NCBI RefSeq assembly: GCF_017094525.1
Contig: NZ_CP064788.1
Coordinates: 1,535,030 to 1,599,029 of the forward strand
Source: Halapricum desulfuricans
GTDB taxonomy: Archaea > Halobacteriota > Halobacteria > Halobacteriales > Haloarculaceae
Reading direction: 5' to 3'
DNA length: 64,000 nt
Of this stretch, positions 1 through 64,000 are shown piece by piece; the first letter of the stretch is position 1, and each line of letters opens with the position of its first letter. The notes under the pieces are model-generated. The model did not search any database, was not told where the DNA came from, and was given only the letters and a program-made list of their open reading frames with translations. The position numbers and the translations under genes were made by a program.

Positions 1-575
1 GCGCCCTCGACCGTCCGGCGGACCCCGCCGACGGCCGAGGAGATGACGCCGTCACCGTCGGAGTGGTCCTGTGCGCCCTGTCGTTTGATGCCCTTCTGGA
101 TCTGCTTGAGTTTCTGGCCCTTGCCGCGCGAGAGGTACGGCGCGTGGGGTTGCATGTAGTGAACCACGGTTCGGTCGGCGGCCTCGACGGCGTCCCGATT
201 GGCGAAGAAGGCTTCGTTGAGGCTGTCCGGCGGGACCGTCTCCAGGTCGTCGTCCCAGCCGGACTGCCAGACGTCGAAGATGTTCGCGATGTGCTCAGAG
301 GCCGTCCACGTGTAGCCGGCGCTCGCTCCCCACTTGAGTTCGTTGAGCGGGATCCCCAGATCGTTGATGAAGGGGTTCCCCGAGAAGTACGCGAGGTCAT
401 GCACGTCGGTGAACGTTTTCGAGGCCCATTCGGGGGTTGAGGAGCCGATGCTCGTTCGCTTTTCGAGGTCGCCCTCGAGGTAGTCCTCGTAGACGTCGCT
501 GAAGACATCGTACCGGCACGCGTCCAGCACGACCGCGTAGTCCCAGTCCGATTCGAGGAAGTCGTGGTCCGCCAT
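1..575 (-). CDS. AlkP/sulfatase-superfamily-like protein, partial (C-terminus outside window)
   Basis: An open frame runs from an ATG at 575 off the left edge, giving at least 191 residues without a stop. The N-terminus reads MADHDFLESDWDYAVVLDAC followed by RYDVF. A nucleotide-coordinating-type Asp in a 'VLDACRYDVF' segment, followed by a long region with 'HYMQPHAPY', is what I associate with haloarchaeal alkaline phosphatase/sulfatase-like proteins found near surface-glycan genes. That assignment is from memory of the family. The rest of the gene and its neighbours are not visible, so substrate and pathway cannot be stated. The gene is co-directional with the DUF302 gene upstream of it, after a 74-bp gap. 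Confidence 0.75.
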   Translation of the reverse strand, partial: MADHDFLESDWDYAVVLDACRYDVFSDVYEDYLEGDLEKRTSIGSSTPEWASKTFTDVHDLAYFSGNPFINDLGIPLNELKWGASAGYTWTASEHIANIFDVWQSGWDDDLETVPPDSLNEAFFANRDAVEAADRTVVHYMQPHAPYLSRGKGQKLKQIQKGIKRQGAQDHSDGDGVISSAVGGVRRTVEG

Positions 576-649
576 CGATAGACGGTAGTTGGTGCGTGCG
601 TATCTATTTCTTTGGTTTCACAGCCCGAGCCCTCTCTCTGATGTCACGA

Positions 650-1063
650 TCACGCCGATACGGGTTCGGCGTTCGGGATGGCGGCGAAGGCGGCCTCGAC
701 AAGGCTGCTCACCTCTTCAGCGATTGGTTCGACTGCCTCGTTTTCGGTAATCGTCAGCACCGCCGTCGGATCGACGACGCTGACACCGGTCTCGTCGCCG
801 TCCGTCTCGTAGACGACGACGTTACACGGCAACAGGGCACCGATCTCGAACTCCACGTCGATCGCGTCGTACGCGAGCGGCGGGTTGCACGCTCCGAGAA
901 TCCGATACCGGACGTGTTCTTTGTCGAGTTTCTCCTCGAATGCCGCCTGCATGTCGATATCGGAGAGGACTCCGAACCCCTCTTCGGCGAGCGCGTCAGT
1001 CACGATCTCGATCGTTTCGTCGAACGGTGCGTCGACTCGATACTGGTGGGTATAGGGTGCCAT
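650..1063 (-). CDS. DUF302 domain protein
   Basis: 137 residues starting MAPYTHQYRVDAPFDET. The pattern of an early beta strand, 'TIEIVTDALAEEGFGVLSDIDM', then 'RYRILGACNPPLAYDAI' and 'LLPCNVVVYE' matches the compact DUF302 fold, whose conserved C-N-P and LLPCN segments are both present. The biochemical role of DUF302 proteins is not established; they are small cytoplasmic or membrane-associated proteins. The gene stands alone between the AlkP-like gene and rps19e, with 123 bp of non-coding sequence upstream. Family assignment is secure; function is unknown. Confidence 0.85.
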   Translation of the reverse strand: MAPYTHQYRVDAPFDETIEIVTDALAEEGFGVLSDIDMQAAFEEKLDKEHVRYRILGACNPPLAYDAIDVEFEIGALLPCNVVVYETDGDETGVSVVDPTAVLTITENEAVEPIAEEVSSLVEAAFAAIPNAEPVSA

Positions 1064-1186
1064 CGTCCACTAGACGAGCTGAGCACTCATCAACCCTCCG
1101 TGCAGGTCAATCGTTGCCGGGAACCGACGAACCGTTGCCGCGAGGCTGCCGGGAAACGGAGATCGAACGGGCAGAAGCAGCGCCGA

Positions 1187-1645
1187 TCAGGCGTAGCGTT
1201 CGAGTTCGGGCCGGTCGAGTTCCTCGAGCACGTCCTCTGCGATCGAATCGAGCAACTGGCGTCCCTCGGCGGTGACCACGCGACCGTCGTTGGCCTCCGT
1301 CTCGACGTAGCCGGCGTCTTCGAGCTGCTGGAGCGCGGTGCGGATGATCTTGCGCGAACCGTCGCTCTGGCTCGGGGGTCGGACCTGATAGCGGTTGGAG
1401 CCGCCCTTGGTGTTGCCGTAGGCGGTCGCGAGCGATCCGACGCCGACGGGGCCGTCGACGGCGACCTTCCGGAGCAGGCTGGCGGCGCGACGCGCCCAGA
1501 AGTCGTCCTGCTCGGGCGGCAGTTCGCGGTCGACGCCCGTAGTCGTGAACTCGATCCAGTCCGGTTGCTCGAGGTCGTCCTCGTCGAGTCGGTCCGCGGC
1601 GGCCTCGATGAGGTCCTCCGCGGGGACATCGTAGAGTGTCGTCAT
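1187..1645 (-). CDS. rps19e: 30S ribosomal protein S19e
   Basis: 152 residues. The start is taken at the ATG at 1645 (MTTLYDVPAEDLIEAAADRL); an in-frame upstream start at 1681 would add a non-conserved leader. Family features are 'FWARRAASLLRKVAVDGPVG', the Gly-Asn-rich turn 'YGNTKGGSNRYQ', the basic 'GSRKIIRTALQQLEDAGYVE' helix and a C-terminal 'GRQLLDSIAEDVLEEL'. S19e is an archaeal/eukaryotic protein of the small-subunit head, needed for late 30S/40S maturation in eukaryotes. The C-terminus is acidic, as expected in a halophile. It lies between mutL and DUF302, all on the minus strand. Confidence 0.97.
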   Translation of the reverse strand: MTTLYDVPAEDLIEAAADRLDEDDLEQPDWIEFTTTGVDRELPPEQDDFWARRAASLLRKVAVDGPVGVGSLATAYGNTKGGSNRYQVRPPSQSDGSRKIIRTALQQLEDAGYVETEANDGRVVTAEGRQLLDSIAEDVLEELDRPELERYA

Positions 1646-1724
1646 TGAGCGTTCATACTGTGGTCGGTCATTTAAGCACATCGTCTCGTGCCCGTGACTG
1701 CCGATGTCGATCGGCGGTCGAGAC

Positions 1725-3779
1725 CTACCCGTGACCCGGATAGTCCCGCTCGAACCGGGCTTCGATCTCGTCGGTATCGATTTCGATCAACACCGGGCGA
1801 CCGTGCGGGCAGGCGTAGGGGTTCTCACAGTCTGCGAGCGCCTCGAGCAGCGAGACGACCGACCCGTCGGTCAGCGAGGTGTTGGCCGTCACCGAGGGAT
1901 AGCAGGCCAGATCGGCCAGCAGTTCGTCGGCGACCGCCTCGACTGTCCCGGCGGCGTCGCCGTCGCGCTCGACGAACGACGAGAGGACGTCCCGGACGAG
2001 TTCCGGCCCGCCGGCCTCCGCGATCAGCGCCGGGACCGTCCGTACCTCGATCGTCCGGTCGTCGATCCGCTCCGCCTGAAACCCCAGTCGAGACAGCGCC
2101 TCGGTGAACTGCTCGAACAGCGCCGACTCCCGGGCCGTGAGTTCGATCTCGACGCTGTCGGCCAGCACCTGTGTCGTCGTTTCCCCGAGGAACTGCTCGC
2201 GGAGCCGCTCGTAATTGATCCGCTCGTCGGCCGCGTGCTGGTCAATCAACACCAGTCCGTCGTCGGTTTCCGCGACCACGTAGCTGTCCTCGACCTGTCC
2301 GAGCACGCGCATCGACGGCAGCGAATCGAACGACTGCATCGCAGGATCGTCGTCGCCGAACCGCCGCTGTTCGGTCGCCATCACCGTCGGTGCCGCGTCC
2401 GGCGTTTCCGCGCTCCTTTGCTCGGGTGTCTCCGACTGCGTGGATGGCTTATCGGGCGATTCCGGTCGTCCGAATGGCCGATCTTCCGACTCCGATCGTT
2501 CGGCCGGTCCCGACCGTTCGGGCGTTCGGTCCGTCGATGCCGTCCCGACGGACTCGGACACGCCGTCGTCGCTCGTTGCTGTCGGTCGCTCGTCCCTCGG
2601 GTCTCCGTCGCGCACGGCGCTTGATCGCTCGCCGTCTCCGTTCGCGTCCGCCGTCGTCGAATCGGCTGCGTCGGCCCGGTCCGATCGGCCCTCGGTCCGG
2701 TTTCCGGGGTCGATCTCGGTCTGTTCCGGGGCGGACTGGCCGCGGGGCGCGCGCGTCCGGAGCCCGCCCTCACGACGGAGCGCCGCTTCGACGGCCGCCG
2801 TGATCTGCTCGCGGACGCCCTCGGCGTCGGCGAACCTGACCTCCATTTTCCGGGGGTGGACGTTGACGTCGACCAGCGAGGGATCGACCTCGACGAACAG
2901 GACGGCAAAGGGGTACCGGTCGCTCGCGATCTGGCCGCCGTAGGCCTCGATCACGGCTTCACGGACGGCGTCAGCGGTGACGAACCGCCCGTTGACGTAC
3001 GTCGAGAGGTACTCCCGGCTCGCGCGGTTGGTCTCGGGATGGCTGACCAGCCCCGAGATGTCCTCGAGCGGCCCCTCGGGGACGGCCGCCCCGTCGATCT
3101 CGATCATCGCCTCGGCGACCTCGCGCCCGTAGACGTCCAGTACTGTCTCTTCGAGGTCCCCGCGTCCGGTCGTCGCAAAGACCTCCCGACCGCCGTGTTC
3201 CAGCGCCACGGCGACATCGGGGTTGGCGAGCGCGTAGGCGGTCGTGACGCTGTTGACGTGTGCGAACTCCGTGGCCTCCTGGGCGAGGTACTTCCGGCGG
3301 GCGGGCACGTTGTAGAACAGGTCTTCGACCTCGACGGTCGTCCCGACCGGACACCCGGCCGGCTGGACAGTTCCGACATCGCCGCCCTCGACGGTTATTT
3401 TCGCGCCGCGATCGGCACTGTCATCGCGCGGACGGGAGGTGATCGTCAGCCGGGAGACCGCGCCGATCGCGTGGAGCGCCTCTCCGCGGAACCCGAGCGT
3501 CGCAAGTCCAGCCTCGAGATCGTCGATGTCCCGGATCTTCGAGGTCGTGTGCTGTCTGACCGCACGTTCCAGCGCCTGCTCGTCCATCCCGATACCGTCG
3601 TCGCTGACGCGGATCGACTCGGTGCCGCCGCTCTCGACGGCGACGCGAACCCGCGAAGCGTCTGCGTCGAGACTGTTCTCGACCAGCTCCTTGACGACCG
3701 AGGCGGGTCGCTCGACGACCTCGCCGGCGGCGATCCGTTCGACGGTCGTCGGATCGAGCTCCCGGATCTCCTGGGGCAT
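1725..3779 (-). CDS. mutL: DNA mismatch repair protein MutL
   Basis: 684 residues from the ATG at 3779 (MPQEIRELDPTTVERIAAGE). The longer frame to 4043 runs through a palindromic repeat and is not conserved, so it was rejected. The GHKL ATPase domain has 'LVENSLDAD' near residue 35, 'DDGIGMD' near 61 and 'TLGFRGEAL' near 97. A long acidic, Ser/Arg-rich linker follows (about 345-480). The C-terminal domain carries DQHAADERINYE near residue 515, matching the metal-binding DQHA(X)2E(X)4E motif of MutL nicking endonucleases, and 'CPHGRP' near the end. It should therefore nick DNA after MutS recognition. No mutS is in the window. Confidence 0.97.
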   Translation of the reverse strand: MPQEIRELDPTTVERIAAGEVVERPASVVKELVENSLDADASRVRVAVESGGTESIRVSDDGIGMDEQALERAVRQHTTSKIRDIDDLEAGLATLGFRGEALHAIGAVSRLTITSRPRDDSADRGAKITVEGGDVGTVQPAGCPVGTTVEVEDLFYNVPARRKYLAQEATEFAHVNSVTTAYALANPDVAVALEHGGREVFATTGRGDLEETVLDVYGREVAEAMIEIDGAAVPEGPLEDISGLVSHPETNRASREYLSTYVNGRFVTADAVREAVIEAYGGQIASDRYPFAVLFVEVDPSLVDVNVHPRKMEVRFADAEGVREQITAAVEAALRREGGLRTRAPRGQSAPEQTEIDPGNRTEGRSDRADAADSTTADANGDGERSSAVRDGDPRDERPTATSDDGVSESVGTASTDRTPERSGPAERSESEDRPFGRPESPDKPSTQSETPEQRSAETPDAAPTVMATEQRRFGDDDPAMQSFDSLPSMRVLGQVEDSYVVAETDDGLVLIDQHAADERINYERLREQFLGETTTQVLADSVEIELTARESALFEQFTEALSRLGFQAERIDDRTIEVRTVPALIAEAGGPELVRDVLSSFVERDGDAAGTVEAVADELLADLACYPSVTANTSLTDGSVVSLLEALADCENPYACPHGRPVLIEIDTDEIEARFERDYPGHG

Positions 3780-3824
3780 TCGTGGGCTCGTTGGGAAGCG
3801 ACGCTCTTGAGATTGGCGGCTATG

Positions 3825-3906
3825 ATCGTGGTTGCTGTAACGATTTACCGATGTGACCGCACGTCGTCGTGCGGTCGACCCGGAACAGGCGTACAGCAAC
3901 CACGAT
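3825..3906. repeat. 80-bp-class double palindrome, copy B (subfamily I)
   Basis: Perfect 15-bp outer arms ATCGTGGTTGCTGTA (3825-3839) and TACAGCAACCACGAT (3892-3906) enclose ACGATTTACC, an 8-bp inner stem GACCGCAC/GTGCGGTC with a 6-nt loop, and CGGAACAGGCG. The same internal blocks occur in the copies near 52.9, 6.3 and 8.4 kb, but with different stem sequences. It begins 15 nt past the stop codon of the histidine kinase gene and lies upstream of mutL. Confidence 0.9.
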
Positions 3907-3921
3907 GAGAAACCGCACCGA

Positions 3922-5574
3922 TCAGTCGTCCGCGGCGACCGCTTTCCGCGGGCAGGCCACGACGCCCTCGACGACGATCCGGACGCCGTCGTCGTATTCG
4001 GCGTCGAAAGCGGGTTCCCAGCCGTGGGCGCGGGCAAGCGCACGGAAACTCGGCAGCGCCATCCCCGCGCTGGCGGTCGGTACCGACTCCTCGAACTCGA
4101 AGAACGTCTCTGCGCTGGTTCCAGTCGGACGGTCGCCGTTAGCCTCGAAAATCAGCGCTCCGTCCTCGAGCGTGACAGTCACCGACGAACTGTCGATCGC
4201 ATCGGCGAAGACGAACGCCCGGTGTAACAACTCCTCGAGGCGGCTTTCGTCGGCCTCGAGGGCGCTCTCACCTTCCAGTTGCACGTCGAGTCCGTCCGCA
4301 TCGACCCGTTGCCGGGCCGTCTCGGCGACCCCGCGCAGTTCCACCGGTTCGGTCTCCTCGACGGACTGGCTGTATTCGGCCAGCATCGACAGGTCGTCGA
4401 CGATATCGCGCATTCGCTCGCTCGTCGTCGCGGCCGTCGAGAGCGCGCGCGAGGCCGCCTCTGGGTCGCGTTCGACGTACTGCTGGGCGGCCTCGACGTT
4501 CCCGGCGACGATCTGGAGGGTGTTGCGCAACTCGTGGCGGATGCCGACCGCCAGCTCCTCCAGTTGGTCGTTGTGACGTTTCAGCTCGCGACGCTGGCGC
4601 TCGATCCGGGTGACGTCGGTCAACACGAGCATCCGTCCGTCCCCGGTCGGGCCGAGCGAAAAGTCGCTTCGGGTCACCAGGAAGTGACGCGTCTCGGCGT
4701 CGATCCGAAAATCGAGGACGGTCCGCTCGGCACCGAGCGCGTCCGCGAGCGGTTCGACGCGCTCGACGTGCTCGCCGCGCGCGTCTTCGAGGCCGGGGAC
4801 GATCCGCGCCGCGGCGTCGTTGAAATCGCGGATCCGATCGTCGTCGTCGAGGAAGACGACCGCGTCGTCGACATCGGCCGAGAAGTGGATCGCCAGGAAC
4901 TGCTCCTGATACAAAAAGAGCGCTCCTAGCGCGAACGCGGCGACGCCGAACGGCGCGTGGATGATGTTGACGAGTTCCGGAATCGAGTACGCCGCGATAT
5001 CGAGCACGACTGGAACGGCTGTCAGCGACGCGAGCGCGGCGACGATACGGGTATCGTGATCGGATTCGGCGAACTCCTCGAAGAGCATGAACAGCCCGAT
5101 CGACGCCAGCGCGTAGGACAGTCCTGTCACCGTCCAGTGGAAGATGCCCTGCTGGATGACGAGGTGGGTGAACCCGTCGTCCACGAGGGTCGCGTTGTAG
5201 TACGCGTGGTGAATCGGGTTGGTGAGTTTGACCGCGACGACCGCGAGATACGTCGCGAGACCGGCGCGTCGAAAGGTCGGATCGCGGTGGTACGTGCGAC
5301 CCGTGTACGCTGAAGCGAAGTACAGCCACGCCCAGACCGTCGAGAAGCCGAAGACGAGCCCGATCAGGTAGGCCGTGTTTTTCAGCTGGAAGCCGGGTAA
5401 CAACAGCACTGCCGTGTGCGCCCCGGCCCACGCGCCGCTTCCCGTGAGCAGTCCCATCATTCCGACTCGCGTGTCGCGGTCTTCGATCTCTCTCGCTCGA
5501 AAGAGGCTCGCGAAACACGCCAGCGACGTGAACGCGAACGCGATAATATACACGAGATTCGACAGAGCGATCAC
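3922..5574 (-). CDS. Membrane histidine kinase-like protein with 7TM-type N-terminus and PAS domain
   Basis: About 550 residues from a GTG at 5574; an A/T-rich TATA-like box at 5595-5604 fits leaderless transcription from it. In-frame starts to 5670 would add a non-hydrophobic leader overlapping the divergent gene. Residues 1-210 hold about seven hydrophobic segments of the histidine-kinase N-terminal 7TM type. A PAS-like domain follows ('AVVFLDDDDRIRDFNDAAA'), then a HisKA helix with phospho-acceptor His in 'GIRHELRN' near residue 345. The C-terminal region should be a GHKL ATPase but is degenerate: the N-box position reads 'RLEELLHRAFVFADAI' with no Asn, and no DxGxG is visible. No response regulator is adjacent. 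Confidence 0.85.
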   Translation of the reverse strand: MIALSNLVYIIAFAFTSLACFASLFRAREIEDRDTRVGMMGLLTGSGAWAGAHTAVLLLPGFQLKNTAYLIGLVFGFSTVWAWLYFASAYTGRTYHRDPTFRRAGLATYLAVVAVKLTNPIHHAYYNATLVDDGFTHLVIQQGIFHWTVTGLSYALASIGLFMLFEEFAESDHDTRIVAALASLTAVPVVLDIAAYSIPELVNIIHAPFGVAAFALGALFLYQEQFLAIHFSADVDDAVVFLDDDDRIRDFNDAAARIVPGLEDARGEHVERVEPLADALGAERTVLDFRIDAETRHFLVTRSDFSLGPTGDGRMLVLTDVTRIERQRRELKRHNDQLEELAVGIRHELRNTLQIVAGNVEAAQQYVERDPEAASRALSTAATTSERMRDIVDDLSMLAEYSQSVEETEPVELRGVAETARQRVDADGLDVQLEGESALEADESRLEELLHRAFVFADAIDSSSVTVTLEDGALIFEANGDRPTGTSAETFFEFEESVPTASAGMALPSFRALARAHGWEPAFDAEYDDGVRIVVEGVVACPRKAVAADD

Positions 5575-5592
5575 GGCCAAACAATATGGCGG

Positions 5593-5606
5593 CCCGGATA
5601 AATATG
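5593..5606 (-). promoter_or_regulatory. TATA element for the histidine kinase-like gene
   Basis: Read on the minus strand, an A/T-rich ATATTTAT box lies about 25 nt upstream of the GTG at 5574, the spacing expected when transcription starts at the start codon. This supports the chosen start. It lies in the 94-bp gap between divergent genes. Confidence 0.55.
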
Positions 5607-5668
5607 ATTCCCCCGACGGGGACACCGTTCCCCGCATTTGATAGTGATCGGGAGCGATAGCCGCGACC

Positions 5669-6217
5669 ATGAGCTTCGAGCACTACCCCGACGAGGTCGA
5701 GATCGTCGAGACGAACTTCAAGACCGACCAGCAGGAAGACGCGGCCGAGACGATCGCCGACGAGTGGCCGGTCGATCTCGACCGGCTCGCCGAGGAAGGC
5801 CAGCACGTCAAGATGTTCTACAAGCAGGTCCTCGAGCAGTTTCTCGGCCCGGCGGAGGAGGACGCAACTTTCGCACAGCTCAAAGACGAGTACGGCAGCA
5901 TGGAGCAGTGGGCCGAGAACGGCGACGCCGAATCCGACGCCGAGGAGGTGGACGTCCCGGACGCCGACGACATCCTTGGCGTCGGCGAGAGCGACGACAC
6001 GAGCACCGGTATCGAGCCGGACGCCGACATGAGCGACTGGTCGACGGAAGCGTCGCCAGCGTCGGATAGCGAGGCTTCGTCGTCGAACGTGGACGCAGCG
6101 GCCGTCGAGACCGCCCCGGACGGCGTCGATGCGAAGCGCCGTGCGTGGTTCCGGGCCGGCTTCCGGGAAGGCGTCGAGTTCGCGCTCGAAAACCCCGACC
6201 TGTTTCGGGACGAATGA
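5669..6217 (+). CDS. Uncharacterised acidic protein
   Basis: 182 residues, starting MSFEHYPDEVEIVETNFKTD. Residues 1-75 look folded, with 'EDAAETIADEWPVDLDRLAE' and 'MFYKQVLEQFLGPAEEDATF'. Residues 80-145 are a very acidic Asp/Glu/Ser/Ala linker, probably disordered. The C-terminus has a short basic-aromatic helix 'KRRAWFRAGFREGVEFALE'. There is no signal peptide or membrane segment. I do not recognise a family and assign no function. It is divergent from the kinase-like gene and followed within 15 nt by a nested palindromic repeat. Confidence 0.8.
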   Translation: MSFEHYPDEVEIVETNFKTDQQEDAAETIADEWPVDLDRLAEEGQHVKMFYKQVLEQFLGPAEEDATFAQLKDEYGSMEQWAENGDAESDAEEVDVPDADDILGVGESDDTSTGIEPDADMSDWSTEASPASDSEASSSNVDAAAVETAPDGVDAKRRAWFRAGFREGVEFALENPDLFRDE

Positions 6218-6231
6218 TCACAACCGTTGTC

Positions 6232-6393
6232 ATACGGTCGGTTGTAATACTGGTGGCTATAACATTTCCAAATGATCTGGTACGACGGCGTGCCAGATAT
6301 CTTTACGAACTTATAGCCACCAGTATAAGTCTGTTCCAGATCGATCGCATCCGTTATGCGATCGTACCGGTAAATCGTTACAACCGACCGTAT
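6232..6393. repeat. 80-bp-class double palindrome, copy D (subfamily I), interrupted by copy E
   Basis: Outer arms ATACGGTCGGTTGTA (6232-6246) and TACAACCGACCGTAT (6379-6393) are identical to those of the copy at 52877-52956. Next to the right arm, read on the minus strand, are ACGATTTACC, the stem CGATCGCA/TGCGATCG and GGAACAGAC, again matching that copy. The left arm is separated from the rest by exactly one complete second element (6247-6326). Confidence 0.9.
6247..6326. repeat. 80-bp double palindrome, copy E (subfamily II), nested in copy D
   Basis: 80 bp with perfect 15-bp arms ATACTGGTGGCTATA (6247-6261) and TATAGCCACCAGTAT (6312-6326). The inner stem is ATCTGGTACG/CGTGCCAGAT with one T-G wobble and a 4-nt loop. 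The block ATATCTTTACGAACT before the right arm is identical in the copy at 33985-34064. Its position between the left arm and core of copy D indicates insertion. Confidence 0.9.
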
Positions 6394-6437
6394 CAAACCA
6401 GCAATGGGTTTTTGACCGCGACACGCCTGCAAAGTGT

Positions 6438-8414
6438 GTGGACGCTCTCGACCCGGACGACGACGACGTATTCGAGGCCCAGCGCGAGCGCGTCGAGCGG
6501 CCGATGGCCCGGTTGTTCCGCGAATACGGTCGTGAGAACAGCGGCTACTTCGGCGTCGGGCTGTTCGCCAGCATCGTCGCGCGAGTGCTGGATCTGCTCC
6601 CGCCGCTGTTTCTGGGCATCGCGATCGACGCGATCATCCGACAGGAGACGGCGTTCTCGCTACTCTTCGTCCCGGACGCCTGGATCCCGAGCGCGCCGCG
6701 CGACCAGCTGTGGCTCGCCGCCGCCATTGTCGCCGGAGCCTTTCTGTTCGGTGCGGCCTTTCACTGGGCGCGCAACTGGGGCTGGAACAACTTCGCCCAG
6801 CACATCCAGCACGACGTCCGGACCGACACCTACGACCAGATGCAGCGGCTGAACATGGACTTCTTCGCCGACAAGCAGACCGGCGAGATGATGTCCGTGC
6901 TCAGCAACGACGTCAACCGCCTCGAACGGTTTCTCAACGACGGGATGAACGCGGCGTTCCGGCTGATTGTGATGGTCGTGGGTATCGCCGTGATCCTGTT
7001 CTCGCTCAACTGGCAACTGGCGCTGATCGCGCTGGTCCCCGTGCCGCTGATCGCCTTCTTCACGAAGCGGTTCATCGAGACGATCCAGCCCAAGTACGCC
7101 GACGTGCGCTCCTCTGTCGGCGCGCTCAACTCCCGACTTGAGAACAATCTCGGCGGTATCCAGGTCATCAAGAGTTCCAACACCGAATCCTACGAGTCGG
7201 ACCGCGTCGACGACGTCTCGCGGGATTACTTCGACGCCAACTGGGACGCCATCGAGACGCGGATCAAGTTCTTCCCCGGGTTGCGGGTCATCTCGGGCAT
7301 CGGGTTCGTGCTCACCTTCGCCGTCGGCGGCTACTGGGCGCTGACCTACGAGACGACCGGGGCCGCGCCCTGGCTGTTCAGCGAACCGCTGACGACCGGG
7401 CAGTTCGTCGTCTTCATCACGCTGACCCAGCGGTTCGTCTGGCCGATGGCACAGTTCGGACAGATAATCAACATGTACCAGCGGGCCTACGCCTCCGCCG
7501 AGCGGATCTTCGGACTGATGGACACGCCCGCACGGATCGAGGAGGATCCCGACGCCGATCCGCTGGACGTGACCGACGGGCGCGTCGTCTACGACGAGGT
7601 CACCTTCGGCTACGATTACGAGCCCCCGGAGGGACCCCGCGACGACCCCGAGGGCGAGTCGATCGTCGAGGACATCTCCTTCGAAGTCGAGGGCGGCGAG
7701 ACCATCGCGCTCGTCGGTCCGACGGGCGCGGGCAAGTCGACGATTCTGAAACTCCTGTTGCGGATGTACGACGTCGACGCGGGTTCGATCACCGTCGACG
7801 GGACGGATCTGCGAGCGGTGACGATCCCCAGTCTTCGCCGGCAGATCGGCTACGTCAGCCAGGAGACCTTTCTGTTCTACGGGACCGTCGAAGAGAACAT
7901 CACCTACGGGACGTTCGGCGCGAGCCGCGAGGCGGTCGTCGAGGCCGCGAAGATGGCCGAGGCCCACCAGTTCATCGAGAACCTCCCCGACGGCTACGAG
8001 ACGAAGGTGGGCGAGCGCGGCGTGAAGCTCTCTGGCGGGCAGCGCCAGCGGATCGCCATCGCCCGCGCGATCCTCAAAGACCCCGAGATTCTGGTGCTCG
8101 ACGAGGCGACCAGCGACGTCGACACCGAGACGGAAATGCTCATCCAGAAGAGCCTCGACGAGCTGGCGGCCGACCGGACCACGTTCGCGATCGCACACCG
8201 CCTGTCGACGATCAAAGACGCCGATCAGATCGTCGTGGTCGAGGACGGACGGATCGTCGAGCGCGGCACTCACGACGACCTGCTCGCCGCGGACGGGCTC
8301 TACGCGAACCTCTGGGCGGTTCAGGCCGGCGAGATCGACGAACTCCCGCGGGAGTTCATCGAACGGGCGGCCAGACGTCGGTCACGCGTCGACGCCGAGG
8401 CAGGTGACGACTGA
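6438..8414 (+). CDS. ABC exporter, fused permease and ATPase
   Basis: 658 residues from a GTG at 6438. Residues 60-370 form the six-helix transmembrane domain of type IV/ABCB exporters, including 'DFFADKQTGEMMSVLSNDVN', a typical coupling-helix region. The nucleotide-binding domain has Walker A GPTGAGKST near residue 427, Q-loop 'GYVSQET', signature LSGGQ, Walker B 'LVLDEATSDVD' and switch His in 'IAHRLSTI'. The site reads DEATSDVDTE, where DEATSAVDTE is usual. It works as a dimer in the cytoplasmic membrane, exporting lipid, drug or peptide; the substrate cannot be read from sequence. It has no neighbouring transport genes and is flanked by palindromic repeats on both sides. Confidence 0.93.
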   Translation: MDALDPDDDDVFEAQRERVERPMARLFREYGRENSGYFGVGLFASIVARVLDLLPPLFLGIAIDAIIRQETAFSLLFVPDAWIPSAPRDQLWLAAAIVAGAFLFGAAFHWARNWGWNNFAQHIQHDVRTDTYDQMQRLNMDFFADKQTGEMMSVLSNDVNRLERFLNDGMNAAFRLIVMVVGIAVILFSLNWQLALIALVPVPLIAFFTKRFIETIQPKYADVRSSVGALNSRLENNLGGIQVIKSSNTESYESDRVDDVSRDYFDANWDAIETRIKFFPGLRVISGIGFVLTFAVGGYWALTYETTGAAPWLFSEPLTTGQFVVFITLTQRFVWPMAQFGQIINMYQRAYASAERIFGLMDTPARIEEDPDADPLDVTDGRVVYDEVTFGYDYEPPEGPRDDPEGESIVEDISFEVEGGETIALVGPTGAGKSTILKLLLRMYDVDAGSITVDGTDLRAVTIPSLRRQIGYVSQETFLFYGTVEENITYGTFGASREAVVEAAKMAEAHQFIENLPDGYETKVGERGVKLSGGQRQRIAIARAILKDPEILVLDEATSDVDTETEMLIQKSLDELAADRTTFAIAHRLSTIKDADQIVVVEDGRIVERGTHDDLLAADGLYANLWAVQAGEIDELPREFIERAARRRSRVDAEAGDD

Positions 8415-8486
8415 TCGTGATTGCTGGACCGGGTTGCCGGTGCGACCGCACTACTTCGTACGGAACAGACGTACAGTAATCTCGAT
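8414..8486. repeat. Degenerate double palindrome, copy C (subfamily I)
   Basis: The arms ATCGTGATTGCTGGA (8414-8428) and TACAGTAATCTCGAT (8472-8486) match at 12 of 15 positions. The internal TGCGACCGCAC segment and the block CGGAACAGACG match the other subfamily I copies, but the inner stem is eroded. The first base of the arm is the last base of the exporter's stop codon. Confidence 0.7.
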
Positions 8487-8755
8487 GCCGGGAGACGACC
8501 CGGCGGCCGTCAGAACGCCCCCGGCGCGACGACGGACACGAGAACCGTCCCGCCAGTGCCAGAATCGCTGTGCTTGCTATGTACGTGATCCGTTTGGCCG
8601 GGATACTGTAACCTATTGGTTCGATATTAGCAATAACAAAAAACACTCGATGCAGGGGATGACATCCGAATATAATTGGTGGGTATATTCGGACAGCGCA
8701 GCAATGACGCTTTTCAAATATGGCTCGTGACGGTTCGGAACGTCGTGTTCCGCGA
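8415..8755. other. Gene-free region between convergent exporter and ABCE1 genes
   Basis: 341 bp holding the degenerate palindrome copy C at its left end and an inverted repeat near 8666-8692 at its right end. The open frame here (8404-8730) lacks the third-position G/C bias of real genes and reads through the repeat. I see no RNA gene. Confidence 0.7.
8666..8692. terminator. Possible shared hairpin terminator between convergent genes
   Basis: Perfect 9-bp arms CCGAATATA (8666-8674) and TATATTCGG (8684-8692) with a 9-nt loop lie in an A/T-rich stretch about 65 nt past the ABCE1 stop. It is symmetrical and could serve either strand. Archaeal terminators are often just T-tracts, so a role is inferred. 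Confidence 0.4.
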
Positions 8756-10588
8756 TCACTCGGGGGCGTAGTAGTATTCGCCGGCCTGTTTCTGTTCGCG
8801 GTCGAGGTTGCTCCCGGATTTGTTGATCCGCGGACGGCCGGTGCGCTCGTCCCGGCGGAAGGTGACGTCGAGGTTCGCGAGGAACTCGTTCATTCCCTCG
8901 CGCATCCCTTGCGGTTCGGAGGCGTGACCGCGCTCGGCCGGTTCACCGTCGAAGACCAGCAGTCGGTCGGAGAGCAGGTCGATCATGTAGATGTCGTGGT
9001 CGATGACCATCGCCGTCGCGTCGTGGTTTTCCGCATAGCGACGGATCGCGCTCGTCGCGAGCACGCGCTGTTCGACGTCGAGGTGTGCGGAGGGTTCGTC
9101 CAGCAGGTAGAGGTCGGCGTCTTTCGAGAGACAGGCCGCGATGGCGACGCGCTGGCGTTCCCCGCCGGAGAGATCGGTGAGGTTCTGCTCCATGATTCGG
9201 TCCAGTTGCAGCGGCTGGGCGATCTCGGTGTTCCAGTAGGAACTGCCGAACTCGTCGGTGATCGAAGCGAGGAACGCGTCGACGCGCATCGGCTGGTCGA
9301 TCTCGACGTACTGGGGCTTGTAGGCGATATCGAGCCGGGCGTCGATCTCGCCCTCGTCGGGCTCGAGCCTGCCCGCGAGCAGTTTCGCGAAGGTCGATTT
9401 CCCGATCCCGTTGGGACCGACGACGCCGAGCACTTCGCCCTCGTGGATCTCGCCGCCGGCGACCGACAGCGAGAACTCGCCCTCGCCGTAACTTTTCTCC
9501 AGCGCGGGGTACTCGACGACCGACTGGCCGCCGGCGACGCTGCGGGGCGCGTGCTGTTCGAACTCGATGGCGTCCTGGCGGATCCGCATGTTCTCGTTAT
9601 CCAGATAACCCTTGAGGTACTCGTTGATCCCGTTTTTCGTCGACTTCGGATCGGTGATGACACCGAACGCCCCGGGTTCACCGTAGGCGACGTGCAGGGC
9701 GTCCGCGAGCAGATCCAAGATCGCGAGGTCGTGCTCGACGACCAGCATCGATCGGTCGCCGTCCTCGGCCAGTTCCTGAATGATCCGGGCGGCGGTCATC
9801 CGCTGGCCGATGTCGAGATAGGGCGTGATCTCGTCGAGGAAATAGAAGTCGGCGTCCCGCGCCAGCGCCGCCACGAGCGCGACGCGCTGGAGTTCCCCGC
9901 CCGAGAGCGTCCCGATGTCCTGGTCGACGACCGGCCCGATCCCGACCCGCTCGATCAGCGCGTCGAGTTCGCCCCGCTCGTCGGTCCGCTCGAGCAACTG
10001 ACGGGTTGTCCCGTCGAACTGGTCGGGGATCTGATCGACGTACTGGGGCTTGCGGGCGACGGTCACGTCGCCGTCGATCAGCGCCTCGAGGTAGTCCTGC
10101 AAGGCGGTCCCGCGGTACTCCTCGAGGACGGCGTCCCAGCCGGGATCGGCGTTGTACTCGCCGAGGTTCGGCGTGAGTTCGTCCGCCAGGATGTGGACGG
10201 CAGTCGTCTTCCCGATCCCGTTCGGACCGAGGATGCCGGTCACGCGCCCGTCGCCTGGCGCGGGCAGGCCGTACAGCGAGAAGGCGTTCTCGCCGTAGCG
10301 GTGGATCGGTTCGTCGTCCAGTTCCTGGGGGAGGTTGATGATCTCGATGGCGTCGAACGGACACTTCTCGACGCAGATCCCGCAGGTCTCGCCCAGGCAG
10401 ATCTCCTCGGAGATGCGGACCTGATCGGGCCCGCCCTCGAACGGTTCGTCCTCTTCGTATGCGTCGCCGCGCGTGACGATGCACTCCTTGCCCGTCCGGT
10501 TGGGCGGACAGAAGTTCATACACTCGTAGTTGCAGCGGTCGGGCTGGCAACGGTCGAGGTCGACGACGGCAATGCTGTCATCAGCCAT
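8756..10588 (-). CDS. rli1: Ribosome recycling ATPase ABCE1 (Rli1)
   Basis: 610 residues. The N-terminal iron-sulfur domain has eight cysteines in two groups ('CQPDRCNYECMNFC' with a later Cys, and 'CLGETCGICVEKC'), as in ABCE1. Twin ABC ATPase domains carry Walker A GPNGIGKTT near residue 118 and GPNGIGKST near 378, signatures LSGGELQR and LSGGERQR, and Walker B 'FYFLDEITPYLDIGQR' and 'LYLLDEPSAHLDVEQR'. The hinge between domains is conserved. ABCE1 splits post-termination ribosomes in the cytoplasm and is essential in archaea and eukaryotes. It follows a small membrane-protein gene with a 14-bp gap, probably in one transcript. Confidence 0.97.
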   Translation of the reverse strand: MADDSIAVVDLDRCQPDRCNYECMNFCPPNRTGKECIVTRGDAYEEDEPFEGGPDQVRISEEICLGETCGICVEKCPFDAIEIINLPQELDDEPIHRYGENAFSLYGLPAPGDGRVTGILGPNGIGKTTAVHILADELTPNLGEYNADPGWDAVLEEYRGTALQDYLEALIDGDVTVARKPQYVDQIPDQFDGTTRQLLERTDERGELDALIERVGIGPVVDQDIGTLSGGELQRVALVAALARDADFYFLDEITPYLDIGQRMTAARIIQELAEDGDRSMLVVEHDLAILDLLADALHVAYGEPGAFGVITDPKSTKNGINEYLKGYLDNENMRIRQDAIEFEQHAPRSVAGGQSVVEYPALEKSYGEGEFSLSVAGGEIHEGEVLGVVGPNGIGKSTFAKLLAGRLEPDEGEIDARLDIAYKPQYVEIDQPMRVDAFLASITDEFGSSYWNTEIAQPLQLDRIMEQNLTDLSGGERQRVAIAACLSKDADLYLLDEPSAHLDVEQRVLATSAIRRYAENHDATAMVIDHDIYMIDLLSDRLLVFDGEPAERGHASEPQGMREGMNEFLANLDVTFRRDERTGRPRINKSGSNLDREQKQAGEYYYAPE

Positions 10589-10602
10589 TGGAAGTCACCC
10601 GG

Positions 10603-10905
10603 TCAGACGGCAGACGCGGTGAGAATCAGCGTCCAGGAGACGAACCACAGCGAGAACGTCATGAACGCGACGTACAGGTAGTCTTTCGTGCTGAACTCCT
10701 GGGTGTCGACGCCCAGGGCCTGGAGGATCGGGACCTGGACAGCTATCGCACCCAGCACGACGAACACGTTGACCCGTCCCGAGGGGTCCGCCCCGAGGCC
10801 GTACTCGGAGATCAGCGCCGCGACGATCCCCATCAGGGAGGCCAGCGTGGTCACTGTCACGCTGCGGACGTGACCGGTCAGCCCGTCGGCCGTCTCGGTA
10901 GCCAT
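10603..10905 (-). CDS. Small membrane protein, EMC6-like
   Basis: 100 residues with three hydrophobic segments, roughly 17-37, 46-65 and 77-97, with a short charged N-terminus (MATETADGLTGHVRS). The size, three-helix layout and location directly upstream of ABCE1 (14-bp gap) fit the small archaeal membrane proteins described as similar to the EMC6 subunit of the eukaryotic membrane-protein insertase. This is an inference from layout and my memory of haloarchaeal gene order, not from a diagnostic motif. Co-expression with a ribosome recycling factor would suit a role at membrane-bound translation. Confidence 0.7.
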   Translation of the reverse strand: MATETADGLTGHVRSVTVTTLASLMGIVAALISEYGLGADPSGRVNVFVVLGAIAVQVPILQALGVDTQEFSTKDYLYVAFMTFSLWFVSWTLILTASAV

Positions 10906-10989
10906 ACCCCACTGTCGGCTACCCGAAGTGAAAAGCCGTTCGTTACGGGTCGGATCGATGGCCGACTAGACTCCGGAATCGATTGCCTC

Positions 10990-10999
10990 AATATTTATA
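10990..10999 (+). promoter_or_regulatory. TATA element for the winged-helix gene
   Basis: The box ATATTTATAC lies about 26-35 nt upstream of the ATG at 11025, consistent with a leaderless or nearly leaderless mRNA and with choosing 11025 over the in-frame start at 10983, which would overlap the TATA box. Confidence 0.6.
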
Positions 11000-11024
11000 C
11001 GGGGCGGGGCCCTCCATTCAGCCA

Positions 11025-11291
11025 ATGACAGAATCCGACGGGGAGGAGATCACGGATCTGCCACCGAGCGCGAAGCTCGTATTCAAGGTTCTCGAATACA
11101 ACGGCCCGCTCACGCAGAAGGGTATCGTCGAGGAGTCGATGCTCTCAGCCCGGACGGTCCGGTACGCGCTCGAACGCCTCGAAGAGGTCGGGGTCGTCGA
11201 GGAAGACGTCTACTTCGCCGACGCGCGACAGAACCTCTACGAGCTGACGCTCGATGATTCCGACAAGTCCGAACAGGCGGTCTCCGACTGA
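11025..11291 (+). CDS. Small winged-helix DNA-binding protein
   Basis: 88 residues from the ATG at 11025 (MTESDGEEITDLPPSAKLVF). The sequence is a single winged helix: 'AKLVFKVLEYNGPLTQKGIV' then 'EESMLSARTVRYALERLEEV' as the recognition helix region, and a wing 'VVEEDVYFADARQNLYEL'. This is the MarR/TrmB-like type, with no ligand-binding domain. It probably acts as a dimeric transcription regulator, but the target is unknown. It converges on udp, the two stop codons abutting (11291/11292). An autoregulatory role is possible but no operator is evident. Confidence 0.85.
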   Translation: MTESDGEEITDLPPSAKLVFKVLEYNGPLTQKGIVEESMLSARTVRYALERLEEVGVVEEDVYFADARQNLYELTLDDSDKSEQAVSD

Positions 11292-12128
11292 TTATCGCCG
11301 CTGTTCGTCGATCCGAAGACCTGGGTGCCAGCGATCCGCGCCCGCCTTCTCGGCTGTCCCGTCCATCGCCGCGAGAAGCGAGACCGCCTCGCTTGCGGTT
11401 TTCGCGGCCTTTCGCTCGCCCTCCGTCCGGAACTCGCCGGTGACTCGGTTGGCGTAGACCGTGCTGACCGCGCCCGCCCGGAGGCCGTACAGCGACGCCA
11501 GCGTCAGGATCGAGCTGGCCTCCATCTCGAAGTTGAGCACGTTCGCGTCCCTGAGTTCCGCGACCAGTTCATCGCTGTCCCGGGCCTGAAACCCCTCGAA
11601 TCCGGGTCGTCCCTGCCCGGCGTAAAACGAGTCCGTCGAGCAGGTCACCCCGACGTGATAGTCGTAGCCCAGTCGCTCGGCGGCCGCGATCAGCGCCGAG
11701 ACGACGGCGTGATCCGCGACAGCGGGGTAGTCCTCGCGGACGTATTCGTCGCTGGTCCCCTCCTGACGGACCGCGCCCGTCGTGATCACGAGGTCGCCGA
11801 CCCCGGCTTCGGGCTGGATCGACCCACAGGACCCGACGCGTATCAGCGTCTCGCTGCCGACGCGCGCGAGTTCCTCGACCGCGATGGCCGCCGAGGGACT
11901 GCCGATCCCCGTCGAGGTAACCGAGACGGGCGTGCCGTCGTAGGTCCCCGTCGCCGTCCGGTACTCGCGGTGGTCGGCGACGACCTCGTGGTCGTCCCAG
12001 ACGTCGGTTATCTTCGGGACGCGATCCGGGTCGCCGGGAAGCAACACGCTGTCAGCGACGTCGCCGGGTTCGACTTCGAGGTGGTACTGTTCGTCGTCGT
12101 TCGGGTCCTCCGCGGGATCGGGTGTCAT
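11292..12128 (-). CDS. udp: Uridine phosphorylase-like nucleoside phosphorylase
   Basis: 278 residues. The NP-I fold is shown by 'LLPGDPDRVPKI' near residue 29 (phosphate-binding GDPxR), 'TGIGSPSAAIAVEEL', 'LIRVGSCGSIQ' and the nucleoside-binding 'NFEMEASSI' near 198. It cleaves a nucleoside with phosphate to base plus ribose-1-phosphate. Uridine is the most likely substrate because the gene overlaps the cytidine deaminase gene by 4 bp, so cytidine would be deaminated to uridine and then phosphorolysed. A purine nucleoside substrate cannot be excluded from sequence alone. Confidence 0.92.
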   Translation of the reverse strand: MTPDPAEDPNDDEQYHLEVEPGDVADSVLLPGDPDRVPKITDVWDDHEVVADHREYRTATGTYDGTPVSVTSTGIGSPSAAIAVEELARVGSETLIRVGSCGSIQPEAGVGDLVITTGAVRQEGTSDEYVREDYPAVADHAVVSALIAAAERLGYDYHVGVTCSTDSFYAGQGRPGFEGFQARDSDELVAELRDANVLNFEMEASSILTLASLYGLRAGAVSTVYANRVTGEFRTEGERKAAKTASEAVSLLAAMDGTAEKAGADRWHPGLRIDEQRR

Positions 12129-12517
12129 CGGTCCAGATGAGCTGCCGTGATCGTGTTCGGGAGCAACTCGCCGAGTGTGTAGGTACTGTACCCGTCGTCG
12201 CCTTCATCGCAGTGGATTGCGAGGTCGTCACCGCAGAACTCCGCCAGCGTCTGTCGACACATCCCGCAGGGCGTGACGCCGTCGCGCTCGCTGGACGCCA
12301 CCGCGATCGCGTCGAACGCCCGGTGACCGGCCTGGACGGCCTTGCTGATCGCCAGCTCCTCGGCGTGAACGCTGTTGGAGTAGTTGGCGTTCTCGATGTT
12401 ACAGCCCGTGAAGACGGTCCCGTCCGCCGTCCTGATCGCCGCGCCGACGCGGTACTCCGAGTACGGGGCGTACGAATCGGACAGCGCGTCTCGCGCTCGC
12501 TCGATGAGGTCCTCCAT
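12125..12517 (-). CDS. cdd: Cytidine deaminase
   Basis: 130 residues, the usual length of the homotetrameric type. Zinc ligands and proton shuttle are visible in 'SVHAEELAI' (His/Cys position plus catalytic Glu) near residue 56 and 'PCGMCRQTLAEFC' near 90. The N-terminal 'AYAPYSEYRVGAAIRTADG' type substrate loop (here SYAPYSEYRVG) and 'TGCNIENANYSNSVHAEE' are characteristic. It converts cytidine and deoxycytidine to the uridine forms. It is first gene of the cdd-udp pair, with a 4-bp ATGA overlap that suggests translational coupling. Confidence 0.96.
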   Translation of the reverse strand: MEDLIERARDALSDSYAPYSEYRVGAAIRTADGTVFTGCNIENANYSNSVHAEELAISKAVQAGHRAFDAIAVASSERDGVTPCGMCRQTLAEFCGDDLAIHCDEGDDGYSTYTLGELLPNTITAAHLDR

Positions 12518-12892
12518 GGCTGCCCCTCGGCGTCCACCGGCAAAGAGGCTGGGTATCGATACGAGACAGAGGGTCCGACGTCACCGGGAGTTTTTCGTCT
12601 CGCACTTCCGTAACCCGCCTGCAATGCGACGATTCGCCCTCCGAACGAGCCTGATTAACAGCATCACCCCACCGACGATGGCGACAGACGGTGCGAGGCC
12701 GATCGCCAATTCGTCCAGACGCTGAAGGGGTTGCCGGGGAGCACTGCGATCGACACAGAGGGCGAGGATCACTATACCCAGTGATATCTCCTATCGTGGA
12801 TGGGGGGAATCGAGCAGCACTTCCGGCAGCTACTCCGCTCTCGTTGCCCTATCGGCACAAGAGACAAGCCATCATAGCGTGGATCGGGACGT
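12518..12892. other. 375-bp stretch with at most one weak small gene
   Basis: Between cdd and the zinc-finger gene. It holds the cdd promoter area and a weak minus-strand frame (12581-12772, listed separately). In 12773-12892 I see no gene, hairpin or repeat. Confidence 0.5.
12581..12772 (-). CDS. Possible small membrane protein (weak)
   Basis: Up to 63 residues from a GTG at 12772, or about 42 from an internal TTG. One clear hydrophobic helix (IGLAPSVAIVGGVMLLI) is followed by a positive-rich tail 'RLVRRANRRIAGGLRKC', a plausible single-pass topology. Third-position G/C is moderate, higher in the second half than the first. There is no recognised family and no strong start signal. It would lie upstream of cdd on the same strand, after a 63-bp gap. 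It may be chance. Confidence 0.25.
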   Translation of the reverse strand: MILALCVDRSAPRQPLQRLDELAIGLAPSVAIVGGVMLLIRLVRRANRRIAGGLRKCETKNSR

Positions 12893-13012
12893 ATGAGTGA
12901 CTCCAGCGGGCGACCGTGTCCACAATGTGACCGACCGATGTATCATCGCCACTGCAAGTACGTCTGTCCGGTCCACGGCGTCGTCTTCGACTGCGCGGAC
13001 ACGTTTTATTGA
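12893..13012 (+). CDS. 39-residue zinc-finger protein (HVO_2523-like)
   Basis: The ATG at 12893 opens a 39-codon frame: MSDSSGRPCPQCDRPMYHRH, then CKYVCPVHGVVFDCADTFY. Two zinc knuckles are plain: CPQC plus CKYVC with a following CPVH/DC. This matches the small 'CPxCG' zinc-finger proteins common in haloarchaea, closest in my memory to the HVO_2523 group (consensus ending H-G-V-V-[FY]-D-C-x-D-T-F). It probably binds one zinc, but the function is unknown. Its last seven bases overlap the end of the convergent TVP38-like gene. Confidence 0.85.
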   Translation: MSDSSGRPCPQCDRPMYHRHCKYVCPVHGVVFDCADTFY

Positions 13013-13680
13013 TCGATCGCCGGCCCGTCGAGCACGCCGCGCCGCCGGAGGTGGCGGTATGCGGGCCCGCTCAACAGCACGACGCCGAGCAGCGTCGCCG
13101 CCAGCAGCAGCGACAGGGTCGATCCGGCCGCCTCGAGCGCGAACGTCCGCATCGACGCACCGGCAAGCACGGTCGCGACGACCCACGGCGTCTCGCCGAG
13201 TGCCGTCCCGAGCGCGTAGCGTCCGACGGGGACCTCGGCCAGTCCGGCCGCATACGAGACGGCGTCCGCGGGCATGGGAACCAGGCGCGCGGCGATCAGT
13301 CCGCGGAGGTCGCCGGTCACCTCGACTGCGGAGCGACCGAGTGCGTGCAGGCGCGCGAGCGGCCCGCGCTGGCGGGGTGCATATCGCGCGAGCAAGTACG
13401 GCGGCAGGCACGTATAGACGGCACCGGCCAGCCCGATCGGGATCCCCACCGCGGGCCCGTAGACGAACCCGACCAGCAGCGACAGCGCCGAGATGGGCCA
13501 CAGCACCAGCGACCGAACCCCGTAGAGTCCGACAAGCGCGAGCGCGAACAGGACAGGCCGATCGGCTGTCCCGGCGAGCGACGCCAGCGCCCGCTCGGGC
13601 GAGACCACGAGGACGCCGAGCGCGCCCGTCGCTGCCAGCGCGAGCCCGCCCGCCAGTTGGATCCGCACCTGCCGGTCCAT
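13006..13680 (-). CDS. TVP38/TMEM64 (DedA-type) membrane protein
   Basis: 224 residues from the ATG at 13680 (MDRQVRIQLAGGLALAATGA); the longer frame to 13941 is the shadow of the divergent gene. About six hydrophobic segments are present. The family core is 'LWPISALSLLVGFVYGPAVG' near residue 60 (VGF.YG.xxG motif) and the re-entrant-loop segment 'RLVPMPADAVSYAAGLAEVP', as in SNARE-associated/DedA proteins. Relatives act as lipid scramblases or undecaprenyl-phosphate flippases; which lipid is moved here is unknown. It is divergent from the DUF5830-like gene. Confidence 0.88.
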   Translation of the reverse strand: MDRQVRIQLAGGLALAATGALGVLVVSPERALASLAGTADRPVLFALALVGLYGVRSLVLWPISALSLLVGFVYGPAVGIPIGLAGAVYTCLPPYLLARYAPRQRGPLARLHALGRSAVEVTGDLRGLIAARLVPMPADAVSYAAGLAEVPVGRYALGTALGETPWVVATVLAGASMRTFALEAAGSTLSLLLAATLLGVVLLSGPAYRHLRRRGVLDGPAIDQ

Positions 13681-13756
13681 CACTCGACCGTGTTTCTGCC
13701 AGCGAAATACGCCTTGTGGTCGTGTCTTTCTTGCTCGCGGCGGTCGTTGTCCCGAC

Positions 13757-14113
13757 GTGGACTCCGATCCCGTCGAACTCGGCGTGACACTGCTCGCCCA
13801 CCTCGAAGACGAGTCGCTGTCGGTCGCGGAGGCGATCGACCGCCTCGAAACCATCACGACCGACCCCCACCTCACAAGGGAGATCCTCGACACGGCCGAG
13901 TTGCGCGGGATCATCGAGCGCGAGGAGGGGCTGATCCGCACGCGATCGGACTCGTTCGTCCGCTTCGAGAGACAGGTCGTCTCACGGGAGGGCGACTTCG
14001 AGTGTCGACGCTGTGGCTCGCCGCTGTCAACCGGCTACTTCATCCAGTTCGAGACCGGTGAGCTCGGCCCGTTCGGCTCCTCGTGCATCCGGAAAGTGAC
14101 GGGTCGAGAGTGA
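13757..14113 (+). CDS. Haloarchaeal DUF5830-type protein with zinc-binding C-terminus
   Basis: 118 residues from a GTG at 13757. The N-terminal 70 residues are helical ('VAEAIDRLETITTDPHLTRE', 'ILDTAELRGIIEREEGLIR'), winged-helix-like. The C-terminus has 'FECRRCGSPLSTGYFIQF' and 'LGPFGSSCIRKVTGRE', a zinc site probably formed by CxxC and the later Cys. I recall this layout as the haloarchaeal DUF5830 family; no function is established. It ends 15 bp from the convergent FAD oxidoreductase gene. Confidence 0.75.
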   Translation: MDSDPVELGVTLLAHLEDESLSVAEAIDRLETITTDPHLTREILDTAELRGIIEREEGLIRTRSDSFVRFERQVVSREGDFECRRCGSPLSTGYFIQFETGELGPFGSSCIRKVTGRE

Positions 14114-14128
14114 CTCTTTCCGCGCGAG

Positions 14129-15166
14129 TCACAGTCCGTAGACGAGTTTCTCACCGGTGTCCAGCCCGTTTCGCAGTGCGGCGTGTATCCTGGCCTCTCC
14201 CGGGACCCAGTCACCGACGAAATACAGGCCGTGATCGGTGGCCGAGTCGATCGGCCCCTGCCGAACTGGCTCGTCGGGTAACGCGTAGCGCCAGCCCTGG
14301 TGGTCGGTCCAGTCGGGCTCCCGGAGGCGTTCGTCGTCAAGCAGGTCCACCGTCAGATCGATCAGTTCCGCGACGTTGGTCTCGGGATCGCGCTCGAAGT
14401 GTCGCTCCGACCAGTCCTGTCCGGCCTGGACGACCAGCAGCGACTCCCCGTCGGGGACGTGGCCGGGCTTGCACTCCTCGCGGGCGATCCAGCCGATCTC
14501 GTGTTCCGCGTCCGTGTTGATGACCGCATAATAGGGCCGGTCCAGCTCGAAGGGATAGTGCAGGACCGCGGTCCAGACGCTGCGGTAGGGGACAGCATCG
14601 ATTGCCTCGAGGAGGTCTTCGCGCAGTGGATCGTCCCACTCGGCCGTCCGCAGGAGGTCGGCGGTCTGGGGAGCCGGCGGGTTCACGACCAGCGCGTCGA
14701 ACGGCCCCCACGACTGCCCGTCGGCGTCGGTCAGCCGCCACTGTTCGCCCTCGCGGTGGATTCGGTCGACACGAGTGTTGCGATGGACGGTCGCGTCGGT
14801 TCGATCGAGCAGGCGCTTGGCGATCTGTGTCAACCCGGCCTCGTAGCTCCACTTGCGGTCGTCGCTGTCCCGGCCGGGGCCGATCTCGCCGTCGCGCTCG
14901 TAGGCGTAGATCGGCCCCCGGGTGTCGACCAGCCCCTCTGTGTCCATCGTCTCGGTGATCAGCTCGGTCACCCGGCTGTCGCGGTCCTTGAGGTAGTTCG
15001 CGCCGTAATCGTACGTGACTGGACCCCGCCGGCGAGTGGCCGCACGACCGCAGAGACCACCGGACTTCTCGAGTATCGTCACTTCGACGTCCTCGCGGGC
15101 CTGATCGACGACGTGCGTCGCGGCTGTCGCCGCCGCACCGGCACCGACGACTCCGATCGTAGTCAT
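14129..15166 (-). CDS. FAD-dependent oxidoreductase (renalase/amine-oxidase-like)
   Basis: 345 residues. The FAD-binding Rossmann motif is at the start, 'IGVVGAGAAATAATHVV', with the family's 'LEKSGGLCGRAATRR' ribose-contacting segment near residue 32 and a C-terminal flavin-contact 'GLYFVGDWVPGEARIHAALR' with 'NGLDTGEKL'. The overall layout matches NAD(P)/FAD oxidoreductases of the renalase and amine-oxidase type. Substrate is unknown. A signal peptide is not evident, so it is cytoplasmic. It stands alone, divergent from the amino-acid importer operon. Confidence 0.9.
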   Translation of the reverse strand: MTTIGVVGAGAAATAATHVVDQAREDVEVTILEKSGGLCGRAATRRRGPVTYDYGANYLKDRDSRVTELITETMDTEGLVDTRGPIYAYERDGEIGPGRDSDDRKWSYEAGLTQIAKRLLDRTDATVHRNTRVDRIHREGEQWRLTDADGQSWGPFDALVVNPPAPQTADLLRTAEWDDPLREDLLEAIDAVPYRSVWTAVLHYPFELDRPYYAVINTDAEHEIGWIAREECKPGHVPDGESLLVVQAGQDWSERHFERDPETNVAELIDLTVDLLDDERLREPDWTDHQGWRYALPDEPVRQGPIDSATDHGLYFVGDWVPGEARIHAALRNGLDTGEKLVYGL

Positions 15167-15307
15167 GCCCGCCCGTTAGGATCGGATCCACAAAACTGCC
15201 AGCCTCGAACGCGCTCGCGGTCGAAAGTTAACGAACGATAGTCGGAGACGGCTCGAAACGTTCAACACTGCGACCACGAATCGGTGAATATGGCTCGCAG
15301 GTTTAGC

Positions 15308-16063
15308 ATGGACCGTCGCGCGTATCTCAAGACAGTCGGAGCAGTCGGTGCAGCGTCCGCAATTGCGGGTTGCTCCGGCGGCTCCGACTCCGAGACGCTC
15401 GTTCCCGGAACGAACGCCGCGTTCGCGCCGTTCGAGTTCGAGGAGAACGGCGATATCGTCGGCTTCGACATCGACCTGGCCGAAGAAGCGATCGACCGCG
15501 CCGGCTACGAGGCCGGCAGCTGGTCGGATCTCGAGTTCGGCTCGCTCATCCCGTCGCTGAACAACGGCGATATCGATCTCATCGCGGCCGGGATGACGAT
15601 CGAACCCGACCGTCAGGAACAGATCGACTTCACCGATCCCTACTGGGAGTCGAACCAGTCCGTGCTCGTCCAGTCGGACGGCGACTTCCAGCCCGAAGGC
15701 GAGAGCGACCTCGACGGTGCGAGCGTGGGCGTCCAGGGCGGGACGACCGGCGAAGGGGAAGCCGAGCGCCTCCTCGAGGAGGGCGTAATCGCCGAGGACG
15801 ACCTCGAGCGATACCCCAACTACGTGCTGGCCGTCGAGGACCTCGAGGGCGGTAACGTCGACGCGGTGATCGTCGACCAGCCAGTCGCGAAGAACTTCTC
15901 GGCCGAGCGCGACGTCTCGGTCGCGTTCGTCATCGAGACGGGCGAACAGTTCGGCATGGGGATGCGCACGGACGACGACCGGCTCGCCGAGATCAACGAC
16001 GCGCTCGCCGAGATCCGCGAGGACGGGACGTACGACGAACTCGTCGCCGAGTGGTTCGAATAG
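15308..16063 (+). CDS. Amino-acid ABC transporter substrate-binding lipoprotein
   Basis: 251 residues from the ATG at 15308 (MDRRAYLKTVGAVGAASAIA); starts at 15284 and 15290 would only lengthen the signal. The signal has a twin-arginine motif (DRRAYLK) and a lipobox 'IAGCSGG', so it should be Tat-exported and anchored by lipid to the outer face of the membrane. The mature part is a type II binding protein of the polar amino-acid family: 'AFAPFEFEENGDIVGFDIDL', 'DLIAAGMTIEPDRQEQIDFT', 'VGVQGGTTGE', 'VDAVIVDQPVA'. First gene of a four-gene operon with permeases and ATPase. Confidence 0.95.
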   Translation: MDRRAYLKTVGAVGAASAIAGCSGGSDSETLVPGTNAAFAPFEFEENGDIVGFDIDLAEEAIDRAGYEAGSWSDLEFGSLIPSLNNGDIDLIAAGMTIEPDRQEQIDFTDPYWESNQSVLVQSDGDFQPEGESDLDGASVGVQGGTTGEGEAERLLEEGVIAEDDLERYPNYVLAVEDLEGGNVDAVIVDQPVAKNFSAERDVSVAFVIETGEQFGMGMRTDDDRLAEINDALAEIREDGTYDELVAEWFE

Positions 16064-16068
16064 GACTG

Positions 16069-16872
16069 ATGTTCGGGATCGTGACCCCCAGCGTTCGGGC
16101 GGACGTCGCGTCGAAGGCCAGCGTTCGGCTCGACAGCGCGTTGCAGACCGCCGGCCAACTCGATAGCGTGCTGCAGGCCAGCGACTGGGCGTTCGTCGCC
16201 GCCAACTGGGAGTACCTGCTTGCGGGGACGGCCGTGACGATCCTGCTGACGATCACGAGCCTCTCGCTGGGCTTTCTGGCCGGGTTCCCCGCCGGGGCGA
16301 TCGAGGTCTACGGTTCCGGTCGAGTTAGCGAGGCCGTGAGCACGCTCGGCGTGCTGCTCCGCGGGACGCCGATCGTCGTGCTCGTCGTGCTGTTTCACTA
16401 CGGGTTGCCGCTGCCGCGGTTCGGGTCGGTCCCGTGGCTGGAGATCAATCTCACGGCGTTTCTCTCGGCGACGCTGGCGCTCGGATTTAGGAGTGGCGCA
16501 TACCAGAGTCAGGTGTTTCGCGGCGCGATCGAGTCGATCGACGACGGACAGACCGAGGCCGCTCGCTCGGTCGGGATGAGCAAACGGCAGGCGGTCCGCC
16601 ACATCGTCTTCCCGCAGGCGCTGCGACGCTCGCTGCCGGGCTTTCAAAACGAGTTCACGATCGTCCTCAAGGACACGAGCATCGCCTTCGCGATCGGGCT
16701 GGCGGAGCTGTTGACCCGCGCAGAGAGCCTCTACCTTCAGCCCGGCAAGGGCACGGCCGTGATGGAAGTCATCCTCACGATCACGGCGATCTACTTCGTG
16801 TTGACCTTCGCGACCAACCGGTCGCTGGACGCGCTTCACGACCGCTATTCGATTCCGGGTGGTACGGAATGA
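16069..16872 (+). CDS. Amino-acid ABC transporter permease 1
   Basis: 267 residues from the ATG at 16069, 5 bp after the stop of the binding protein; a GTG at 16051 overlapping that stop is less likely. Hydrophobic segments begin near residue 45 ('[20 protein letters not shown]'). The HisM-type features are '[19 protein letters not shown]' and the EAA loop '[20 protein letters not shown]' that contacts the ATPase. The N-terminal 40 residues are an amphipathic extension of unknown role. It pairs with the second permease (17600) to form a heterodimeric channel. Confidence 0.95.
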
Positions 16873-17603
16873 GTCTGCTACGCTTCGAGGACGTGTCCAA
16901 GTCCTACGGCGACGAGGAGGTACTGCACGACGTCAGCTTCGAACTGGACGCACGCGACGTCGAAGTGATCGTCGGTCCGAGCGGGTCGGGCAAGTCGACG
17001 CTGTTGCGGTGTGTCAACCGGCTCACCGAGATCGACGGCGGCGCGATATACCTCGACGGCGAGGACGTCCACGCGATGGACGAAAACGTCCTGCGACGAC
17101 ACGTCGGGATGGTGTTTCAGGACTTCAACCTCTTCGCTCACCGGACCGCCCGCGGGAACGTCACGCTCGGGCTAACCGAGGTGCTGGGACTCTCGGAACG
17201 GGAGGCCGACGAGCGCGCCGAACAGTACCTCCGGCGGGTCGGTGTGGCCGATCAGGCCGAGTCGTATCCGGCGGAGCTGTCGGGCGGGCAGAAACAGCGC
17301 GTCGGAATCGCCCGCGCGCTGGCGATGGACCCCGACCTCATGCTGTTCGACGAACCGACCAGCGCGCTGGACCCCGAACTCGTCGGCGAAGTGCTCGGGG
17401 TCATGCGCGACCTCGCCGACGACGGGATGACGATGCTGGCGGTGACCCACGAGATGGGCTTCGCCCGCTCGGTCGCCTCCCGGCTGACCTTCCTCGAAGA
17501 CGGTCGGATCGTCGAGCGCGGGCCGCCCGAGCGACTCTTCGAACAACCCGACCACGACCGGACGCGCGAATTTCTCGGCGAACTGACTGAACTCCACCGA
17601 TGA
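16869..17603 (+). CDS. Amino-acid ABC transporter ATP-binding protein
   Basis: 244 residues, overlapping the upstream permease by 4 bp (ATGA) and the downstream permease by 4 bp, so translation is likely coupled. Walker [10 protein letters not shown] is near residue 37, the Q-loop is '[19 protein letters not shown]', the signature [15 protein letters not shown], Walker B '[16 protein letters not shown]' and switch His 'AVTHEMGFA'. The 'FNLFPH/FNLFAH' type Q-loop and DPELV D-loop are typical of GlnQ/HisP ATPases. It powers uptake of a polar amino acid; the exact one cannot be told. Confidence 0.96.
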
Positions 17604-18607
17604 GCGTCGACGAAACCGAACCGGCCGCGGTCGGCGAGCTCCCCGGGCGACGACGCGCGGTCGTGCTCGCGGTCGGGGCCGTCTTCTGGGCGTGGCTGCT
17701 GGCCCGCTGGGCGTATCACAACGCGGTGCTGGACGGTATCTTCGGGGCGCTGGGCGCGCCGGACCTGATCCGCTCGGAGGTCGCCGTGATGAGCCGCGAG
17801 CCGTGGCTGTCGCCCGCTCCCCTCGAATCGGCTGCCGATTCCGTGGCGTCGTCCGGCCTGCCGGAGGTCGCAACCGGCTGGCCCGTCTGGCTGCTCGATC
17901 TCGCCGCGTTCGCCGTCGAGAGCGCGCCCGCGCTGGCCGAGGGTGCCTACGTCACGGTCTATCTCACGATCGCGTCGATGCTGCTCGGGCTGGTGGTTGC
18001 CGTGCCGCTGGCGGTCGCACGAGTCTACGGCGGGGCCACACTCAGTCGTCTCTCGCTGGCGTACACGGAGTTGATCCGGGGGACACCGTTGCTCGCACAG
18101 CTGTTCCTGCTGTACTACGGACTGCCGCTCACGGGCGTGATCGGCAGCATCGGCCTCGTCGGGAGCGGATCGATCCCGGGCGCGGCGGTCTTCGTCGCGA
18201 TCCTCGGGTTCACGATCAACTCCTCGGCCTATCAGTCGGAGTACATCCGGTCGGCCCTGCAGTCGGTCGACGACGACCAGCTCGTCGCCGCCCGGTCGGT
18301 TGGGCTCTCGAAGTGGGGCGGGATCCGACACGTCGTCCTGCCACAGGGGTTGCGGTACGCGATCCCCGGCTGGACCAACGAGTTCGTCTATCTCATCAAG
18401 TACTCCGCGCTGGCGGCGTTTATCACCGTGCCGGAGCTGTTCGGTCGGGCCGAAATTATCGGCTCGGACACGTTCCGCATTACCGAGATCTACGTGATCG
18501 TCGCGGTGTTCTACCTCGCGCTCGTGCTGACGGCCGCGCTCGCGATGAAACGGGTCTCCGCTGCCGTCGCGATCCCCGGCGTCGGGCAACACGAGGGCGA
18601 TCGGTGA
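17600..18607 (+). CDS. Amino-acid ABC transporter permease 2
   Basis: 335 residues, longer than permease 1 because of a roughly 95-residue N-terminal extension with one membrane helix (about residues 22-42) and a polar segment. The HisM-type core starts near residue 115 ('[20 protein letters not shown]'), with '[20 protein letters not shown]' and the EAA loop '[20 protein letters not shown]'. It is the last gene of the importer operon, followed immediately by a 7-bp-stem hairpin. It forms the translocation pore with permease 1. Confidence 0.94.
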
Positions 18608-18625
18608 TCGGAACAGTCGTTCCGA
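18608..18625 (+). terminator. Hairpin directly after the importer operon
   Basis: TCGGAAC (18608-18614) and GTTCCGA (18619-18625) pair perfectly around a 4-nt loop, beginning the base after the operon's last stop codon. No T-tract follows. It lies in the 52-bp gap between convergent genes, so it may end transcription or protect the mRNA 3' end. Confidence 0.45.
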
Positions 18626-18659
18626 CTTCCGCGATGAGGTTCTCACTGCGACAGATCAC

Positions 18660-19979
18660 TCACCGCCGTAGCAACACCGCAACCGGCACGAGAAGGAGCG
18701 CTCCGGCGACGAACGGCGACCAGTCGACGACCACGTAGGCGGCGGCAGCGAGCGGCGGTCCGACCGTCCGCCCGAGGCTTCCCGCACCCTGCGTAACCCC
18801 GAATGCGGCCCCCTGTGTGTCGTCGGTGGCACCCCTCGAAACGAGCGCCGCGAGCCCGACCGTGATTGCGCCGTTTCCGAACGAGGCAAGCGCCCCGAAT
18901 GCGAGCAACACGACGAGTCCGCCGGTCACCCATCCGGGACCACCGGCGGCGATAGAGTCCGTCCCCGCCAGCGGAGACACAGCGAGCAGAACGAGCGCGA
19001 GAAACAGCGACGTCACACCGCCCCGGACGACGTGTCGGACGCTGAACCGCCGCGAGAGCCAGCCGATGAGCACACCCTGGTTGACGATGCCGAGCGCACC
19101 GATGTAGGCGAGGAACATCGCCGCTTCGGTCGCGTCGTATCCGAAGGCGTCGGCCATAAACGGGACGAACATCACGGTGACGCCGGCGAACGCGAGCGAG
19201 GTCAGAAAGAACGCGACGACGAGCGGCCGGAGGGTCGCGTCGGCGAGTGGCGTCCGGAACTGACCGACGAACGACACGCGCCGTGCCCGGATGCGGGTTC
19301 GATTCGGCTCTTTCAACACGGCGGCCGCCGTTCCGAGCGCGAGAAACGAGAAGCCCGCAGCGGCAAAACTCGGCAACGAGAACGGCGTCACCGGGACGAA
19401 CCCTGGCAACACGGTACGGGCGGTCGACACCGCAGTGTCGCTGGCCAGCAGACCGCCGATCGCCGGGCCGAACACGAAACCCAGACCGAAGGCCGCGCCG
19501 ACGAGACCGAGTGCGCCGGTCCGGTCAGCCGGTGACGTCACGTCGGCGATGTACGCCTGTGCGGCTGCGATGTTTCCGCCGGCTGCGCCGGCCAGCAACC
19601 GGGCACTGAACAGGACGACGAGACCGAACGTCACCCCCATGGCCGCACCGATCTCCGAAGCGAACCCGAAGACGACCCAGGCGATCCCGGAGACGCCGAC
19701 GGACAGCATGAGAACCGGCCGCCGTCCGCGCTCGTCGGAGATCCGGCCGAGCACCGGTGCGGCGACGAACTGCGCCAGCGAGTACGACGCCGCCAGCAGA
19801 CCGATGAAGACGTCGCTCACGCCGAACGAACGGACGTAGAAGGGCAGAATCGGGATGATGATACCGAAACCGAGCAGATCGATAAAGACGATCCCGACAA
19901 CGACTGCGACCCGGCGACGTGTTCCCGACGCGGGAACCGGCTCCGCCTGTCCGCTCGTCGCTGCCTGACTCGAGGCCAC
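18660..19979 (-). CDS. MFS multidrug-type exporter
   Basis: 439 residues from a GTG at 19979, about 25 nt downstream of a TATA-like box. Twelve hydrophobic segments are evident. Motif A is 'LGRISDERGRRPVLMLSVGV' after TM2, and the N-terminal 'VFIDLLGFGIIIPILPFYV' is typical of TetA/DHA1 drug:H+ antiporters. The central loop 'LKEPNRTRIRARR' separates the two six-helix halves. Substrate is unknown. A perfect 10-bp inverted repeat surrounds its TATA box, suggesting control by a repressor not encoded next door. Confidence 0.92.
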   Translation of the reverse strand: MASSQAATSGQAEPVPASGTRRRVAVVVGIVFIDLLGFGIIIPILPFYVRSFGVSDVFIGLLAASYSLAQFVAAPVLGRISDERGRRPVLMLSVGVSGIAWVVFGFASEIGAAMGVTFGLVVLFSARLLAGAAGGNIAAAQAYIADVTSPADRTGALGLVGAAFGLGFVFGPAIGGLLASDTAVSTARTVLPGFVPVTPFSLPSFAAAGFSFLALGTAAAVLKEPNRTRIRARRVSFVGQFRTPLADATLRPLVVAFFLTSLAFAGVTVMFVPFMADAFGYDATEAAMFLAYIGALGIVNQGVLIGWLSRRFSVRHVVRGGVTSLFLALVLLAVSPLAGTDSIAAGGPGWVTGGLVVLLAFGALASFGNGAITVGLAALVSRGATDDTQGAAFGVTQGAGSLGRTVGPPLAAAAYVVVDWSPFVAGALLLVPVAVLLRR

Positions 19980-19985
19980 ACTATG

Positions 19986-20015
19986 GACATCCGTACGCGA
20001 TCATATACGGATGTC
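19986..20015. promoter_or_regulatory. Candidate repressor operator around the MFS exporter TATA box
   Basis: Perfect inverted repeat GACATCCGTA (19986-19995) and TACGGATGTC (20006-20015) with a 10-nt spacer. On the minus strand the A/T-rich TATATGAT stretch lies at the spacer/right-arm junction, about 25 nt before the exporter's GTG, so a bound dimer would block TBP/TFB. Confidence 0.6.
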
Positions 20016-20147
20016 GGATCCCGCACCTGCCCGTGCTTGGAGGGGCTTTCGTCGATGGCCGTTTCGAGTCGAGGGGGACGGTACTTCAGGCTGTGAAGAC
20101 GCCCGAGGGAGATAAAGAGGGAACGACGCGACAGGTCGAATACGGGC

Positions 20148-20504
20148 ATGGGTGAATCGCTGTATTCGCTACTGGGTGTTCGGGAGGACGCGGATCCGGA
20201 GACGATCCGCCGGGCGTATCGCGAGCGGGCCAGCGACGTGCACCCGGACGTCAGCGACGCTCCGGACGCGACCCGGCGGTTCAAGCGGCTCACGGTGGCC
20301 CGCGACACGCTCGTAGACGAAGACGAGCGGGCCAGATACGACCGACTGGGTCTTCTACCGGAGCCTCCCGTCGCAGTTCGCGATCGCCGGTCTGTTCGCC
20401 ACGGTCGGCCTCCTCGTGACCGCGGTCGCCGCGACTGTCCTGCACCTCGTTTCGATCGTGTACACGTGAACGTCGCGGCCTGGATCGGTCAAACGGCTCT
20501 TTGA
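20148..20504 (+). CDS. J-domain protein, probably frameshifted
   Basis: The frame from the ATG at 20148 gives 118 residues. Residues 1-65 are a J domain: 'YSLLGVREDADPETIRRAYR', the HPD tripeptide in 'SDVHPDVSD', and 'DERARYDRLG'. J domains stimulate DnaK, and a dnaK gene is present at 56.9 kb. After about 20350 the frame becomes Arg/Pro-rich with poor third-position G/C. The neighbouring frame there (20350-20469) has strong third-position G/C and encodes a hydrophobic helix ending in a stop. The intact ancestor was probably a J domain plus C-terminal membrane anchor, about 107 residues. Confidence 0.8.
   Translation: MGESLYSLLGVREDADPETIRRAYRERASDVHPDVSDAPDATRRFKRLTVARDTLVDEDERARYDRLGLLPEPPVAVRDRRSVRHGRPPRDRGRRDCPAPRFDRVHVNVAAWIGQTAL
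20350..20469 (+). pseudogene. Displaced-frame membrane anchor of the J-domain gene
   Basis: In the +1 frame relative to the J domain, this segment reads FYRSLPSQFAIAGLFATVGL then LVTAVAATVLHLVSIVYT and stop (TGA 20467-20469). It has no start codon of its own, is strongly hydrophobic, and nearly every codon ends in G or C. One base inserted or two lost near 20345-20355 would explain the split. Confidence 0.65.
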
Positions 20505-20546
20505 GCTACAGGAACCGGATTATAGGTGGCTTCGCTAGAGGCGCAC

Positions 20547-21158
20547 ATGTCGATCCAACGGTTGCTGCCGTCGAGGCTGGACCCGGCTCCGCCGGAGGAG
20601 CCCAGAGTCTATAGCCTCGACGCCCAGGACACCCAGGACGCGCTGGACGCGCTGTCGGCCGACACGGCACGAACGATGCTCTCGACGCTGTACGACCAGC
20701 CCCGCTCCCCGACCGAACTCCGGGAAGAGGTCGGGACCTCGCTGCAGAACGTCCACTATCACCTCGAAAACCTGCAGTCGGCGGGGCTCATCCGTGAGGT
20801 CGGCACCCGCTACTCCGAGAAGGGAAACGAGATGTCAGTTTACGGGCCGGCCAGCGAGGCCGTCGTCTTCGTCGCCGGTGACGACGACAGCGAGTCGCGG
20901 CTGGAGCAGTCTCTCGCCCGGGTACTGGGTGCCGTCGGACTACTCGCCGGTGGGAGTCTCGCGTTCGGTGCGGCGGTCGAACGCTGGCTCGCGCCCGACC
21001 CCGAGCCGACCGAACCTGCTGGACCGGGAATCATGACCGAATCCACTCAGACCGCAGCCGAAACCATCAGTGCCGTCGACCCCGCGCTCGCGTTCTTCCT
21101 CGGCGGCGCGTTCGTGCTCGCGATGGTCGCCGGGTGGGGACTGCTCCGATCGCGATAG
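20547..21158 (+). CDS. Membrane-anchored ArsR-type winged-helix protein
   Basis: 203 residues from the ATG at 20547; a TATA-like box (GGATTATAGG, 20517-20526) is about 25 nt upstream, so the mRNA is probably leaderless. The winged helix spans about 38-105: 'TARTMLSTLYDQPRSPTELR', 'EEVGTSLQNVHYHLENLQSA' and 'GLIREVGTRYSEKGNEM'. Two membrane helices follow at about 128-145 ('VLGAVGLLAGGSLAFGAAV') and 180-200. The layout suggests a regulator that senses a membrane or external signal while bound at the membrane. The target is unknown. Confidence 0.88.
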   Translation: MSIQRLLPSRLDPAPPEEPRVYSLDAQDTQDALDALSADTARTMLSTLYDQPRSPTELREEVGTSLQNVHYHLENLQSAGLIREVGTRYSEKGNEMSVYGPASEAVVFVAGDDDSESRLEQSLARVLGAVGLLAGGSLAFGAAVERWLAPDPEPTEPAGPGIMTESTQTAAETISAVDPALAFFLGGAFVLAMVAGWGLLRSR

Positions 21159-21260
21159 CGGCCCATCACGTTCGATACAGGTAGAATCCCGTCGCGTCCG
21201 CGACTTTCGCGCGATCGAAATGGCAAACGGTATGCTACTCCGGTCGAAACGCCAACGCGT

Positions 21261-22532
21261 ATGGACGTACAGTCCATCTCCGAACTCGATCCGGCGGAGC
21301 GACGCGCCCTGTTCGAACGCGATGCGGGGCTCGAAGAGATCCGCGACGACGTCGCGGAGATCGTCCATCGCGTGCGCGAAGAGGGCGACGTCGCGCTCCG
21401 GGAGTACTGTCGGAAGTTCGATGATGTCGAGGTAGGAAACTTCGACATCACGGACGAGGCCGAGCGGGCCTACGAGTCGATCGACGACGACGTCCGCGAG
21501 GCCATCGAGACCGCCGCCGACAACATCCGGGAGTTCCACGAGCATCAGGTCCGCGAGGACTGGTCCTACGAAACTGAGGGGCGGGAACTCGGTCGCAGGT
21601 TCTACCCGCTCGACAGTGCGGGCGTCTACGCGCCGGGCGGCACGGCCGCATACCCCTCGAGCGCGCTCATGGGGATCGTCCCCGCGACGGTCGCCGGCGT
21701 CGATCACGTCGTCGCCGTGACGCCCCCGGCCGAGCAGATCAACCCGGTCACGCTCGCGGCGATCCACGCCGGCGGCGCCGACGCTGTCTATCAAGTGGGC
21801 GGTGCACAGGCGATCAGCGCGATGGCCTACGGGACCGAGTCGATCGACAGCGTCGACGTCATCGTCGGCCCCGGCAACCGGTGGGTGACAGCCGCGAAGG
21901 CCGAGGTTCGCGGCGACGTGAAGATCGACATGCTTGCCGGCCCGAGCGAGGTACTGGTACTCGCGGACGGGACAGCCGACCCCGAACGACTGGGCGCGGA
22001 GATGATCGCGCAGGCCGAACACGACCCCCACGCCGCCGTCGTGACTGTCACCGACGACGTGGACCTCGCGGAGGCCGTCGTCGAGGAGATCGACGCACAG
22101 ACAGGCGATCGCGACCGCGAGGACATCATCCGTGAGGCGCTGGCAAACGAAGCAAGCGGCGTGTTCGTCGCGCGTTCGATGAGCGAGGCGGCGCTCTTTG
22201 CCGACCAGTTCGCCCCCGAGCACATCTACGTCGAGGCCGACGACGAGGACGCCCTGCTCGATCGGATCGAGAACTACGGCAGCGCCTTCCTCGGGCCGCA
22301 CTCGCCGGTCGCCGCTGGCGACTACGCCAGCGGGACGAACCACGTGCTTCCGACCGACGCACAGGCACGGCTCGCGAGCGGGCTGTCGGTCGATACGTTC
22401 GTTCGCTCGGCGACCGTCCAGCGACTCTCCGAAGACGGACTGGCCGAACTCCGGGAGACGATCACGACGCTCGCCGACCGGGAAGGCCTCGAAGCCCACG
22501 CCCACAGCGTCGACGTTCGGTTCGACGAGTGA
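21261..22532 (+). CDS. hisD: Histidinol dehydrogenase
   Basis: 423 residues, normal length. Family signatures are 'YAPGGTAAYPSSALMGIVPA', 'QVGGAQAISAMAYGTESI', 'VDVIVGPGNRWVTAAKAEVR', 'LAGPSEVLVLAD' and 'FAPEHIYVEADDE' (catalytic Glu-His pair), plus 'HVLPTDAQARLASGLSVDTF'. It is a zinc enzyme that oxidises L-histidinol twice with NAD+ to L-histidine, the last step of histidine synthesis. Other his genes are absent from this window, as is common in haloarchaea where the pathway is dispersed. It is monocistronic by position. Confidence 0.97.
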   Translation: MDVQSISELDPAERRALFERDAGLEEIRDDVAEIVHRVREEGDVALREYCRKFDDVEVGNFDITDEAERAYESIDDDVREAIETAADNIREFHEHQVREDWSYETEGRELGRRFYPLDSAGVYAPGGTAAYPSSALMGIVPATVAGVDHVVAVTPPAEQINPVTLAAIHAGGADAVYQVGGAQAISAMAYGTESIDSVDVIVGPGNRWVTAAKAEVRGDVKIDMLAGPSEVLVLADGTADPERLGAEMIAQAEHDPHAAVVTVTDDVDLAEAVVEEIDAQTGDRDREDIIREALANEASGVFVARSMSEAALFADQFAPEHIYVEADDEDALLDRIENYGSAFLGPHSPVAAGDYASGTNHVLPTDAQARLASGLSVDTFVRSATVQRLSEDGLAELRETITTLADREGLEAHAHSVDVRFDE

Positions 22533-22624
22533 CGGAATGGCGCGGTTCCGTTCGCGCGGAAAATGACGCGCCGGCTGACGATCCGCCCACGTCACTGACG
22601 ACGAGTGCTGTGTGATCGACGACA

Positions 22625-23008
22625 ATGAACGAAGACCATCCGATCGCGCGGGTCGAACCACTGCTGTTGATCGCTATCGGTGGGTTCGTCGGCGCGACGC
22701 TCCGGTATGCCGTCTCGGCGGCGTTGCCGGGCGGGTTTCCCTGGGGGACGCTGGCCGTGAACGCGCTGGGGAGTTTCGCACTCGGGCTGTTGCTCTACGA
22801 GGCGCGACTCACGGACCTGCTGAGCGCGGAGACGCGACTCACCCTCGGAACCGGGCTGCTGTCGTCGTTCACCACCTACAGCACCTTCGCGGTCGAGACG
22901 ACGGCGCTCGACCCGGCAATGGCGCTGGTCAATGTCGGCGCGAACTACGCGCTCGGGTTCCTCGCCGTGATCGCGGCCCGCGCTGTCACCCGGGGGTCGC
23001 TGCCGTGA
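22625..23008 (+). CDS. crcB: Fluoride channel CrcB, first subunit
   Basis: 127 residues, about four membrane helices. Fluc-family features are 'IGGFVGATLRYAVS' in TM1, 'NALGSFALGLLL' (conserved Asn and Gly) in TM2, and 'GLLSSFTTYSTFAVET' with the fluoride-contacting Phe-box in TM3. Fluc channels export fluoride passively as dual-topology dimers. A second crcB overlaps by 4 bp, so the pair is likely a heterodimer with fixed opposite orientations. I looked for a crcB-type fluoride riboswitch in the 92 bp upstream and do not see one. Confidence 0.93.
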   Translation: MNEDHPIARVEPLLLIAIGGFVGATLRYAVSAALPGGFPWGTLAVNALGSFALGLLLYEARLTDLLSAETRLTLGTGLLSSFTTYSTFAVETTALDPAMALVNVGANYALGFLAVIAARAVTRGSLP

Positions 23009-23364
23009 CCAGCCCCGCCGTCCTCGTCGGCGTCGGCGGCGTTCTCGGCGCGATCGCCCGGCATCTCGTCGGCGCTCGAATCGAGACTGACACCGCCGAC
23101 ACGTGCGCCGTCAACGTTCTGGGAAGCGCCGCGCTCGGGTTGCTCGTCACGGTACCGATCGGATCCGGACTGACGTCCGTGTTCGCGACGGGATTCTGTG
23201 GCGCGTTCACGACGTTCTCGTCGTTCGCCTTCGAAACCATACGGCTCTACGAGACCGGCCGCCGGCGTCGCGCGATCGCCAACGCCGTCGGAACGCTGAG
23301 CGCGGCACTGGTCGGCGTCGCACTCGGGGCCGGCGTCGGGCACGCCCTCGGAGCCGTGCTGTGA
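23005..23364 (+). CDS. crcB: Fluoride channel CrcB, second subunit
   Basis: 119 residues from a GTG at 23005 overlapping the stop of the first crcB (GTGA). The same four-helix plan appears: 'VGGVLGAIARHLVG', 'NVLGSAALGLLV', and 'GFCGAFTTFSSFAFET' in TM3. The positive tail 'ETGRRRRAIAN' lies after TM3, whereas the first subunit lacks it; such charge differences set opposite topologies in heterodimeric pairs. The first codon depends on translation of the upstream gene, so expression is likely coupled. Confidence 0.93.
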   Translation: MTSPAVLVGVGGVLGAIARHLVGARIETDTADTCAVNVLGSAALGLLVTVPIGSGLTSVFATGFCGAFTTFSSFAFETIRLYETGRRRRAIANAVGTLSAALVGVALGAGVGHALGAVL

Positions 23365-23439
23365 GACGGACGACCGGGCTGACTTGCCGAGCCTGTCGCT
23401 GCCGACAGCATCAAGCGGGCGGAACCATCACACTCGTGT

Positions 23440-24546
23440 ATGGATCCCGAGCAACTGCGTGCGGACATCCCGGCGCTCGAACGCGCCACGTATCTCAATA
23501 CCGGCGCGTCGAGCCCGAGCCCGCGTCGCGTCGTCGAGGCGATGACGGACTTCGCGGCATATTTCGAGTACGAGGTCCCGGCCGGCGAGGGCGTCTACGA
23601 GGTCGGCTGGGAGACCTACGAGGCCGCACGGGAGACGATCGCCGACTTTCTTGGTGCCGACGCCGACGAGATCGCGCTCACCAGAAGCACAGCCGACGGG
23701 GTGAACCTGCTCGCCTGCGCGATCGACTGGCAACCCGGTGACGTCGTCGTTCGAACTGACCTCGAACACCCCGCCGGAATACTCCCCTGGGACCGGCTGG
23801 CTGATCTCGACAGGATCGAAGTCCGCGTTCTTGAGACGGAGGACGGACGGGTCGACCTCGACGCGGTCGCGGCCGCCGCCGAGGACGCCCGGCTGTTCGC
23901 GGTGAGCTCGCTCACCTGGACTCACGGGACGCGCCTGCCGATCGGGGAAATCGCCGACATCGCGCACGACGCCGGTGCGCGCGTGCTCGTCGACGCGGTC
24001 CAGTCGCCCGGCCAGTACCCCGTCGACCTCGACGACTGGGGCGCGGATTTCGTCGTCGGGGCCGGTCACAAGTGGCTGCTCGGTCCCTTCGGGAGCGGCT
24101 TCGCCTACGTCGACAGCGACGCGATCGACGAACTCGTGCCGCGCCGGATCGGCTACCGCTCGGTCGAAGAGCCGACTGACCCGGAGTACGCGTTCAAAGA
24201 CGGGGCGTCCCGCTTCGAGGTCGGCACCGCCTCGCCGCTCCCGCACGTCGGCCTGTCCGAGGCGATGGATCTCCTCGAGGAGATCGGCGTGAAGACCGTC
24301 GAGGCGCGGATCGAGCGTCTCACCGACCGACTCAAGGACGGCATCGACGATGAGCGACTGCTCAGCCCCCGCGAGTACGAGTCCGGGCTGGTCACGTTCC
24401 GCGTCGACGACCCCGAAGCGACCGTCGAGCGTCTGCGCGAGCGAGGCGTGATCGTCCGGTCGCTGCCGTACCCGAAGGCCGTCCGAGCGTCGGTCCACGC
24501 GTTCAACACGGCAGACGACATCGACGCCCTGCTCGAGGGGTTGTAG
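23440..24546 (+). CDS. Class V PLP-dependent aminotransferase-fold enzyme
   Basis: 368 residues. Fold-type I, class V signatures are 'YLNTGASSPSPRRVVEAM' at the start, 'VDAVQSPGQYPVDLDDWGAD' (PLP Asp) near residue 182, and the PLP-binding lysine in 'VVGAGHKWLLGPFGSGF' near 210. Cysteine desulfurases carry a catalytic Cys in a loop near residue 325-330. Here the corresponding loop 'LSPREYESGLVTF' has none, so cysteine desulfurase activity is unlikely. Relatives include isopenicillin-N-epimerase-like and selenocysteine-lyase-like proteins. Substrate is unknown. It stands alone downstream of crcB. Confidence 0.88.
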   Translation: MDPEQLRADIPALERATYLNTGASSPSPRRVVEAMTDFAAYFEYEVPAGEGVYEVGWETYEAARETIADFLGADADEIALTRSTADGVNLLACAIDWQPGDVVVRTDLEHPAGILPWDRLADLDRIEVRVLETEDGRVDLDAVAAAAEDARLFAVSSLTWTHGTRLPIGEIADIAHDAGARVLVDAVQSPGQYPVDLDDWGADFVVGAGHKWLLGPFGSGFAYVDSDAIDELVPRRIGYRSVEEPTDPEYAFKDGASRFEVGTASPLPHVGLSEAMDLLEEIGVKTVEARIERLTDRLKDGIDDERLLSPREYESGLVTFRVDDPEATVERLRERGVIVRSLPYPKAVRASVHAFNTADDIDALLEGL

Positions 24547-24626
24547 TCGCGCCCGGGAGCGCGATTCTTCGGAAACCATCACCGCCAACTCGCAGTTGAA
24601 GTTTCCCCGGCACACATCATCCGCTG

Positions 24627-24818
24627 ATGGATTTCGATGCGCTCACAACGGCCGTCGCGTTCGTCGCACTGATCGCCGTCGGCGTCGGCGGTGCCTCGAT
24701 GTCGCCGATGTCCCTCGAAACGACGCTGGTGATGGTACTGCCGTCGGCAGCCGTCTTCGGCGCGATCGTGCTGGTACTGGGTGTCAAGCACGGCGAGTAC
24801 CGCGCCCGGAACGTATAG
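24627..24818 (+). CDS. Small two-helix membrane protein
   Basis: 63 residues with two hydrophobic helices: 'LTTAVAFVALIAVGVGGASM' at about 6-25 and 'TTLVMVLPSAAVFGAIVLVL' at 32-51, then 'GVKHGEYRARNV'. The conserved-looking tail G-V-K-H-G-E-Y-R resembles a small haloarchaeal membrane-protein family (I think one numbered near DUF7333, but that name is from memory). Third-position G/C supports coding. Function is unknown. Confidence 0.75.
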   Translation: MDFDALTTAVAFVALIAVGVGGASMSPMSLETTLVMVLPSAAVFGAIVLVLGVKHGEYRARNV

Positions 24819-24894
24819 CCCGCCTCTCTGACGGAGCGAAGATTGAATCTCACCGATCCACACACCTAACTGGCTGGCACGAGTACACGTACGA

Positions 24895-25914
24895 ATGAGC
24901 ACGGCCGTCGAACTGCAGGAGTTGCTGACCGACGGCGAAGAGATCAACATCGTCTGTCACGACAATCCCGATCCGGACTGTCTGGCGAGCGCGCTCGCGC
25001 TGGGCCGGATCGCGGCCGACGCGGGCATCGACGAACGGCATATCCTTTACAGCGGCACCATCACTCACCAGCAGAACCGGGCCTTCGTGAACCTGCTCGA
25101 TATCGATATCCAGTCGTTCGACCCGGCCGCTGTCGAGGACCGTCCGGCGGACTCGTTGCTCGCGTTCGTCGACCATTCGATACCCGGCGAGAACAATCAG
25201 GTCTCCCCGGGCACACCCGTCGATATCGTGATCGACCATCACCCCGCCGAGGAGGTCGAGGCTCGATTCGTCGATCGCCGCGAGGAACTCGGCGCGGCAG
25301 CGACGATCCTTGCGGAGTATGTCCGGGCGCTCGATATCGAAGTGGATTCGACGCTGGCGACGGCGCTCATGATCGCGATTCGGTCGGACACCATCGATTT
25401 CCTCCGTGGTGCGACCCGCGCGGAATACGAAGCGGCGGGATTCCTCCAGGAGGACGTCGACGAGGAGATGATCCGGCAGATATCGTCGCCGTCGGTCTCC
25501 GGAGCGACGCTCGACGCGATCTCGACAGCGATCGACAACCGCATGACTCGGGGTGCGATTCTCATCTCTCACGTCGGCCGAACGTCCGAGCGCGATTCGC
25601 TCCCGCAGGCCGTCGACTACCTCGCACGACTGGAGGGGGTCCAGACGGCGATTGTCTTCGGCATCGTCGAGGACACGATCCACGTCAGTGCTCGATCACC
25701 GGATCCACGGGTCCACGTCGGCAACCTGCTTCGAGACGCCTTCGAAGACGTCGGCAGTGGCGGCGGCCATCACGACGTGGCCGGCGGCCAGATCCCGCTC
25801 GGCATCTTCGCCGATTACACGACCGACGACGAGCAACTGCTCGACATCGTCGAACGCGTCATCACTGATCGTCTCTCCGTGGAACTGAACATCTCCGAGG
25901 ACGAGGAGACGTAG
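24895..25914 (+). CDS. DHH/DHHA1 phosphoesterase (NrnA/RecJ-like)
   Basis: 339 residues. DHH-domain metal motifs are 'HDNPDPDCLASALAL' near residue 22 (DxD with preceding His), 'FVDHS' near 92 and 'DIVIDHHPAE' near 111. The C-terminal DHHA1 domain ends in 'GSGGGHHDVAGGQIP' near 285, the substrate-binding GGGH motif. The layout matches small DHH-DHHA1 proteins that degrade short oligoribonucleotides or pAp (NrnA) or cyclic dinucleotides. No CBS, PAS or membrane domain is present, so oligoribonuclease/pAp phosphatase is the best guess. Cytoplasmic. Confidence 0.9.
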   Translation: MSTAVELQELLTDGEEINIVCHDNPDPDCLASALALGRIAADAGIDERHILYSGTITHQQNRAFVNLLDIDIQSFDPAAVEDRPADSLLAFVDHSIPGENNQVSPGTPVDIVIDHHPAEEVEARFVDRREELGAAATILAEYVRALDIEVDSTLATALMIAIRSDTIDFLRGATRAEYEAAGFLQEDVDEEMIRQISSPSVSGATLDAISTAIDNRMTRGAILISHVGRTSERDSLPQAVDYLARLEGVQTAIVFGIVEDTIHVSARSPDPRVHVGNLLRDAFEDVGSGGGHHDVAGGQIPLGIFADYTTDDEQLLDIVERVITDRLSVELNISEDEET

Positions 25915-26008
25915 CGACCGTCGCGACTTCGAGCGTTCGCTGTGGGGGCCAGCCACTCCACCGGATCCGTACGTTCAAGAGTAGCGACGCCCCAACCTGC
26001 ACTACCTG

Positions 26009-28408
26009 ATGGGCGACTCCGACTGGGAGCAGTATTTCGGCTTCGAGCAACCCTACGAGAGCCAGGCCGACGCCATCGAGTCGGCGATCGACGTCGGAGA
26101 GCGGCAGGGCTATCTCGCGATGGAAGGTCCCTGCGGGACCGGCAAGACGATGGCCGCGCTGACCGCTGCGGCGACGCTTCTCCGGGAGCGAGACCACTAC
26201 GAGACTGTCGTCGTGGTCACGCCCGTCAAACAGCAACTGGAGCAGTTCGTCGCGGATCTCCGGACGCTCAACGCCGGTCTCGAGCAGCCCCTCGCCGGCA
26301 TCTCGCTGGTCGGCAAACGGGACCTCTGTCCGTACGGCCGCGAGGACGTCTTCCCCCGGGACACGAGCGTTCACGACCGATGTGAGGACCTCCGCGAGCA
26401 CACCGCCGAGCTAGTCGAGAGCGACGGCGACGGGGGGTACGAGCCGCCCGCGGCGGAGGGTGCCGTCGGCGGGAACCCCGACGAGATGTGGTGGGACCCC
26501 GAGGTGGCCAGCGACCTCGCGAAAGCCGCTCGTGTCGACGCGGCCGGCCAGCGCGCGCTCGACGGCGCGCTTTCGACGGCCGGCGCTACCTCGCCCTACC
26601 GGAAGAGTCAGCCGACTGCGCCGGAGTCGATCGGTGGTGACGATCCGCCGATCTACTGTCCGTTCGAGGCCGACTGGTACGCCCGCAACCGCGCCTCCCC
26701 GATCGATTTCACGGCGGGTGAGGAGTCGGTCCTGACCGTCGAGGAGTACCTCCCGGCGGCGACCGAACGGGGCACCTGCCCGCACCGCGCGATGAGCGTG
26801 CTGGCGAAACACGCCGAGGTCGTCATCGGCAACTACAACCACCTGTTCGATCCCGATTCGCGTGCGTTACTTGCGGAGATTCTCGACGAGCGAACGTTCG
26901 TGATCGTCGACGAGGCCCACCGTCTGGAGGAGCGCGTCCGCGACCTGCTCTCGGATCGGGTCGGCTACCAGACACTCGTGCAGGCCAGAAACGACTGCAA
27001 CCAGTTGCTCCAGCGCGCCCGCCAGACGGCCGACCACCGCGCGCAGGTCGAGGCCAGGCTCACCAGCCACGAGGTCAATCTCGAGGCTGTCGAGCAGGCT
27101 CGCGAGTTCTATGACGACCTGCTGGGGTGGTTCGACGATCGGATCGAGCGCGCGCTCGACGAGGAGGCCGGCCGCGAGTGGCGTACCGACCCGGAGCACC
27201 TGCCGGAGCGGGACATCGAAGTCCCCCTTCGAGACCCCGAGACCGTCGAGACCGACGAGCTGACCGAGTGGGCCACCGGCGAGGGATATACCGGCTCGCT
27301 GTGGCGCAGCCTCCCCACGATCGGTGCGGCTGTCGAGGACACGATGGATCAGCTGGGAATCGCCCGCCAGCCGGTCGCCGCCGCGGTCGGGACGATCATG
27401 GCCCGGTGGTGGGAGCGCGACCACGCGACGAAGCTCCGGGAGATCGAACTCGAGCACAGTCCGACCGACGACCGGCGGATCGACGGATGGGAGCGTGCCT
27501 ACACCGCCGGGCTCGTCCTCTTCGACTGCATGCCGGCTGAGGCACTTCGAGAGATCTTCGACGCGCTCGGCGGCGGGATGCTGATGAGCGCGACCCTCTC
27601 GCCGCTGTCGGTGTTCACGACCGTCACCGGACTCGAGGCGCTCTCGGAAGGCGACGCCGACGAGAGCGGTGGCCGGCCGGTCGAGACCAGGTCGTATCCG
27701 TTGCGATTCCCCAAAGAGAACCGGGCTAGCTGGATCGTCGACGCGAGTCCGTTCACTGCGCGCAACCGCGGCGAGCCGACACAGGAGCAGGCCGCGTGGA
27801 CGGACACCCGCGACGAGTACGCGCAGGTCCTCCGGGCGGTCGCACGCAGTCCGGGCAACGTCCTGATCGCGATGCCCAACTACCGGGAGGCCGCCTGGGC
27901 CGGCACGTATCTCGATTCCGTCGTCGAGAAGCCCGTCCTCGTCGACGAGAGCACGAGCAACGACGAGACGGAGACGCTCAAGCAACGGTTTTTCGACGGC
28001 GACGGGAAAGTAATCGTCACGAGCACGCGCGGGACGCTGACCGAGGGGATCGATTACGACGGGGCGAAGCTCTCGACGGCCGCGGTCGTCGGCGTGCCGC
28101 TGGTCAATGTCGGCTCGCCACGCGTGCAGTCCGTCCGGCGGGCCTACGGCGACGCCTTCGGCGAGGACAACGCCTTCGAGTACGCGCTGACGGTTCCGGC
28201 GGTCAGACGCGCCCGGCAGGCGATCGGCCGGGTCATCCGCGGGGCCGACGAGGTCGGCGTCCGGATCCTGGCCGACCGCCGCTACGTCGACGGTGCACGA
28301 CACAGCGTCAACGGCCACCTCTCGCCGGCAGAACGGGACGAGTTCGTCAGGATGACGCCTGACTTCCTCTCGGGGAAGATCGAGCGCTTCTGGTCGGATC
28401 GGGAGTGA
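26009..28408 (+). CDS. XPD/Rad3-like ATP-dependent DNA helicase with Fe-S site
   Basis: 799 residues. Walker A GPCGTGKT is at 40-47 and Walker B 'VIVDEAHRLEERV' (DEAH box) near 300. Four cysteines lie between them ('KRDLCPYG', 'HDRCEDL', 'PIYCPFEADW', 'RGTCPHRA'), the arrangement of the XPD 4Fe-4S domain that separates strands. Helicase domain 2 has 'STRGTLTEGIDYDGAKLSTA' and 'ARQAIGRVIRGADEVGVRIL' (motif VI). It is a 5'-3' SF2 helicase, probably in DNA repair. An acidic insert of about 60 residues (around 135-195) is haloarchaeal style. DinG is the alternative label. The gene is alone. Confidence 0.93.
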   Translation: MGDSDWEQYFGFEQPYESQADAIESAIDVGERQGYLAMEGPCGTGKTMAALTAAATLLRERDHYETVVVVTPVKQQLEQFVADLRTLNAGLEQPLAGISLVGKRDLCPYGREDVFPRDTSVHDRCEDLREHTAELVESDGDGGYEPPAAEGAVGGNPDEMWWDPEVASDLAKAARVDAAGQRALDGALSTAGATSPYRKSQPTAPESIGGDDPPIYCPFEADWYARNRASPIDFTAGEESVLTVEEYLPAATERGTCPHRAMSVLAKHAEVVIGNYNHLFDPDSRALLAEILDERTFVIVDEAHRLEERVRDLLSDRVGYQTLVQARNDCNQLLQRARQTADHRAQVEARLTSHEVNLEAVEQAREFYDDLLGWFDDRIERALDEEAGREWRTDPEHLPERDIEVPLRDPETVETDELTEWATGEGYTGSLWRSLPTIGAAVEDTMDQLGIARQPVAAAVGTIMARWWERDHATKLREIELEHSPTDDRRIDGWERAYTAGLVLFDCMPAEALREIFDALGGGMLMSATLSPLSVFTTVTGLEALSEGDADESGGRPVETRSYPLRFPKENRASWIVDASPFTARNRGEPTQEQAAWTDTRDEYAQVLRAVARSPGNVLIAMPNYREAAWAGTYLDSVVEKPVLVDESTSNDETETLKQRFFDGDGKVIVTSTRGTLTEGIDYDGAKLSTAAVVGVPLVNVGSPRVQSVRRAYGDAFGEDNAFEYALTVPAVRRARQAIGRVIRGADEVGVRILADRRYVDGARHSVNGHLSPAERDEFVRMTPDFLSGKIERFWSDRE

Positions 28409-28471
28409 TGACTGCTGTAAAGCAAACAGGGGCGTCAGCGATTTCACGGGTGCGCCCCCAGTGTCGGAGTG

Positions 28472-30799
28472 ATGAGCGATCGAGCGCGTGCGTCGGTGAC
28501 CGTCACCGGCGTCGTCCAGGGCGTCGGCTTCCGGCCGTTCGTCTACCGGACGGCCGTCGGCAACGACCTCGGCGGCTGGGTGAAAAACACCGGCGACGCC
28601 GGCGTCGAGATCCGTCTCGAAGGCGGTCGCGAGGGGGTCGAGTCGTTTCTGGACCGACTGCACACCGACCCGCCGCCGCTGGCTCGCGTCGAGACCGTCG
28701 ACGTGACGTGGGGCGAGCCGGTCGGCGAACGGGAGTTCGAGATCGTCGCCTCCAGCGACGGCGGCGGTGGCTCGGGGACGATCCCGCCGGACACGGCGAT
28801 GTGCGACGCCTGTCTGGAAGACATGCGCGATCCGGACTCGCGCTATCACGGCTACTGGGCGACCTCGTGTGTCGACTGCGGGCCGCGCTACACCGTGATC
28901 CGATCGCTGCCCTACGATCGACCGACGACCTCGATGGACGCGTTCCCGATGTGCGAGGACTGCCGCGCGGAGTACGAGGAGCCGGCCGACCGACGATACC
29001 ACGCCCAGACGATTGCCTGTCCGAACTGTGGCCCGTCGCTCGAACTGCTCGATGCGGACGGCAATCGACTGGCCGGCGACGAGAGGGCGATCGAGGCGGC
29101 CTGCGACCGACTGACCGAGGGCGACCTCGTCGCGATCAAGGGCATCGGCGGCGCGCATCTGGCCTGCGACGCGACCGATCCGGCCGTAGTCGAGCGACTG
29201 CGCGAGCGGACCGGCCGTCCGGAGAAACCCTTCGCCGTGATGGCTCCCGACATCGAGTCCGTCGAAGCGTTCGCGTCAGTCACGACGGCCGAGCGCGACG
29301 CCCTGACGGACACGCGCCGACCGATCGTCCTGCTCGAAGCAGACGGCGACCAGCCGTGGCTCGAGGCGGTCTCGCCGGGTCTGCACACCGTCGGCGTGAT
29401 GTTGCCCTACGCTGGGCTGCACCACCTCCTGTTCGATCACGTCGAGGGGCCGCTAGTGATGACCAGCGCGAACATGCCGGGCGCGCCGATGGCGACGACG
29501 ACCGAAGGGATCCTCGACGACCTCGGGGGTGTTGTCGAGGCCGCGCTGGTCCACGACCGGGAGATCGTCGCCCGCTGTGACGACAGCGTCGTCCGGTTCG
29601 CGGACGGCCAGCGCCGGTTCGTCCGCCGGTCGCGCGGCTGGGTTCCACAGCCGGTTCCGCGGTGGCCCGCCGTCGACTCTGCCGGTACCGATCTACCCGA
29701 TTCCGGCAGCGCCGACCCGCCGGACGTGCTCGCGCTCGGCGCGGAGTTCGACGCGACGGTCGCGCTCACGCACGGCGAGCACGTGTATCCCTCGCAGTAC
29801 ATCGGGGACGTCGACAGCCCCGAGACGCTGTCGTACCTGACCGAGACGGTCGAGCACCTCCAAGAATTGCTCGGCATCGACCCCGACGTCGTCGCCTGTG
29901 ACCGCCACCCGGACTTTCTGACGACCGAGCAGGCCGAGCGGTACGCCGATCGGGACGGTCTGGCGGGACCGATCGCGGTCCAGCACCACCACGCCCACGC
30001 CGCCTCGCTGCTGGCCGAACACGAACGCCAGCGGGCGATCATCGTCGCCGCCGACGGCACCGGATACGGACCTGACGGGACGATCTGGGGCGGGGAAGTG
30101 CTCGACGCGAGGCTCGACGACTACGATCGTGTCGGCGGACTGGCCCCGTTCCGACTCCCCGGCGGTAGCGCCGCAGTCGAGTCGCCGGCCCGGATCCTCG
30201 CCGACCTGCTCGACGATCCGGATCGGATCGATGACCTGCTCGTCGAGCGCGGCGTCGTCGATCGGCCCTCGGACGCCGCGACGATCCGCGCACAGGTCGA
30301 CCGTGAGGTCAACAGCCCGGTGACGACCAGCACGGGGCGGGCGCTGGACGCGGTGAGCGCGCTGCTGGGCGTCTGCTCGGAGCGAACCTACGAGGGCGAA
30401 CCGGCGATGAAACTGGAATCGGTGGCGGCCGGGGGTGACCCGATCGACATGCCCGTCCCGCGGACGACCGTCGAGGGGCGGCGGGCGGTGGACGTCGCCG
30501 CGCTCGTGCGACGACTCGACAAAATTCGGGACGACCACGCCCGGACGGACCTCGCCGCGACGGCACAGGCGGTCCTCGCTCGCGGGCTGGCAGACGTCGC
30601 GATCGAGGCGGCGACCGACCGCGGCGTCGACGCGGTGGGGTTCACCGGCGGTGTCGCCTACAACGATGCGATCTCCCGGGCGATCCATGAACGGGTCGCC
30701 GACGCGGGGCTGGCGTGGCTCGGCCACGAACGCCTGCCCCCGGGTGACGGCGGCATCGCGGTCGGACAGGTGGCCGTCGCGACGGCCCGACAGCGGTAG
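28472..30799 (+). CDS. hypF: [NiFe]-hydrogenase maturation carbamoyltransferase HypF
   Basis: 775 residues from the ATG at 28472 (a GTG at 28469 is in frame). Domains in order: acylphosphatase (about 5-95, 'GVVQGVGFRPFVYR'); two C4-type zinc fingers (about 108-185, 'CDACLEDM', 'CVDCGPRY', 'CEDCRAEY', 'CPNCGPSL'); YrdC-like (about 200-385, 'AIKGIGGAHLACDA'); Kae1-like carbamoyltransferase (about 400-end, 'QHHHAHAASLLAEH', 'VGFTGGVAYNDAIS'). HypF makes thiocarboxamide on HypE for the CN ligands of [NiFe] hydrogenase. No hydrogenase or other hyp gene lies in this window, so partners must be elsewhere or absent. Confidence 0.96.
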   Translation: MSDRARASVTVTGVVQGVGFRPFVYRTAVGNDLGGWVKNTGDAGVEIRLEGGREGVESFLDRLHTDPPPLARVETVDVTWGEPVGEREFEIVASSDGGGGSGTIPPDTAMCDACLEDMRDPDSRYHGYWATSCVDCGPRYTVIRSLPYDRPTTSMDAFPMCEDCRAEYEEPADRRYHAQTIACPNCGPSLELLDADGNRLAGDERAIEAACDRLTEGDLVAIKGIGGAHLACDATDPAVVERLRERTGRPEKPFAVMAPDIESVEAFASVTTAERDALTDTRRPIVLLEADGDQPWLEAVSPGLHTVGVMLPYAGLHHLLFDHVEGPLVMTSANMPGAPMATTTEGILDDLGGVVEAALVHDREIVARCDDSVVRFADGQRRFVRRSRGWVPQPVPRWPAVDSAGTDLPDSGSADPPDVLALGAEFDATVALTHGEHVYPSQYIGDVDSPETLSYLTETVEHLQELLGIDPDVVACDRHPDFLTTEQAERYADRDGLAGPIAVQHHHAHAASLLAEHERQRAIIVAADGTGYGPDGTIWGGEVLDARLDDYDRVGGLAPFRLPGGSAAVESPARILADLLDDPDRIDDLLVERGVVDRPSDAATIRAQVDREVNSPVTTSTGRALDAVSALLGVCSERTYEGEPAMKLESVAAGGDPIDMPVPRTTVEGRRAVDVAALVRRLDKIRDDHARTDLAATAQAVLARGLADVAIEAATDRGVDAVGFTGGVAYNDAISRAIHERVADAGLAWLGHERLPPGDGGIAVGQVAVATARQR

Positions 30800-30825
30800 A
30801 TTCTCAGATCTGTTAATTGGGGAGG

Positions 30826-30838
30826 TTCCTTTATATCC
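30826..30838 (+). promoter_or_regulatory. TATA box of pilin 1
   Basis: CCTTTATATCC lies about 90 nt before the pilin ATG at 30926, so the mRNA should have a leader of about 65-70 nt, unusual in this window. The surrounding CAGATCTGTTAA and GGTGAAG blocks recur before pilin 2. Confidence 0.6.
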
Positions 30839-30925
30839 GGTGAAGATAATTTTCCGATAGAACACGCGAATCACGGACACGGTGGCAGGGTCGCGCCGCC
30901 GCGTCCGCGCGTGGACGAGCCAACC

Positions 30926-31393
30926 ATGAAACTGAAGCAACTGTTCACGGACGACGACGCGGTGAGCCCGGTGATCGGCGTAATCTTGATGGTCGCGATC
31001 ACGGTAATCCTCGCGGCCGTCATCGCGACGTTCGTGCTCGGACTCGGCGAATCGGTCAGTAGTACGGCCCCACAGGCGAACTTCCAGGAGGATTACCAGG
31101 CCAATGGTTCTCTGAGCGCCGACATTGAACTCAATAGTAGCACTGCCGACGGCGTCTTGACGATCACTCACACCGGCGGTGACGGCATCGCCGCGGAAAA
31201 CCTCTACATGGCAAACGGATCAGAGCGTAAACGTTGGACTGCTAATGACACGTACGATGTAGAAGACGAGATCAGTGCAGGGAATTCGATCACGGCCCAC
31301 GTGAACAACGATACTACTATTCGTGTTATCTGGTCGGACGACAGCGAGGGCACGTCCGCGGAACTGAGCAAGTGGACTGGTCCTAACGCATAG
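30926..31393 (+). CDS. Archaeal type IV pilin (PilA-like) 1
   Basis: 155 residues from the ATG at 30926. The N-terminus has a short charged leader MKLKQLFTDDDA followed by the hydrophobic H-domain 'VSPVIGVILMVAITVILAAV', the archaeal pilin N-terminal domain cleaved by the PibD prepilin peptidase near the DDDA/VSPVIG boundary. The H-domain mediates assembly into a surface fibre; the C-terminal head is acidic and Thr/Asn-rich with N-x-S/T sequons. Residues 1-50 and the last 21 ('IWSDDSEGTSAELSKWTGP') are nearly identical to the downstream pilin; the middle differs and has weaker third-position G/C. A 6-bp hairpin follows the stop. Confidence 0.92.
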   Translation: MKLKQLFTDDDAVSPVIGVILMVAITVILAAVIATFVLGLGESVSSTAPQANFQEDYQANGSLSADIELNSSTADGVLTITHTGGDGIAAENLYMANGSERKRWTANDTYDVEDEISAGNSITAHVNNDTTIRVIWSDDSEGTSAELSKWTGPNA

Positions 31394-31397
31394 GCGC

Positions 31398-31413
31398 GCT
31401 TCGTCTTCGAAGC
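31398..31413 (+). terminator. Hairpin after pilin 1
   Basis: GCTTCG (31398-31403) and CGAAGC (31408-31413) pair perfectly around TCTT, five bases after the stop codon. It could end or attenuate transcription between the two pilins. Confidence 0.4.
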
Positions 31414-31485
31414 CGATTCGAGGCGAGCGATTTCGTGGTAGCACACTTCCGCAGTGTTTTCAGATCCGTTAACCGCAGACGGCTC

Positions 31486-31498
31486 TTTATATGTGCTG
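31486..31498 (+). promoter_or_regulatory. TATA box of pilin 2
   Basis: GCTCTTTATATG lies about 105 nt before the ATG at 31596 and is flanked by CAGATCCGTTAA upstream and GCTGAAG downstream, matching the arrangement before pilin 1. Each pilin therefore has its own duplicated promoter and leader. Confidence 0.6.
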
Positions 31499-31595
31499 AA
31501 GCCAATGTACTGGTAGGGCGCGCATATAAGTGACGGCGAAATAGAAAATACGTGCATACTCTCGCCGTCGCATCCGCGCGCAAACACTCAAAACT

Positions 31596-32069
31596 ATGAA
31601 ACTCAAGCAACTGTTCACAGACGACGACGCGGTGAGCCCAGTGATCGGCGTGATCCTGATGGTCGCGATCACGGTAATCCTCGCGGCCGTCATCGCGACG
31701 TTCGTGCTCGGACTCGGAGAGTCGGTCAGTAGTACTGCTCCGCAAGCGAATTTCCAGGAAGACTACAGTGAGACAAACGACACAGATGACTTCAGCGTGG
31801 ATCCAAATGAAAGTCTCAACACAGGCAATCTCACGGTCACTCACACTGGTGGCGATAAGATATCCGCTGATAATCTCTACATGACTGGTAGCAGTGAGGA
31901 CACCCAAGACCGGAGGAGTTGGAGCAGCGCGATTAGTAATACACATGTTACTGCTGGAACATCCGTTAACTATGCTGTCAATACAGGCGATACCGTCCGC
32001 GTGATCTGGTCGGACGACAGCGAGGGCACGTCCGCAGAACTGAGCAAGTGGACCGGTCCTGACGCGTAG
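31596..32069 (+). CDS. Archaeal type IV pilin (PilA-like) 2
   Basis: 157 residues. The first 52 residues (MKLKQLFTDDDAVSPVIGVI and onward through APQANFQEDY) are identical to pilin 1, as is the tail apart from one Asn/Asp change. The central 85 residues are different in sequence and lower in G/C at third positions, with Thr/Ser/Asn-rich strands ('LNTGNLTVTHTGGDKISADN'). The conserved 'LTxTHTGGDxIxAxNLYM' strand motif is shared by both. It should be processed by prepilin peptidase and assembled into pili; the variable head probably sets adhesion or antigenic properties. Confidence 0.92.
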   Translation: MKLKQLFTDDDAVSPVIGVILMVAITVILAAVIATFVLGLGESVSSTAPQANFQEDYSETNDTDDFSVDPNESLNTGNLTVTHTGGDKISADNLYMTGSSEDTQDRRSWSSAISNTHVTAGTSVNYAVNTGDTVRVIWSDDSEGTSAELSKWTGPDA

Positions 32070-32120
32070 AGCGTCGACACTTCGCGTTCAATTTTCATCG
32101 AAAACAGAAAACACCGCCAG

Positions 32121-33557
32121 TTAGTCGTCCGCGAGCGACGACTGGATGACGGGCCGTTCGACCTCGCGGTCGGTCGCCTCGCCGTCGATGTCGTAGGGAT
32201 ACTCCCCGGTGACACAGCCCAGACAGAGGTCGTCACGCTCCGTCTCGAGCGTCGCCGCGATCGCGTCGATCGAGAGATACGAGAGGCTATCGGCCTTGAT
32301 TTCCTCGCGGATCTCCTCGACAGACTTGTCGGCGGCGATGAGTTCCTCACGGGTGGCCATGTCGATCCCCATGTAACAGGGCGCGACGATCGGCGGCGCG
32401 CCGATCCGGACGTGCACCTCCTCGGCCCCGGCGTCGCGCATCAGTTCCACGAGCTGGGTCGAGGTCGTCCCGCGGACGATCGAATCGTCGATCAGCGTGA
32501 CGCGCTTGCCCTCGACGGTGGTCTTGATCGGGTTGAGTTTCAGCCGGACCGCCCGCTCGCGCTCGTCCTGGGTGGGCATGATGAACGTTCGACCGACGTA
32601 GCGATTTTTCATCAGCCCCTCCGCGAAGTTGACGTCCGCCCCGGCGTCCTGGGCGGCCTCGGCGTACCCCGAGGCGAAGGCCCGACCGGAGTCGGGGACC
32701 GGCATGACGACGTCGGTGTCGATGCCCGTCTCCTCGTAGAGCCTGCGTCCGAGTTCGCGCCGCGCGTCGTAGACGAGCGTACCGTCGATGTTCGAGTCCG
32801 GACGCGCGAAGTAGACGTGCTCGAAGAAACAGTGAGCCGTCGAGTCGGAATCGACCAGCTGGTAGGTGTCGTAGCCCGTCCCGTCGGGGTGGAGCACGAC
32901 TAGCTCGCCCGGTTCGACGTCGCGGATCGTCTCGCCGTCGAGCGTGTCGATCGCCGCCGATTCGGAGGCCAGCACGTAGCCGTCCTCGAGTTCGCCGATG
33001 ACCAGCGGGCGGTTGCCCTTCGGATCGCGAACGCCGAGCACGGTGTCGTCGTGCATGATCGTCAGCGAGTACGAGCCGTGGATCCGCCCCATCGTTCGCC
33101 TGACGGCGCGAACGAGGTCTTCTTCGAGCAGGTTGCGCGCCAGATCGTGGGCGATGACCTCGGTGTCCCCGTCCGAGGTGAACGCGTGGCCGAGCGCGGC
33201 CAGTTCGTCGCGCACCTCGTCGGCGTTGACGAGGTTGCCGTTGTGACTCAGACCGAGCGATCCGGACTTGAACGACACCGAAAACGGTTGTGCACAGCTC
33301 TTGTCGAGCGCGCCGGACGTGGGATACCGGACGTGGCCGATCCCGTTCGCGCCGTTGAGCCGACCGAGATCGCCCTCGTCGAAGACGTCGCCAACCAGTC
33401 CCGTCTCGACGTGGCTGTGCTGCTGGAACCCGTCGTGCGTGACGATACCAGCGGCTTCCTGGCCACGGTGCTGGAGCGCGTACAGCGAGTAATACAGCGG
33501 CCGGGCGGCGTCACGATCCTGCAAGGAGATGCCGACAACGCCGCACTTCTCGTGCAT
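32121..33557 (-). CDS. purF: Amidophosphoribosyltransferase
   Basis: 478 residues. The N-terminus MHEKCGVVGI has a four-residue propeptide before the catalytic Cys of the Ntn-hydrolase glutaminase domain. The PRPP-binding loop is 'RVTLIDDSIVRGTTSTQLVE' near residue 340. Cysteines at 'TAHCFFEHVYFARPDS', 'APPIVAPCYMGID' and 'DDLCLGCVTGEYPY' fit the 4Fe-4S cluster type of PurF. It makes 5-phosphoribosylamine from PRPP and glutamine, the committed purine step. It follows rpl37e on the same strand with a 6-bp gap, so all three genes (lsm, rpl37e, purF) are probably one transcript. Confidence 0.97.
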   Translation of the reverse strand: MHEKCGVVGISLQDRDAARPLYYSLYALQHRGQEAAGIVTHDGFQQHSHVETGLVGDVFDEGDLGRLNGANGIGHVRYPTSGALDKSCAQPFSVSFKSGSLGLSHNGNLVNADEVRDELAALGHAFTSDGDTEVIAHDLARNLLEEDLVRAVRRTMGRIHGSYSLTIMHDDTVLGVRDPKGNRPLVIGELEDGYVLASESAAIDTLDGETIRDVEPGELVVLHPDGTGYDTYQLVDSDSTAHCFFEHVYFARPDSNIDGTLVYDARRELGRRLYEETGIDTDVVMPVPDSGRAFASGYAEAAQDAGADVNFAEGLMKNRYVGRTFIMPTQDERERAVRLKLNPIKTTVEGKRVTLIDDSIVRGTTSTQLVELMRDAGAEEVHVRIGAPPIVAPCYMGIDMATREELIAADKSVEEIREEIKADSLSYLSIDAIAATLETERDDLCLGCVTGEYPYDIDGEATDREVERPVIQSSLADD

Positions 33558-33563
33558 CGTCCC

Positions 33564-33737
33564 TTATTCGCCGGCTTTACTCTGCCACTCGTAGTCCCGT
33601 CGCTTCGCCGACTTGCCGAAGCCACAGGACGCACAGACGCCTTTCTTGACGTGATAGGATTTGTTTCCACACCGTCGACACTTGACATGTGTGGTCTTGT
33701 TCTTTTTACCCTGGCTCGGAGTTCCTTTGCCAGTCAT
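33564..33737 (-). CDS. rpl37e: 50S ribosomal protein L37e
   Basis: 57 residues: [57 protein letters not shown]. Two CxxC pairs (CRRC, CASC) form the zinc ribbon of L37e, with the 'GKSAKRRxYxW' C-terminus diagnostic. It is basic, unlike the acidic halophilic norm, as expected for an RNA-buried protein. Its ATG overlaps the stop of lsm by 4 bp, an arrangement known for haloarchaeal lsm-rpl37e pairs. Confidence 0.97.
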
Positions 33738-33919
33738 GGACTAATTGTGACGACGTTATCGCCGCGTATAATCGTTGTGTCTTCGCCGTCCTCGATGACG
33801 AGGTTCATGTGCTGGTCGTACCCGGCGAGTTCACCGGTGTAGACCTCGCCGTCTTTCAACTGTACCGTTACGGTCTCCTCGAGCGACGCTTCGAGCACGT
33901 CGAGCGGTCGTCCACTCAT
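33734..33919 (-). CDS. lsm: Sm-like RNA-binding protein LSm
   Basis: 61 residues from the ATG at 33919 ([20 protein letters not shown]). Sm motif 1 is '[20 protein letters not shown]' with its Asp-x-x-x-Asn RNA-contact pattern, and Sm motif 2 is '[10 protein letters not shown]'. It is short for the family because the loop between motifs is minimal, as in other haloarchaeal LSm proteins. It assembles into a heptamer that binds U-rich ends of small RNAs. The longer frame to 34021 runs into a palindromic repeat and is rejected. Confidence 0.95.
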
Positions 33920-33984
33920 AGTCGTATGCGCAGACCTCGCAATCTTAAACGTGTCGGGTCGCCCGCGCTGACGCGTCGAGACTG

Positions 33985-34064
33985 ATACTGCCGGCTGTAA
34001 CAAACTGAAGGAATTCGCCACCCCGGGGTGGCGAATATCTTTACGAACTTACAGCCGGCAGTAT
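33985..34064. repeat. 80-bp double palindrome, copy F (subfamily II)
   Basis: 80 bp with perfect 15-bp arms ATACTGCCGGCTGTA (33985-33999) and TACAGCCGGCAGTAT (34050-34064). The inner stem is a perfect 24-nt palindrome, half-site ATTCGCCACCCC (starting 34012). ATATCTTTACGAACT before the right arm is identical to copy E. It lies between the divergent lsm and UppS-like genes. Confidence 0.92.
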
Positions 34065-34099
34065 GACATTCCGTCCGACCGGAGCGGCGATCCAAGCGC

Positions 34100-34108
34100 T
34101 TTATTCTC
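34100..34108 (+). promoter_or_regulatory. TATA box of the UppS-like gene
   Basis: TTTATTCTC lies 21-29 nt upstream of the GTG at 34129. The spacing supports a leaderless mRNA starting there, rather than the in-frame ATG at 34063, which would place the promoter inside the coding region and start within palindrome copy F. Confidence 0.6.
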
Positions 34109-34128
34109 TCGATACGAAAGCCACGTCC

Positions 34129-34737
34129 GTGGGCCTGTACGACCGCTATCTCGCCACGCGCATCCGCTGGAGCGACGCGTCGCTCCCCGAATCGATCGCC
34201 GTCGTCCTCACTGAGCGGGACCTCCTCGAGAAGGGGGCTTACGAGACGCTTGAGCGGTGCTGGCGCTGGGCGTTCGAGTACGGGGCAGCGCACGTTCTGG
34301 TGTATGTCAGTGTGCTCGACGAGGAGGTCGTCCCGACGTTACAGCGCCAGTTCGGCGACGTGGACGCCCCCTGCCCCATCGCTGTCCGCGGCCCCGGCGA
34401 CGACCGGCAGGCCGACGCGCCGATCCAAGTGAGCATCGGGCTGGGCGGCAAACACGAGTTCGCGACCGCAGTCCAGGGACTGGCCGAGGAGGTCGCGGAC
34501 GGCGAACTCGATCCCGAAGACGTCGACGAATCGGAGATTGAGAAGCGACTGGTCTTCCCGACTGCCCCGGACCTGGTCGTCAAGACCGGTGCCGAACGGC
34601 TCTCGGATTTCATGATCTGGCAGTCGGTGTACTCCGAACTGTACTTCACCGACGTGAACTGGCGCGACTTCCGCAAGCGGGACTATCTGCGAGCGCTGCG
34701 GGACTACCAGGCTCGACAGCGTCGGTTCGGTCGGTGA
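34129..34737 (+). CDS. cis-prenyltransferase (UppS)-like protein lacking the catalytic Asp motif
   Basis: 202 residues from a GTG at 34129 (MGLYDRYLATRIRW after initiation). The C-terminal half is clearly of the undecaprenyl/cis-prenyl diphosphate synthase family: 'DLVVKTGAERLSDFMIWQSV' and 'YSELYFTDVNWRDFRKRDYL'. The family's 'MDGNRRWA' motif with the catalytic Asp is absent; the matching position reads 'VVLTERDLLEKGAYETL'. It may be a non-catalytic partner (as Nus1/NgBR is to DHDDS in eukaryotes) or a diverged enzyme. It is followed after 67 bp by an ANL-like gene. Confidence 0.85.
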   Translation: MGLYDRYLATRIRWSDASLPESIAVVLTERDLLEKGAYETLERCWRWAFEYGAAHVLVYVSVLDEEVVPTLQRQFGDVDAPCPIAVRGPGDDRQADAPIQVSIGLGGKHEFATAVQGLAEEVADGELDPEDVDESEIEKRLVFPTAPDLVVKTGAERLSDFMIWQSVYSELYFTDVNWRDFRKRDYLRALRDYQARQRRFGR

Positions 34738-34804
34738 TCGACCCTCCACCGCGATAGTCGGGCGCATCCGGACGCTTTTGTCCCGGCCGGCCCCAGCGAG
34801 ACGC

Positions 34805-35497
34805 ATGGACGTACTCGGCGACCTCGTGAGCCCCGAACGCGGCGACGACCGGCTGTGGATTCACCGCCCGGGGCCGCGAAGCCGTTCCTGGAGCGGCGAG
34901 CAGTTCCGCGTCGACGCCTGGAAAGCCAGCAACCTCCTGCGACACTACGGAGTCCGAGAAGGAGCGACGGTCGGACTGCTCAACGGCGACGGGCCCCCGG
35001 ATCCGCAGGCGCTGATCGCGCTGTTCGGCGCGTGGACGCTCGGGGGGACTGTCCGGCCGAATCCTGTGGACATGGACGGCGTCGACGTGGTCGTCGGGCC
35101 GACTGACGCTCTCGACGGCCGGGACCTGCCGCCCGGCTGCAAGGCGATGGGGTTCGGTCGCCCGCCCGACGATCCGACGGTCGCGCACTTCGAGGGCGAG
35201 CGCTGGAGCGAGAATCCAGTGCCGTTTCCCGCCGACGTTAAGCCGTCCGATCGAGCGCTGCGGACGGATGACGGCGAATACACACACGCGGAGCTGCTGG
35301 CGGACGGCGAGCAGGCAAGCGAGAAGTTCGGTCTCGGAGCGGACGACATCGTGGCGCTTCGCGCGTCCCTTTCGGACGCCGGGGCCGTCGTCGCCGGCGT
35401 GCTCGCGCCGCTGCTTTCGGGTGCGACGATCACGCTGGGCGACGAAGCGACGATAACAGTGACAGGGGACGACGGGACAGCCACTGTGTCACGCTAG
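34805..35497 (+). CDS. Truncated ANL (acyl-CoA synthetase)-like protein
   Basis: 230 residues from the ATG at 34805 (MDVLGDLVSPERGDDRLWIH). It resembles the N-terminal part of AMP-forming acyl-CoA synthetases ('GVREGATVGLLNGDGPPDPQ', 'ALFGAWTLGGTVRPNP', 'EYTHAELLADGEQASEKFGL'). It lacks the P-loop-like TSGTTGxPK motif, the adenylate-binding YGxTE motif and the C-terminal lid domain; full enzymes are about 500-650 residues. It is therefore unlikely to form acyl-adenylates alone. It follows the UppS-like gene and overlaps the convergent membrane-protein gene by 4 bp. Confidence 0.75.
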   Translation: MDVLGDLVSPERGDDRLWIHRPGPRSRSWSGEQFRVDAWKASNLLRHYGVREGATVGLLNGDGPPDPQALIALFGAWTLGGTVRPNPVDMDGVDVVVGPTDALDGRDLPPGCKAMGFGRPPDDPTVAHFEGERWSENPVPFPADVKPSDRALRTDDGEYTHAELLADGEQASEKFGLGADDIVALRASLSDAGAVVAGVLAPLLSGATITLGDEATITVTGDDGTATVSR

Positions 35498-36237
35498 TCG
35501 CGCGGGCGGACGTAGTTCGCCAGCGTCACGAGCGTCCCGAGGATCCAGCCGACGGGAACCGCGATCCCGAACCACATGGCGACGTAGGCGATGCCCTCCA
35601 GGTCGTAGTTGTTCCGGAGATACGCGTTGATATCACCGATAGTCAGGAGGTTGTCGAGCAGCCACTCCGCCAGCGACTCGCTCTGCGGGAAGACGACCGC
35701 AGCGAGTTGCTGAGAGTACAGCGCGGCCACGACAGGGGGGAGAAAGATCGCGGTGATCGCCAGCGGATAGGAGACGAGGACCGTCGACGCGCGACCGCCG
35801 ACTCGACTGGTGACAACGGCGAGGGCGGCCGAGGCAGTTGCGACCGCGCCCGCGGCGACGACGGCGATGACGCCGGCCGTGGTCATCTCGAGCTGGAAGC
35901 GCGCAAGCGCGGACAGCGCGCCCCAGACCACGACGGAGACGACGACCACGCCGAGCACGCCGATCCGGGTGGCCGCCGAGTCGAGCTTGCTCGCCTGATA
36001 GCGCAGTACGTACCCGAAAAGCACCAGCGGATAGAGCAGACCGACGAGGGGTGCGCCGAGTCCGGCCCACAACCAGTAAGCGATCCGGCTCCCCGTCGTC
36101 TCGGGACGCCACTTGCCCAGAACCGTCTGTTCGGCGTCGAGCTGGCGCGGATAGATCAGTTCCATCCAGGTCTCGTGGAGGCGCTTGAGGTCGATCCGGA
36201 TCGCCCCGGCGAGACCCGTCCGATTGGCGGCCGACAT
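35494..36237 (-). CDS. Five- to six-helix membrane protein, uncharacterised
   Basis: 247 residues from the ATG at 36237. A polar N-terminus of 55 residues with 'LKRLHETWMELIYPRQLDAE' and 'VLGKWRPETTGSRIAYWLWA' precedes hydrophobic segments near 60-82, 95-112, 122-145, 155-180 and 220-242. The sequence 'WMELIYPRQ' with 'VLGKWRP' looks conserved in haloarchaeal relatives as I remember them, but no function is known. It overlaps the end of the ANL-like gene by 4 bp (convergent). Confidence 0.8.
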   Translation of the reverse strand: MSAANRTGLAGAIRIDLKRLHETWMELIYPRQLDAEQTVLGKWRPETTGSRIAYWLWAGLGAPLVGLLYPLVLFGYVLRYQASKLDSAATRIGVLGVVVVSVVVWGALSALARFQLEMTTAGVIAVVAAGAVATASAALAVVTSRVGGRASTVLVSYPLAITAIFLPPVVAALYSQQLAAVVFPQSESLAEWLLDNLLTIGDINAYLRNNYDLEGIAYVAMWFGIAVPVGWILGTLVTLANYVRPRD

Positions 36238-36342
36238 ACGCACCGGTTCGATCGCCCGCTGGTTAATAGTTATCAGTTTCCGTCCGGCGGGACGTGAGCG
36301 CCTGCTTGAGGCGCGAATGTCGCCACCGGAGCACGAACGCCG

Positions 36343-37173
36343 TCACCAGGGTGCGAACCCGGGGTCGACCTTTCGGCGCGTCCGGTCGATGCTGTCGATC
36401 TGCCGGAGATCCGCCTCGTCCAGTTCCAGCGTCAGACTCTCCCAGTTGTCCTGGATGTGTGCCTCGCTGGTCGCTTTCGGGATCGCCGTAACGTCGTTTT
36501 CGCGCAGCCACGCCAGACTGACCTGCGCCTCGCTGACGCCGTGTTTCTCGGCGATTTCGGAGAGAACGTCGATTTCGAAGACATCACCGCGAGCAAGCGG
36601 CGAGTATGCGACGATCTCGATGTCGTGTTCGCGGCCGTATTCGCGCAACTCGCGCTGCTGGAGCATCGGGTGGGTCTCGACCTGATTGGCGAAGATCGGC
36701 GCGTCGAGATGCTCGCGCGCCTCGTCGATGTGACGCGGCTCGAAATTGCTCACGCCGATGTTCCGGATGGTCCCCTCCTCGTAGAGTTCGTCGAACGCCT
36801 CTAGCGTCGATCCGGGCTCGTAGGTACGCGACGGCCAGTGGACGTACAGCAGGTCGAGATAGTCGGTGCCGAGCCTGTCGAGGCTCTCCTGTGTCGTCTC
36901 GAGGACGTCCTCGTAATCGAGGTTCGAGATCCAGACCTTCGTCGCGAGGAAGATCTCGTCGCGGTCGACATCCGCGGCGGCGATCCCGTCGCCGACGGCG
37001 CCCTCGTTGCCGTAGGCCTGTGCGGTGTCGATGTGGCGATACCCCATCTCCAGGGCCGTCCGGACGCTATCGGCACACTGGTTTGGGTCCTCGTTCTCCC
37101 AGGTACCGAGACCGAGCATCGGCATTCCATGCGCACGCGGTACGCTCTCGGGTGTCAGTTCAGTAGATGTCAT
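36343..37173 (-). CDS. Aldo/keto reductase
   Basis: 276 residues. The AKR catalytic tetrad is visible: Asp-Tyr in 'HIDTAQAYGNEGAVGDGIA' near residue 48-53, Lys in 'IFLATKVWISNLDYEDV' and His in 'LDLLYVHWPSRTYEPG'. The NADPH-binding C-terminus has 'VTAIPKATSEAHIQDNWESL' (Lys and Ser/Asn contacts). It resembles AKR5-type 2,5-diketo-gluconate/methylglyoxal reductases. Cytoplasmic; substrate unknown. A TATA-like TTTAAAGC box read on the minus strand at about 37196-37204 fits a leaderless start at 37173. Confidence 0.93.
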   Translation of the reverse strand: MTSTELTPESVPRAHGMPMLGLGTWENEDPNQCADSVRTALEMGYRHIDTAQAYGNEGAVGDGIAAADVDRDEIFLATKVWISNLDYEDVLETTQESLDRLGTDYLDLLYVHWPSRTYEPGSTLEAFDELYEEGTIRNIGVSNFEPRHIDEAREHLDAPIFANQVETHPMLQQRELREYGREHDIEIVAYSPLARGDVFEIDVLSEIAEKHGVSEAQVSLAWLRENDVTAIPKATSEAHIQDNWESLTLELDEADLRQIDSIDRTRRKVDPGFAPW

Positions 37174-37258
37174 CGTTTCAAACGAGGGGTTCGGCGCTTT
37201 AAATCGTTCTGAAGCGTGCGGCGATCTATCATGAGAGGCGGCCGCATGTCGGGCGCGA

Positions 37259-38629
37259 TCAGTACTTCGGCTCGGCCCCGACGCGGTCGTAGAACCGATC
37301 CATAAACTCGTCGCGCTCGCGCCGCCAGTGTTCGAACTCGGACGGTGTCGTGGGGAACTGATCGTAGATCGATTTGAGTTCGTCGGCCATCGCGTTGACC
37401 CGGTAGGCGTCGTACAGCGTCCCCCAGTGGCCGATCGTCGAGACGGCGAGTTCGAGTTTGCCGAGCAGTCCCATCGATGCCGTGCCCTCCTTGCCGAGGA
37501 CGTCGATCAACTGCTGGGCCGGAAGCGACGCGATCACGTCGGTCAACTCGTCGATCGAGTGGGCGGTCCCGAAGACGTTGTACAGGTCCATCGCGGCGAA
37601 GCGCTTGCCGAAATCCGTCTGGATCCGGTGGTTGTACTTCCAGAGCGTCTCCTCGTCGGTCGTCTCCTCGACGACGGCGTCGGCTGCGACCTCGCCGGCC
37701 CAGTGACCGGCCGTTGCCGCGCCGGGGATGCCGCCGCCGGTCGTCGGGTTGACGTGCGCGGCGGCGTCCCCGGCCGCAAGATAGCCCGGCGCGACCGCAG
37801 AGTCGTACGGTCGCCGCGTCGGCAGTGCCGCCCCGAGCTTGTCCTCGACGGTCGCGCCCGCGAACTCGGGTCGCGTCCGGAGATCCTGACGGAGTGTCGC
37901 CACCAGTTGCATCGGCTCCTCGGTCATCTGAAAGCCCAGGCCGACGTTGATTTCGGTCCCCGTCCGGGGGAAATACCACAGGTATCCCAGCTGTTCGGTC
38001 GGCTTGAACACCAGCGCGTCATCGTACTCGACGGGTTCGTCCACCTGAAGGACCTCTCGGTAAGCCGAACAGAAGTGGGTGTGATCGACGTTCGTCTCGA
38101 AGGTCGCCTCCGAGAAGTCGGCCCTGTCCTGCAGTATCGACAGTGCCCCGGCCGCATCGACCGTCATCGGCGCCTCGTAACGGCGCTGTGTGTCGTTCCG
38201 TGCCGCGACGACCCCCTCGACGACACCGTCGCGCTGAATGACGTCCTGCACGACGGTGTCGTAGTGGATCGTCACGCCGGCACGGTCGGCCTCCTCTAGT
38301 AGGACCTCGCCGTAGCGCTTGCGATCAAGGATCGCACCCGACTGGTCGCCGAACGAGTATTCGATTCGCTCGCCGTCGGGTAGTTCGAACAGCGCCCGAC
38401 GGACCGCGTCGTTGGTGACCGACTCCGCACGGAGGTGTTCCCGGTCGATCACGTCCGGGAACGTGCTCGCACCCTTGATCGCGTCGCCACAGGCGATGTG
38501 GCCGCCCTCGTCCTCGGGTTTCCGCTCCAGTAGTGCAACGTCCAGGCCCTCCCGGGCGGCGGTCGTGGCGGCGAACGCGCCGGCGGTACCGCCCCCGACG
38601 ACTATCACGTCGAACTGTTGGCCACTCAT
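37259..38629 (-). CDS. FAD-dependent oxidoreductase, geranylgeranyl-reductase-like
   Basis: 456 residues from the ATG at 38629 (MSGQQFDVIVVGGGTAGAFA); a start at 38647 is in frame but unneeded. FAD motif GxGxxG-like 'VVGGGTAGAFAATTAAREGL', then 'LLERKPEDEGGHIACGDAIK' (a Cys-Gly near the flavin, as in geranylgeranyl reductases), and 'PGYLAAGDAAAHVNPTTGGG' near 290 (second FAD motif GD). The family hydrogenates prenyl chains of archaeal lipids, or menaquinone chains, but several paralogs exist per haloarchaeon, so the substrate is not assignable. It diverges from PAC2. Confidence 0.9.
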   Translation of the reverse strand: MSGQQFDVIVVGGGTAGAFAATTAAREGLDVALLERKPEDEGGHIACGDAIKGASTFPDVIDREHLRAESVTNDAVRRALFELPDGERIEYSFGDQSGAILDRKRYGEVLLEEADRAGVTIHYDTVVQDVIQRDGVVEGVVAARNDTQRRYEAPMTVDAAGALSILQDRADFSEATFETNVDHTHFCSAYREVLQVDEPVEYDDALVFKPTEQLGYLWYFPRTGTEINVGLGFQMTEEPMQLVATLRQDLRTRPEFAGATVEDKLGAALPTRRPYDSAVAPGYLAAGDAAAHVNPTTGGGIPGAATAGHWAGEVAADAVVEETTDEETLWKYNHRIQTDFGKRFAAMDLYNVFGTAHSIDELTDVIASLPAQQLIDVLGKEGTASMGLLGKLELAVSTIGHWGTLYDAYRVNAMADELKSIYDQFPTTPSEFEHWRRERDEFMDRFYDRVGAEPKY

Positions 38630-38751
38630 CGCCGTCGCGTTCGACACGACGTACCAAAAGACTGTCGTGAACGTACGATCAGGTTATCGGAGTTTCCGTC
38701 TCTCGGCGACACCGCGTTTCGACCAGAGATGACTGTCAACATCCATTGGGT

Positions 38752-38761
38752 ATTTTATATT
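38752..38761 (+). promoter_or_regulatory. TATA box of the PAC2 gene
   Basis: TTTTATATTT lies 21-30 nt upstream of the ATG at 38782, the leaderless spacing. It decides the start over 38746, which lies upstream of the TATA box. Confidence 0.65.
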
Positions 38762-38781
38762 TGCAGCGAGATAGGTATGGC

Positions 38782-39537
38782 ATGGTCCCAGATCCGACGT
38801 TCGAGGTGAAAGCCACGGGAGAGTCCGGGAACGCGCTCGTCGTGGGCCTGTCACATTTCGGGATGGCAGGGCTCTCGGCCGTGGATTATCTCGTCAGACA
38901 CACCAACGCGGAACAGATCGGGCACATTTTGCCGGACGAGTTCCCGGCGATTGCGCCCTTCCAGAACGGCGAGCCGCGCCACCACACCCGGCTCTATCAC
39001 CTCGCGGACGCGGACATCACCGTCCTGGTTGGCGAGCTGTTCGTCCCCGTCTGGGCGGCTCACGAGTTCACCGAGACGATCATGGAGTGGGTCGGCGCCG
39101 AATCGATCGAGGAGATCGCGGTGCTACACGGCGTCCCCTACCCGCACGGCCCGGACGAACACGACGTGTTCCACGTTTCGACACCCGCCTATCGCACGCG
39201 CCGGCTTGCGGAGACCGAAATCCAGCCGCTCGGCGGGGGTCTCCTCGACGGCGTCGCGGGAGAGATCGTCACTCGCAGCCTCGACGACCGCGCACCCCCT
39301 GCCGGGGTGTACGTCACGCCGGCGCATCCGCCCGGTCCCGACCTCGACGCCGCGATCCTGTTGCTGGACGCGCTGCAGGATCTCTATGACATCTCGATCG
39401 ACGAGGCAGAGCTGAAACAGCGCTCTGAAGAACTCAAGCAGTACTACACCGAACTCTCCGAACGGCTCCAGTCGATCAGCGAGGCTGAACAACCGTTCGG
39501 AAGCCGGGAGTATCCTGACGACCGCATGTTCATGTAA
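38782..39537 (+). CDS. PAC2 family protein (proteasome assembly chaperone-like)
   Basis: 251 residues from the ATG at 38782 (MVPDPTFEVKATGESGNALV). PAC2-fold features are 'VVGLSHFGMAGLSAVDYLVR' near residue 17, 'RLYHLADADITVLVGELFVP', 'EEIAVLHGVPYPHGPDEHDV' and 'PPAGVYVTPAHPPGPDLDAA'. A C-terminal coiled coil ('AELKQRSEELKQYYTELSER') could mediate oligomerisation. Archaeal PAC2-like proteins are related to proteasome assembly factors, but the archaeal role is not well established. It converges on argF. Confidence 0.88.
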   Translation: MVPDPTFEVKATGESGNALVVGLSHFGMAGLSAVDYLVRHTNAEQIGHILPDEFPAIAPFQNGEPRHHTRLYHLADADITVLVGELFVPVWAAHEFTETIMEWVGAESIEEIAVLHGVPYPHGPDEHDVFHVSTPAYRTRRLAETEIQPLGGGLLDGVAGEIVTRSLDDRAPPAGVYVTPAHPPGPDLDAAILLLDALQDLYDISIDEAELKQRSEELKQYYTELSERLQSISEAEQPFGSREYPDDRMFM

Positions 39538-39611
39538 CACCTCGTTTTCTCGTCGGGTCCGCTCGCTCCGCTCGCGAACCGCTCCTCCAAAAAGCTGAAC
39601 CAAAAACCCGG

Positions 39612-40514
39612 TCAGGACTGCTCGGACAGCCACACCAGCAATCCTTTCTGGGCATGCAGTCGATTCTCCGCTTGCTCCCAGACGATCGCGTTGTCGCTCT
39701 CGATAACCTCGTCGGTCACCTCCTCGCCGCGGTGGGCCGGCAGACAGTGCATCAGCTTCCGGTCGCCGACGAGGTCGCTCGTCACCTGGAAGCCGTCGAA
39801 GGCCTGCAATTTCTCCTCGCGTTCGTCCTCCTCGCCCATACTGACGAACACGTCCGTGTAGACGAGGTCCGCGCCCGTGACGGCGACCTTGGGGTCATGG
39901 GTCGTCTCCGGGGCCGTTCCGAGTTCCGCGGCCCGGTCAAGCACTTTGTCGTCGATACCATAGCCTTCGGGCGTCGCGACGGTGAGATCGAGGCCGGCCA
40001 TCGCAGCGCCGAGTACGAACGACTGGGCGACGTTGTTGCCGTCGCCGACCCACGCGACCCGCGCCTCCTCGAACCCGCCGAACCGCTCGCGGATCGTCAG
40101 CAGGTCCGCCAGCGTCTGACAGGGGTGGGCCTCGTCGGTCAGTCCGTTGACAAACGGAACGGTCGCGTACTCGGCGAGTTCCTCGGCGTCCTCGTGGTCG
40201 AACAGCCGCGCCATGATGACGTCGACGTACCGCGAGAGCGCTCGCGCGGTGTCTTTGACCGGTTCGCCGTGCCCGAGGTGGATGTCGTCCGGGCCGAGGA
40301 AGATCGCGTGACCGCCGAGTTGCGTCATCCCCGTCTCGAAGGAGACGCGAGTTCGGGTGCTCGGCTTCTCGAAGATCATCCCCAGCGTCTGGTTGTCGAA
40401 CGGTTCGGCGTCGGTTCCGGCCTCGTGAGCGGCCTTCAGCTCGGCTGCGCGGTCGAGGACAGTCTCCAGTTCGTCGGGCGTGAGGTCGTCGATGTCGAGC
40501 AGGTTGCGTGTCAT
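39612..40514 (-). CDS. argF: Ornithine carbamoyltransferase
   Basis: 300 residues from the ATG at 40514 (MTRNLLDIDDLTPDELETVL); the long frame to 41006 is an artefact. Carbamoyl phosphate loop STRTRVSFE is near residue 52, the 'HPCQTLADLLTI' segment near 130 and ornithine/catalytic 'HCLPAHRGEEVTDEV' near 260. It condenses ornithine with carbamoyl phosphate to citrulline, which ArgG then uses. It is the last gene of the arg cluster, and its ATG overlaps the stop of lysK by 4 bp. Confidence 0.97.
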   Translation of the reverse strand: MTRNLLDIDDLTPDELETVLDRAAELKAAHEAGTDAEPFDNQTLGMIFEKPSTRTRVSFETGMTQLGGHAIFLGPDDIHLGHGEPVKDTARALSRYVDVIMARLFDHEDAEELAEYATVPFVNGLTDEAHPCQTLADLLTIRERFGGFEEARVAWVGDGNNVAQSFVLGAAMAGLDLTVATPEGYGIDDKVLDRAAELGTAPETTHDPKVAVTGADLVYTDVFVSMGEEDEREEKLQAFDGFQVTSDLVGDRKLMHCLPAHRGEEVTDEVIESDNAIVWEQAENRLHAQKGLLVWLSEQS

Positions 40515-41629
40515 GGTTCGAGCAGGGTCTCGGTCACGTCCGCGAGGACGTCGATCGAGCGGTCGTACTCCTCGAGTGGGAGGTGTTCGTTCGGCGCGTG
40601 GTCCAGGTCCGAATCGCCGGGGCCGTAGGTGACCATCGGGCAGTCCCAGGCGTCGGCGTAGACGTTCATGTCGCTGGTCCCGGTCTTGCGAAGCAGGCGC
40701 GGATCGCCGTCTCGCCGGCGGATCGCGGCCCGGAACGCTCGGGCGGGTTCGGTCCGGGGGCTCACCATCACCGGTTCGACCTGGTCGTCCCAGTGGACGG
40801 TCCCGTTTTCGAGGTGGCCGTCGGCGATCTCGCGGATCTCCTCGGTCGTGTACTCCGGCGGGACGCGCAACTGCAGGCGCATCGTCGTCTCGACCGATAG
40901 TCCGTCCTTCGAGATCCCGCCGTCGATGCTGGTCGGCTTGGGCGTCACGCGCTCGAAGACGGGTACCCACTCGTCGTGGCCGAACTCCTCTTCGACGCGA
41001 CGCCACCAGTTGACGGCGTCCTGGATCGCGTTGTCGTCCGGCCGCGAGGTGTGTCCGGATTCGCTGGTGGCGACGTAGTTGCCGCCCAGCAAGCCACGGT
41101 AGCCCAGCGCGATCCCCTCCCAGCCGGAGGGCTCGCCGTTGATCACCGTCTCGGGCACGCTGTCCCGGTTCTCGACCAGATGCTGGCCGCCCCGGGAGTC
41201 GACCTCCTCGCCGACGACGCCGACGAACGACGCGCCGGTCTCGACGGCGACGACGGCCATCGCTGCCAGCGGCCCCTTCGCGTCGACGCTGCCCCGGCCC
41301 CAGAGGACCTCGATCTCCTCGTCGGGATCCTCGCCAACGAGATCGCCGCCGTACCGCGCCTCCGAGCGGGGCATCTCCTCGACTCGCACGGGGATGTCGC
41401 CCGGCACGGTGTCGACGTGACTGGTCAGGAGAACGCCGTCGTCGGCGGGCGCGCGGACATTGCCGACGTCGTCGATCCAGACCTCCCGGTCGTGGCGTTC
41501 GAGGAAGTCGGCGAGCACTCCGGCCGCCGCCTCCTCGTCGGGCGTGACCGACGGCGTCTCGACGAGATCGACGAGCAACTCGCGGGCCTCGGTCGTCGAG
41601 AGTGTCGCGGTGGGGGCGGTCGTGCTCAT
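40511..41629 (-). CDS. lysK: [LysW]-ornithine hydrolase (LysK/ArgE-like)
   Basis: 372 residues, peptidase M20 fold. Zinc ligands are in 'LTSHVDTVPGDIP' near residue 72, 'WGRGSVDAKGPLAAMAVVAV' near 112, 'GVVGEEVDSRGGQHLVEN' near 141 and the C-terminal 'GDSDLDHAPNEHLPLEEY' near 350. The length and context (next to lysW, lysX) indicate release of ornithine from the LysW carrier, rather than N-acetylornithine hydrolysis. It overlaps argD and argF by 4 bp on either side. Confidence 0.93.
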   Translation of the reverse strand: MSTTAPTATLSTTEARELLVDLVETPSVTPDEEAAAGVLADFLERHDREVWIDDVGNVRAPADDGVLLTSHVDTVPGDIPVRVEEMPRSEARYGGDLVGEDPDEEIEVLWGRGSVDAKGPLAAMAVVAVETGASFVGVVGEEVDSRGGQHLVENRDSVPETVINGEPSGWEGIALGYRGLLGGNYVATSESGHTSRPDDNAIQDAVNWWRRVEEEFGHDEWVPVFERVTPKPTSIDGGISKDGLSVETTMRLQLRVPPEYTTEEIREIADGHLENGTVHWDDQVEPVMVSPRTEPARAFRAAIRRRDGDPRLLRKTGTSDMNVYADAWDCPMVTYGPGDSDLDHAPNEHLPLEEYDRSIDVLADVTETLLEP

Positions 41630-42759
41630 GTGTCTGTCAGCAGGTCAGTGAGGGCCTCGATCACCCGATCGGCCTCCGATTCGGTGATCGTCAGCGGCGG
41701 GAGCAGCCGGATCACGGTCCGGCCCGCCGGCAGCGCCAGGATCCGGTGTTCGAGCGCCAGTTGCTTCAGGTAGCGGTTCGCGCCGCGTTTGACCTCGACG
41801 CCGATCATCAGCCCCTCGCCGCGCACGTCACGCACGTCCTCGCCGAGCGCGGCCTCGAGTTCCGCCCTGAGATACGCGCCGACCTCACCAGCGTGGGCGG
41901 GGACCGCCTCTTCGACCATCGTCGAAACCGTCGCGCCCGCGGCGGCGGAGATGACCGGCCCGCCCGAGAACGTCGAGGCGTGGCTGCCGTAGTTCTCCGC
42001 GACCCAGTCGCGCACGAGCGTCGCGCCGACCGGGAAGCCGTTGCCCAGCCCCTTCGCCGAAGTGAGCATGTCGGGCACGACGCCGATCTGTTCGGCGGCC
42101 CACAGCGTCCCGGTCCGGCCCATGCCGGTCTGGACCTCGTCGAAGACGAGTGCTGCTCCGGCCTCCCTGGTCATCTCGCGGGCGTCCTGCAGAAACTCCT
42201 TTGTCGCGGGGTTGATCCCGCCCTCGCCCTGAACCGGCTCGACGATGAACGCCGCAGTGTCCTCGTCGACGGCCTCTTCGAGCGCCTCGCTGTCGTTGTA
42301 GGGAACGAACTCCACGTCACCGATCAGCGGCTCGTAGGGCTTCTTGTACTTGTCCTTCCAGGTCGTCGCCAGCGCGCCCATCGTCCGACCGTGAAAGCCC
42401 TGCATCGTGGCGACGATCTTGGAGTTCCCAGTGGCACTCCGGGCGAACTTGAGCGCCGCTTCGTTGGCTTCGGTCCCGGAGTTACACAGCCAGGTGTTGT
42501 CGATATCGCCCGGCGCGGTCTCGGCGAGCAGTTCGTACAGCGCCGTGCGCTGGGCGTTCGGGTACGAGGCCTGCACGTAGGTGATCTTCTCGAACTGCTC
42601 GGTGACCGCATCGCGTACTGCCGGGTGGCCGTGTCCCAGCGGGACGCAGGCGTACGAGGCCCCCATGTCCAGATACTCGGTTCCCGAATCATCGTAGACG
42701 TACGCTCCATCACCACGTTCGATCTGAATCGGCTTTTCGTTGAAGACGAATCCGCTCAT
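41626..42759 (-). CDS. argD: [LysW]-glutamate-semialdehyde aminotransferase (ArgD/LysJ)
   Basis: 377 residues, class III PLP aminotransferase. Features are 'YDDSGTEYLDMGASYACVPL', 'LCNSGTEANEAALKFARSAT' (phosphate-binding), 'LVFDEVQTGMGRTGTLWAAE' (PLP Asp) and PLP lysine in 'LTSAKGLGNGFPVGATLV'. It transfers an amino group from glutamate to the carrier-bound semialdehyde. The ATG overlaps the end of argB by 4 bp, as the whole cluster is tightly packed. Confidence 0.96.
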   Translation of the reverse strand: MSGFVFNEKPIQIERGDGAYVYDDSGTEYLDMGASYACVPLGHGHPAVRDAVTEQFEKITYVQASYPNAQRTALYELLAETAPGDIDNTWLCNSGTEANEAALKFARSATGNSKIVATMQGFHGRTMGALATTWKDKYKKPYEPLIGDVEFVPYNDSEALEEAVDEDTAAFIVEPVQGEGGINPATKEFLQDAREMTREAGAALVFDEVQTGMGRTGTLWAAEQIGVVPDMLTSAKGLGNGFPVGATLVRDWVAENYGSHASTFSGGPVISAAAGATVSTMVEEAVPAHAGEVGAYLRAELEAALGEDVRDVRGEGLMIGVEVKRGANRYLKQLALEHRILALPAGRTVIRLLPPLTITESEADRVIEALTDLLTDT

Positions 42760-43712
42760 GGTTCCTCCTGTTGGTCTGCTGTGGCAAGTGCACTCGCATG
42801 CACGTGTGTTCCGGCCCCGTCGAGTGCCGACGTGATCGGCGCTTCGGCGTTGGCGTCGGCGATCACGGCCTCGGGCGTGCCGCCCTCTAAGGCCTCCTTG
42901 ACGGCCATGACCTTCCGGCCCATGAAGCCCTCGGCCGCGTCTTCCAGTGTCGCCCAGCCGTCGGGCGTCTCGACGCGCCCGATCAGCGTCTCGGGATCGT
43001 CCGGGTCCTCGTAGACGCCTTCGACATCGGTCAGCAACACGAGCGTCGCCTCGAGCGCGCCAGCGATGGCCGCGGCCGAGCGGTCGGCGTCGGTGTTGAC
43101 GGCGATGATCTCACCGTCATCGCTGTCTCGCGGCTCGTCGCCGCTCGACGCTTCGGAGGCGCGTGACGCCTCCCTACCCGCCATGGGTGGTCCGGCCACG
43201 GGGGTGTAGCCATCGTCGAGTAGCGATTCCAGCAGCTCGGCGTTGACCTGCTCGATCGTCCCCGAGTGATCGCCGCGCCTGATCTTCTTCTTGCCGTCTT
43301 CGAGGACGCGCACGGCGGACTTTCGCGGGCCGTACAGCAACTTTCCGTCGACGCCGTTCAGCCCGACCGCGTCGACGCCCTGACTCTGCAGGCCGGCGAC
43401 GAGTCGCGTGTTGAGGTGGCCGAAGACCATCTCGAAGACCTCCATCGTCTCCGCGTCGGTGAACCGACCGACGACGCCGGACGGCGTCTCGACGTACTCG
43501 GGCTCGATCCCCATGCGTTCGAGCGTCTCATCGACTTTCGTCGACCCGCCGTGGACGACGACGACGTCTTCTCGCGGGCCGTGCCCGCTCGAACGGCCCG
43601 AGGCGCTCTGCGCCTCGCTGTCTTCACCCGCTTCGGACAGCGTCGCCACGTCGGCCAGCGCTCCCTCCGGATCGACCGCGCGGGCACCGCCGACCTTGAC
43701 GACGACGGTCAC
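42756..43712 (-). CDS. argB: [LysW]-glutamate kinase (ArgB/LysZ) with two inserted peptides
   Basis: 318 residues from a GTG at 43712 (MTVVVKVGGARAVDPEGALA), 13 bp after the stop of argC. Amino-acid kinase motifs are VKVGG at the start, 'VVVVHGGSTKVDETL', 'GLNGVDGKLLYGPRK', 'IAVNTDADRSAAAIAGALEA' and 'GRKVMAVKEALEGGTPEAVI'. It phosphorylates the glutamate gamma-carboxyl while attached to LysW. Two extra peptides interrupt the fold, SEAQSASGRSSGHGPRE before the VVVVHGG strand and REASRASEASSGDEPRD before IIAVNTD. Each is encoded by a 48-bp palindromic repeat that also occurs in lysX. Both should sit in surface loops. Confidence 0.95.
   Translation of the reverse strand: MTVVVKVGGARAVDPEGALADVATLSEAGEDSEAQSASGRSSGHGPREDVVVVHGGSTKVDETLERMGIEPEYVETPSGVVGRFTDAETMEVFEMVFGHLNTRLVAGLQSQGVDAVGLNGVDGKLLYGPRKSAVRVLEDGKKKIRRGDHSGTIEQVNAELLESLLDDGYTPVAGPPMAGREASRASEASSGDEPRDSDDGEIIAVNTDADRSAAAIAGALEATLVLLTDVEGVYEDPDDPETLIGRVETPDGWATLEDAAEGFMGRKVMAVKEALEGGTPEAVIADANAEAPITSALDGAGTHVHASALATADQQEEP
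43127..43174 (-). repeat. In-frame coding palindrome, copy 2 (argB)
   Basis: 48 bp inside argB. On the coding strand it begins with GGGAGGCG..CGCCTCC (a 7-bp stem GGAGGCG/CGCCTCC) and ends with a GCGGC/GCCGC stem and CGCGAG. It aligns without gaps with the copy at 43571-43618 and encodes REASRASEASSGDEPRD. Confidence 0.85.
43571..43618 (-). repeat. In-frame coding palindrome, copy 1 (argB)
   Basis: 48 bp inside argB. Coding-strand stems are GAGGCGC/GCGCCTC and GCGGG/CCCGC around TTCGAGCGGGCACGGCC. It is in the same orientation and reading frame as the other two copies and encodes SEAQSASGRSSGHGPRE. Confidence 0.85.
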
Positions 43713-43725
43713 TGCGACCACCTCG

Positions 43726-44763
43726 TCATGGTGCCCCCACGGGATGGAGTCCCTGGAACTGCAGGCCCGCAGTCTCATCGATGCCGAGTGCGATATTGGC
43801 GGCGTGGACGGCCTGGCCGGCCGAGCCTTTCATCATGTTGTCGATGGCCGAGAAGACCACCAGCCGCTCGTTGCCGGGATCGAGTTCGAAGCCGACCTCG
43901 GCCCTGTTGGTCCCCGCGACGGCCTTGGGCTCGGGGTAGCGGTAGACGCCACCGCCGCCGGCGACCAGTTCCACGAAGGGTTCGTCCTCGTAGGAGCCGC
44001 GGTAGGCCCCCCAGAGATCGCCCTTCGAGACCGGCTCGTCCGGGAAGACGTGCGCGGTCGCGCTCGCGCCGCGGATCATGTCGACGGAGTGGGCCGTAAA
44101 GGAGACGCCCGCGCCGAGGAACTGCTCGATCTCGGCCTCGTGGCGGTGGCCCGTCGGCGCATAGGGACGGACGACGCCGCTGCGCTCGGGATGAGAGGAG
44201 GCCGGGCCGCCACCGGCACCGCCCTCAGAAGAGCCGACCTTCACGTCGACGACGATCCGCTCGTCGCCGGCGAGCACGCCGTGCTCGAACAGCGGCAGCA
44301 AGCCGAGGATCGTCGCGGTAGCGTTACAGCCCCCGGAAGCGATCAGGTCCGCCCCCTCGAGGTTCTCGCGGTTGAGCTCCGGCAGGGCGTACTCGCTCGT
44401 CTCCAGCAGTTCTGGCCGGCTGTGGCCGTCGTACCACTCGTCGTACTGGGCTTCGCTGTCGAGGCGGAAGTCCGCCGAGAGGTCGACCACGGTGTCGGCC
44501 GCGTCCCGGAAGTCGTCGATGCGCTCCATCGAGACGCCGTGTGGCGTCGCCGCGAACAGCACGTCGACCGATTCGAGGTCCTCCGGGTCGGAGAATCGCA
44601 GATCCAGCCCCCGGAGATTGGGATGGGAGTGGCCGATCGTCTTGTTTTCCTTCGAGCGACTCGTCGCCTGTTCGATCTCGAACTCCGAGTGGCCGGCGAG
44701 CAGGCGGAGCAGCTCGCCGCCGGTGAAGCCGGTGCCGCCGACGACGCTTGCCGTGTAAGTCAC
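43726..44763 (-). CDS. argC: [LysW]-glutamyl-phosphate reductase (ArgC/LysY)
   Basis: 345 residues. N-terminal NADP motif 'SVVGGTGFTGGELLRLLAGH', substrate-binding 'ATSRSKENKTIGHSHPNLRG', catalytic Cys in 'ADLIASGGCNATATILGLLP' near residue 150, and the C-terminal 'SAIDNMMKGSAGQAVHAANI' with catalytic His upstream ('THxHR' region 'PTGHRHEAEIEQFL'). It reduces the carrier-bound acyl phosphate to semialdehyde. The 'SKENKTIGHSHP' loop is of the LysY/archaeal ArgC type. It overlaps lysX by 4 bp. Confidence 0.96.
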   Translation of the reverse strand: MTYTASVVGGTGFTGGELLRLLAGHSEFEIEQATSRSKENKTIGHSHPNLRGLDLRFSDPEDLESVDVLFAATPHGVSMERIDDFRDAADTVVDLSADFRLDSEAQYDEWYDGHSRPELLETSEYALPELNRENLEGADLIASGGCNATATILGLLPLFEHGVLAGDERIVVDVKVGSSEGGAGGGPASSHPERSGVVRPYAPTGHRHEAEIEQFLGAGVSFTAHSVDMIRGASATAHVFPDEPVSKGDLWGAYRGSYEDEPFVELVAGGGGVYRYPEPKAVAGTNRAEVGFELDPGNERLVVFSAIDNMMKGSAGQAVHAANIALGIDETAGLQFQGLHPVGAP

Positions 44764-45665
44764 TGCGAGTTCACCTCGGCTTTCGTCTCCAGCCAGTCGA
44801 CGACCGCCGCGGGCACGTCCACGTCGACGACGTCGTTCAGCGCCTTGAACTCGACCGTGTGGTTGACCTCGTGGACGGTGTAGCCATCGGCTCGCGGCTC
44901 ATCGCCGCTCGCGTCCCGGACGTCGCTGCGCGACGCCCCCGTCTCCATCAGATCGATACCCAGCAACCCACCACCGACGGCTTCGCTCGCGCGTTCGACG
45001 AGGTCGAGCGCCTCCTCGTCGAGTTCGAACTCGGCCGTCTCGGCACCCTTCGCGGCGTTTGTCAGCCAGTGATCCGACGAACGGACCATCGCCGCCACCG
45101 GTTCGCCGTCGGTCGCGAGCACGCGGATGTCCCGACCGGGCTTGTCGACGAACTCCTGGACGTAGAAGATCTTGTGTTCGTAGTGCCCGAGCGTCTCCTT
45201 GTGCTCGAGGACCGCTTCGGCGGCGTCGCGGGTGTCGAGTTTCGCCATCAGTCGCCCCCACGAGCCGACGACGGGCTTGAGCACGCACGGATAGCCGAAG
45301 TCCTCGATGACCTCCAGGGCGGCGTCCTTGGTGAACGCGACCTCCGTCTCGGGCGTCGGGACGCCCGCCGCCTCCAGCGCGAGGCTGTTCTTCACCTTGT
45401 CAGCGCAGACCTCGGCCGTCTCGGGCGCGTTGACGATCGGGACGTCGTAGGCCTGAGCGAACTTGCTCGCATAGAGGCTCCGCGAGGTCGCGAGACAGCG
45501 ATCGACCAGCAGATCCACGTCCTCGAAATCCTCGGGCGGATCCGACAGCGAGAACCGCTGCTTGCGGACGTCGATCTTCGTGACCTCGTGGTCGCGCTCG
45601 CGCAGCTCGTTCAACAGGAGCTTCTCGTCGCGACGGATGCGCGAGTACAGCAGGCCGACGTTCAT
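44760..45665 (-). CDS. lysX: LysW-glutamate ligase (LysX/ArgX) with an inserted peptide
   Basis: 301 residues from the ATG at 45665 (MNVGLLYSRIRRDEKLLLNE); an in-frame ATG at 45707 overlaps the lysW stop (ATGA) and would add 14 non-conserved residues. ATP-grasp features are 'GYPCVLKPVVGSWGRLMAKL', 'YVQEFVDKPGRDIRVLATDG' and 'YTVHEVNHTVEFKALNDVV' (metal-binding Glu/Asn). It joins glutamate to the C-terminal Glu of LysW. Between 'IDLMETG' and 'DGYTVHEVN', usually contiguous in relatives, is an extra ASRSDVRDASGDEPRA encoded by a palindromic repeat shared with argB. Confidence 0.95.
   Translation of the reverse strand: MNVGLLYSRIRRDEKLLLNELRERDHEVTKIDVRKQRFSLSDPPEDFEDVDLLVDRCLATSRSLYASKFAQAYDVPIVNAPETAEVCADKVKNSLALEAAGVPTPETEVAFTKDAALEVIEDFGYPCVLKPVVGSWGRLMAKLDTRDAAEAVLEHKETLGHYEHKIFYVQEFVDKPGRDIRVLATDGEPVAAMVRSSDHWLTNAAKGAETAEFELDEEALDLVERASEAVGGGLLGIDLMETGASRSDVRDASGDEPRADGYTVHEVNHTVEFKALNDVVDVDVPAAVVDWLETKAEVNSQ
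44891..44940 (-). repeat. In-frame coding palindrome, copy 3 (lysX)
   Basis: About 48-50 bp inside lysX. Coding-strand stems are CGTCG/CGACG and GCGGC/GCCGC; the last 20 bases (GAGCGGCGATGAGCCGCGAG) differ from argB copy 2 by one base. Same orientation and frame as both argB copies. It encodes ASRSDVRDASGDEPRA. Confidence 0.85.
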
Positions 45666-45703
45666 GCTTTCACCGTCCCGGCCGATTGCCCCGCGGTCAC
45701 GAC

Positions 45704-45868
45704 TCATTCACCCCAGTCCTCTTGCAGTTCGGGCGCGGTATCGAGTTCGACGGGATCGGCCCCGACGACCTCGAGTTCCGTGCCGCAGGTCGAGCAATCG
45801 ACGATCTCCCCGACTTCGAGGCTCTCGTGCAGGGTCAACTCGGCCCCGCACTCGACGCAGGTTGTCAT
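45704..45868 (-). CDS. lysW: LysW/ArgW amino-group carrier protein
   Basis: 54 residues: MTTCVECGAELTLHESLEVG, EIVDCSTCGTELEVVGADPV, ELDTAPELQEDWGE. The zinc ribbon is CVEC plus CSTC, and the C-terminus EDWGE is diagnostic, because the terminal glutamate is the residue to which LysX attaches the substrate. As carrier it shields the amino group through the steps catalysed by ArgB, C, D and LysK. The protein is extremely acidic. Its stop overlaps a possible lysX start by 4 bp. It begins the lysW-lysX-argC-argB-argD-lysK-argF transcript. Confidence 0.97.
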   Translation of the reverse strand: MTTCVECGAELTLHESLEVGEIVDCSTCGTELEVVGADPVELDTAPELQEDWGE

Positions 45869-45892
45869 AGTACCACTCACTCACGCATCCAT

Positions 45893-45903
45893 CTACTTAA
45901 ACC
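45893..45903 (-). promoter_or_regulatory. TATA-like box of the lysW-argF transcript
   Basis: Read on the minus strand, GGTTTAAGTAG lies about 25-35 nt before the lysW ATG at 45868, fitting a nearly leaderless start. The 177-bp lysW-argH gap is A/T-rich and is where a second promoter for the lower arg genes would be expected. Confidence 0.5.
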
Positions 45904-46009
45904 CACCGAACTTATCAAAATAGAATACTAATCAAAGTACCGACTAACGGCTATAGAAGCGTTGAAAACGCAAATAATCTGAAACTGTATACGTGATATG
46001 ATATATTAG

Positions 46010-46025
46010 CCCCCGCACGGGGGTC
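46010..46025 (-). terminator. Hairpin after argH
   Basis: CCCCCG and CGGGGG pair perfectly around a 2-nt centre about 21 nt past the argH stop on the minus strand, followed by CTAATATATCATATC. G/C-rich stem plus A/T-rich trailer suggests a stop for argG-argH transcription before the lysW promoter. Confidence 0.5.
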
Positions 46026-46045
46026 GTCGGATTCGCGGTCGTATC

Positions 46046-47545
46046 TCAGACATAGCGATCGACCTCCGAATCGAGGCGTGCGGTCGCCGCCGCGAGGGCG
46101 TCCTGGCGGTCTCGCAGCGCGTGTTCGTCGCTCTCGATGCGATCGGTCGCTCCGTCGAGTTGTTCGGTGAGGGCTTCGGGTGCCGGACCGCCGCGGGAAT
46201 CGCGCATCTGGACGGACGCGGCCGGGTCGAGCGCGCGTTCGACGGCCTCGCGGTCGACGTACGCCGAGAGCGACTCGCCCAGCACCTCCTCGGCAACGGC
46301 GTCGAGCGTCGCGTAGTCAGGCGCGTTTTCGTCGTGTTGCAGGGTTTCCGCGGCGCGCGCGACCACCTCGTGGGCGGTCCGGAACGGGACGCCGCTCATG
46401 GCGAGCAGATCCGCGACGCCGGTCGCCGTCGAAAAGCCCTCGCCGGCGGCCTCGGCAAGCGTCTCAGTCGGCCACTCGGCGGTCGTCACTGCGCCTGCGG
46501 CGACCTCGACGCTCTCGGTGACGCTATCGATTGCGTCCCACGCGTGCCGTCCCGCCCGCTGGAGGTCGCGGTTGTACGCCCGCGGCTGGCCTTTCAGGTT
46601 CGTGAGCAGGCCGTTCAGCCCCGCCGTCGCGTCGCCGGCGCGGCCCCGGACGAGTTCCAGCGTGTCGGGGTTCTTCTTCTGGGGCATGATCGAGGAGGTC
46701 GAGGCGTACTCGTCGGCCAGCTCGACGTGGCCCTTGCTGGCCATGACGATCACGTCCTCGGCGAGTCCGGACAGCGTCGTCGCCAGGTTCGACAGCGCTG
46801 CGGTGACCTCGACGAGGAAATCTCGAGTCGCCGAGGCGTCCATCGAGTTCTCCGCGACCCCCTCGAACCCGAGCAGTTCGGCCGTCCGCTCGCGGTCCAC
46901 CGCAAAGGGCGTCCCCGCGAACGCGGCCGAGCCCAAGGGGTTGCGGTTGAGCCGGTCGTAGGCGTCGAGCAGGCGGCCCGTGTCGCGGGCCAGCGCCTGC
47001 TCGTAGGAGGCGATCCAGTGGCCGACGGTCGTCGGCTGGGCCGGCTGGAGGTGCGTGTAGCCGGGCATGACCACCCCGCGGTGGTCGGCGGCCATCTCGG
47101 CGAACTCTCGGCGCGCCTCGACGACGGTCGCGATCGTCTCCAGCAGGTCCTCGCGCAACCGGTAGCGAACGCAGGCTGCCACCTCGTCGTTGCGCGAGCG
47201 GGCGGTGTGCATCTTGCCGCCGTCCTCGCCGACGCGCTCGATGACGGCTGATTCGATCGCCTCGTGGACGTCTTCGCCCGCCGGGAGCGCATCGTGACCC
47301 TCGGCCTCGATCTCGTCCAGTGCCGCGAGTATCTCGCCGGCGATCTCGGCTTCGATGATCTCCTGCTCGGCGAGCATCACGACGTGGGCGCGATCGACCG
47401 CCAGATCCGCCTCGAAGATGCGTTCGTCCGCCTCAAGCGAGGAGAGGAGCCCGCGGGCGGGGCCGCCGCTGAAGCGGTCCCGGCGGACGACGGTCTCGCC
47501 CGCTCCCGCGTGCGTGTCGTCGCTGTCAGGTCCCTCGTCGCTCAT
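46046..47545 (-). CDS. argH: Argininosuccinate lyase
   Basis: 499 residues. Fumarase/aspartase superfamily signatures are 'KMHTARSRNDEVAACVRYRL' near residue 112, 'GYTHLQPAQPTTVGHWIASY' (catalytic His) near 160 and the signature 'SSIMPQKKNPDTLELVRGRA' near 285 with the catalytic Ser. It splits argininosuccinate to arginine and fumarate. The first 20 residues are an acidic, probably disordered leader. It follows argG with no gap (stop at 47546, start at 47545). Confidence 0.97.
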   Translation of the reverse strand: MSDEGPDSDDTHAGAGETVVRRDRFSGGPARGLLSSLEADERIFEADLAVDRAHVVMLAEQEIIEAEIAGEILAALDEIEAEGHDALPAGEDVHEAIESAVIERVGEDGGKMHTARSRNDEVAACVRYRLREDLLETIATVVEARREFAEMAADHRGVVMPGYTHLQPAQPTTVGHWIASYEQALARDTGRLLDAYDRLNRNPLGSAAFAGTPFAVDRERTAELLGFEGVAENSMDASATRDFLVEVTAALSNLATTLSGLAEDVIVMASKGHVELADEYASTSSIMPQKKNPDTLELVRGRAGDATAGLNGLLTNLKGQPRAYNRDLQRAGRHAWDAIDSVTESVEVAAGAVTTAEWPTETLAEAAGEGFSTATGVADLLAMSGVPFRTAHEVVARAAETLQHDENAPDYATLDAVAEEVLGESLSAYVDREAVERALDPAASVQMRDSRGGPAPEALTEQLDGATDRIESDEHALRDRQDALAAATARLDSEVDRYV

Positions 47546-48766
47546 CTACGTCTCCCCGTCGCTCTCGAGTTTCGCCGTGACTTTCTTCGCAAGGCGGCTC
47601 TGGAAGCCGTGGTACTTGGCGACCCCGGTGGCGTCCTGCTGGGTGATCCCGCCCGAGACGTCCTCCTCGTCGAAGCTGGCCGCCGACTCGGAATAGACGG
47701 CGTACTCGCTCTCCCGAGAGACCGCACGGCAGTGCCCGCCTTCGAGTTTGACCGTCACCGTGCCGGTGACCCGCTTCTGGGTCTCGTCGATGAACCCTTC
47801 CAGCGCGTCGACCAGTGGCGCGTCGATGAGCCCCTCGTAGGCCTTCTGGGACCACTGCTGGTCGATCTGGGTTTTGAACTGACGCTCTTCTTGTGTGAGC
47901 ACGAGTCCCTCGAGCGCCTCGTGGGCGCTCAGCAGGACCGTCGCCGCGGGGTGTTCGTAGTTCTCGCGGACTTTGAGCCCGAGCATGCGGTCTTCCATCA
48001 TGTCCGTGCGGCCGACGCCGTGGGCACCCGCCCGCTCGTTGAGTCGCTCGATCAACTCGACCGAGCCCAGCCGGTCGCCGTCGAGTGCGACCGGGATGCC
48101 GTCCTCGAACTCGATCTCGACGAGTTCGGCTGCCTTCCCCGAGGGGTTGTCGGTCCACTTGTAGATGTCGTCCTCGGGGATCGTCGCGGGATCTTCCAGT
48201 TCCGAGCCCTCGATCGAGCGGCTCCAGAGGTTGGTGTCGACGGAGTAGCGGCCGCCGTCGCCGCCCTCGACGGGCAGCCCCTTCTCCTTGGCGTACTCGT
48301 TCTCCCACTCTCGTGTGAGTCCGAGCTCGCGGACGGGCGCGATGACCGCCAGATCGGTGTCGCGCCAGACCGCCTCGAAGCGCAACTGGTCGTTGCCCTT
48401 GCCCGTACAGCCGTGGGCCAGCGCGTTCGCACCCTGCTCGATGGCGACGTCGCGGATCGCCTTGGCGATGACCGGCCGGGCCAGCGCGGTCCCCAGCGGG
48501 TAGCCCTGATAGTCCGCGTTGGCCTGGACGGCGCGCAGACACAGATCCGCGAACTCCTCGCGCGCGTCGACGACGTACTGGTCGACACCCAGCGCTTCGG
48601 CGGTCTCCTCGGCCTCCTCGAACTCGTAGTCGGGCTGACCGACGTCGACGGTGACGCCGATCACCTCGTCGAAGCCGTACTCCTCTTTCAGTAGCGATAC
48701 GCCGACCGTGGTGTCGAGCCCGCCCGAGAAGGCGAGCGCGACGGTCCCTGAATGTTCACCTGGCAT
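47546..48766 (-). CDS. argG: Argininosuccinate synthase
   Basis: 406 residues from the ATG at 48766 (MPGEHSGTVALAFSGGLDTT). N-type ATP pyrophosphatase P-loop 'LAFSGGLDTTVGVSLLKEEY', citrulline/aspartate binding 'GCTGKGNDQLRFEA', and 'LTREWENEYAKEKGLPVEG' and 'SVDTNLWSRSIEGSELEDP'. It joins citrulline and aspartate with ATP. It is first of the argG-argH unit. The 390-bp region before it contains five hairpins, listed separately. Confidence 0.97.
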   Translation of the reverse strand: MPGEHSGTVALAFSGGLDTTVGVSLLKEEYGFDEVIGVTVDVGQPDYEFEEAEETAEALGVDQYVVDAREEFADLCLRAVQANADYQGYPLGTALARPVIAKAIRDVAIEQGANALAHGCTGKGNDQLRFEAVWRDTDLAVIAPVRELGLTREWENEYAKEKGLPVEGGDGGRYSVDTNLWSRSIEGSELEDPATIPEDDIYKWTDNPSGKAAELVEIEFEDGIPVALDGDRLGSVELIERLNERAGAHGVGRTDMMEDRMLGLKVRENYEHPAATVLLSAHEALEGLVLTQEERQFKTQIDQQWSQKAYEGLIDAPLVDALEGFIDETQKRVTGTVTVKLEGGHCRAVSRESEYAVYSESAASFDEEDVSGGITQQDATGVAKYHGFQSRLAKKVTAKLESDGET

Positions 48767-49160
48767 TGTTGTCGTGTCGGGAGCAGTTTTCCCGCCCGGA
48801 ACCCGACAGTGGGCGGTATCGAGCGTGTCAATCGTTTCCGTCGTGGGAAGGAATAGTAGCAGGGCCTAACGGCCCCGTCGTCGTCGGATGTCGTCGCCAT
48901 CCGACCGCCCGCCGGACGGAGTCCGGCCCCGTCGTCGGACCGTCGTGAAAACGGAAGCGGACCCCTTACTGGCGACCTCGCGTACGCCGAGCGTCGCGGT
49001 CCGCGTCATGTACCCGTTGGTATTCCCAGAGGCATACTAATACTTTCCGGGACACGACTGCCATGAGTTTCTGTAACGTGGGTAGTCCTGTCATGTTCTT
49101 CGGACTCGCGCGACTGCGGCCGTCGGGAGCCTTTTGCCATCGGCGGCCGTCCGCTCGCCC
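48767..49160. other. Gene-free region upstream of argG with five hairpins
   Basis: 394 bp between divergent argG and the VOC gene. I see no protein frame with coding bias and no tRNA. Perfect stems on the DNA are TGTCGGG/CCCGACA (48775-48808), GGGCC/GGCCC (near 48862-48875), GTCGGATG/CATCCGAC (48883-48905), GCCGGAC/GTCCGGC (48911-48927) and an outer GCGGACC/GGTCCGC (48957-49004). A TATA-like AGTATTAGTAT on the minus strand (about 49034-49044) would start a ~245-nt argG leader that contains all five. Confidence 0.6.
48957..49004 (-). ncRNA. Candidate structured leader element upstream of argG
   Basis: 48 nt folding on paper into an outer 7-bp stem GCGGACC/GGTCCGC and an inner 9-bp stem (GCGAC-CTCG with CGAG-c-GTCGC, one bulged base) capped by a 7-nt loop, with an 8-nt one-sided internal loop. 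If transcription starts from the TATA-like box near 49040, this is the first structure in the argG leader. The role is unproven. Confidence 0.35.
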
Positions 49161-49511
49161 ATGTCAGGCATTGTCTTCTTCGGGACGGCCGATCTCGAGG
49201 GGATCATTGAGTTCTACGAACAGCGACTCGGATTCGAGCGGTGGCTGGAACAGCCCGAATGCACGATTCTGGAGTACGGGAACCTGCTGGTCGGGTTCTG
49301 CGAACGCGAACAGGCTGAGACAGACGGCGTCGTGACGGTTGTCGAGGAGACGCGGGCGGCCGTCGACGACCGCTACGACGAACTGACCGACGTGGCCGAC
49401 GAACCGCCGAGCGAGAACGAACCGTATCGCATCTACAATTTCTTCGGGACCGATCCCGACGGCAGGGCCTTCGAAGTGCAGACGTTCCTGCACGACGACT
49501 ATCGGGCGTGA
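49161..49511 (+). CDS. VOC (glyoxalase/bleomycin-resistance) family protein
   Basis: 116 residues from the ATG at 49161 (MSGIVFFGTADLEGIIEFYE). The beta-alpha-beta-beta-beta module is typical: 'FFGTADLEGIIEFYEQRLGF' then 'ERWLEQPECTILEYGNLLVG' and C-terminal 'YNFFGTDPDGRAFEVQTFLH' (metal-ligand Glu position). A single copy of the two-module fold suggests a homodimer. Metal-dependent enzyme or binding protein; substrate unknown. It is divergent from argG. Confidence 0.88.
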   Translation: MSGIVFFGTADLEGIIEFYEQRLGFERWLEQPECTILEYGNLLVGFCEREQAETDGVVTVVEETRAAVDDRYDELTDVADEPPSENEPYRIYNFFGTDPDGRAFEVQTFLHDDYRA

Positions 49512-49552
49512 ACTGACCGAGACCGCGATCGAGTGAGTGGACGTCCGCGAGA

Positions 49553-50983
49553 TCAGCTGTCCTGTGTGACGAGCAGATCGAAGGGCACGTCGGCCGGGTC
49601 GTCGTCGGGGGTCAGATAGCCCGCGGCGAAGGCCGTGTAGACCGCCTCGCCGTCGAGACTGACGTCGAACTCGGCGACCACGTCGCCGTCGTTGGTTTCG
49701 GTGTCCCCGCGGATTTCGACGGTGTAGTCGCCGGCCGCGACCTCGACGTATCCCGATTCACCGTACGGGACGCCGTCGAAGAGCACGGTGTCACCGCCGC
49801 CGGCGGTGACGTCGACTGCGGGCGCGTCCGGTGACGCGTGGACGACCCGGAGCCGCGACTGGTCACCTTCGACCGCGCTGTTGTCGTCTTCCAGCACCAG
49901 CGGCTCGAAGGGCTGATCCGCCTCGTCGCCGAGTTCGCCGATCGCCGCGACCGTGTAATCGGTGTCCGCGGCGACCGTCACGGGGCCGGAGAACACGGAC
50001 GTGTCCGGGTCGCCGGCGGCCGTGATCTCGATGTCGTGTTCCGCGGCCGGCACAGTCAGGTAATCGCTCACGGCACCGAAGGGAACGTCCTCCAGCACGG
50101 CGTCACCGTTCACGTAGACGTCGACGTTCGGAGCGTTAGGCGACATGTGTGCGACTCGAAGACGCCCCTCAGACTCGGGTTCCGATGCGGGGCCGCGGCC
50201 GTCGACAGTCGTCACGAGCAGGTCGAACGGGGTGTCTGCGGGCTCGTCGTCTGGCGTCAGATAGCCAGCCGCGAAGGCCGAATAGGTAGTGCCGCCCTCC
50301 AGCGTGAGTTCGTAACTCGCGACGACATCGCCGTCGTCGTCCTCGGTGTCCCCGCGGATCTCGACCGTGTACGTGCCCGCGTCGACTTCGACGGTCCCGG
50401 ACTGGCCGTACTCGACGCCGTCGAACAGGGTGACTGCGCCCTCGTTGGCGGTAATGTCGACGGCCGGTGCGTCCGGCGAGGTATGGACGGCCTGCAGACG
50501 GGCCGTTTCGTCGTCGAGGTCGCTGTTGTCGTCTTCCAGCACTAGCGGCTCGAACGCCTGATCGGCGTCGTCGCTGACCTCTCCGATCGCCGCGACCGTG
50601 TAGTCGGTTTCGGGATCGAGCGTGACCGTGCCCGAAAAGACAGCAGTGTCGGGCTCACCTGCAGGCGTAATCTCGACGTCGTGGTCGCCGGCCGACACCG
50701 AGAGATACTCGCTCACGGCACCGAACGCAACGTCTTCCAGTACCGCGCTGCCGTCGACGTAGACGTCGACGTTCGGGGCGTCGGGCGACATGTGCGCGAC
50801 TCTGAGCTGAGCCGGCTCCGTCTCTGTCTCCGTCTCGGTGTCCGTCTCAGTGTCCGTGTCGGTGTCGGGCTCGGTCGTCCCGTTTCCGTTCCCGTCCCCA
50901 TCAGCACAGCCGGCCAGCGCGATGGTCGAACTCGCTCCGATCCCTACCAGCAGTTTGCGCCGCGTCGTTAGCTTGTCTGTCAT
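49553..50983 (-). CDS. DUF4397 repeat lipoprotein, internally duplicated
   Basis: 476 residues from the ATG at 50983 (MTDKLTTRRKLLVGIGASST). A Tat-like signal (TTRRKLLVG) ends in the lipobox 'ALAGCADG', followed by a Thr/Asp/Glu linker of about 35 residues with TDTDTET repeats. Two ~205-residue copies follow, each with two DUF4397 units starting 'SPDAPNVDVYV' or 'SPDAPAVD', each ending in 'AFAAGYLTPDD...PFDLLVT'. It should be a surface lipoprotein with beta-sandwich domains; ligand unknown. Near-identity between the halves suggests recent duplication. Confidence 0.9.
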   Translation of the reverse strand: MTDKLTTRRKLLVGIGASSTIALAGCADGDGNGNGTTEPDTDTDTETDTETETETEPAQLRVAHMSPDAPNVDVYVDGSAVLEDVAFGAVSEYLSVSAGDHDVEITPAGEPDTAVFSGTVTLDPETDYTVAAIGEVSDDADQAFEPLVLEDDNSDLDDETARLQAVHTSPDAPAVDITANEGAVTLFDGVEYGQSGTVEVDAGTYTVEIRGDTEDDDGDVVASYELTLEGGTTYSAFAAGYLTPDDEPADTPFDLLVTTVDGRGPASEPESEGRLRVAHMSPNAPNVDVYVNGDAVLEDVPFGAVSDYLTVPAAEHDIEITAAGDPDTSVFSGPVTVAADTDYTVAAIGELGDEADQPFEPLVLEDDNSAVEGDQSRLRVVHASPDAPAVDVTAGGGDTVLFDGVPYGESGYVEVAAGDYTVEIRGDTETNDGDVVAEFDVSLDGEAVYTAFAAGYLTPDDDPADVPFDLLVTQDS

Positions 50984-51312
50984 GGACACCTGTGTCTGAC
51001 AATGAAAGACGGTTAACAGTTTCCGAAAGTCAGACTCAAATTCGCCGCGAAAGTGCCGAAGTTCGCCCGCAAATCCCTTCACAGTCCAATCCTATTTTGA
51101 GAGAGAATTGCGTCTGATCTACCAAAACCCCTATTTCGCTGGTTTGGATAGGTCAAAGCGATGTGTTCGTTCGCGCGGCCACGCCCGCTCATGCCAAGCG
51201 CTTCCGACAGCTGCTACCGTCGAGTCTCTCGCGCGGACGGCCGCCGATCGCCCACTAGAGGAAGTTGTCCGACCGATGGGTTATTTTGTGCCGAAAGCGA
51301 ATCAAAGGGTGT
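50984..51312. other. Promoter region between divergent lipoprotein and HTH genes
   Basis: 329 bp. The lipoprotein side has a GTTAAC-centred TATA-like stretch near 51011-51018 within an inverted repeat GTCTGAC (50994-51000) and GTCAGAC (51029-51035). The HTH side has GTTATTTTG (about 51280-51288) 25 nt before its ATG. The middle shows nothing I can interpret. Confidence 0.5.
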
Positions 51313-51591
51313 ATGGAGGCGGTTCTATGGCAAACGCTAGCGGGAACGCGCGGCGGCCCCAACCGGGCGCGCATTCTGCGTGCGCTCGACGACCGACCGC
51401 GCAACGCCAACCGCCTCGCGGAGGAGCTCGATCTCGCGTACAACACCGTCAGACATCACCTCGACGTGCTGGAAGACAACGACATCGTCACGAGCACCGA
51501 TGCGAGTTACGGCATGGTGTACCTCCCGAGCGGGCAGGCGCGCCAGCACTGGGACACCGTCGAGGAAATTACCTCACAGGTAGAACAATGA
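51313..51591 (+). CDS. ArsR-type winged-helix regulator
   Basis: 92 residues from the ATG at 51313 (MEAVLWQTLAGTRGGPNRAR); a TATA-like box 25 nt upstream favours it over 51265. 'RILRALDDRPRNANRLAEEL', then recognition helix 'DLAYNTVRHHLDVLEDNDIV' and wing 'TSTDASYGMVYLPSGQARQH'. It belongs to the haloarchaeal winged-helix proteins that precede a small membrane-protein gene; the membrane protein here follows after 89 bp. A near-copy of its last ~34 bases lies directly after the stop. Confidence 0.87.
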   Translation: MEAVLWQTLAGTRGGPNRARILRALDDRPRNANRLAEELDLAYNTVRHHLDVLEDNDIVTSTDASYGMVYLPSGQARQHWDTVEEITSQVEQ

Positions 51592-51626
51592 CGCTGTCGA
51601 GGAGATCGCCTCGCAGGTAGAACGAT
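51559..51626 (+). repeat. Tandem near-duplication of the HTH gene's 3' end
   Basis: GTCGAGGAAATTACCTCACA (51559-51578, continuing through the stop) is repeated as GTCGAGGAGATCGCCTCGCA (51596-51615), each followed by GGTAGAAC[A/G]ATGA. The period is about 37 bp. The second copy is out of frame and not translated from the first. Confidence 0.7.
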
Positions 51627-51680
51627 GAACTGCAGAGAGACCACGACCGTCGTCGCATCACACTCGACCGGAGGAAGCAG

Positions 51681-51986
51681 ATGACTGTGCCGCTGGAACT
51701 CGTCCCGGACACGCTCACGATCGCGCGTCTGGCAGCAGCGGCCAACGTCGTCCTCCTCGCGGCGCTGATCGTCATCTGGGGGCGTCTGTACCGCGAGATC
51801 CGCTCAACGTTCACGCTCGGGTCGATCGTCTTCGCCGTCTTCCTGCTCGCGGAGAACGTCATCGCACTGTGGTACTACTTCAATCCGACGCCCGGCCTGC
51901 CGCCGTTCGCCGTCGAGGTCATGATGGTCCTGCAGGTGCTCGAAGCGCTGGCGATCGCGACCCTGCTGTATATCACCTGGCAGTGA
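51681..51986 (+). CDS. Three-helix membrane protein paired with the HTH regulator
   Basis: 101 residues. Hydrophobic helices are about 14-34 ('IARLAAAANVVLLAALIVIW'), 44-64 ('FTLGSIVFAVFLLAENVIAL') and 78-98. The short charged linkers 'GRLYREIRST' fit an inside loop. It follows the winged-helix gene, a common haloarchaeal pairing in which the membrane protein may sense a signal for the regulator. No family name is certain and no function is assigned. Confidence 0.78.
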   Translation: MTVPLELVPDTLTIARLAAAANVVLLAALIVIWGRLYREIRSTFTLGSIVFAVFLLAENVIALWYYFNPTPGLPPFAVEVMMVLQVLEALAIATLLYITWQ

Positions 51987-52064
51987 CGGTTTGCGTCGGA
52001 AACCCGTCCGCCGGCAATGCGCGTTCGGAAACACCTTTTACCCGTCCCCAAGTAGCACCGATAT

Positions 52065-52790
52065 ATGATATCCCTTGACGAAGCAGTCACGGCTCGCCTC
52101 GAGAGTCACGGCGAGCGCTTCGAGGTGCTGGTCGATCCGGACGCCGCGCTGGCGATCAAACGCGGGGAGTTCGACGGCGAACTCGAGGACGTCATCGCCG
52201 CGGAGGACGTCTTCGAGAACGCCTCCCGTGGGGACCGTCCGCCCGAAAACGCGCTGGAGGAGGTGTTCGGGACGACCGATCCGCTGGAGATCATCCCGGA
52301 GGTGATCGAGCGCGGGGAGATCCAGATCACGGCCGAACAGCGCAAGGAGATGCAAGAACAGAAGCGCAGGCAGTTGATCCAGCGGATCACGCGCAACGCG
52401 GTCAACCCGCAGATGGACGACGCCCCCCATCCACCCGAGCGTATCGAATCCGCGCTGGAGGAGACCGACTTCCGGGTCGACCCGATGGAGCCGGTCGAAA
52501 ACCAGGTCGACGAGGCGCTCGACGCGCTGCGGCCGGTGATCCCGATCCGGTTTGACGAGGTGACCATCGCCGTCCAGTTACCGCCGGACTACGCCGGCAG
52601 TGGACAGGCAAAGATCCGAGAGTTCGGCGAACTCCAGCGCGAGGAGTGGCAGAACGACGGCTCCTGGGTCGGCGTCGTCCAGTTCCCGGCCGGCCTGCAG
52701 AACGACTTCTACGACCTGGTCAACGAGGTCTCCAGCGGCAACGCCGAAACGCGGATGATCCAGGACGAAGACGAGATCAACCGCCGATAG
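52065..52790 (+). CDS. Ribosome assembly factor SBDS
   Basis: 241 residues from the ATG at 52065, about 25 nt after a TATA-like CCTTTTACC. The three SBDS domains are visible: N-terminal FYSH domain ('ERFEVLVDPDAALAIKRGEF', 'VFENASRGDRPPENALEEVF'), central helical domain ('EIQITAEQRKEMQEQKRRQL', 'ITRNAVNPQMDDAPHPPERI') and a C-terminal ferredoxin-like domain ('IPIRFDEVTIAVQLPPDYAG'). With EF-2/EFL1-like GTPase it releases eIF6 from new 50S subunits. Followed by a palindromic repeat. Confidence 0.96.
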   Translation: MISLDEAVTARLESHGERFEVLVDPDAALAIKRGEFDGELEDVIAAEDVFENASRGDRPPENALEEVFGTTDPLEIIPEVIERGEIQITAEQRKEMQEQKRRQLIQRITRNAVNPQMDDAPHPPERIESALEETDFRVDPMEPVENQVDEALDALRPVIPIRFDEVTIAVQLPPDYAGSGQAKIREFGELQREEWQNDGSWVGVVQFPAGLQNDFYDLVNEVSSGNAETRMIQDEDEINRR

Positions 52791-52876
52791 TCGTCCGTCG
52801 CCGACGTACGGCCGTTCCGTCCGGTCGGATCGGCTGGTCGGCAATGACAGGCATCACGAAGAAAGCCCGTGGCTTC

Positions 52877-52956
52877 ATACGGTCGGTTGTAACGATTTAC
52901 CAGTACGATCGCATAGCGGTGCGATCGATCCGGAACAGACGTACAACCGACCGTAT
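52877..52956. repeat. 80-bp double palindrome, copy A (subfamily I)
   Basis: 80 bp with perfect 15-bp arms ATACGGTCGGTTGTA (52877-52891) and TACAACCGACCGTAT (52942-52956), then ACGATTTACC, inner stem CGATCGCA/TGCGATCG with loop TAGCGG, and CCGGAACAGACG. It is the most intact subfamily I copy, between the convergent SBDS and FUN14 genes. Confidence 0.93.
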
Positions 52957-52973
52957 CAGTCGTGTGGAGGACG

Positions 52974-53288
52974 TCAAGCTTTCTTGAATCCCAGTGCGAA
53001 CCCGCCGACGAACCCGGCTCCAACGCCCGCCGTCGAGACGAACGTCGTCACCCAGTCCTGAGCCTGTGCCGTGCCGGTCTCCTGGGCCTTCGCCAGCCCG
53101 GCCGTCAACTTGTCCCACCTGACGGAAATGATCCCTCTGGATTCGAGGAACTTGAACAACACGAGTTCCGCACCGATGATGACGGCGATCACTTTCGCAA
53201 TTTTTTTCGCTGCGAATCCGATCAAGAATCCGAGCGCGCCGCTACCACCGATTTCCAGCCCGAGTTGCGTGGGATCGAGCGCGACCAT
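52974..53288 (-). CDS. FUN14 family membrane protein
   Basis: 104 residues from the ATG at 53288 (MVALDPTQLGLEIGGSGALG). 'LGFLIGFAAKKIAKVIAVII' and the C-terminal 'VGAGFVGGFALGFKKA' are the FUN14 signature ends. Two to three hydrophobic helices surround a charged amphipathic segment 'FLESRGIISVRWDKLTAGLA'. In eukaryotes FUN14 proteins sit in the mitochondrial outer membrane; archaeal function is unknown. It converges on SBDS with copy A of the palindrome between. Confidence 0.9.
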   Translation of the reverse strand: MVALDPTQLGLEIGGSGALGFLIGFAAKKIAKVIAVIIGAELVLFKFLESRGIISVRWDKLTAGLAKAQETGTAQAQDWVTTFVSTAGVGAGFVGGFALGFKKA

Positions 53289-53376
53289 ACGGGAACAGTT
53301 TCGGCCACCGATAATGATTCTTGTGTCCGGCAATGACGCCTGACAGCGAAACGACAAACAGACGAGATAGGTGCGA

Positions 53377-54357
53377 TCAGGCGGGGACGTTCCGAGCGCC
53401 TTCGGCGTCCAGCAACTCCTTGTACCGGTTGCGGATCGTGACCTCGGAGATGTCGGCGACCTCGCTGACGTCGCTCTGGGTGACTCGCTCGTTGCTGAGC
53501 AGCGCCGCGGCGTAGATGGCTGCTGCCGCGATCCCGACCGGGCTCTTCCCGCTGAGGACGCCGTCGGCTCGGGCCGCCTCGATCAGTCGCCGGGCGGTCC
53601 GCTCGACCTCGTCGGAGAGATCGAGGTCGGAGACGAACCGGGGCACGTAACTTTCGGGCTCGGCGGGCTTGATCTCGAGGTCCAGTTCGCGCACGATGTA
53701 GCGGTAGGTCCGGGTTAGTTCCGTCTTGTCGACCCGGGAGACGGTCGTCATCTCGTCGAGCGACCGGGGGACGCTCGCCTGCCGGGCGGCGGCGTACAGT
53801 GCGGCCGTCGCGACACCCTCGATCGAGCGACCGGGCAACAGGTCCTCCTGCAGCGCCCGGCGGTAGATGACGCTAGCGGTCTCGCGGACGTTCTCGGGCA
53901 GGCCCAGCGCCGAGGCCATGCGATCGATCTCGCCGAGGGCCTGCTTGAGGTTGCGTTCCTTGGAGTCGCGGGTCCGGAACCGCTCGTTCCAGGTGCGAAG
54001 CCGTTGCATCTTCTCGCGCTGGCTCGAGGAGAGGGACTTCCCGTAGGCGTCCTTGTTCTGCCAGCCGATGTTCGTCGACAGTCCCTTGTCGTGCATCATC
54101 GTCGTCGTCGGCGCGCCGACGCGGGACTTGCGATCCTTCTCGCCGGCGTTGAACGCCCGCCACTCCGGCCCGTGATCGATCTCGTTCTCTTCGACGACCA
54201 GCCCGCAGTGTTGACAGACCGTCTCGCCGCGCTCCTCGTCGGTCACCAGCGGACCGCCACACTCCGGACAGACCTCCTGCTCGTCGCTCTGTTCCGTCGC
54301 TCGCTCGCCGGTTCGCTCGTACTCGCTGTTGGTGGTTCGTGTCGTTGTCTCGCTCAT
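53377..54357 (-). CDS. tfb: Transcription initiation factor TFB
   Basis: 326 residues from the ATG at 54357 (MSETTTRTTNSEYERTGERA). Zinc ribbon 'CPECGGPLVTDEERGETVCQ' with 'HCGLVV' near residue 29-52, then B-finger 'EWRAFNAGEKDRKSRVGAPT' and two cyclin-like repeats (about 130-215, 'IYRRALQEDLLPGRSIEGVA'; and about 225-320, 'IEAARADGVLSGKSPVGIAA'). It bridges TBP at the promoter and RNA polymerase. Haloarchaea carry several tfb genes with different promoters; which paralog this is cannot be told here. A GCGAAA inverted repeat frames its own TATA box. Confidence 0.96.
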   Translation of the reverse strand: MSETTTRTTNSEYERTGERATEQSDEQEVCPECGGPLVTDEERGETVCQHCGLVVEENEIDHGPEWRAFNAGEKDRKSRVGAPTTTMMHDKGLSTNIGWQNKDAYGKSLSSSQREKMQRLRTWNERFRTRDSKERNLKQALGEIDRMASALGLPENVRETASVIYRRALQEDLLPGRSIEGVATAALYAAARQASVPRSLDEMTTVSRVDKTELTRTYRYIVRELDLEIKPAEPESYVPRFVSDLDLSDEVERTARRLIEAARADGVLSGKSPVGIAAAAIYAAALLSNERVTQSDVSEVADISEVTIRNRYKELLDAEGARNVPA

Positions 54358-54422
54358 GATGATTGTCGAAAGGGCGAGTTCGCGTCGTTCGGGGACCATC
54401 GCCCTCTTGACTCATAGTTAGT

Positions 54423-54446
54423 GCGAAAGAGATATAAATGTTTCGC
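54423..54446. promoter_or_regulatory. TATA box of tfb inside a GCGAAA inverted repeat
   Basis: GCGAAA (54423-54428) and TTTCGC (54441-54446) flank GAGATATAAATG, whose minus-strand reading CATTTATATCTC is a strong TATA box. Transcription would start near 54408, giving a ~50-nt leader before the ATG at 54357. The symmetry suggests a factor competing with TBP. Confidence 0.6.
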
Positions 54447-54521
54447 TTTGCCTTATATACTCCCGATCTCTAGTATTTATTCCCAACGGTTTCTTGACGT
54501 GGGAACGAGACACGCGGATAT

Positions 54522-54803
54522 TCAAACAGTAAAAAGGTGATCCTCAGTCGGGACCTCGAACAGGCCGAGTCGCGCGCCGGCGTCGAGCCAGGCGTGCCCG
54601 TAGGAGAAGGCGGCCAGCGCGTTGACCAGGTCGTCCTGCTCGCGGAAGTGTCGGCCGTCTTCACGGTACGACCGGGCCATCTCCAGATACTCGGCGGCCG
54701 CAGTTTCGAGTGGCGTGCCCTCGGGCGGCGCGACGGTCGCCTCCGCGAGTGCTTCGCTGAGCAGTTCCTCGTACCGGTCGGTCTTCTCGACGATGTCCGC
54801 CAT
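54522..54803 (-). CDS. DUF357 domain protein
   Basis: 93 residues, all helical: 'MADIVEKTDRYEELLSEALA', 'AAAEYLEMARSYREDGRHFR' and 'QDDLVNALAAFSYGHAWLDA' followed by 'GARLGLFEV'. The 'YxxMAxxYxxDxxHFxxxGDxVNALAAxSYGHAWLDAG' pattern is the DUF357 signature. These proteins form small helical bundles; their role is unknown. It is divergent from the XPB-like gene (GTG at 54891). Confidence 0.9.
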   Translation of the reverse strand: MADIVEKTDRYEELLSEALAEATVAPPEGTPLETAAAEYLEMARSYREDGRHFREQDDLVNALAAFSYGHAWLDAGARLGLFEVPTEDHLFTV

Positions 54804-54890
54804 ACTGTTCCAAGTCGTCCCGACTCCCTGAGCGTGACGATCCAGTTGCGTCCCGCAAGCCGTTTGTAGCCGACTCGACTAGGACGGGTA

Positions 54891-56717
54891 GTGACAGCCG
54901 ACGACACTTCCGAGCCAAACGAGGCGTTCTACGACGCGCTCGAGGCGATCGGACAGCCGGTCGTGACGGCGACCCGTTACGCCCAGCAGCGCGACCTCGA
55001 CCACGGCGAGGCGACCGACGACCTCGACGCGCTGGTCGCGGACGGCCTCCTGGTGCGACAGGACGTCTCCGCGGATCCGGTAGTTTACTATCCCGAGGAA
55101 TGGTCACGGCTGACCGACCGCGAGCGGATCGTCGTCTTCCCCGATCGCCGCCAGGTGGTCGTCGATCAGCCCCGACAGTTCACGCGCGCCCAGCTCTCAC
55201 AGTTCGCTCGCCTGATCGACACGACCGGCTCGGAGAGCTACCTCTACGAGATCCAGCCGGCCGACGTCTGGCAGGCCCCGTACGACGACATCGAGAGCCT
55301 GTTCGGGACCGTGCGTGACGTGCTCCCCGAGCGCGAACCCGACCTCGAGTCGTGGATCGAGAGCCAGTGGGAGCGAGCGCACCAGTTCACGCTCCGGACC
55401 CACGAGGACGGCTACGTCGTCCTCGAGGCCGCAAGCGCGGACCTGATGGGCAACGTCGCCAGACAGAAACTCGAAGCGGGTCAGCTGCGGGCCGAGCTGT
55501 CCGAGACCGAGAGCTGGGTCGCAGCGGAGGCCGTCGCGGAGGTCAAGCGCACGCTCTACGAGGCCGGCTATCCCGTCGTCGATCGCCGCGACCTCGAGAC
55601 CGGCGAGCCGCTCCCGGTCGATCTTACTCCCGAGTTGCGGCCCTACCAGCACGAGTGGGTTCAGTCGTTTCTCGAACGTCGATCCGGCGTGCTCGTCGGG
55701 CCGCCGGGCAGCGGCAAGACCGTCGCGGCGATGGGTATTCTCTCGCGTATCGAGGGCGAGACGCTGATTCTGGTGCCCGGCCGGGAGCTGGCGACCCAGT
55801 GGCGCGAGGAATTGCTCGCTCAGACGACACTCACCGACGATCAGATCGGCGAGTACCACGGCGGCCGGAAGGAGGTCCGGCCGGTGACGATCGCGACCTA
55901 CCAGACTGCCGGGATGGACCGCCACCGCCACGTCTTCGATGACCGCGAGTGGGGACTGATCGTCTACGACGAGGTCCATCATATTCCGAGCGACGTGTTC
56001 AGCCGTAGCACCGACCTCCAGAGTCGTCACCGCCTCGGTCTGTCAGCGACCCCGCTACGGGAAGACGACCGCGAGGAGGAAATCTTTACGCTGATCGGCC
56101 CGCCGATCGGGACCGACTGGGACGCGCTGTTCGACGCCGGATTCGTCGCCGAGCCGACCGTCGAGATCCGGTACGTGCCCTGGGCCGACGAGACCGCGCG
56201 CAACGAGTACGTCAGCGCCCAGGGTCACGAACGCCGCCAGCTGGCCGCGACGAACCCGGCCAAAATCGAGGAGGCGCGTCAGCTACTCCGCCAGCACGAG
56301 GGTCAGCAGGCGCTGGTCTTCGTCGACTACCTCGATCAGGGCCGGGAACTGGCGGCGGCACTCGAGGTCCCCTTCGTCAGCGGCGAGACCCGCCACGCGC
56401 GCCGATCGGAACTGTTCGAAGCGTTCCGGTCCGGACAGCGGGACACGCTGGTCGTTTCCCGGATCGGTGACGAGGGGATTGACCTGCCGAACGCGGAAGT
56501 CGCGGTCGTCGCCTCGGGGCTCGGCGGATCGCGCCGACAGAGTTCTCAGCGCGCCGGCCGGACGATGCGTCCCGAGGGGCGGGCGAAGATGTACGTGCTC
56601 GCGACGCGTGGCTCGCGCGAGGAGGACTTCGCCCGCCAGCGGATCCGCCACCTCGCCGAGAAGGGCGTCACGGTAACCGAAACGTCGGCCCAGGCTATCG
56701 GGAGCGACGCGTCGTGA
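54891..56717 (+). CDS. XPB/Rad25-like DNA helicase
   Basis: 608 residues from a GTG at 54891. The N-terminal 240 residues include a winged-helix-like part and the XPB damage-recognition-like region. 'LRPYQHEWVQSFLERRSGVL' leads into Walker A GPPGSGKT near 270, Walker B 'LIVYDEVHHIPSDVFSRSTD' (DEVH) near 360, motif III 'LGLSATPLREDDREEEIF', and motif VI 'SSQRAGRTMRPEGRAKMYVL'. It is an SF2 3'-5' helicase/translocase for repair and possibly promoter opening. It lacks the C-terminal Bax1-type nuclease, which is not adjacent either. Confidence 0.94.
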   Translation: MTADDTSEPNEAFYDALEAIGQPVVTATRYAQQRDLDHGEATDDLDALVADGLLVRQDVSADPVVYYPEEWSRLTDRERIVVFPDRRQVVVDQPRQFTRAQLSQFARLIDTTGSESYLYEIQPADVWQAPYDDIESLFGTVRDVLPEREPDLESWIESQWERAHQFTLRTHEDGYVVLEAASADLMGNVARQKLEAGQLRAELSETESWVAAEAVAEVKRTLYEAGYPVVDRRDLETGEPLPVDLTPELRPYQHEWVQSFLERRSGVLVGPPGSGKTVAAMGILSRIEGETLILVPGRELATQWREELLAQTTLTDDQIGEYHGGRKEVRPVTIATYQTAGMDRHRHVFDDREWGLIVYDEVHHIPSDVFSRSTDLQSRHRLGLSATPLREDDREEEIFTLIGPPIGTDWDALFDAGFVAEPTVEIRYVPWADETARNEYVSAQGHERRQLAATNPAKIEEARQLLRQHEGQQALVFVDYLDQGRELAAALEVPFVSGETRHARRSELFEAFRSGQRDTLVVSRIGDEGIDLPNAEVAVVASGLGGSRRQSSQRAGRTMRPEGRAKMYVLATRGSREEDFARQRIRHLAEKGVTVTETSAQAIGSDAS

Positions 56718-56926
56718 CATCGTCAATGTCGATGCGCGGTCGCCACCCCGCCGATTCGCGTCGACGATCCCGACGGACGACAATCACTATGAAAGCGGTT
56801 CATTTATTTGCATCGGAAGCGCGCACTCGCTCGTCCTGAGACGGCCGCTCTCGGTCGATCGGGCCGGGTTCGGTCTCGTCTCGTCTAGCAACTTTTAACC
56901 GGATCAGACGGGTAGGTATCGTCAAC

Positions 56927-58822
56927 ATGGCAAGCAACAAGATCCTCGGAATCGACCTGGGGACGACCAACTCCGCGTTCGCGGTGATGGAAGGGGCCGA
57001 TCCGGAGATTATCGTCAACAGCGAAGGCGAGCGGACGACGCCGTCGGTCGTCGCGTTCGACGACGGGGAGCAGCTGGTTGGCAAACCCGCGAAGAACCAG
57101 GCCGTCAAGAACCCCGAGCAGACCGTCCAGTCGATCAAGCGCCACATGGGCGAGGACGACTACACGGTCGAACTCGACGGCGAGGAGTACACGCCCGAGC
57201 AGGTCTCGGCGATGATCCTCCAGAAGATCAAACGTGACGCCGAAGAGTACCTCGGCGACGAGGTCGAGAAGGCCGTCATCACGGTTCCGGCGTACTTCAA
57301 CGACCGCCAGCGTCAGGCGACCAAAGACGCCGGCGAGATCGCCGGCTTCGAGGTCGAGCGCATCGTCAACGAGCCGACCGCCGCGTCGATGGCCTACGGG
57401 CTCGACGACGAGTCCGACCAGACGGTGCTCGTCTACGACCTCGGGGGCGGGACCTTCGACGTCTCGATTCTGGATCTCGGCGGCGGCGTCTACGAGGTCG
57501 TCGCGACCAACGGGGACAACGACCTCGGCGGCGACGACTGGGATCAGGCCATCATCGACTGGCTGGCCGAGGAGTTCGAGAACGAGCACGGCATCGATCT
57601 GACCGAGGACCGCCAGGCCCTTCAGCGGCTGAAAGACGCCGCCGAGGAAGCCAAGATCGAACTCTCCTCGCGGAAGGAAGCCGATATCAACCTGCCCTTT
57701 ATCACGGCGACCGACGACGGCCCGGTCCACCTTGAGGAGTCAATCACGCGGGCGAAATTCGAGAGCCTGACCGAAGACCTGATCGAGCGGACGGTCGAGC
57801 CGACCGAGCAGGCGCTTGAAGACGCCGGGTACGACAAGAGTGACATCGACGAGGTCCTGCTGGTCGGCGGCTCGACGCGGATGCCACAGGTCCAGGAGCA
57901 AGTCGAGGAACTGACCGGCCAGGAGCCCAAGAAGAACGTCAACCCCGACGAGGCCGTCGCGCTGGGCGCGGCCATCCAGGGCGGCGTCCTCAGCGGCGAC
58001 GTCGACGATATCGTCCTGCTGGACGTGACGCCGCTCTCGCTGGGCGTCGAGGTCAAGGGCGGGCTGTTCGAGCGACTCATCGAGAAGAACACGACGATCC
58101 CGACTGAGGAGTCAAAGATCTTCACGACCGCCGCGGCCAACCAGACGCAGGTCCAGATCCGTGTCTTCCAGGGCGAACGCGAGATCGCCGAGGAGAACGA
58201 ACTGCTCGGCGAGTTCACGCTCGCGGGGATCCCGCCGGCACCCGCCGGGACCCCGCAGATCGAGGTGACGTTCTCCATCGACGAGAACGGGATCGTCAAC
58301 GTCTCCGCCGAGGACAAGGGTTCGGGCAACAAGGAAGACATCACTATCGAGGGCGGTGCCGGCCTGAGCGACGAGGAGATCGAGCAGATGCAGGAAGAGG
58401 CCGAACAGCACGCCGAAGAAGACGAACAGCGCCGCCAGCGCATCGAGGCCCGCAACGAGGCCGAGGCGGCCGTCCGGCGTGCTGAGACCCTGCTCGATGA
58501 GAACGAGGAGAACGTCGACGACGACCTCCGGGAGACCATCGAGGCGAAAATCGAGGACGTCGAGGAGACGCTGGAGGACGAGGACGCCGACAAAGACGAC
58601 TACGAGGACGTCACCGAGGCACTGACCGAGGAACTCCAGGAGATCGGCAAGCAGATGTACCAGGAGCAGGCCCAGCAGGCCGCCGGCGCTGGTCCGGGCG
58701 GCGCTGCAGGTGCCGGTCCCGGCGGCGCCGCAGGACCCGGCGCTGGCGCTGGCGGTGCGGCCGGCCAGGACGAGGAGTACGTCGACGCCGACTTCGAGGA
58801 CGTCGACGAAGACAAAGACTAG
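56927..58822 (+). CDS. dnaK: Hsp70 chaperone DnaK
   Basis: 631 residues, near the usual 630-640. Actin-fold ATPase motifs are '[20 protein letters not shown]' (phosphate 1), '[20 protein letters not shown]' (phosphate 2) and '[20 protein letters not shown]' (adenosine). The substrate-binding domain follows ('[20 protein letters not shown]') and the helical lid is highly acidic. The tail is Gly/Ala/Pro-rich ending in [18 protein letters not shown]-like CTTTTAACC is about 30 nt before the ATG. grpE and a full dnaJ are not adjacent; the nearest J protein (20.1 kb) is frameshifted and would not be its main partner. Confidence 0.97.
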
Positions 58823-58910
58823 GCGGCCTGTCGACGCCCGCGGCTTTTCGACGTCGTCGCAGGCGATCGGTCTCGTCGGATTTTTCAACAGCAGCGTCTA
58901 ACGACTGGCG

Positions 58911-59594
58911 ATGAGTCTCTTCGAGACTGTCGCGACCGTCGGCGCGGGCGTCGTCTTCGGACTCGCACTGGCCGCGCCGCCGGGGCCGATGAACGCGGTC
59001 ATCGCCGAGGAGAGCGTCGTTCGGGGCTGGCAAGCGGGGTTCACCGCCGGCCTCGGCGCGATGGTCGCCGACGCGTGTTTTCTCGTGTTGTCGCTGCTCG
59101 GGGCCGTGACTGTCGTCCAGCGATCGCCCACGCTGCAGGGCGTCATGGTCGGGATCGGTGGCCTCCTGCTGTGGTATTTCGCCTACGACGCCGTCCGTGA
59201 CCTCTCGGTGACGTTTCAAGGGGACGGAGCGGCGTCGAACGGGCGCGGCTTTCTGAAAGCGTTCACGCTCGCGATAACCAACCCCTACCAGATCGTCTTC
59301 TGGCTCACCGTCGGGGTCGGACTGCTCGATCCGGGCCGGATCGACGTGCTCGCGACAGCGCTGTCACCGGAGTCACCGCTGGCCGGACGTCTGATCGTTC
59401 GGACCGGGACGCCGCTTTTGATCGCCGGGCTGTTCGCCGGGATCGTCGCCTGGATCGTCGCGTTCCCGGCGGCGCTGGTCGCCGGCCGCGAGCGCGTCGA
59501 TCGCTTCGCCCCGGCTGTGGCAGCGCTCAGCGCGATCGCGTTCGCGGTTTTCGGCGTCCTGTTCGTCCTCGACGCGATACAAACGCTGCTGTGA
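58911..59594 (+). CDS. LysE family amino-acid exporter
   Basis: 227 residues, about six hydrophobic helices. 'ALAAPPGPMNAVIAEESVVR' near residue 20 and 'GWQAGFTAGLGAMVADACFL' are the LysE/RhtB core; 'GRGFLKAFTLAITNPYQIVF' near 110 carries the conserved N-P. It exports amino acids or related solutes across the membrane; substrate unknown. It follows dnaK on the same strand after 88 bp but likely has its own promoter. Confidence 0.92.
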   Translation: MSLFETVATVGAGVVFGLALAAPPGPMNAVIAEESVVRGWQAGFTAGLGAMVADACFLVLSLLGAVTVVQRSPTLQGVMVGIGGLLLWYFAYDAVRDLSVTFQGDGAASNGRGFLKAFTLAITNPYQIVFWLTVGVGLLDPGRIDVLATALSPESPLAGRLIVRTGTPLLIAGLFAGIVAWIVAFPAALVAGRERVDRFAPAVAALSAIAFAVFGVLFVLDAIQTLL

Positions 59595-59630
59595 TCGCCC
59601 GACGGCAGGCCGTCACGACCGGAGGTCGCG

Positions 59631-60347
59631 TCACCGGTTCGCCGATTCGGGCTCGTCGGTCTCGAACGCACCCACCTCGTCCATGTTCGCGACCTCGTCT
59701 TCGAGCCACTCCTTGAGCCACTTCACCCGCTTGAGTCGCCGGTGGGCGACGCTCTCGGCGGCGTCGCTCCGGATGCGATCGCGGGCGTCACGCCCACGTT
59801 CGAGCACCCGGCCGACCATTTCGGCGGCGTCCATATGCGTCCGGGATTCGTATCCCATCCGCAACAACAGCAGCGTCGCGCCGTTGGCGCCGACTTTGTC
59901 CAGAATGTCGGCCTCGATGAGACACTGCGTCTCCAGGGGCAAATCGGTCAACTCGCCCTGATAGGAGTGATCGCGCACCGCGTCGACGACCTGCTCGACG
60001 AACGACTGTGGGTAGTCGCCGTGAGTCGTCAGGTACTCCTTGGCGATTTTCGCGCCGACCTCCGCGTGGCGGTCCTGCTCGGCCTCGAGCTTGGCGACGT
60101 CGTGAAACAGCGCTGCCACGCGCGTCACATCGACGTCGGCGCCTTCCCGGCGCGCGATCTCCTCGGCGAGTTCGACGACGTTCATGATGTGGTTGAACCG
60201 ATACGTCGCCGAGTGCCAGGGGTACCATCGCATGCGCCCTCCTTCCTCTTCGCTCTCGACGCTTGCCGTGAGGTAGTCCCGGACGAACTGCTTCATCGCC
60301 TCGAATTCGGCGTCCGTGACCGGCGACTCCTTAATCTCGACACCCAC
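59631..60347 (-). CDS. HD-domain phosphohydrolase
   Basis: 238 residues from a GTG at 60347. HD-superfamily metal ligands are visible in order: His in 'YRFNHIMNVVELAEEIARR', HD in 'VAALFHDVAKLEAEQDRHAE', His in 'VVDAVRDHSYQGELTDLPLE' and Asp in 'CLIEADILDKVGANGATLLL'. It probably hydrolyses a phosphate ester or nucleotide; substrate unknown. Acidic C-terminus. It converges on the LysE gene and is divergent from the GNAT gene. Confidence 0.9.
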   Translation of the reverse strand: MGVEIKESPVTDAEFEAMKQFVRDYLTASVESEEEGGRMRWYPWHSATYRFNHIMNVVELAEEIARREGADVDVTRVAALFHDVAKLEAEQDRHAEVGAKIAKEYLTTHGDYPQSFVEQVVDAVRDHSYQGELTDLPLETQCLIEADILDKVGANGATLLLLRMGYESRTHMDAAEMVGRVLERGRDARDRIRSDAAESVAHRRLKRVKWLKEWLEDEVANMDEVGAFETDEPESANR

Positions 60348-60505
60348 AGAACCACCTCCCGACGGGACGTTCGTTGTTCATGTTACGTACAAAAAGGTCT
60401 GTTTGACTCTTTAGCGTTACGACACTCTTATTTGGTTCTACGGCGCGAGCGCAAAAGTCGCGCGAGCGCCCGTCTTTTTAACGATCGAAAGCAAACGTCT
60501 TCGGC

Positions 60506-61258
60506 ATGAACGTCCGTCCAGCCACGCCCGCGGACCGGCCGGCGATCCGGGATATCGCTCGGCGGTCGCTGCAGACATCGTACTCGCTGAGCCCGCAGGC
60601 GATCACCAGCGCGATCGAGGAGTGGTACACCGAAGACAACCTGTGTGACCGACTGAACGACGAGGACCGGCTCCTGCTCGTTGCCGAGCGCGACGGTCAG
60701 GTCGTCAGCTTCTCGGAGAGTACCCTCGAAGACGCGGTCGTCTTCGACGACACCGACTCCCAGCAGAAAGCGATGTTGCTGTGGTTGCACGTCGACCCGT
60801 CCTATCGTGGCGAGGGGATCGGCACGGACCTGTTCGAGGCGACCCGCGAGCGCCTTCGCGAACGCGGCGCGAGCACGATCCAGGGCCGGGTCCTCGCGGA
60901 GAACAGCGAGGGTAACGGCTTTTTCGAGCGGTTGGGATTCCAGCGAGTCGGTCGCCGCGACGTCGAGATCGCCAGCCGGACGCACGTCGAGAACATCTAC
61001 GTCGAGGAGCCGTCGGGGCTTACCGCCTGTGAAACGTCGGCCGGGGAGACCGTCTACGTCGACCGCGACGACGCCGAACGGGGATCGCTTGGTCCGTTCT
61101 ATCCCGTCTACGCCGACCAGACCCGGGGCGAACGCTACGGCTACTACTGCGGGAGTTGCGAACAGCTCGCGAACGCGATGGACGCGATGGGCCGCATCGA
61201 GTGTGACGACTGCGGCAACAGTCGCAAGCCCACTCGCTGGGACGCGGCGTACATGTGA
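60506..61258 (+). CDS. GNAT acetyltransferase with C-terminal zinc finger
   Basis: 250 residues; a CTTTTTAACG box about 26 nt before the ATG at 60506 suggests a leaderless mRNA. The GNAT fold occupies about 1-160: 'LLLWLHVDPSYRGEGIGTDL' (motif A, acetyl-CoA pyrophosphate loop RxxGxG) and 'VLAENSEGNGFFERLGFQRV' (motif B). The C-terminal part has 'YYCGSCEQLANAMDAMGRIE' and 'CDDCGNSRKPTRWDAAYM', a CxxC...CxxC zinc site that I associate with the haloarchaeal DUF5816 extension. Substrate unknown; protein or small-molecule N-acetylation is possible. Confidence 0.9.
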   Translation: MNVRPATPADRPAIRDIARRSLQTSYSLSPQAITSAIEEWYTEDNLCDRLNDEDRLLLVAERDGQVVSFSESTLEDAVVFDDTDSQQKAMLLWLHVDPSYRGEGIGTDLFEATRERLRERGASTIQGRVLAENSEGNGFFERLGFQRVGRRDVEIASRTHVENIYVEEPSGLTACETSAGETVYVDRDDAERGSLGPFYPVYADQTRGERYGYYCGSCEQLANAMDAMGRIECDDCGNSRKPTRWDAAYM

Positions 61259-61324
61259 TCGCCGGGCGTCCGGCGCTGTCGCGGGCCCTTCTCCAGACAG
61301 ATCCTCGGCCGTCGAGACGGTCGC

Positions 61325-61366
61325 GCTCGTCACGTCCGAACGGTTATGCTCGTCACGTCCGAACGG
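61325..61366 (+). repeat. Direct repeat before the adenosyltransferase gene
   Basis: GCTCGTCACGTCCGAACGG (61325-61343) recurs exactly at 61348-61366 with TTAT between them (period 23 bp). It ends six bases before the ATG at 61373, in the position of a promoter/operator. Confidence 0.8.
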
Positions 61367-61372
61367 CGGGAT

Positions 61373-61909
61373 ATGAAGATCTATACCGGCCGTGGTGACG
61401 ACGGACTGACAGACCTGCGGGACATGTCGCAGGTGTCGAAAGCGAGTCCCCGGATCGAAGCCTACGGGACCGTCGACGAGGTCAACGCGCTCGTCGGGGT
61501 CGTGCGACCCCTCGAGTACGAGGACGTCGAGGACTGTCTGCGCGAGGTGCAAAACCAGTTGCACGTCGTGCAGGCCGACTTCGCGACGCCCGAACCCGCC
61601 GAGGACGACCCGGTCGTGACCGAATCGCACGTCGAAGCGGTCGAAGAGTGGATCGACGAGTTCGACGCGGAACTTGACCCCCTCGAGCAGTTCGTGCTCC
61701 CCAGCGGATCCGAGCCAGGCGCGAAACTCCACCACGCCCGGGCGGTCTGTCGGCGCGCCGAGCGTCGCGCGGTCGAACTCGCCGGGACGCAACCCGAGAT
61801 CAACGAACGGGCGATCGTCTATCTCAACCGACTGTCGGACCTGCTGTTCACGCTCGCGCGTGTCGTCAACAAGCGCGAGGGGAACCGCGAGGAACACCCG
61901 ACGTACTGA
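61373..61909 (+). CDS. Cob(I)alamin adenosyltransferase, PduO type
   Basis: 178 residues from the ATG at 61373 (MKIYTGRGDDGLTDLRDMSQ). PduO-type motifs are 'KIYTGRGDDG' with 'TDL' (ATP-binding N-terminus), 'ASPRIEAYGTVDEVNALVGV' and 'LHHARAVCRRAERRAVELAG' with conserved Arg residues. C-terminus 'YLNRLSDLLFTLARVVNKRE'. It adenosylates cob(I)alamin or cobyrinate diamide as a homotrimer. A 19-bp direct repeat lies immediately upstream. No cobalamin-synthesis genes are adjacent. Confidence 0.94.
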   Translation: MKIYTGRGDDGLTDLRDMSQVSKASPRIEAYGTVDEVNALVGVVRPLEYEDVEDCLREVQNQLHVVQADFATPEPAEDDPVVTESHVEAVEEWIDEFDAELDPLEQFVLPSGSEPGAKLHHARAVCRRAERRAVELAGTQPEINERAIVYLNRLSDLLFTLARVVNKREGNREEHPTY

Positions 61910-61945
61910 CGTTGTCGTGTCTGTCCGCTTTGCATCGGTCGCGTG

Positions 61946-62025
61946 ATACTGGTGGCGATACCCTTTCGAAATGATCCGGTACGACGGTGTGCCGGATATC
62001 TGTACGAACGTATAGCCATCAGTAT
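61946..62025. repeat. 80-bp double palindrome, copy G (subfamily II)
   Basis: 80 bp with arms ATACTGGTGGCGATA (61946-61960) and TATAGCCATCAGTAT (62011-62025), 13 of 15 pairing. The internal AATGATCCGGTACGACGG, the stem and GATATCTGTACGAACG match copy E closely with compensating changes in the stem. It lies 37 nt after the adenosyltransferase stop. Confidence 0.9.
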
Positions 62026-62082
62026 GATGTGATGGAGTCGTACTGCCCGCTGTTCTCCCGAGTCTCGTCGCAGAAACACCTT

Positions 62083-62104
62083 TATATTAGGATATCGTAA
62101 TATA
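62083..62104. promoter_or_regulatory. TATA box inside an inverted repeat before the 62108 gene
   Basis: TATATTA (62083-62089) and TAATATA (62098-62104) flank GGATATCG, itself nearly symmetrical. The left half is the likely TATA box (about 25 nt before the ATG at 62108), so the site overlaps TBP binding and the start of transcription, a good repressor position. Confidence 0.6.
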
Positions 62105-62107
62105 CTA

Positions 62108-62680
62108 ATGGGAGGCGCCATGGCACCATCCAACACGCCCGACTTCGACTCGGAGGTCGTCTATCAGGGTCAGATAGCGGGCACGCGGCAGTGCGGGGAA
62201 CCGGATACGACCGTCGCCGTCACGGAGCGTGGCGTCCACGCGCGGCCGATCAAGGAGGGGGGACTCGAGTTCTCGCTTCCCTACGAGACGATCACGGGAT
62301 TGCAGTGTCACGGAGCGTTGAATCGGTCGATCACGATCGAGACCGCTGAGGCGTCCTATGAGATCCCGACGACGATGCTAGAGGAACGACGCTTCAGAGA
62401 GGCTATCGTCGACCACGGGAATCTCACGAACCCCTGTACGCGGCTGCCGTTCGATCGACTGGGGGTGTGTCCGTGTGCGGTCGGCTCCTCGCTCGGCTGT
62501 TTGCTCGTCGTGGCCGGGATCGGCCTCGTCCTGACGGTCTTCGGCGCGCTGCTCGGAGCCGGGTTCATCGCCGCCGGAGTCACGTTACTCGCGCTCGCGT
62601 ACCTGTCACGAAAGGTCGCGGCGTGGCGGGGATCGAACCGCTGGGAGCGCACGAACGGCCCGGGAGAGTCAGCAGTCTGA
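62108..62680 (+). CDS. Uncharacterised two-helix membrane protein
   Basis: 190 residues from the ATG at 62108 (a second ATG is at 62120). The first 115 residues look like a small beta domain ('VYQGQIAGTRQCGEPDTTVA', 'LEFSLPYETITGLQCHGALN', 'RSITIETAEASYEIPTTMLE'), similar in feel to bacterial PH-like modules. Two hydrophobic helices follow at about 125-145 and 147-165, then a basic tail. No recognised family and no function assigned. A palindromic operator-like site covers its promoter. Confidence 0.75.
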   Translation: MGGAMAPSNTPDFDSEVVYQGQIAGTRQCGEPDTTVAVTERGVHARPIKEGGLEFSLPYETITGLQCHGALNRSITIETAEASYEIPTTMLEERRFREAIVDHGNLTNPCTRLPFDRLGVCPCAVGSSLGCLLVVAGIGLVLTVFGALLGAGFIAAGVTLLALAYLSRKVAAWRGSNRWERTNGPGESAV

Positions 62681-62714
62681 TTCTTCCGGCCCGATTCGAC
62701 GGTATCGACTGCCG

Positions 62715-63179
62715 TCACCCGGCGAGGATGTGTGCCGCCAGGTCCTCGCGGATGATCGTATCGCAGTAGACACATCGTACGCCCTCGTCGAGGACCTCGA
62801 ATCGGGACTCGATCGGTTCGTTTTCGGTGGTGATGCAGTGCTGGTTGGGACATTCGAGCACACCGACGACCGTCTCCGGGCGGCTCACGCGGTGTTTCTC
62901 GACGACATCGTAGTCGCGGATGATGTTGATCGTCGCGGCGGGCGCGATCAGCGAGAGGACATCGACTTCCGCCTCGCTGAGCTCACGGCCCTCAATCTTG
63001 ACGATGTCTTTGGTCCCCAGGCGGTCGCTGGGCACGTTCATGACGATGCTGAGCGGTTCGCCGTCGGTCCCGTCGATGCCGAGGATCGCGAGGACGTTCA
63101 GCGCCTGTCCACCGGCGATGTGGTCGATGACGGTCCCGTTGTGGATCTTGCTGACGCGGAGTTTCTGGTTGTCGCTCAT
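62715..63179 (-). CDS. pyrI: Aspartate carbamoyltransferase regulatory chain
   Basis: 154 residues. The N-terminal allosteric domain has 'LRVSKIHNGTVIDHIAGGQA', 'IVMNVPSDRLGTKDIVKIEG' and 'APAATINIIRDYDVVEKHRV'. The C-terminal zinc domain has four cysteines, 'LECPNQHCITTE' and 'GVRCVYCDTIIRE', which link it to the catalytic trimers. It mediates nucleotide feedback control of pyrimidine synthesis. Its ATG overlaps the pyrB stop by one base (TAATG). Confidence 0.97.
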   Translation of the reverse strand: MSDNQKLRVSKIHNGTVIDHIAGGQALNVLAILGIDGTDGEPLSIVMNVPSDRLGTKDIVKIEGRELSEAEVDVLSLIAPAATINIIRDYDVVEKHRVSRPETVVGVLECPNQHCITTENEPIESRFEVLDEGVRCVYCDTIIREDLAAHILAG

Positions 63180-64000
63180 TATTGTCCCTCCAGCAGGAGA
63201 TCGAGTAACGCCATCCGGACCGGGACACCGTTGTGTGCCTGCTCGAAGAAGGTCGCGTACTCGGTGTCGTCGACGTCGTGGTCGATCTCGTCGACCCGCG
63301 GGAGCGGGTGCATGACGGTCAGGTCGTCGCTCGCGGCCTCGAGTGTCCCGGCGTCGATCTGGTACTCGCCGGCGACCTCGCGGTACTCGTTTTCGTCCGG
63401 GAACCGTTCCTCCTGGATTCGCGTGACGTACAGCACGTCGAGCGACGACAGGACCTCCTCAAGGGCGGTGTGTTCCCGGATGGTGGCACCTTCCTCGTGG
63501 AGGTCGTACCGGACCGATCGCGGGAGCTGCAGGCTCTCGGGACTGATGAAGTGCTGGTGGACGTCGAAGTTCGTCAGCGCATGCGCGAGCGAGTGGACCG
63601 TCCGGCCGTACTTCAGATCCCCCATGATCCCGATCGTCAGATCGTCCAGCCCCGCGTTCTCCCGGATCGTGTACAGGTCCAGCAGGGTCTGCGTCGGGTG
63701 CTGGCCGGCCCCGTCGCCGCCGTTGAGCAGCGGGACGTCGACGAACTCCGAAGCCATCTGTGCCGATCCCTCGCTGGGATGGCGCATGACCAGTGCGTCG
63801 GCATACCCCTCGACGACCCGCACCGTGTCGGCGAGGCTCTCGCCTTTCTTGACGCTGGAATACTCCACCGGCCCCATGTCGACGATATCGCCGCCGAGTC
63901 GCTTGATCGCCGCAGTGAAACTCATCTTCGTCCGCGTGCTCGGTTCGAAAAAGAGCAGGCCGAGCAGCTTCCCGGCGTGGCGATCCGCATAGGCCTCCGG
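63179..64000 (-). CDS. pyrB: Aspartate carbamoyltransferase catalytic chain, partial (N-terminus outside window)
   Basis: The frame is open to the right edge, giving 273 codons without the start. The first visible residues [20 protein letters not shown] precede the carbamoyl-phosphate loop [17 protein letters not shown]. Later motifs are '[20 protein letters not shown]' and the aspartate-binding '[20 protein letters not shown]'. It condenses carbamoyl phosphate and aspartate to N-carbamoylaspartate as part of the PyrB-PyrI dodecamer. The internal start at 63925 proposed by frame alone would remove the catalytic loop. Confidence 0.97.

Follow-up and report, generated by a model that had tools for sequence, protein, structure and literature searches.

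A short mobile element, E, has inserted into a related element, D, in the genome of Halapricum desulfuricans (2.89 Mb, a single contig), and each of the two lies between exact 3 bp duplications of its own target. Both belong to a set of dispersed repeats that look like an ordinary in kind, but previously undescribed, group of transposase-dependent hitch-hikers, or MITEs. The best explanation of their movement, to which we assign a probability of around 0.85, is mobilisation in trans by a TNA-duplicating DDE transposase, as in the IS1031 group of IS5. The nesting was noted during an earlier reading of the window, the 64,000 nt stretch of chromosome analysed here; that observation was correct and informative, with the insertion of a mobile unit of approximately 80 bp now supported and the targeting of relatives unproven. 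The locus provides a clean, dated case of a ~78 bp archaeal MITE moving, with exact ends, a target rule and empty sites; in the literature searched, comparably detailed descriptions from haloarchaea were previously limited to the short mobile repeats (SMRs) of Haloquadratum.

Structure of the nested composite

The composite is found between a gene encoding 182 residues and an ABC exporter gene, with the layout TCA-[D: TACGGTCGGTTG-TAA-[E, 78 bp]-TAA-GTCTG...CCGACCGTA]-TCA. Element D, 79 bp in total, is split by E into two segments, 6233-6247 and 6329-6392, both on the forward strand. The first is the left terminal inverted repeat, TACGGTCGGTTGTAA, the final three bases of which (6245-6247) are the TAA target of E and hence the left copy of its duplication; the second starts with GTCTGTTCC and contains the core hairpin and the right terminal repeat, ending in TTACAACCGACCGTA. 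Between these lie E itself, a family II element on the forward strand that extends from TACTGGTGGCTATAA to TTATAGCCACCAGTA (6248-6325) and has a hairpin inside, and the right copy of TAA (6326-6328). The target duplication of D consists of TCA at 6230-6232, read directly and represented by just one GCA where the site is empty in the congener G001, and TCA at 6393-6395. The outer arms are 16 bp long, fully complementary (100%) and spaced by 130 nt, and the arms of E are 38 nt long with 74% complementarity; the 162 nt composite has a predicted fold of -80.1 kcal/mol (z = -10.4), which none of 200 shuffled sequences equalled.

E is confirmed to be nested within D, its insertion point being the inner edge of the left repeat of D (GGTTG-TAA-GTCTG). 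Excision of 81 bp, comprising E and one TAA, leaves a 79 bp D that is identical at 79 of 79 positions to five dispersed, uninterrupted copies; the earlier note had foreseen this restoration, but with 80 bp removed and 80-82 bp remaining. It had also recognised that D matches another copy in the window on the opposite strand, and indeed an uninterrupted family D element with TCA on either side is present on the reverse strand at 52878-52955, although at 78 bp, and slightly diverged, this is a poorer reference for D than the identical copies. The location previously given for E was right and its ends (6247-6326, 80 bp) were each one base too far out, as the outer A and T of 'ATAC...GTAT' are part of the duplicated target, outside the element proper. 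The impression that no target duplication exceeded 1-2 bp was mistaken, since TAA/TAA around E and TCA/TCA around D are exact over 3 bp. These duplications were concealed because TNA beside TAC...GTA mimics a longer palindrome. That palindromic ends can mask a 3 bp duplication bears on earlier statements that such duplications are absent from short haloarchaeal repeats.

Families, copy numbers and target duplications

Four related families, D, II, III and IV, are present in the genome, with at least 109 copies catalogued. Genome searches detected more than 25 copies resembling D, more than 20 resembling family II and about 40 resembling family III, as well as approximately 30 of family IV, which has TAGTGACCGTTGTA ends; 24 family II copies are in the catalogue. 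The elements are mostly 77-80 bp in size, with no room for coding, and have terminal repeats of 14-15 bp in every family. The window additionally contains a family III element (33986-34063) and a family II element (61947-62024), each of 78 bp and flanked by TGA/TGA, as is an 80 bp element of the same class on the reverse strand (3826-3905), which has TCGTGGTTGCTGTA arms and a D/IV-type core.

In the first catalogue, exact 3 bp flanking repeats were found around 73 of the 80 D, II and III copies (~91%), in 72 cases being TNA, with only ~1.3 of the 80 expected to have such repeats by chance (P ~4e-123). The extended catalogue covers all four families in 110 rows, one of which is a spurious overlap in locus L003; repeats are found in 92 of these rows (TGA in 45, TCA in 39, TAA in five, TTA in two and TGC in one), such that 91 of the 92 are TNA. 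The duplication is detectable in just 18 of 27 family IV copies, which are older and more diverged than those of the other families. Both the C preceding the TSA target and the G-T-C following it are weak preferences, with C before the target at 36 and G after it at 50 of 77 independent sites, and no preference was found in the orientation of elements relative to the target.

Elements are also found adjacent to one another. Seven tandem pairs (at L002, L019, L022, L024, L052, L078 and L088) are spaced by exactly 3 bp and have one TNA duplication in common; in these pairs, mostly of unlike families, one element landed in the duplication of the other. At L013 (1505-1582), a family II element occupies a TAA resembling the stop codon of a gene (GGCTAA; ACTAG in G001), with the stop codon retained through the duplication; in many cases, TSA targets could be TGA stop codons.

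These MITEs double as landing sites for unrelated IS. An IS with CATCCGTCTTTAGCTAAGA ends, encoding a 458 aa PF01609 transposase, is found inside a family III element at L099 (source genome ~2844550-2845260; 1005-2501 of the locus), with a 10 bp target duplication, CTTTACGAAC. At L334 (source genome ~235552; 1349-2545 of the locus), an IS630-type element of ~1.1 kb, present in the genome in four or more copies, interrupts a family IV element at its centre, and the outer ends of the latter are adjoined by TGA. In the relative G104 (L297, 1042-3156), a ~2 kb stretch bounded by GAGGGTGTCATAGAA... and containing PF01609 transposase fragments splits the outer arm of a D-like element.

Empty sites in a congener

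The genes flanking the composite are contiguous and in the same order in G001, from which the composite is wholly absent: the gap there reads CAACTATTG-GCA-AACCAGC, as against CAACCGTTG-TCA-[D+E]-TCA-AACCAGC in the window. This syntenic gap had been proposed as a check on the direct insertion of an ~80 bp mobile unit into a relative, and with the site empty in the congener and D restored exactly, that claim is upheld. Further precise empty sites, at which the flanks are joined and align around a single TNA, correspond to an array of a D element and a composite (2696141-2696384), the II and D pair at L022 and a single D at L005; the locus of the third composite described below and L013 are likewise empty, with less clean alignments. 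The simplest reading is that the insertions postdate the split from G001, precise excision in G001 at all of these sites being less likely.

Probable mobilisation in trans

According to the favoured explanation, a DDE transposase would act in trans on the terminal repeats, making a 3 bp staggered cut at TNA sites, which are for the most part T[C/G]A and weakly favour G-T-C at one side, and the joining of the element would leave the TNA duplicated. D, which was in place before E, entered a TCA between two genes; a family II element later inserted into the TAA at the inner edge of its left repeat, and no fewer than two further D copies received inserts at this TAA in independent events. Published work gives insertion at TNA with 3 bp repeats as the signature of IS1031-group elements (PMC12016507), hence an IS1031-type or similar transposase seems the probable agent; as the parent transposase was not found, the mobiliser is one that we infer.

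The search for a parent was targeted rather than exhaustive. Matching ends with TNA repeats were absent from the PF01609 (20 hits) and PF13358 (IS630-type) loci of the genome itself and from 30 PF01609 loci of six high-copy relatives. No autonomous parent was evident in the loci scanned for inverted ends that lie far apart and are bordered by a TNA repeat, nor in 20 regions around single ends in relatives and the plasmid matches, and a pattern scan of viral contigs returned 72 single matches and no paired ones. None of the loci searched had an IS5-type DDE transposase between matching ends, the results being just MITEs, MITEs split by unrelated IS, or chance motifs. One such motif, in a relative, lay inside a PQQ-repeat-like gene, whilst ends 1.35 kb apart in G041, resembling those of an IS, are actually two MITE-like elements with ordinary genes between them. 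An orphan state is not unusual, as MITEs are reported to have moved in Haloquadratum although its genome had no intact transposase to match them (PMC3119063), and the exact ends and TNA footprint make the missing transposase searchable. Counting against the favoured explanation are the strong, conserved inner hairpin, which is unneeded under simple MITE theory, and the lower share of family IV copies with a duplication.

The mobiliser may instead be a TNA-duplicating transposase of a non-IS1031 type, from a DDE family outside PF01609 and PF13358, and the lack of a matching parent from either family in the loci searched makes this a possibility to be taken seriously. We nevertheless consider it the less probable identity, given the correspondence of target and repeat length to the IS1031 signature, and that an IS1031-type parent may have been lost or be plasmid-borne.

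A common core with re-coded arms

Elements with the same layout (TNA, an arm of ~14 bp, bulge, hairpin, bulge, arm, TNA) are also found in other genera and on plasmids, including those of Haloarcula, Natrinema, Halapricum and Natronorubrum, amongst others, and of the 146 genomes in the GTDB family, 34 contain the arm motif. When GTDB genomes were scanned for the right-hand junction of the nested pair, ten matches came up, all in unrelated bacteria and therefore taken as chance. D, family IV and the TAGTGGTTG type have a common core and different outer arms, and elements at five loci in relatives (L121, L122, L142, L195 and L271) combine a D-type core with TAGTGATTACTGTA, TAGTGACCGTTGTA and TAGTGGTTGCTGTA arms, altered on both sides together. 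Across 24 sequences, two-sided changes were found at 11 pairs, compared to a mean of 7.0 in shuffles, and 95.7% of cells were paired, compared to 87.8% when shuffled; seven arm pairs have two-sided changes. Such changes in the arms fit selection for matching ends, and are by themselves no proof of a function for folded RNA or DNA.

The re-coding of arms around a conserved core is the less ordinary aspect of these elements. A speculative reading, which we think rather unlikely, is that one transposase after another has carried the core of ~52 bp (GTCTGTTCCGG-hairpin-CCGGTAAATCG), making the elements 'arm-switching' hitch-hikers with a core kept for its own sake. The SMRs may then be of the same kind, with a TNA duplication that was overlooked for the same reason as here.

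Repeated insertion at one site

The composite layout is found at three loci in the source genome (1541261, which is that in the window, 2696223 and 16787), each with an E-type insert at the same TAA of D. The inserts are two distinct family II variants, 88% identical to one another, and one family III element with many exact matches among the dispersed copies of its family; the II and III inserts have 68-69% identity. The host D sequences are 95-97% identical to each other: whereas that of the first composite matches the five intact copies mentioned above, that of the third is identical, again over 79 of 79 positions, to a different set of five, and that of the second has 96% identity to its nearest copy. 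As both inserts and hosts differ, these are three separate insertion events. At L059 (422-519; source genome 58421-58518), the left arm of D and TAA precede a whole family III element, with TCA and unrelated sequence immediately after it. The remainder of D is missing, apparently through a deletion beginning at the inserted element, and this is likely to be a fourth case of insertion, surviving as a remnant.

A target profile (TSA followed by G-T-C) trained without the nested copies ranked TAAGTC first among the eight oriented TNA sites in D, although ~10% of the TNA sites in the window score as high, making it a good site rather than a unique one. Since this is the best site in D by the profile, special homing to relatives is unnecessary, and sequence preference would probably suffice for the re-use of the site. 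Where the earlier note had anticipated a consistent target dinucleotide in other nested copies, the constant feature is the trinucleotide TNA with a weak GTC, and its suggestion that the elements can target their relatives holds as an event, but not as specific targeting.

It could still be argued that transposition of families II and III is directed to D-like elements beyond the sequence motif, much as Haloquadratum SMR-A elements are to PATEs (PMC3119063), given three insertions and one likely remnant, all at one TAA, in ~28 D copies, as well as the seven tandem pairs. This is doubtful, as the site tops an ordinary motif ranking, the majority of copies are outside other elements, and elements persist chiefly between genes: by rough estimate, ~0.2 insertions into D would be expected over a uniform genome but ~1.7 if only intergenic insertions survive, in which case the probability of four or more is ~0.09. 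On this neutral estimate, homing to relatives is unestablished.

The strong fold, together with compensatory changes in arms and hairpin, might suggest that structured single strands or RNA are the form in which the elements spread, by a hairpin-based (REP/IS200-like) or retro-type route, with the TNA repeats incidental. This is very improbable: IS200/IS605 movement leaves no duplication (PMC3119063), whereas exact direct repeats of TNA, and empty sites with one TNA, are almost universal in this set, and Rfam had no match to the window at gathering thresholds, or to 6150-6450 at E<=1. Least credible of all is that the 162 bp composite forms one larger element in itself or was copied whole. The layout does recur, as the earlier note had considered, its three occurrences having TCA flanks, one internal site in common and co-oriented inserts, and it folds as one structure. 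However, the inserts come from two families and two II variants, two of the three differing hosts match different intact copies perfectly, and composites are far rarer than intact D copies.

Relationship to known mobile elements

We file the elements as MITEs: they are short without a transposase gene, have terminal inverted repeats and a constant 3 bp duplication, and are dispersed with empty sites. The one other defining feature, a matched autonomous parent, had no counterpart in the loci searched, which weighs on the identity of the enzyme rather than on this filing. Prokaryotic MITEs are short, non-coding and multicopy, with terminal inverted repeats, target duplications and a stable stem-loop (PMC10969869). 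The Halapricum elements have the same layout features, but differ in being GC-rich and towards the lower limit in size, in comprising four families with a common layout, two of them with a common core and different arms, and in that no parent was found.

Amongst larger elements, ISLrh of the IS1031 group (PMC12016507) likewise has a TNA target and a 3 bp direct repeat, but is 857 bp long, encodes a transposase and has ends, GAACCTGTCTAGTATCT, unlike TACGGTCGGTTGTAA. The PHIS/NuwaII transposons (PMC4482050), which are eukaryotic and autonomous, use the target C|TNA|G, an analogy of target only. PATE and IS605-type elements lack the terminal inverted repeats and target duplications that are both present in the Halapricum elements.

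The nearest published haloarchaeal analogue is the SMR group. SMR-A and SMR-B of Haloquadratum walsbyi are ~80-110 bp long, with inverted terminal repeats, tens of copies and no known transposase; they sit inside the palindromes of other mobile elements and are reported without target duplications (PMC3119063). The Halapricum elements are similarly haloarchaeal and tiny, with palindromic ends, and are found within other elements. However, they have a clear 3 bp TNA duplication, the element invaded is a sister MITE rather than a PATE or IS605 element, and, unlike SMR-A, which inserts into near-terminal palindromes of PATE/IS605 elements, most copies occupy ordinary TNA sites that do not lie in other members of this class. 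As SMRs have been described without target duplications, the Halapricum elements were not filed as SMRs.
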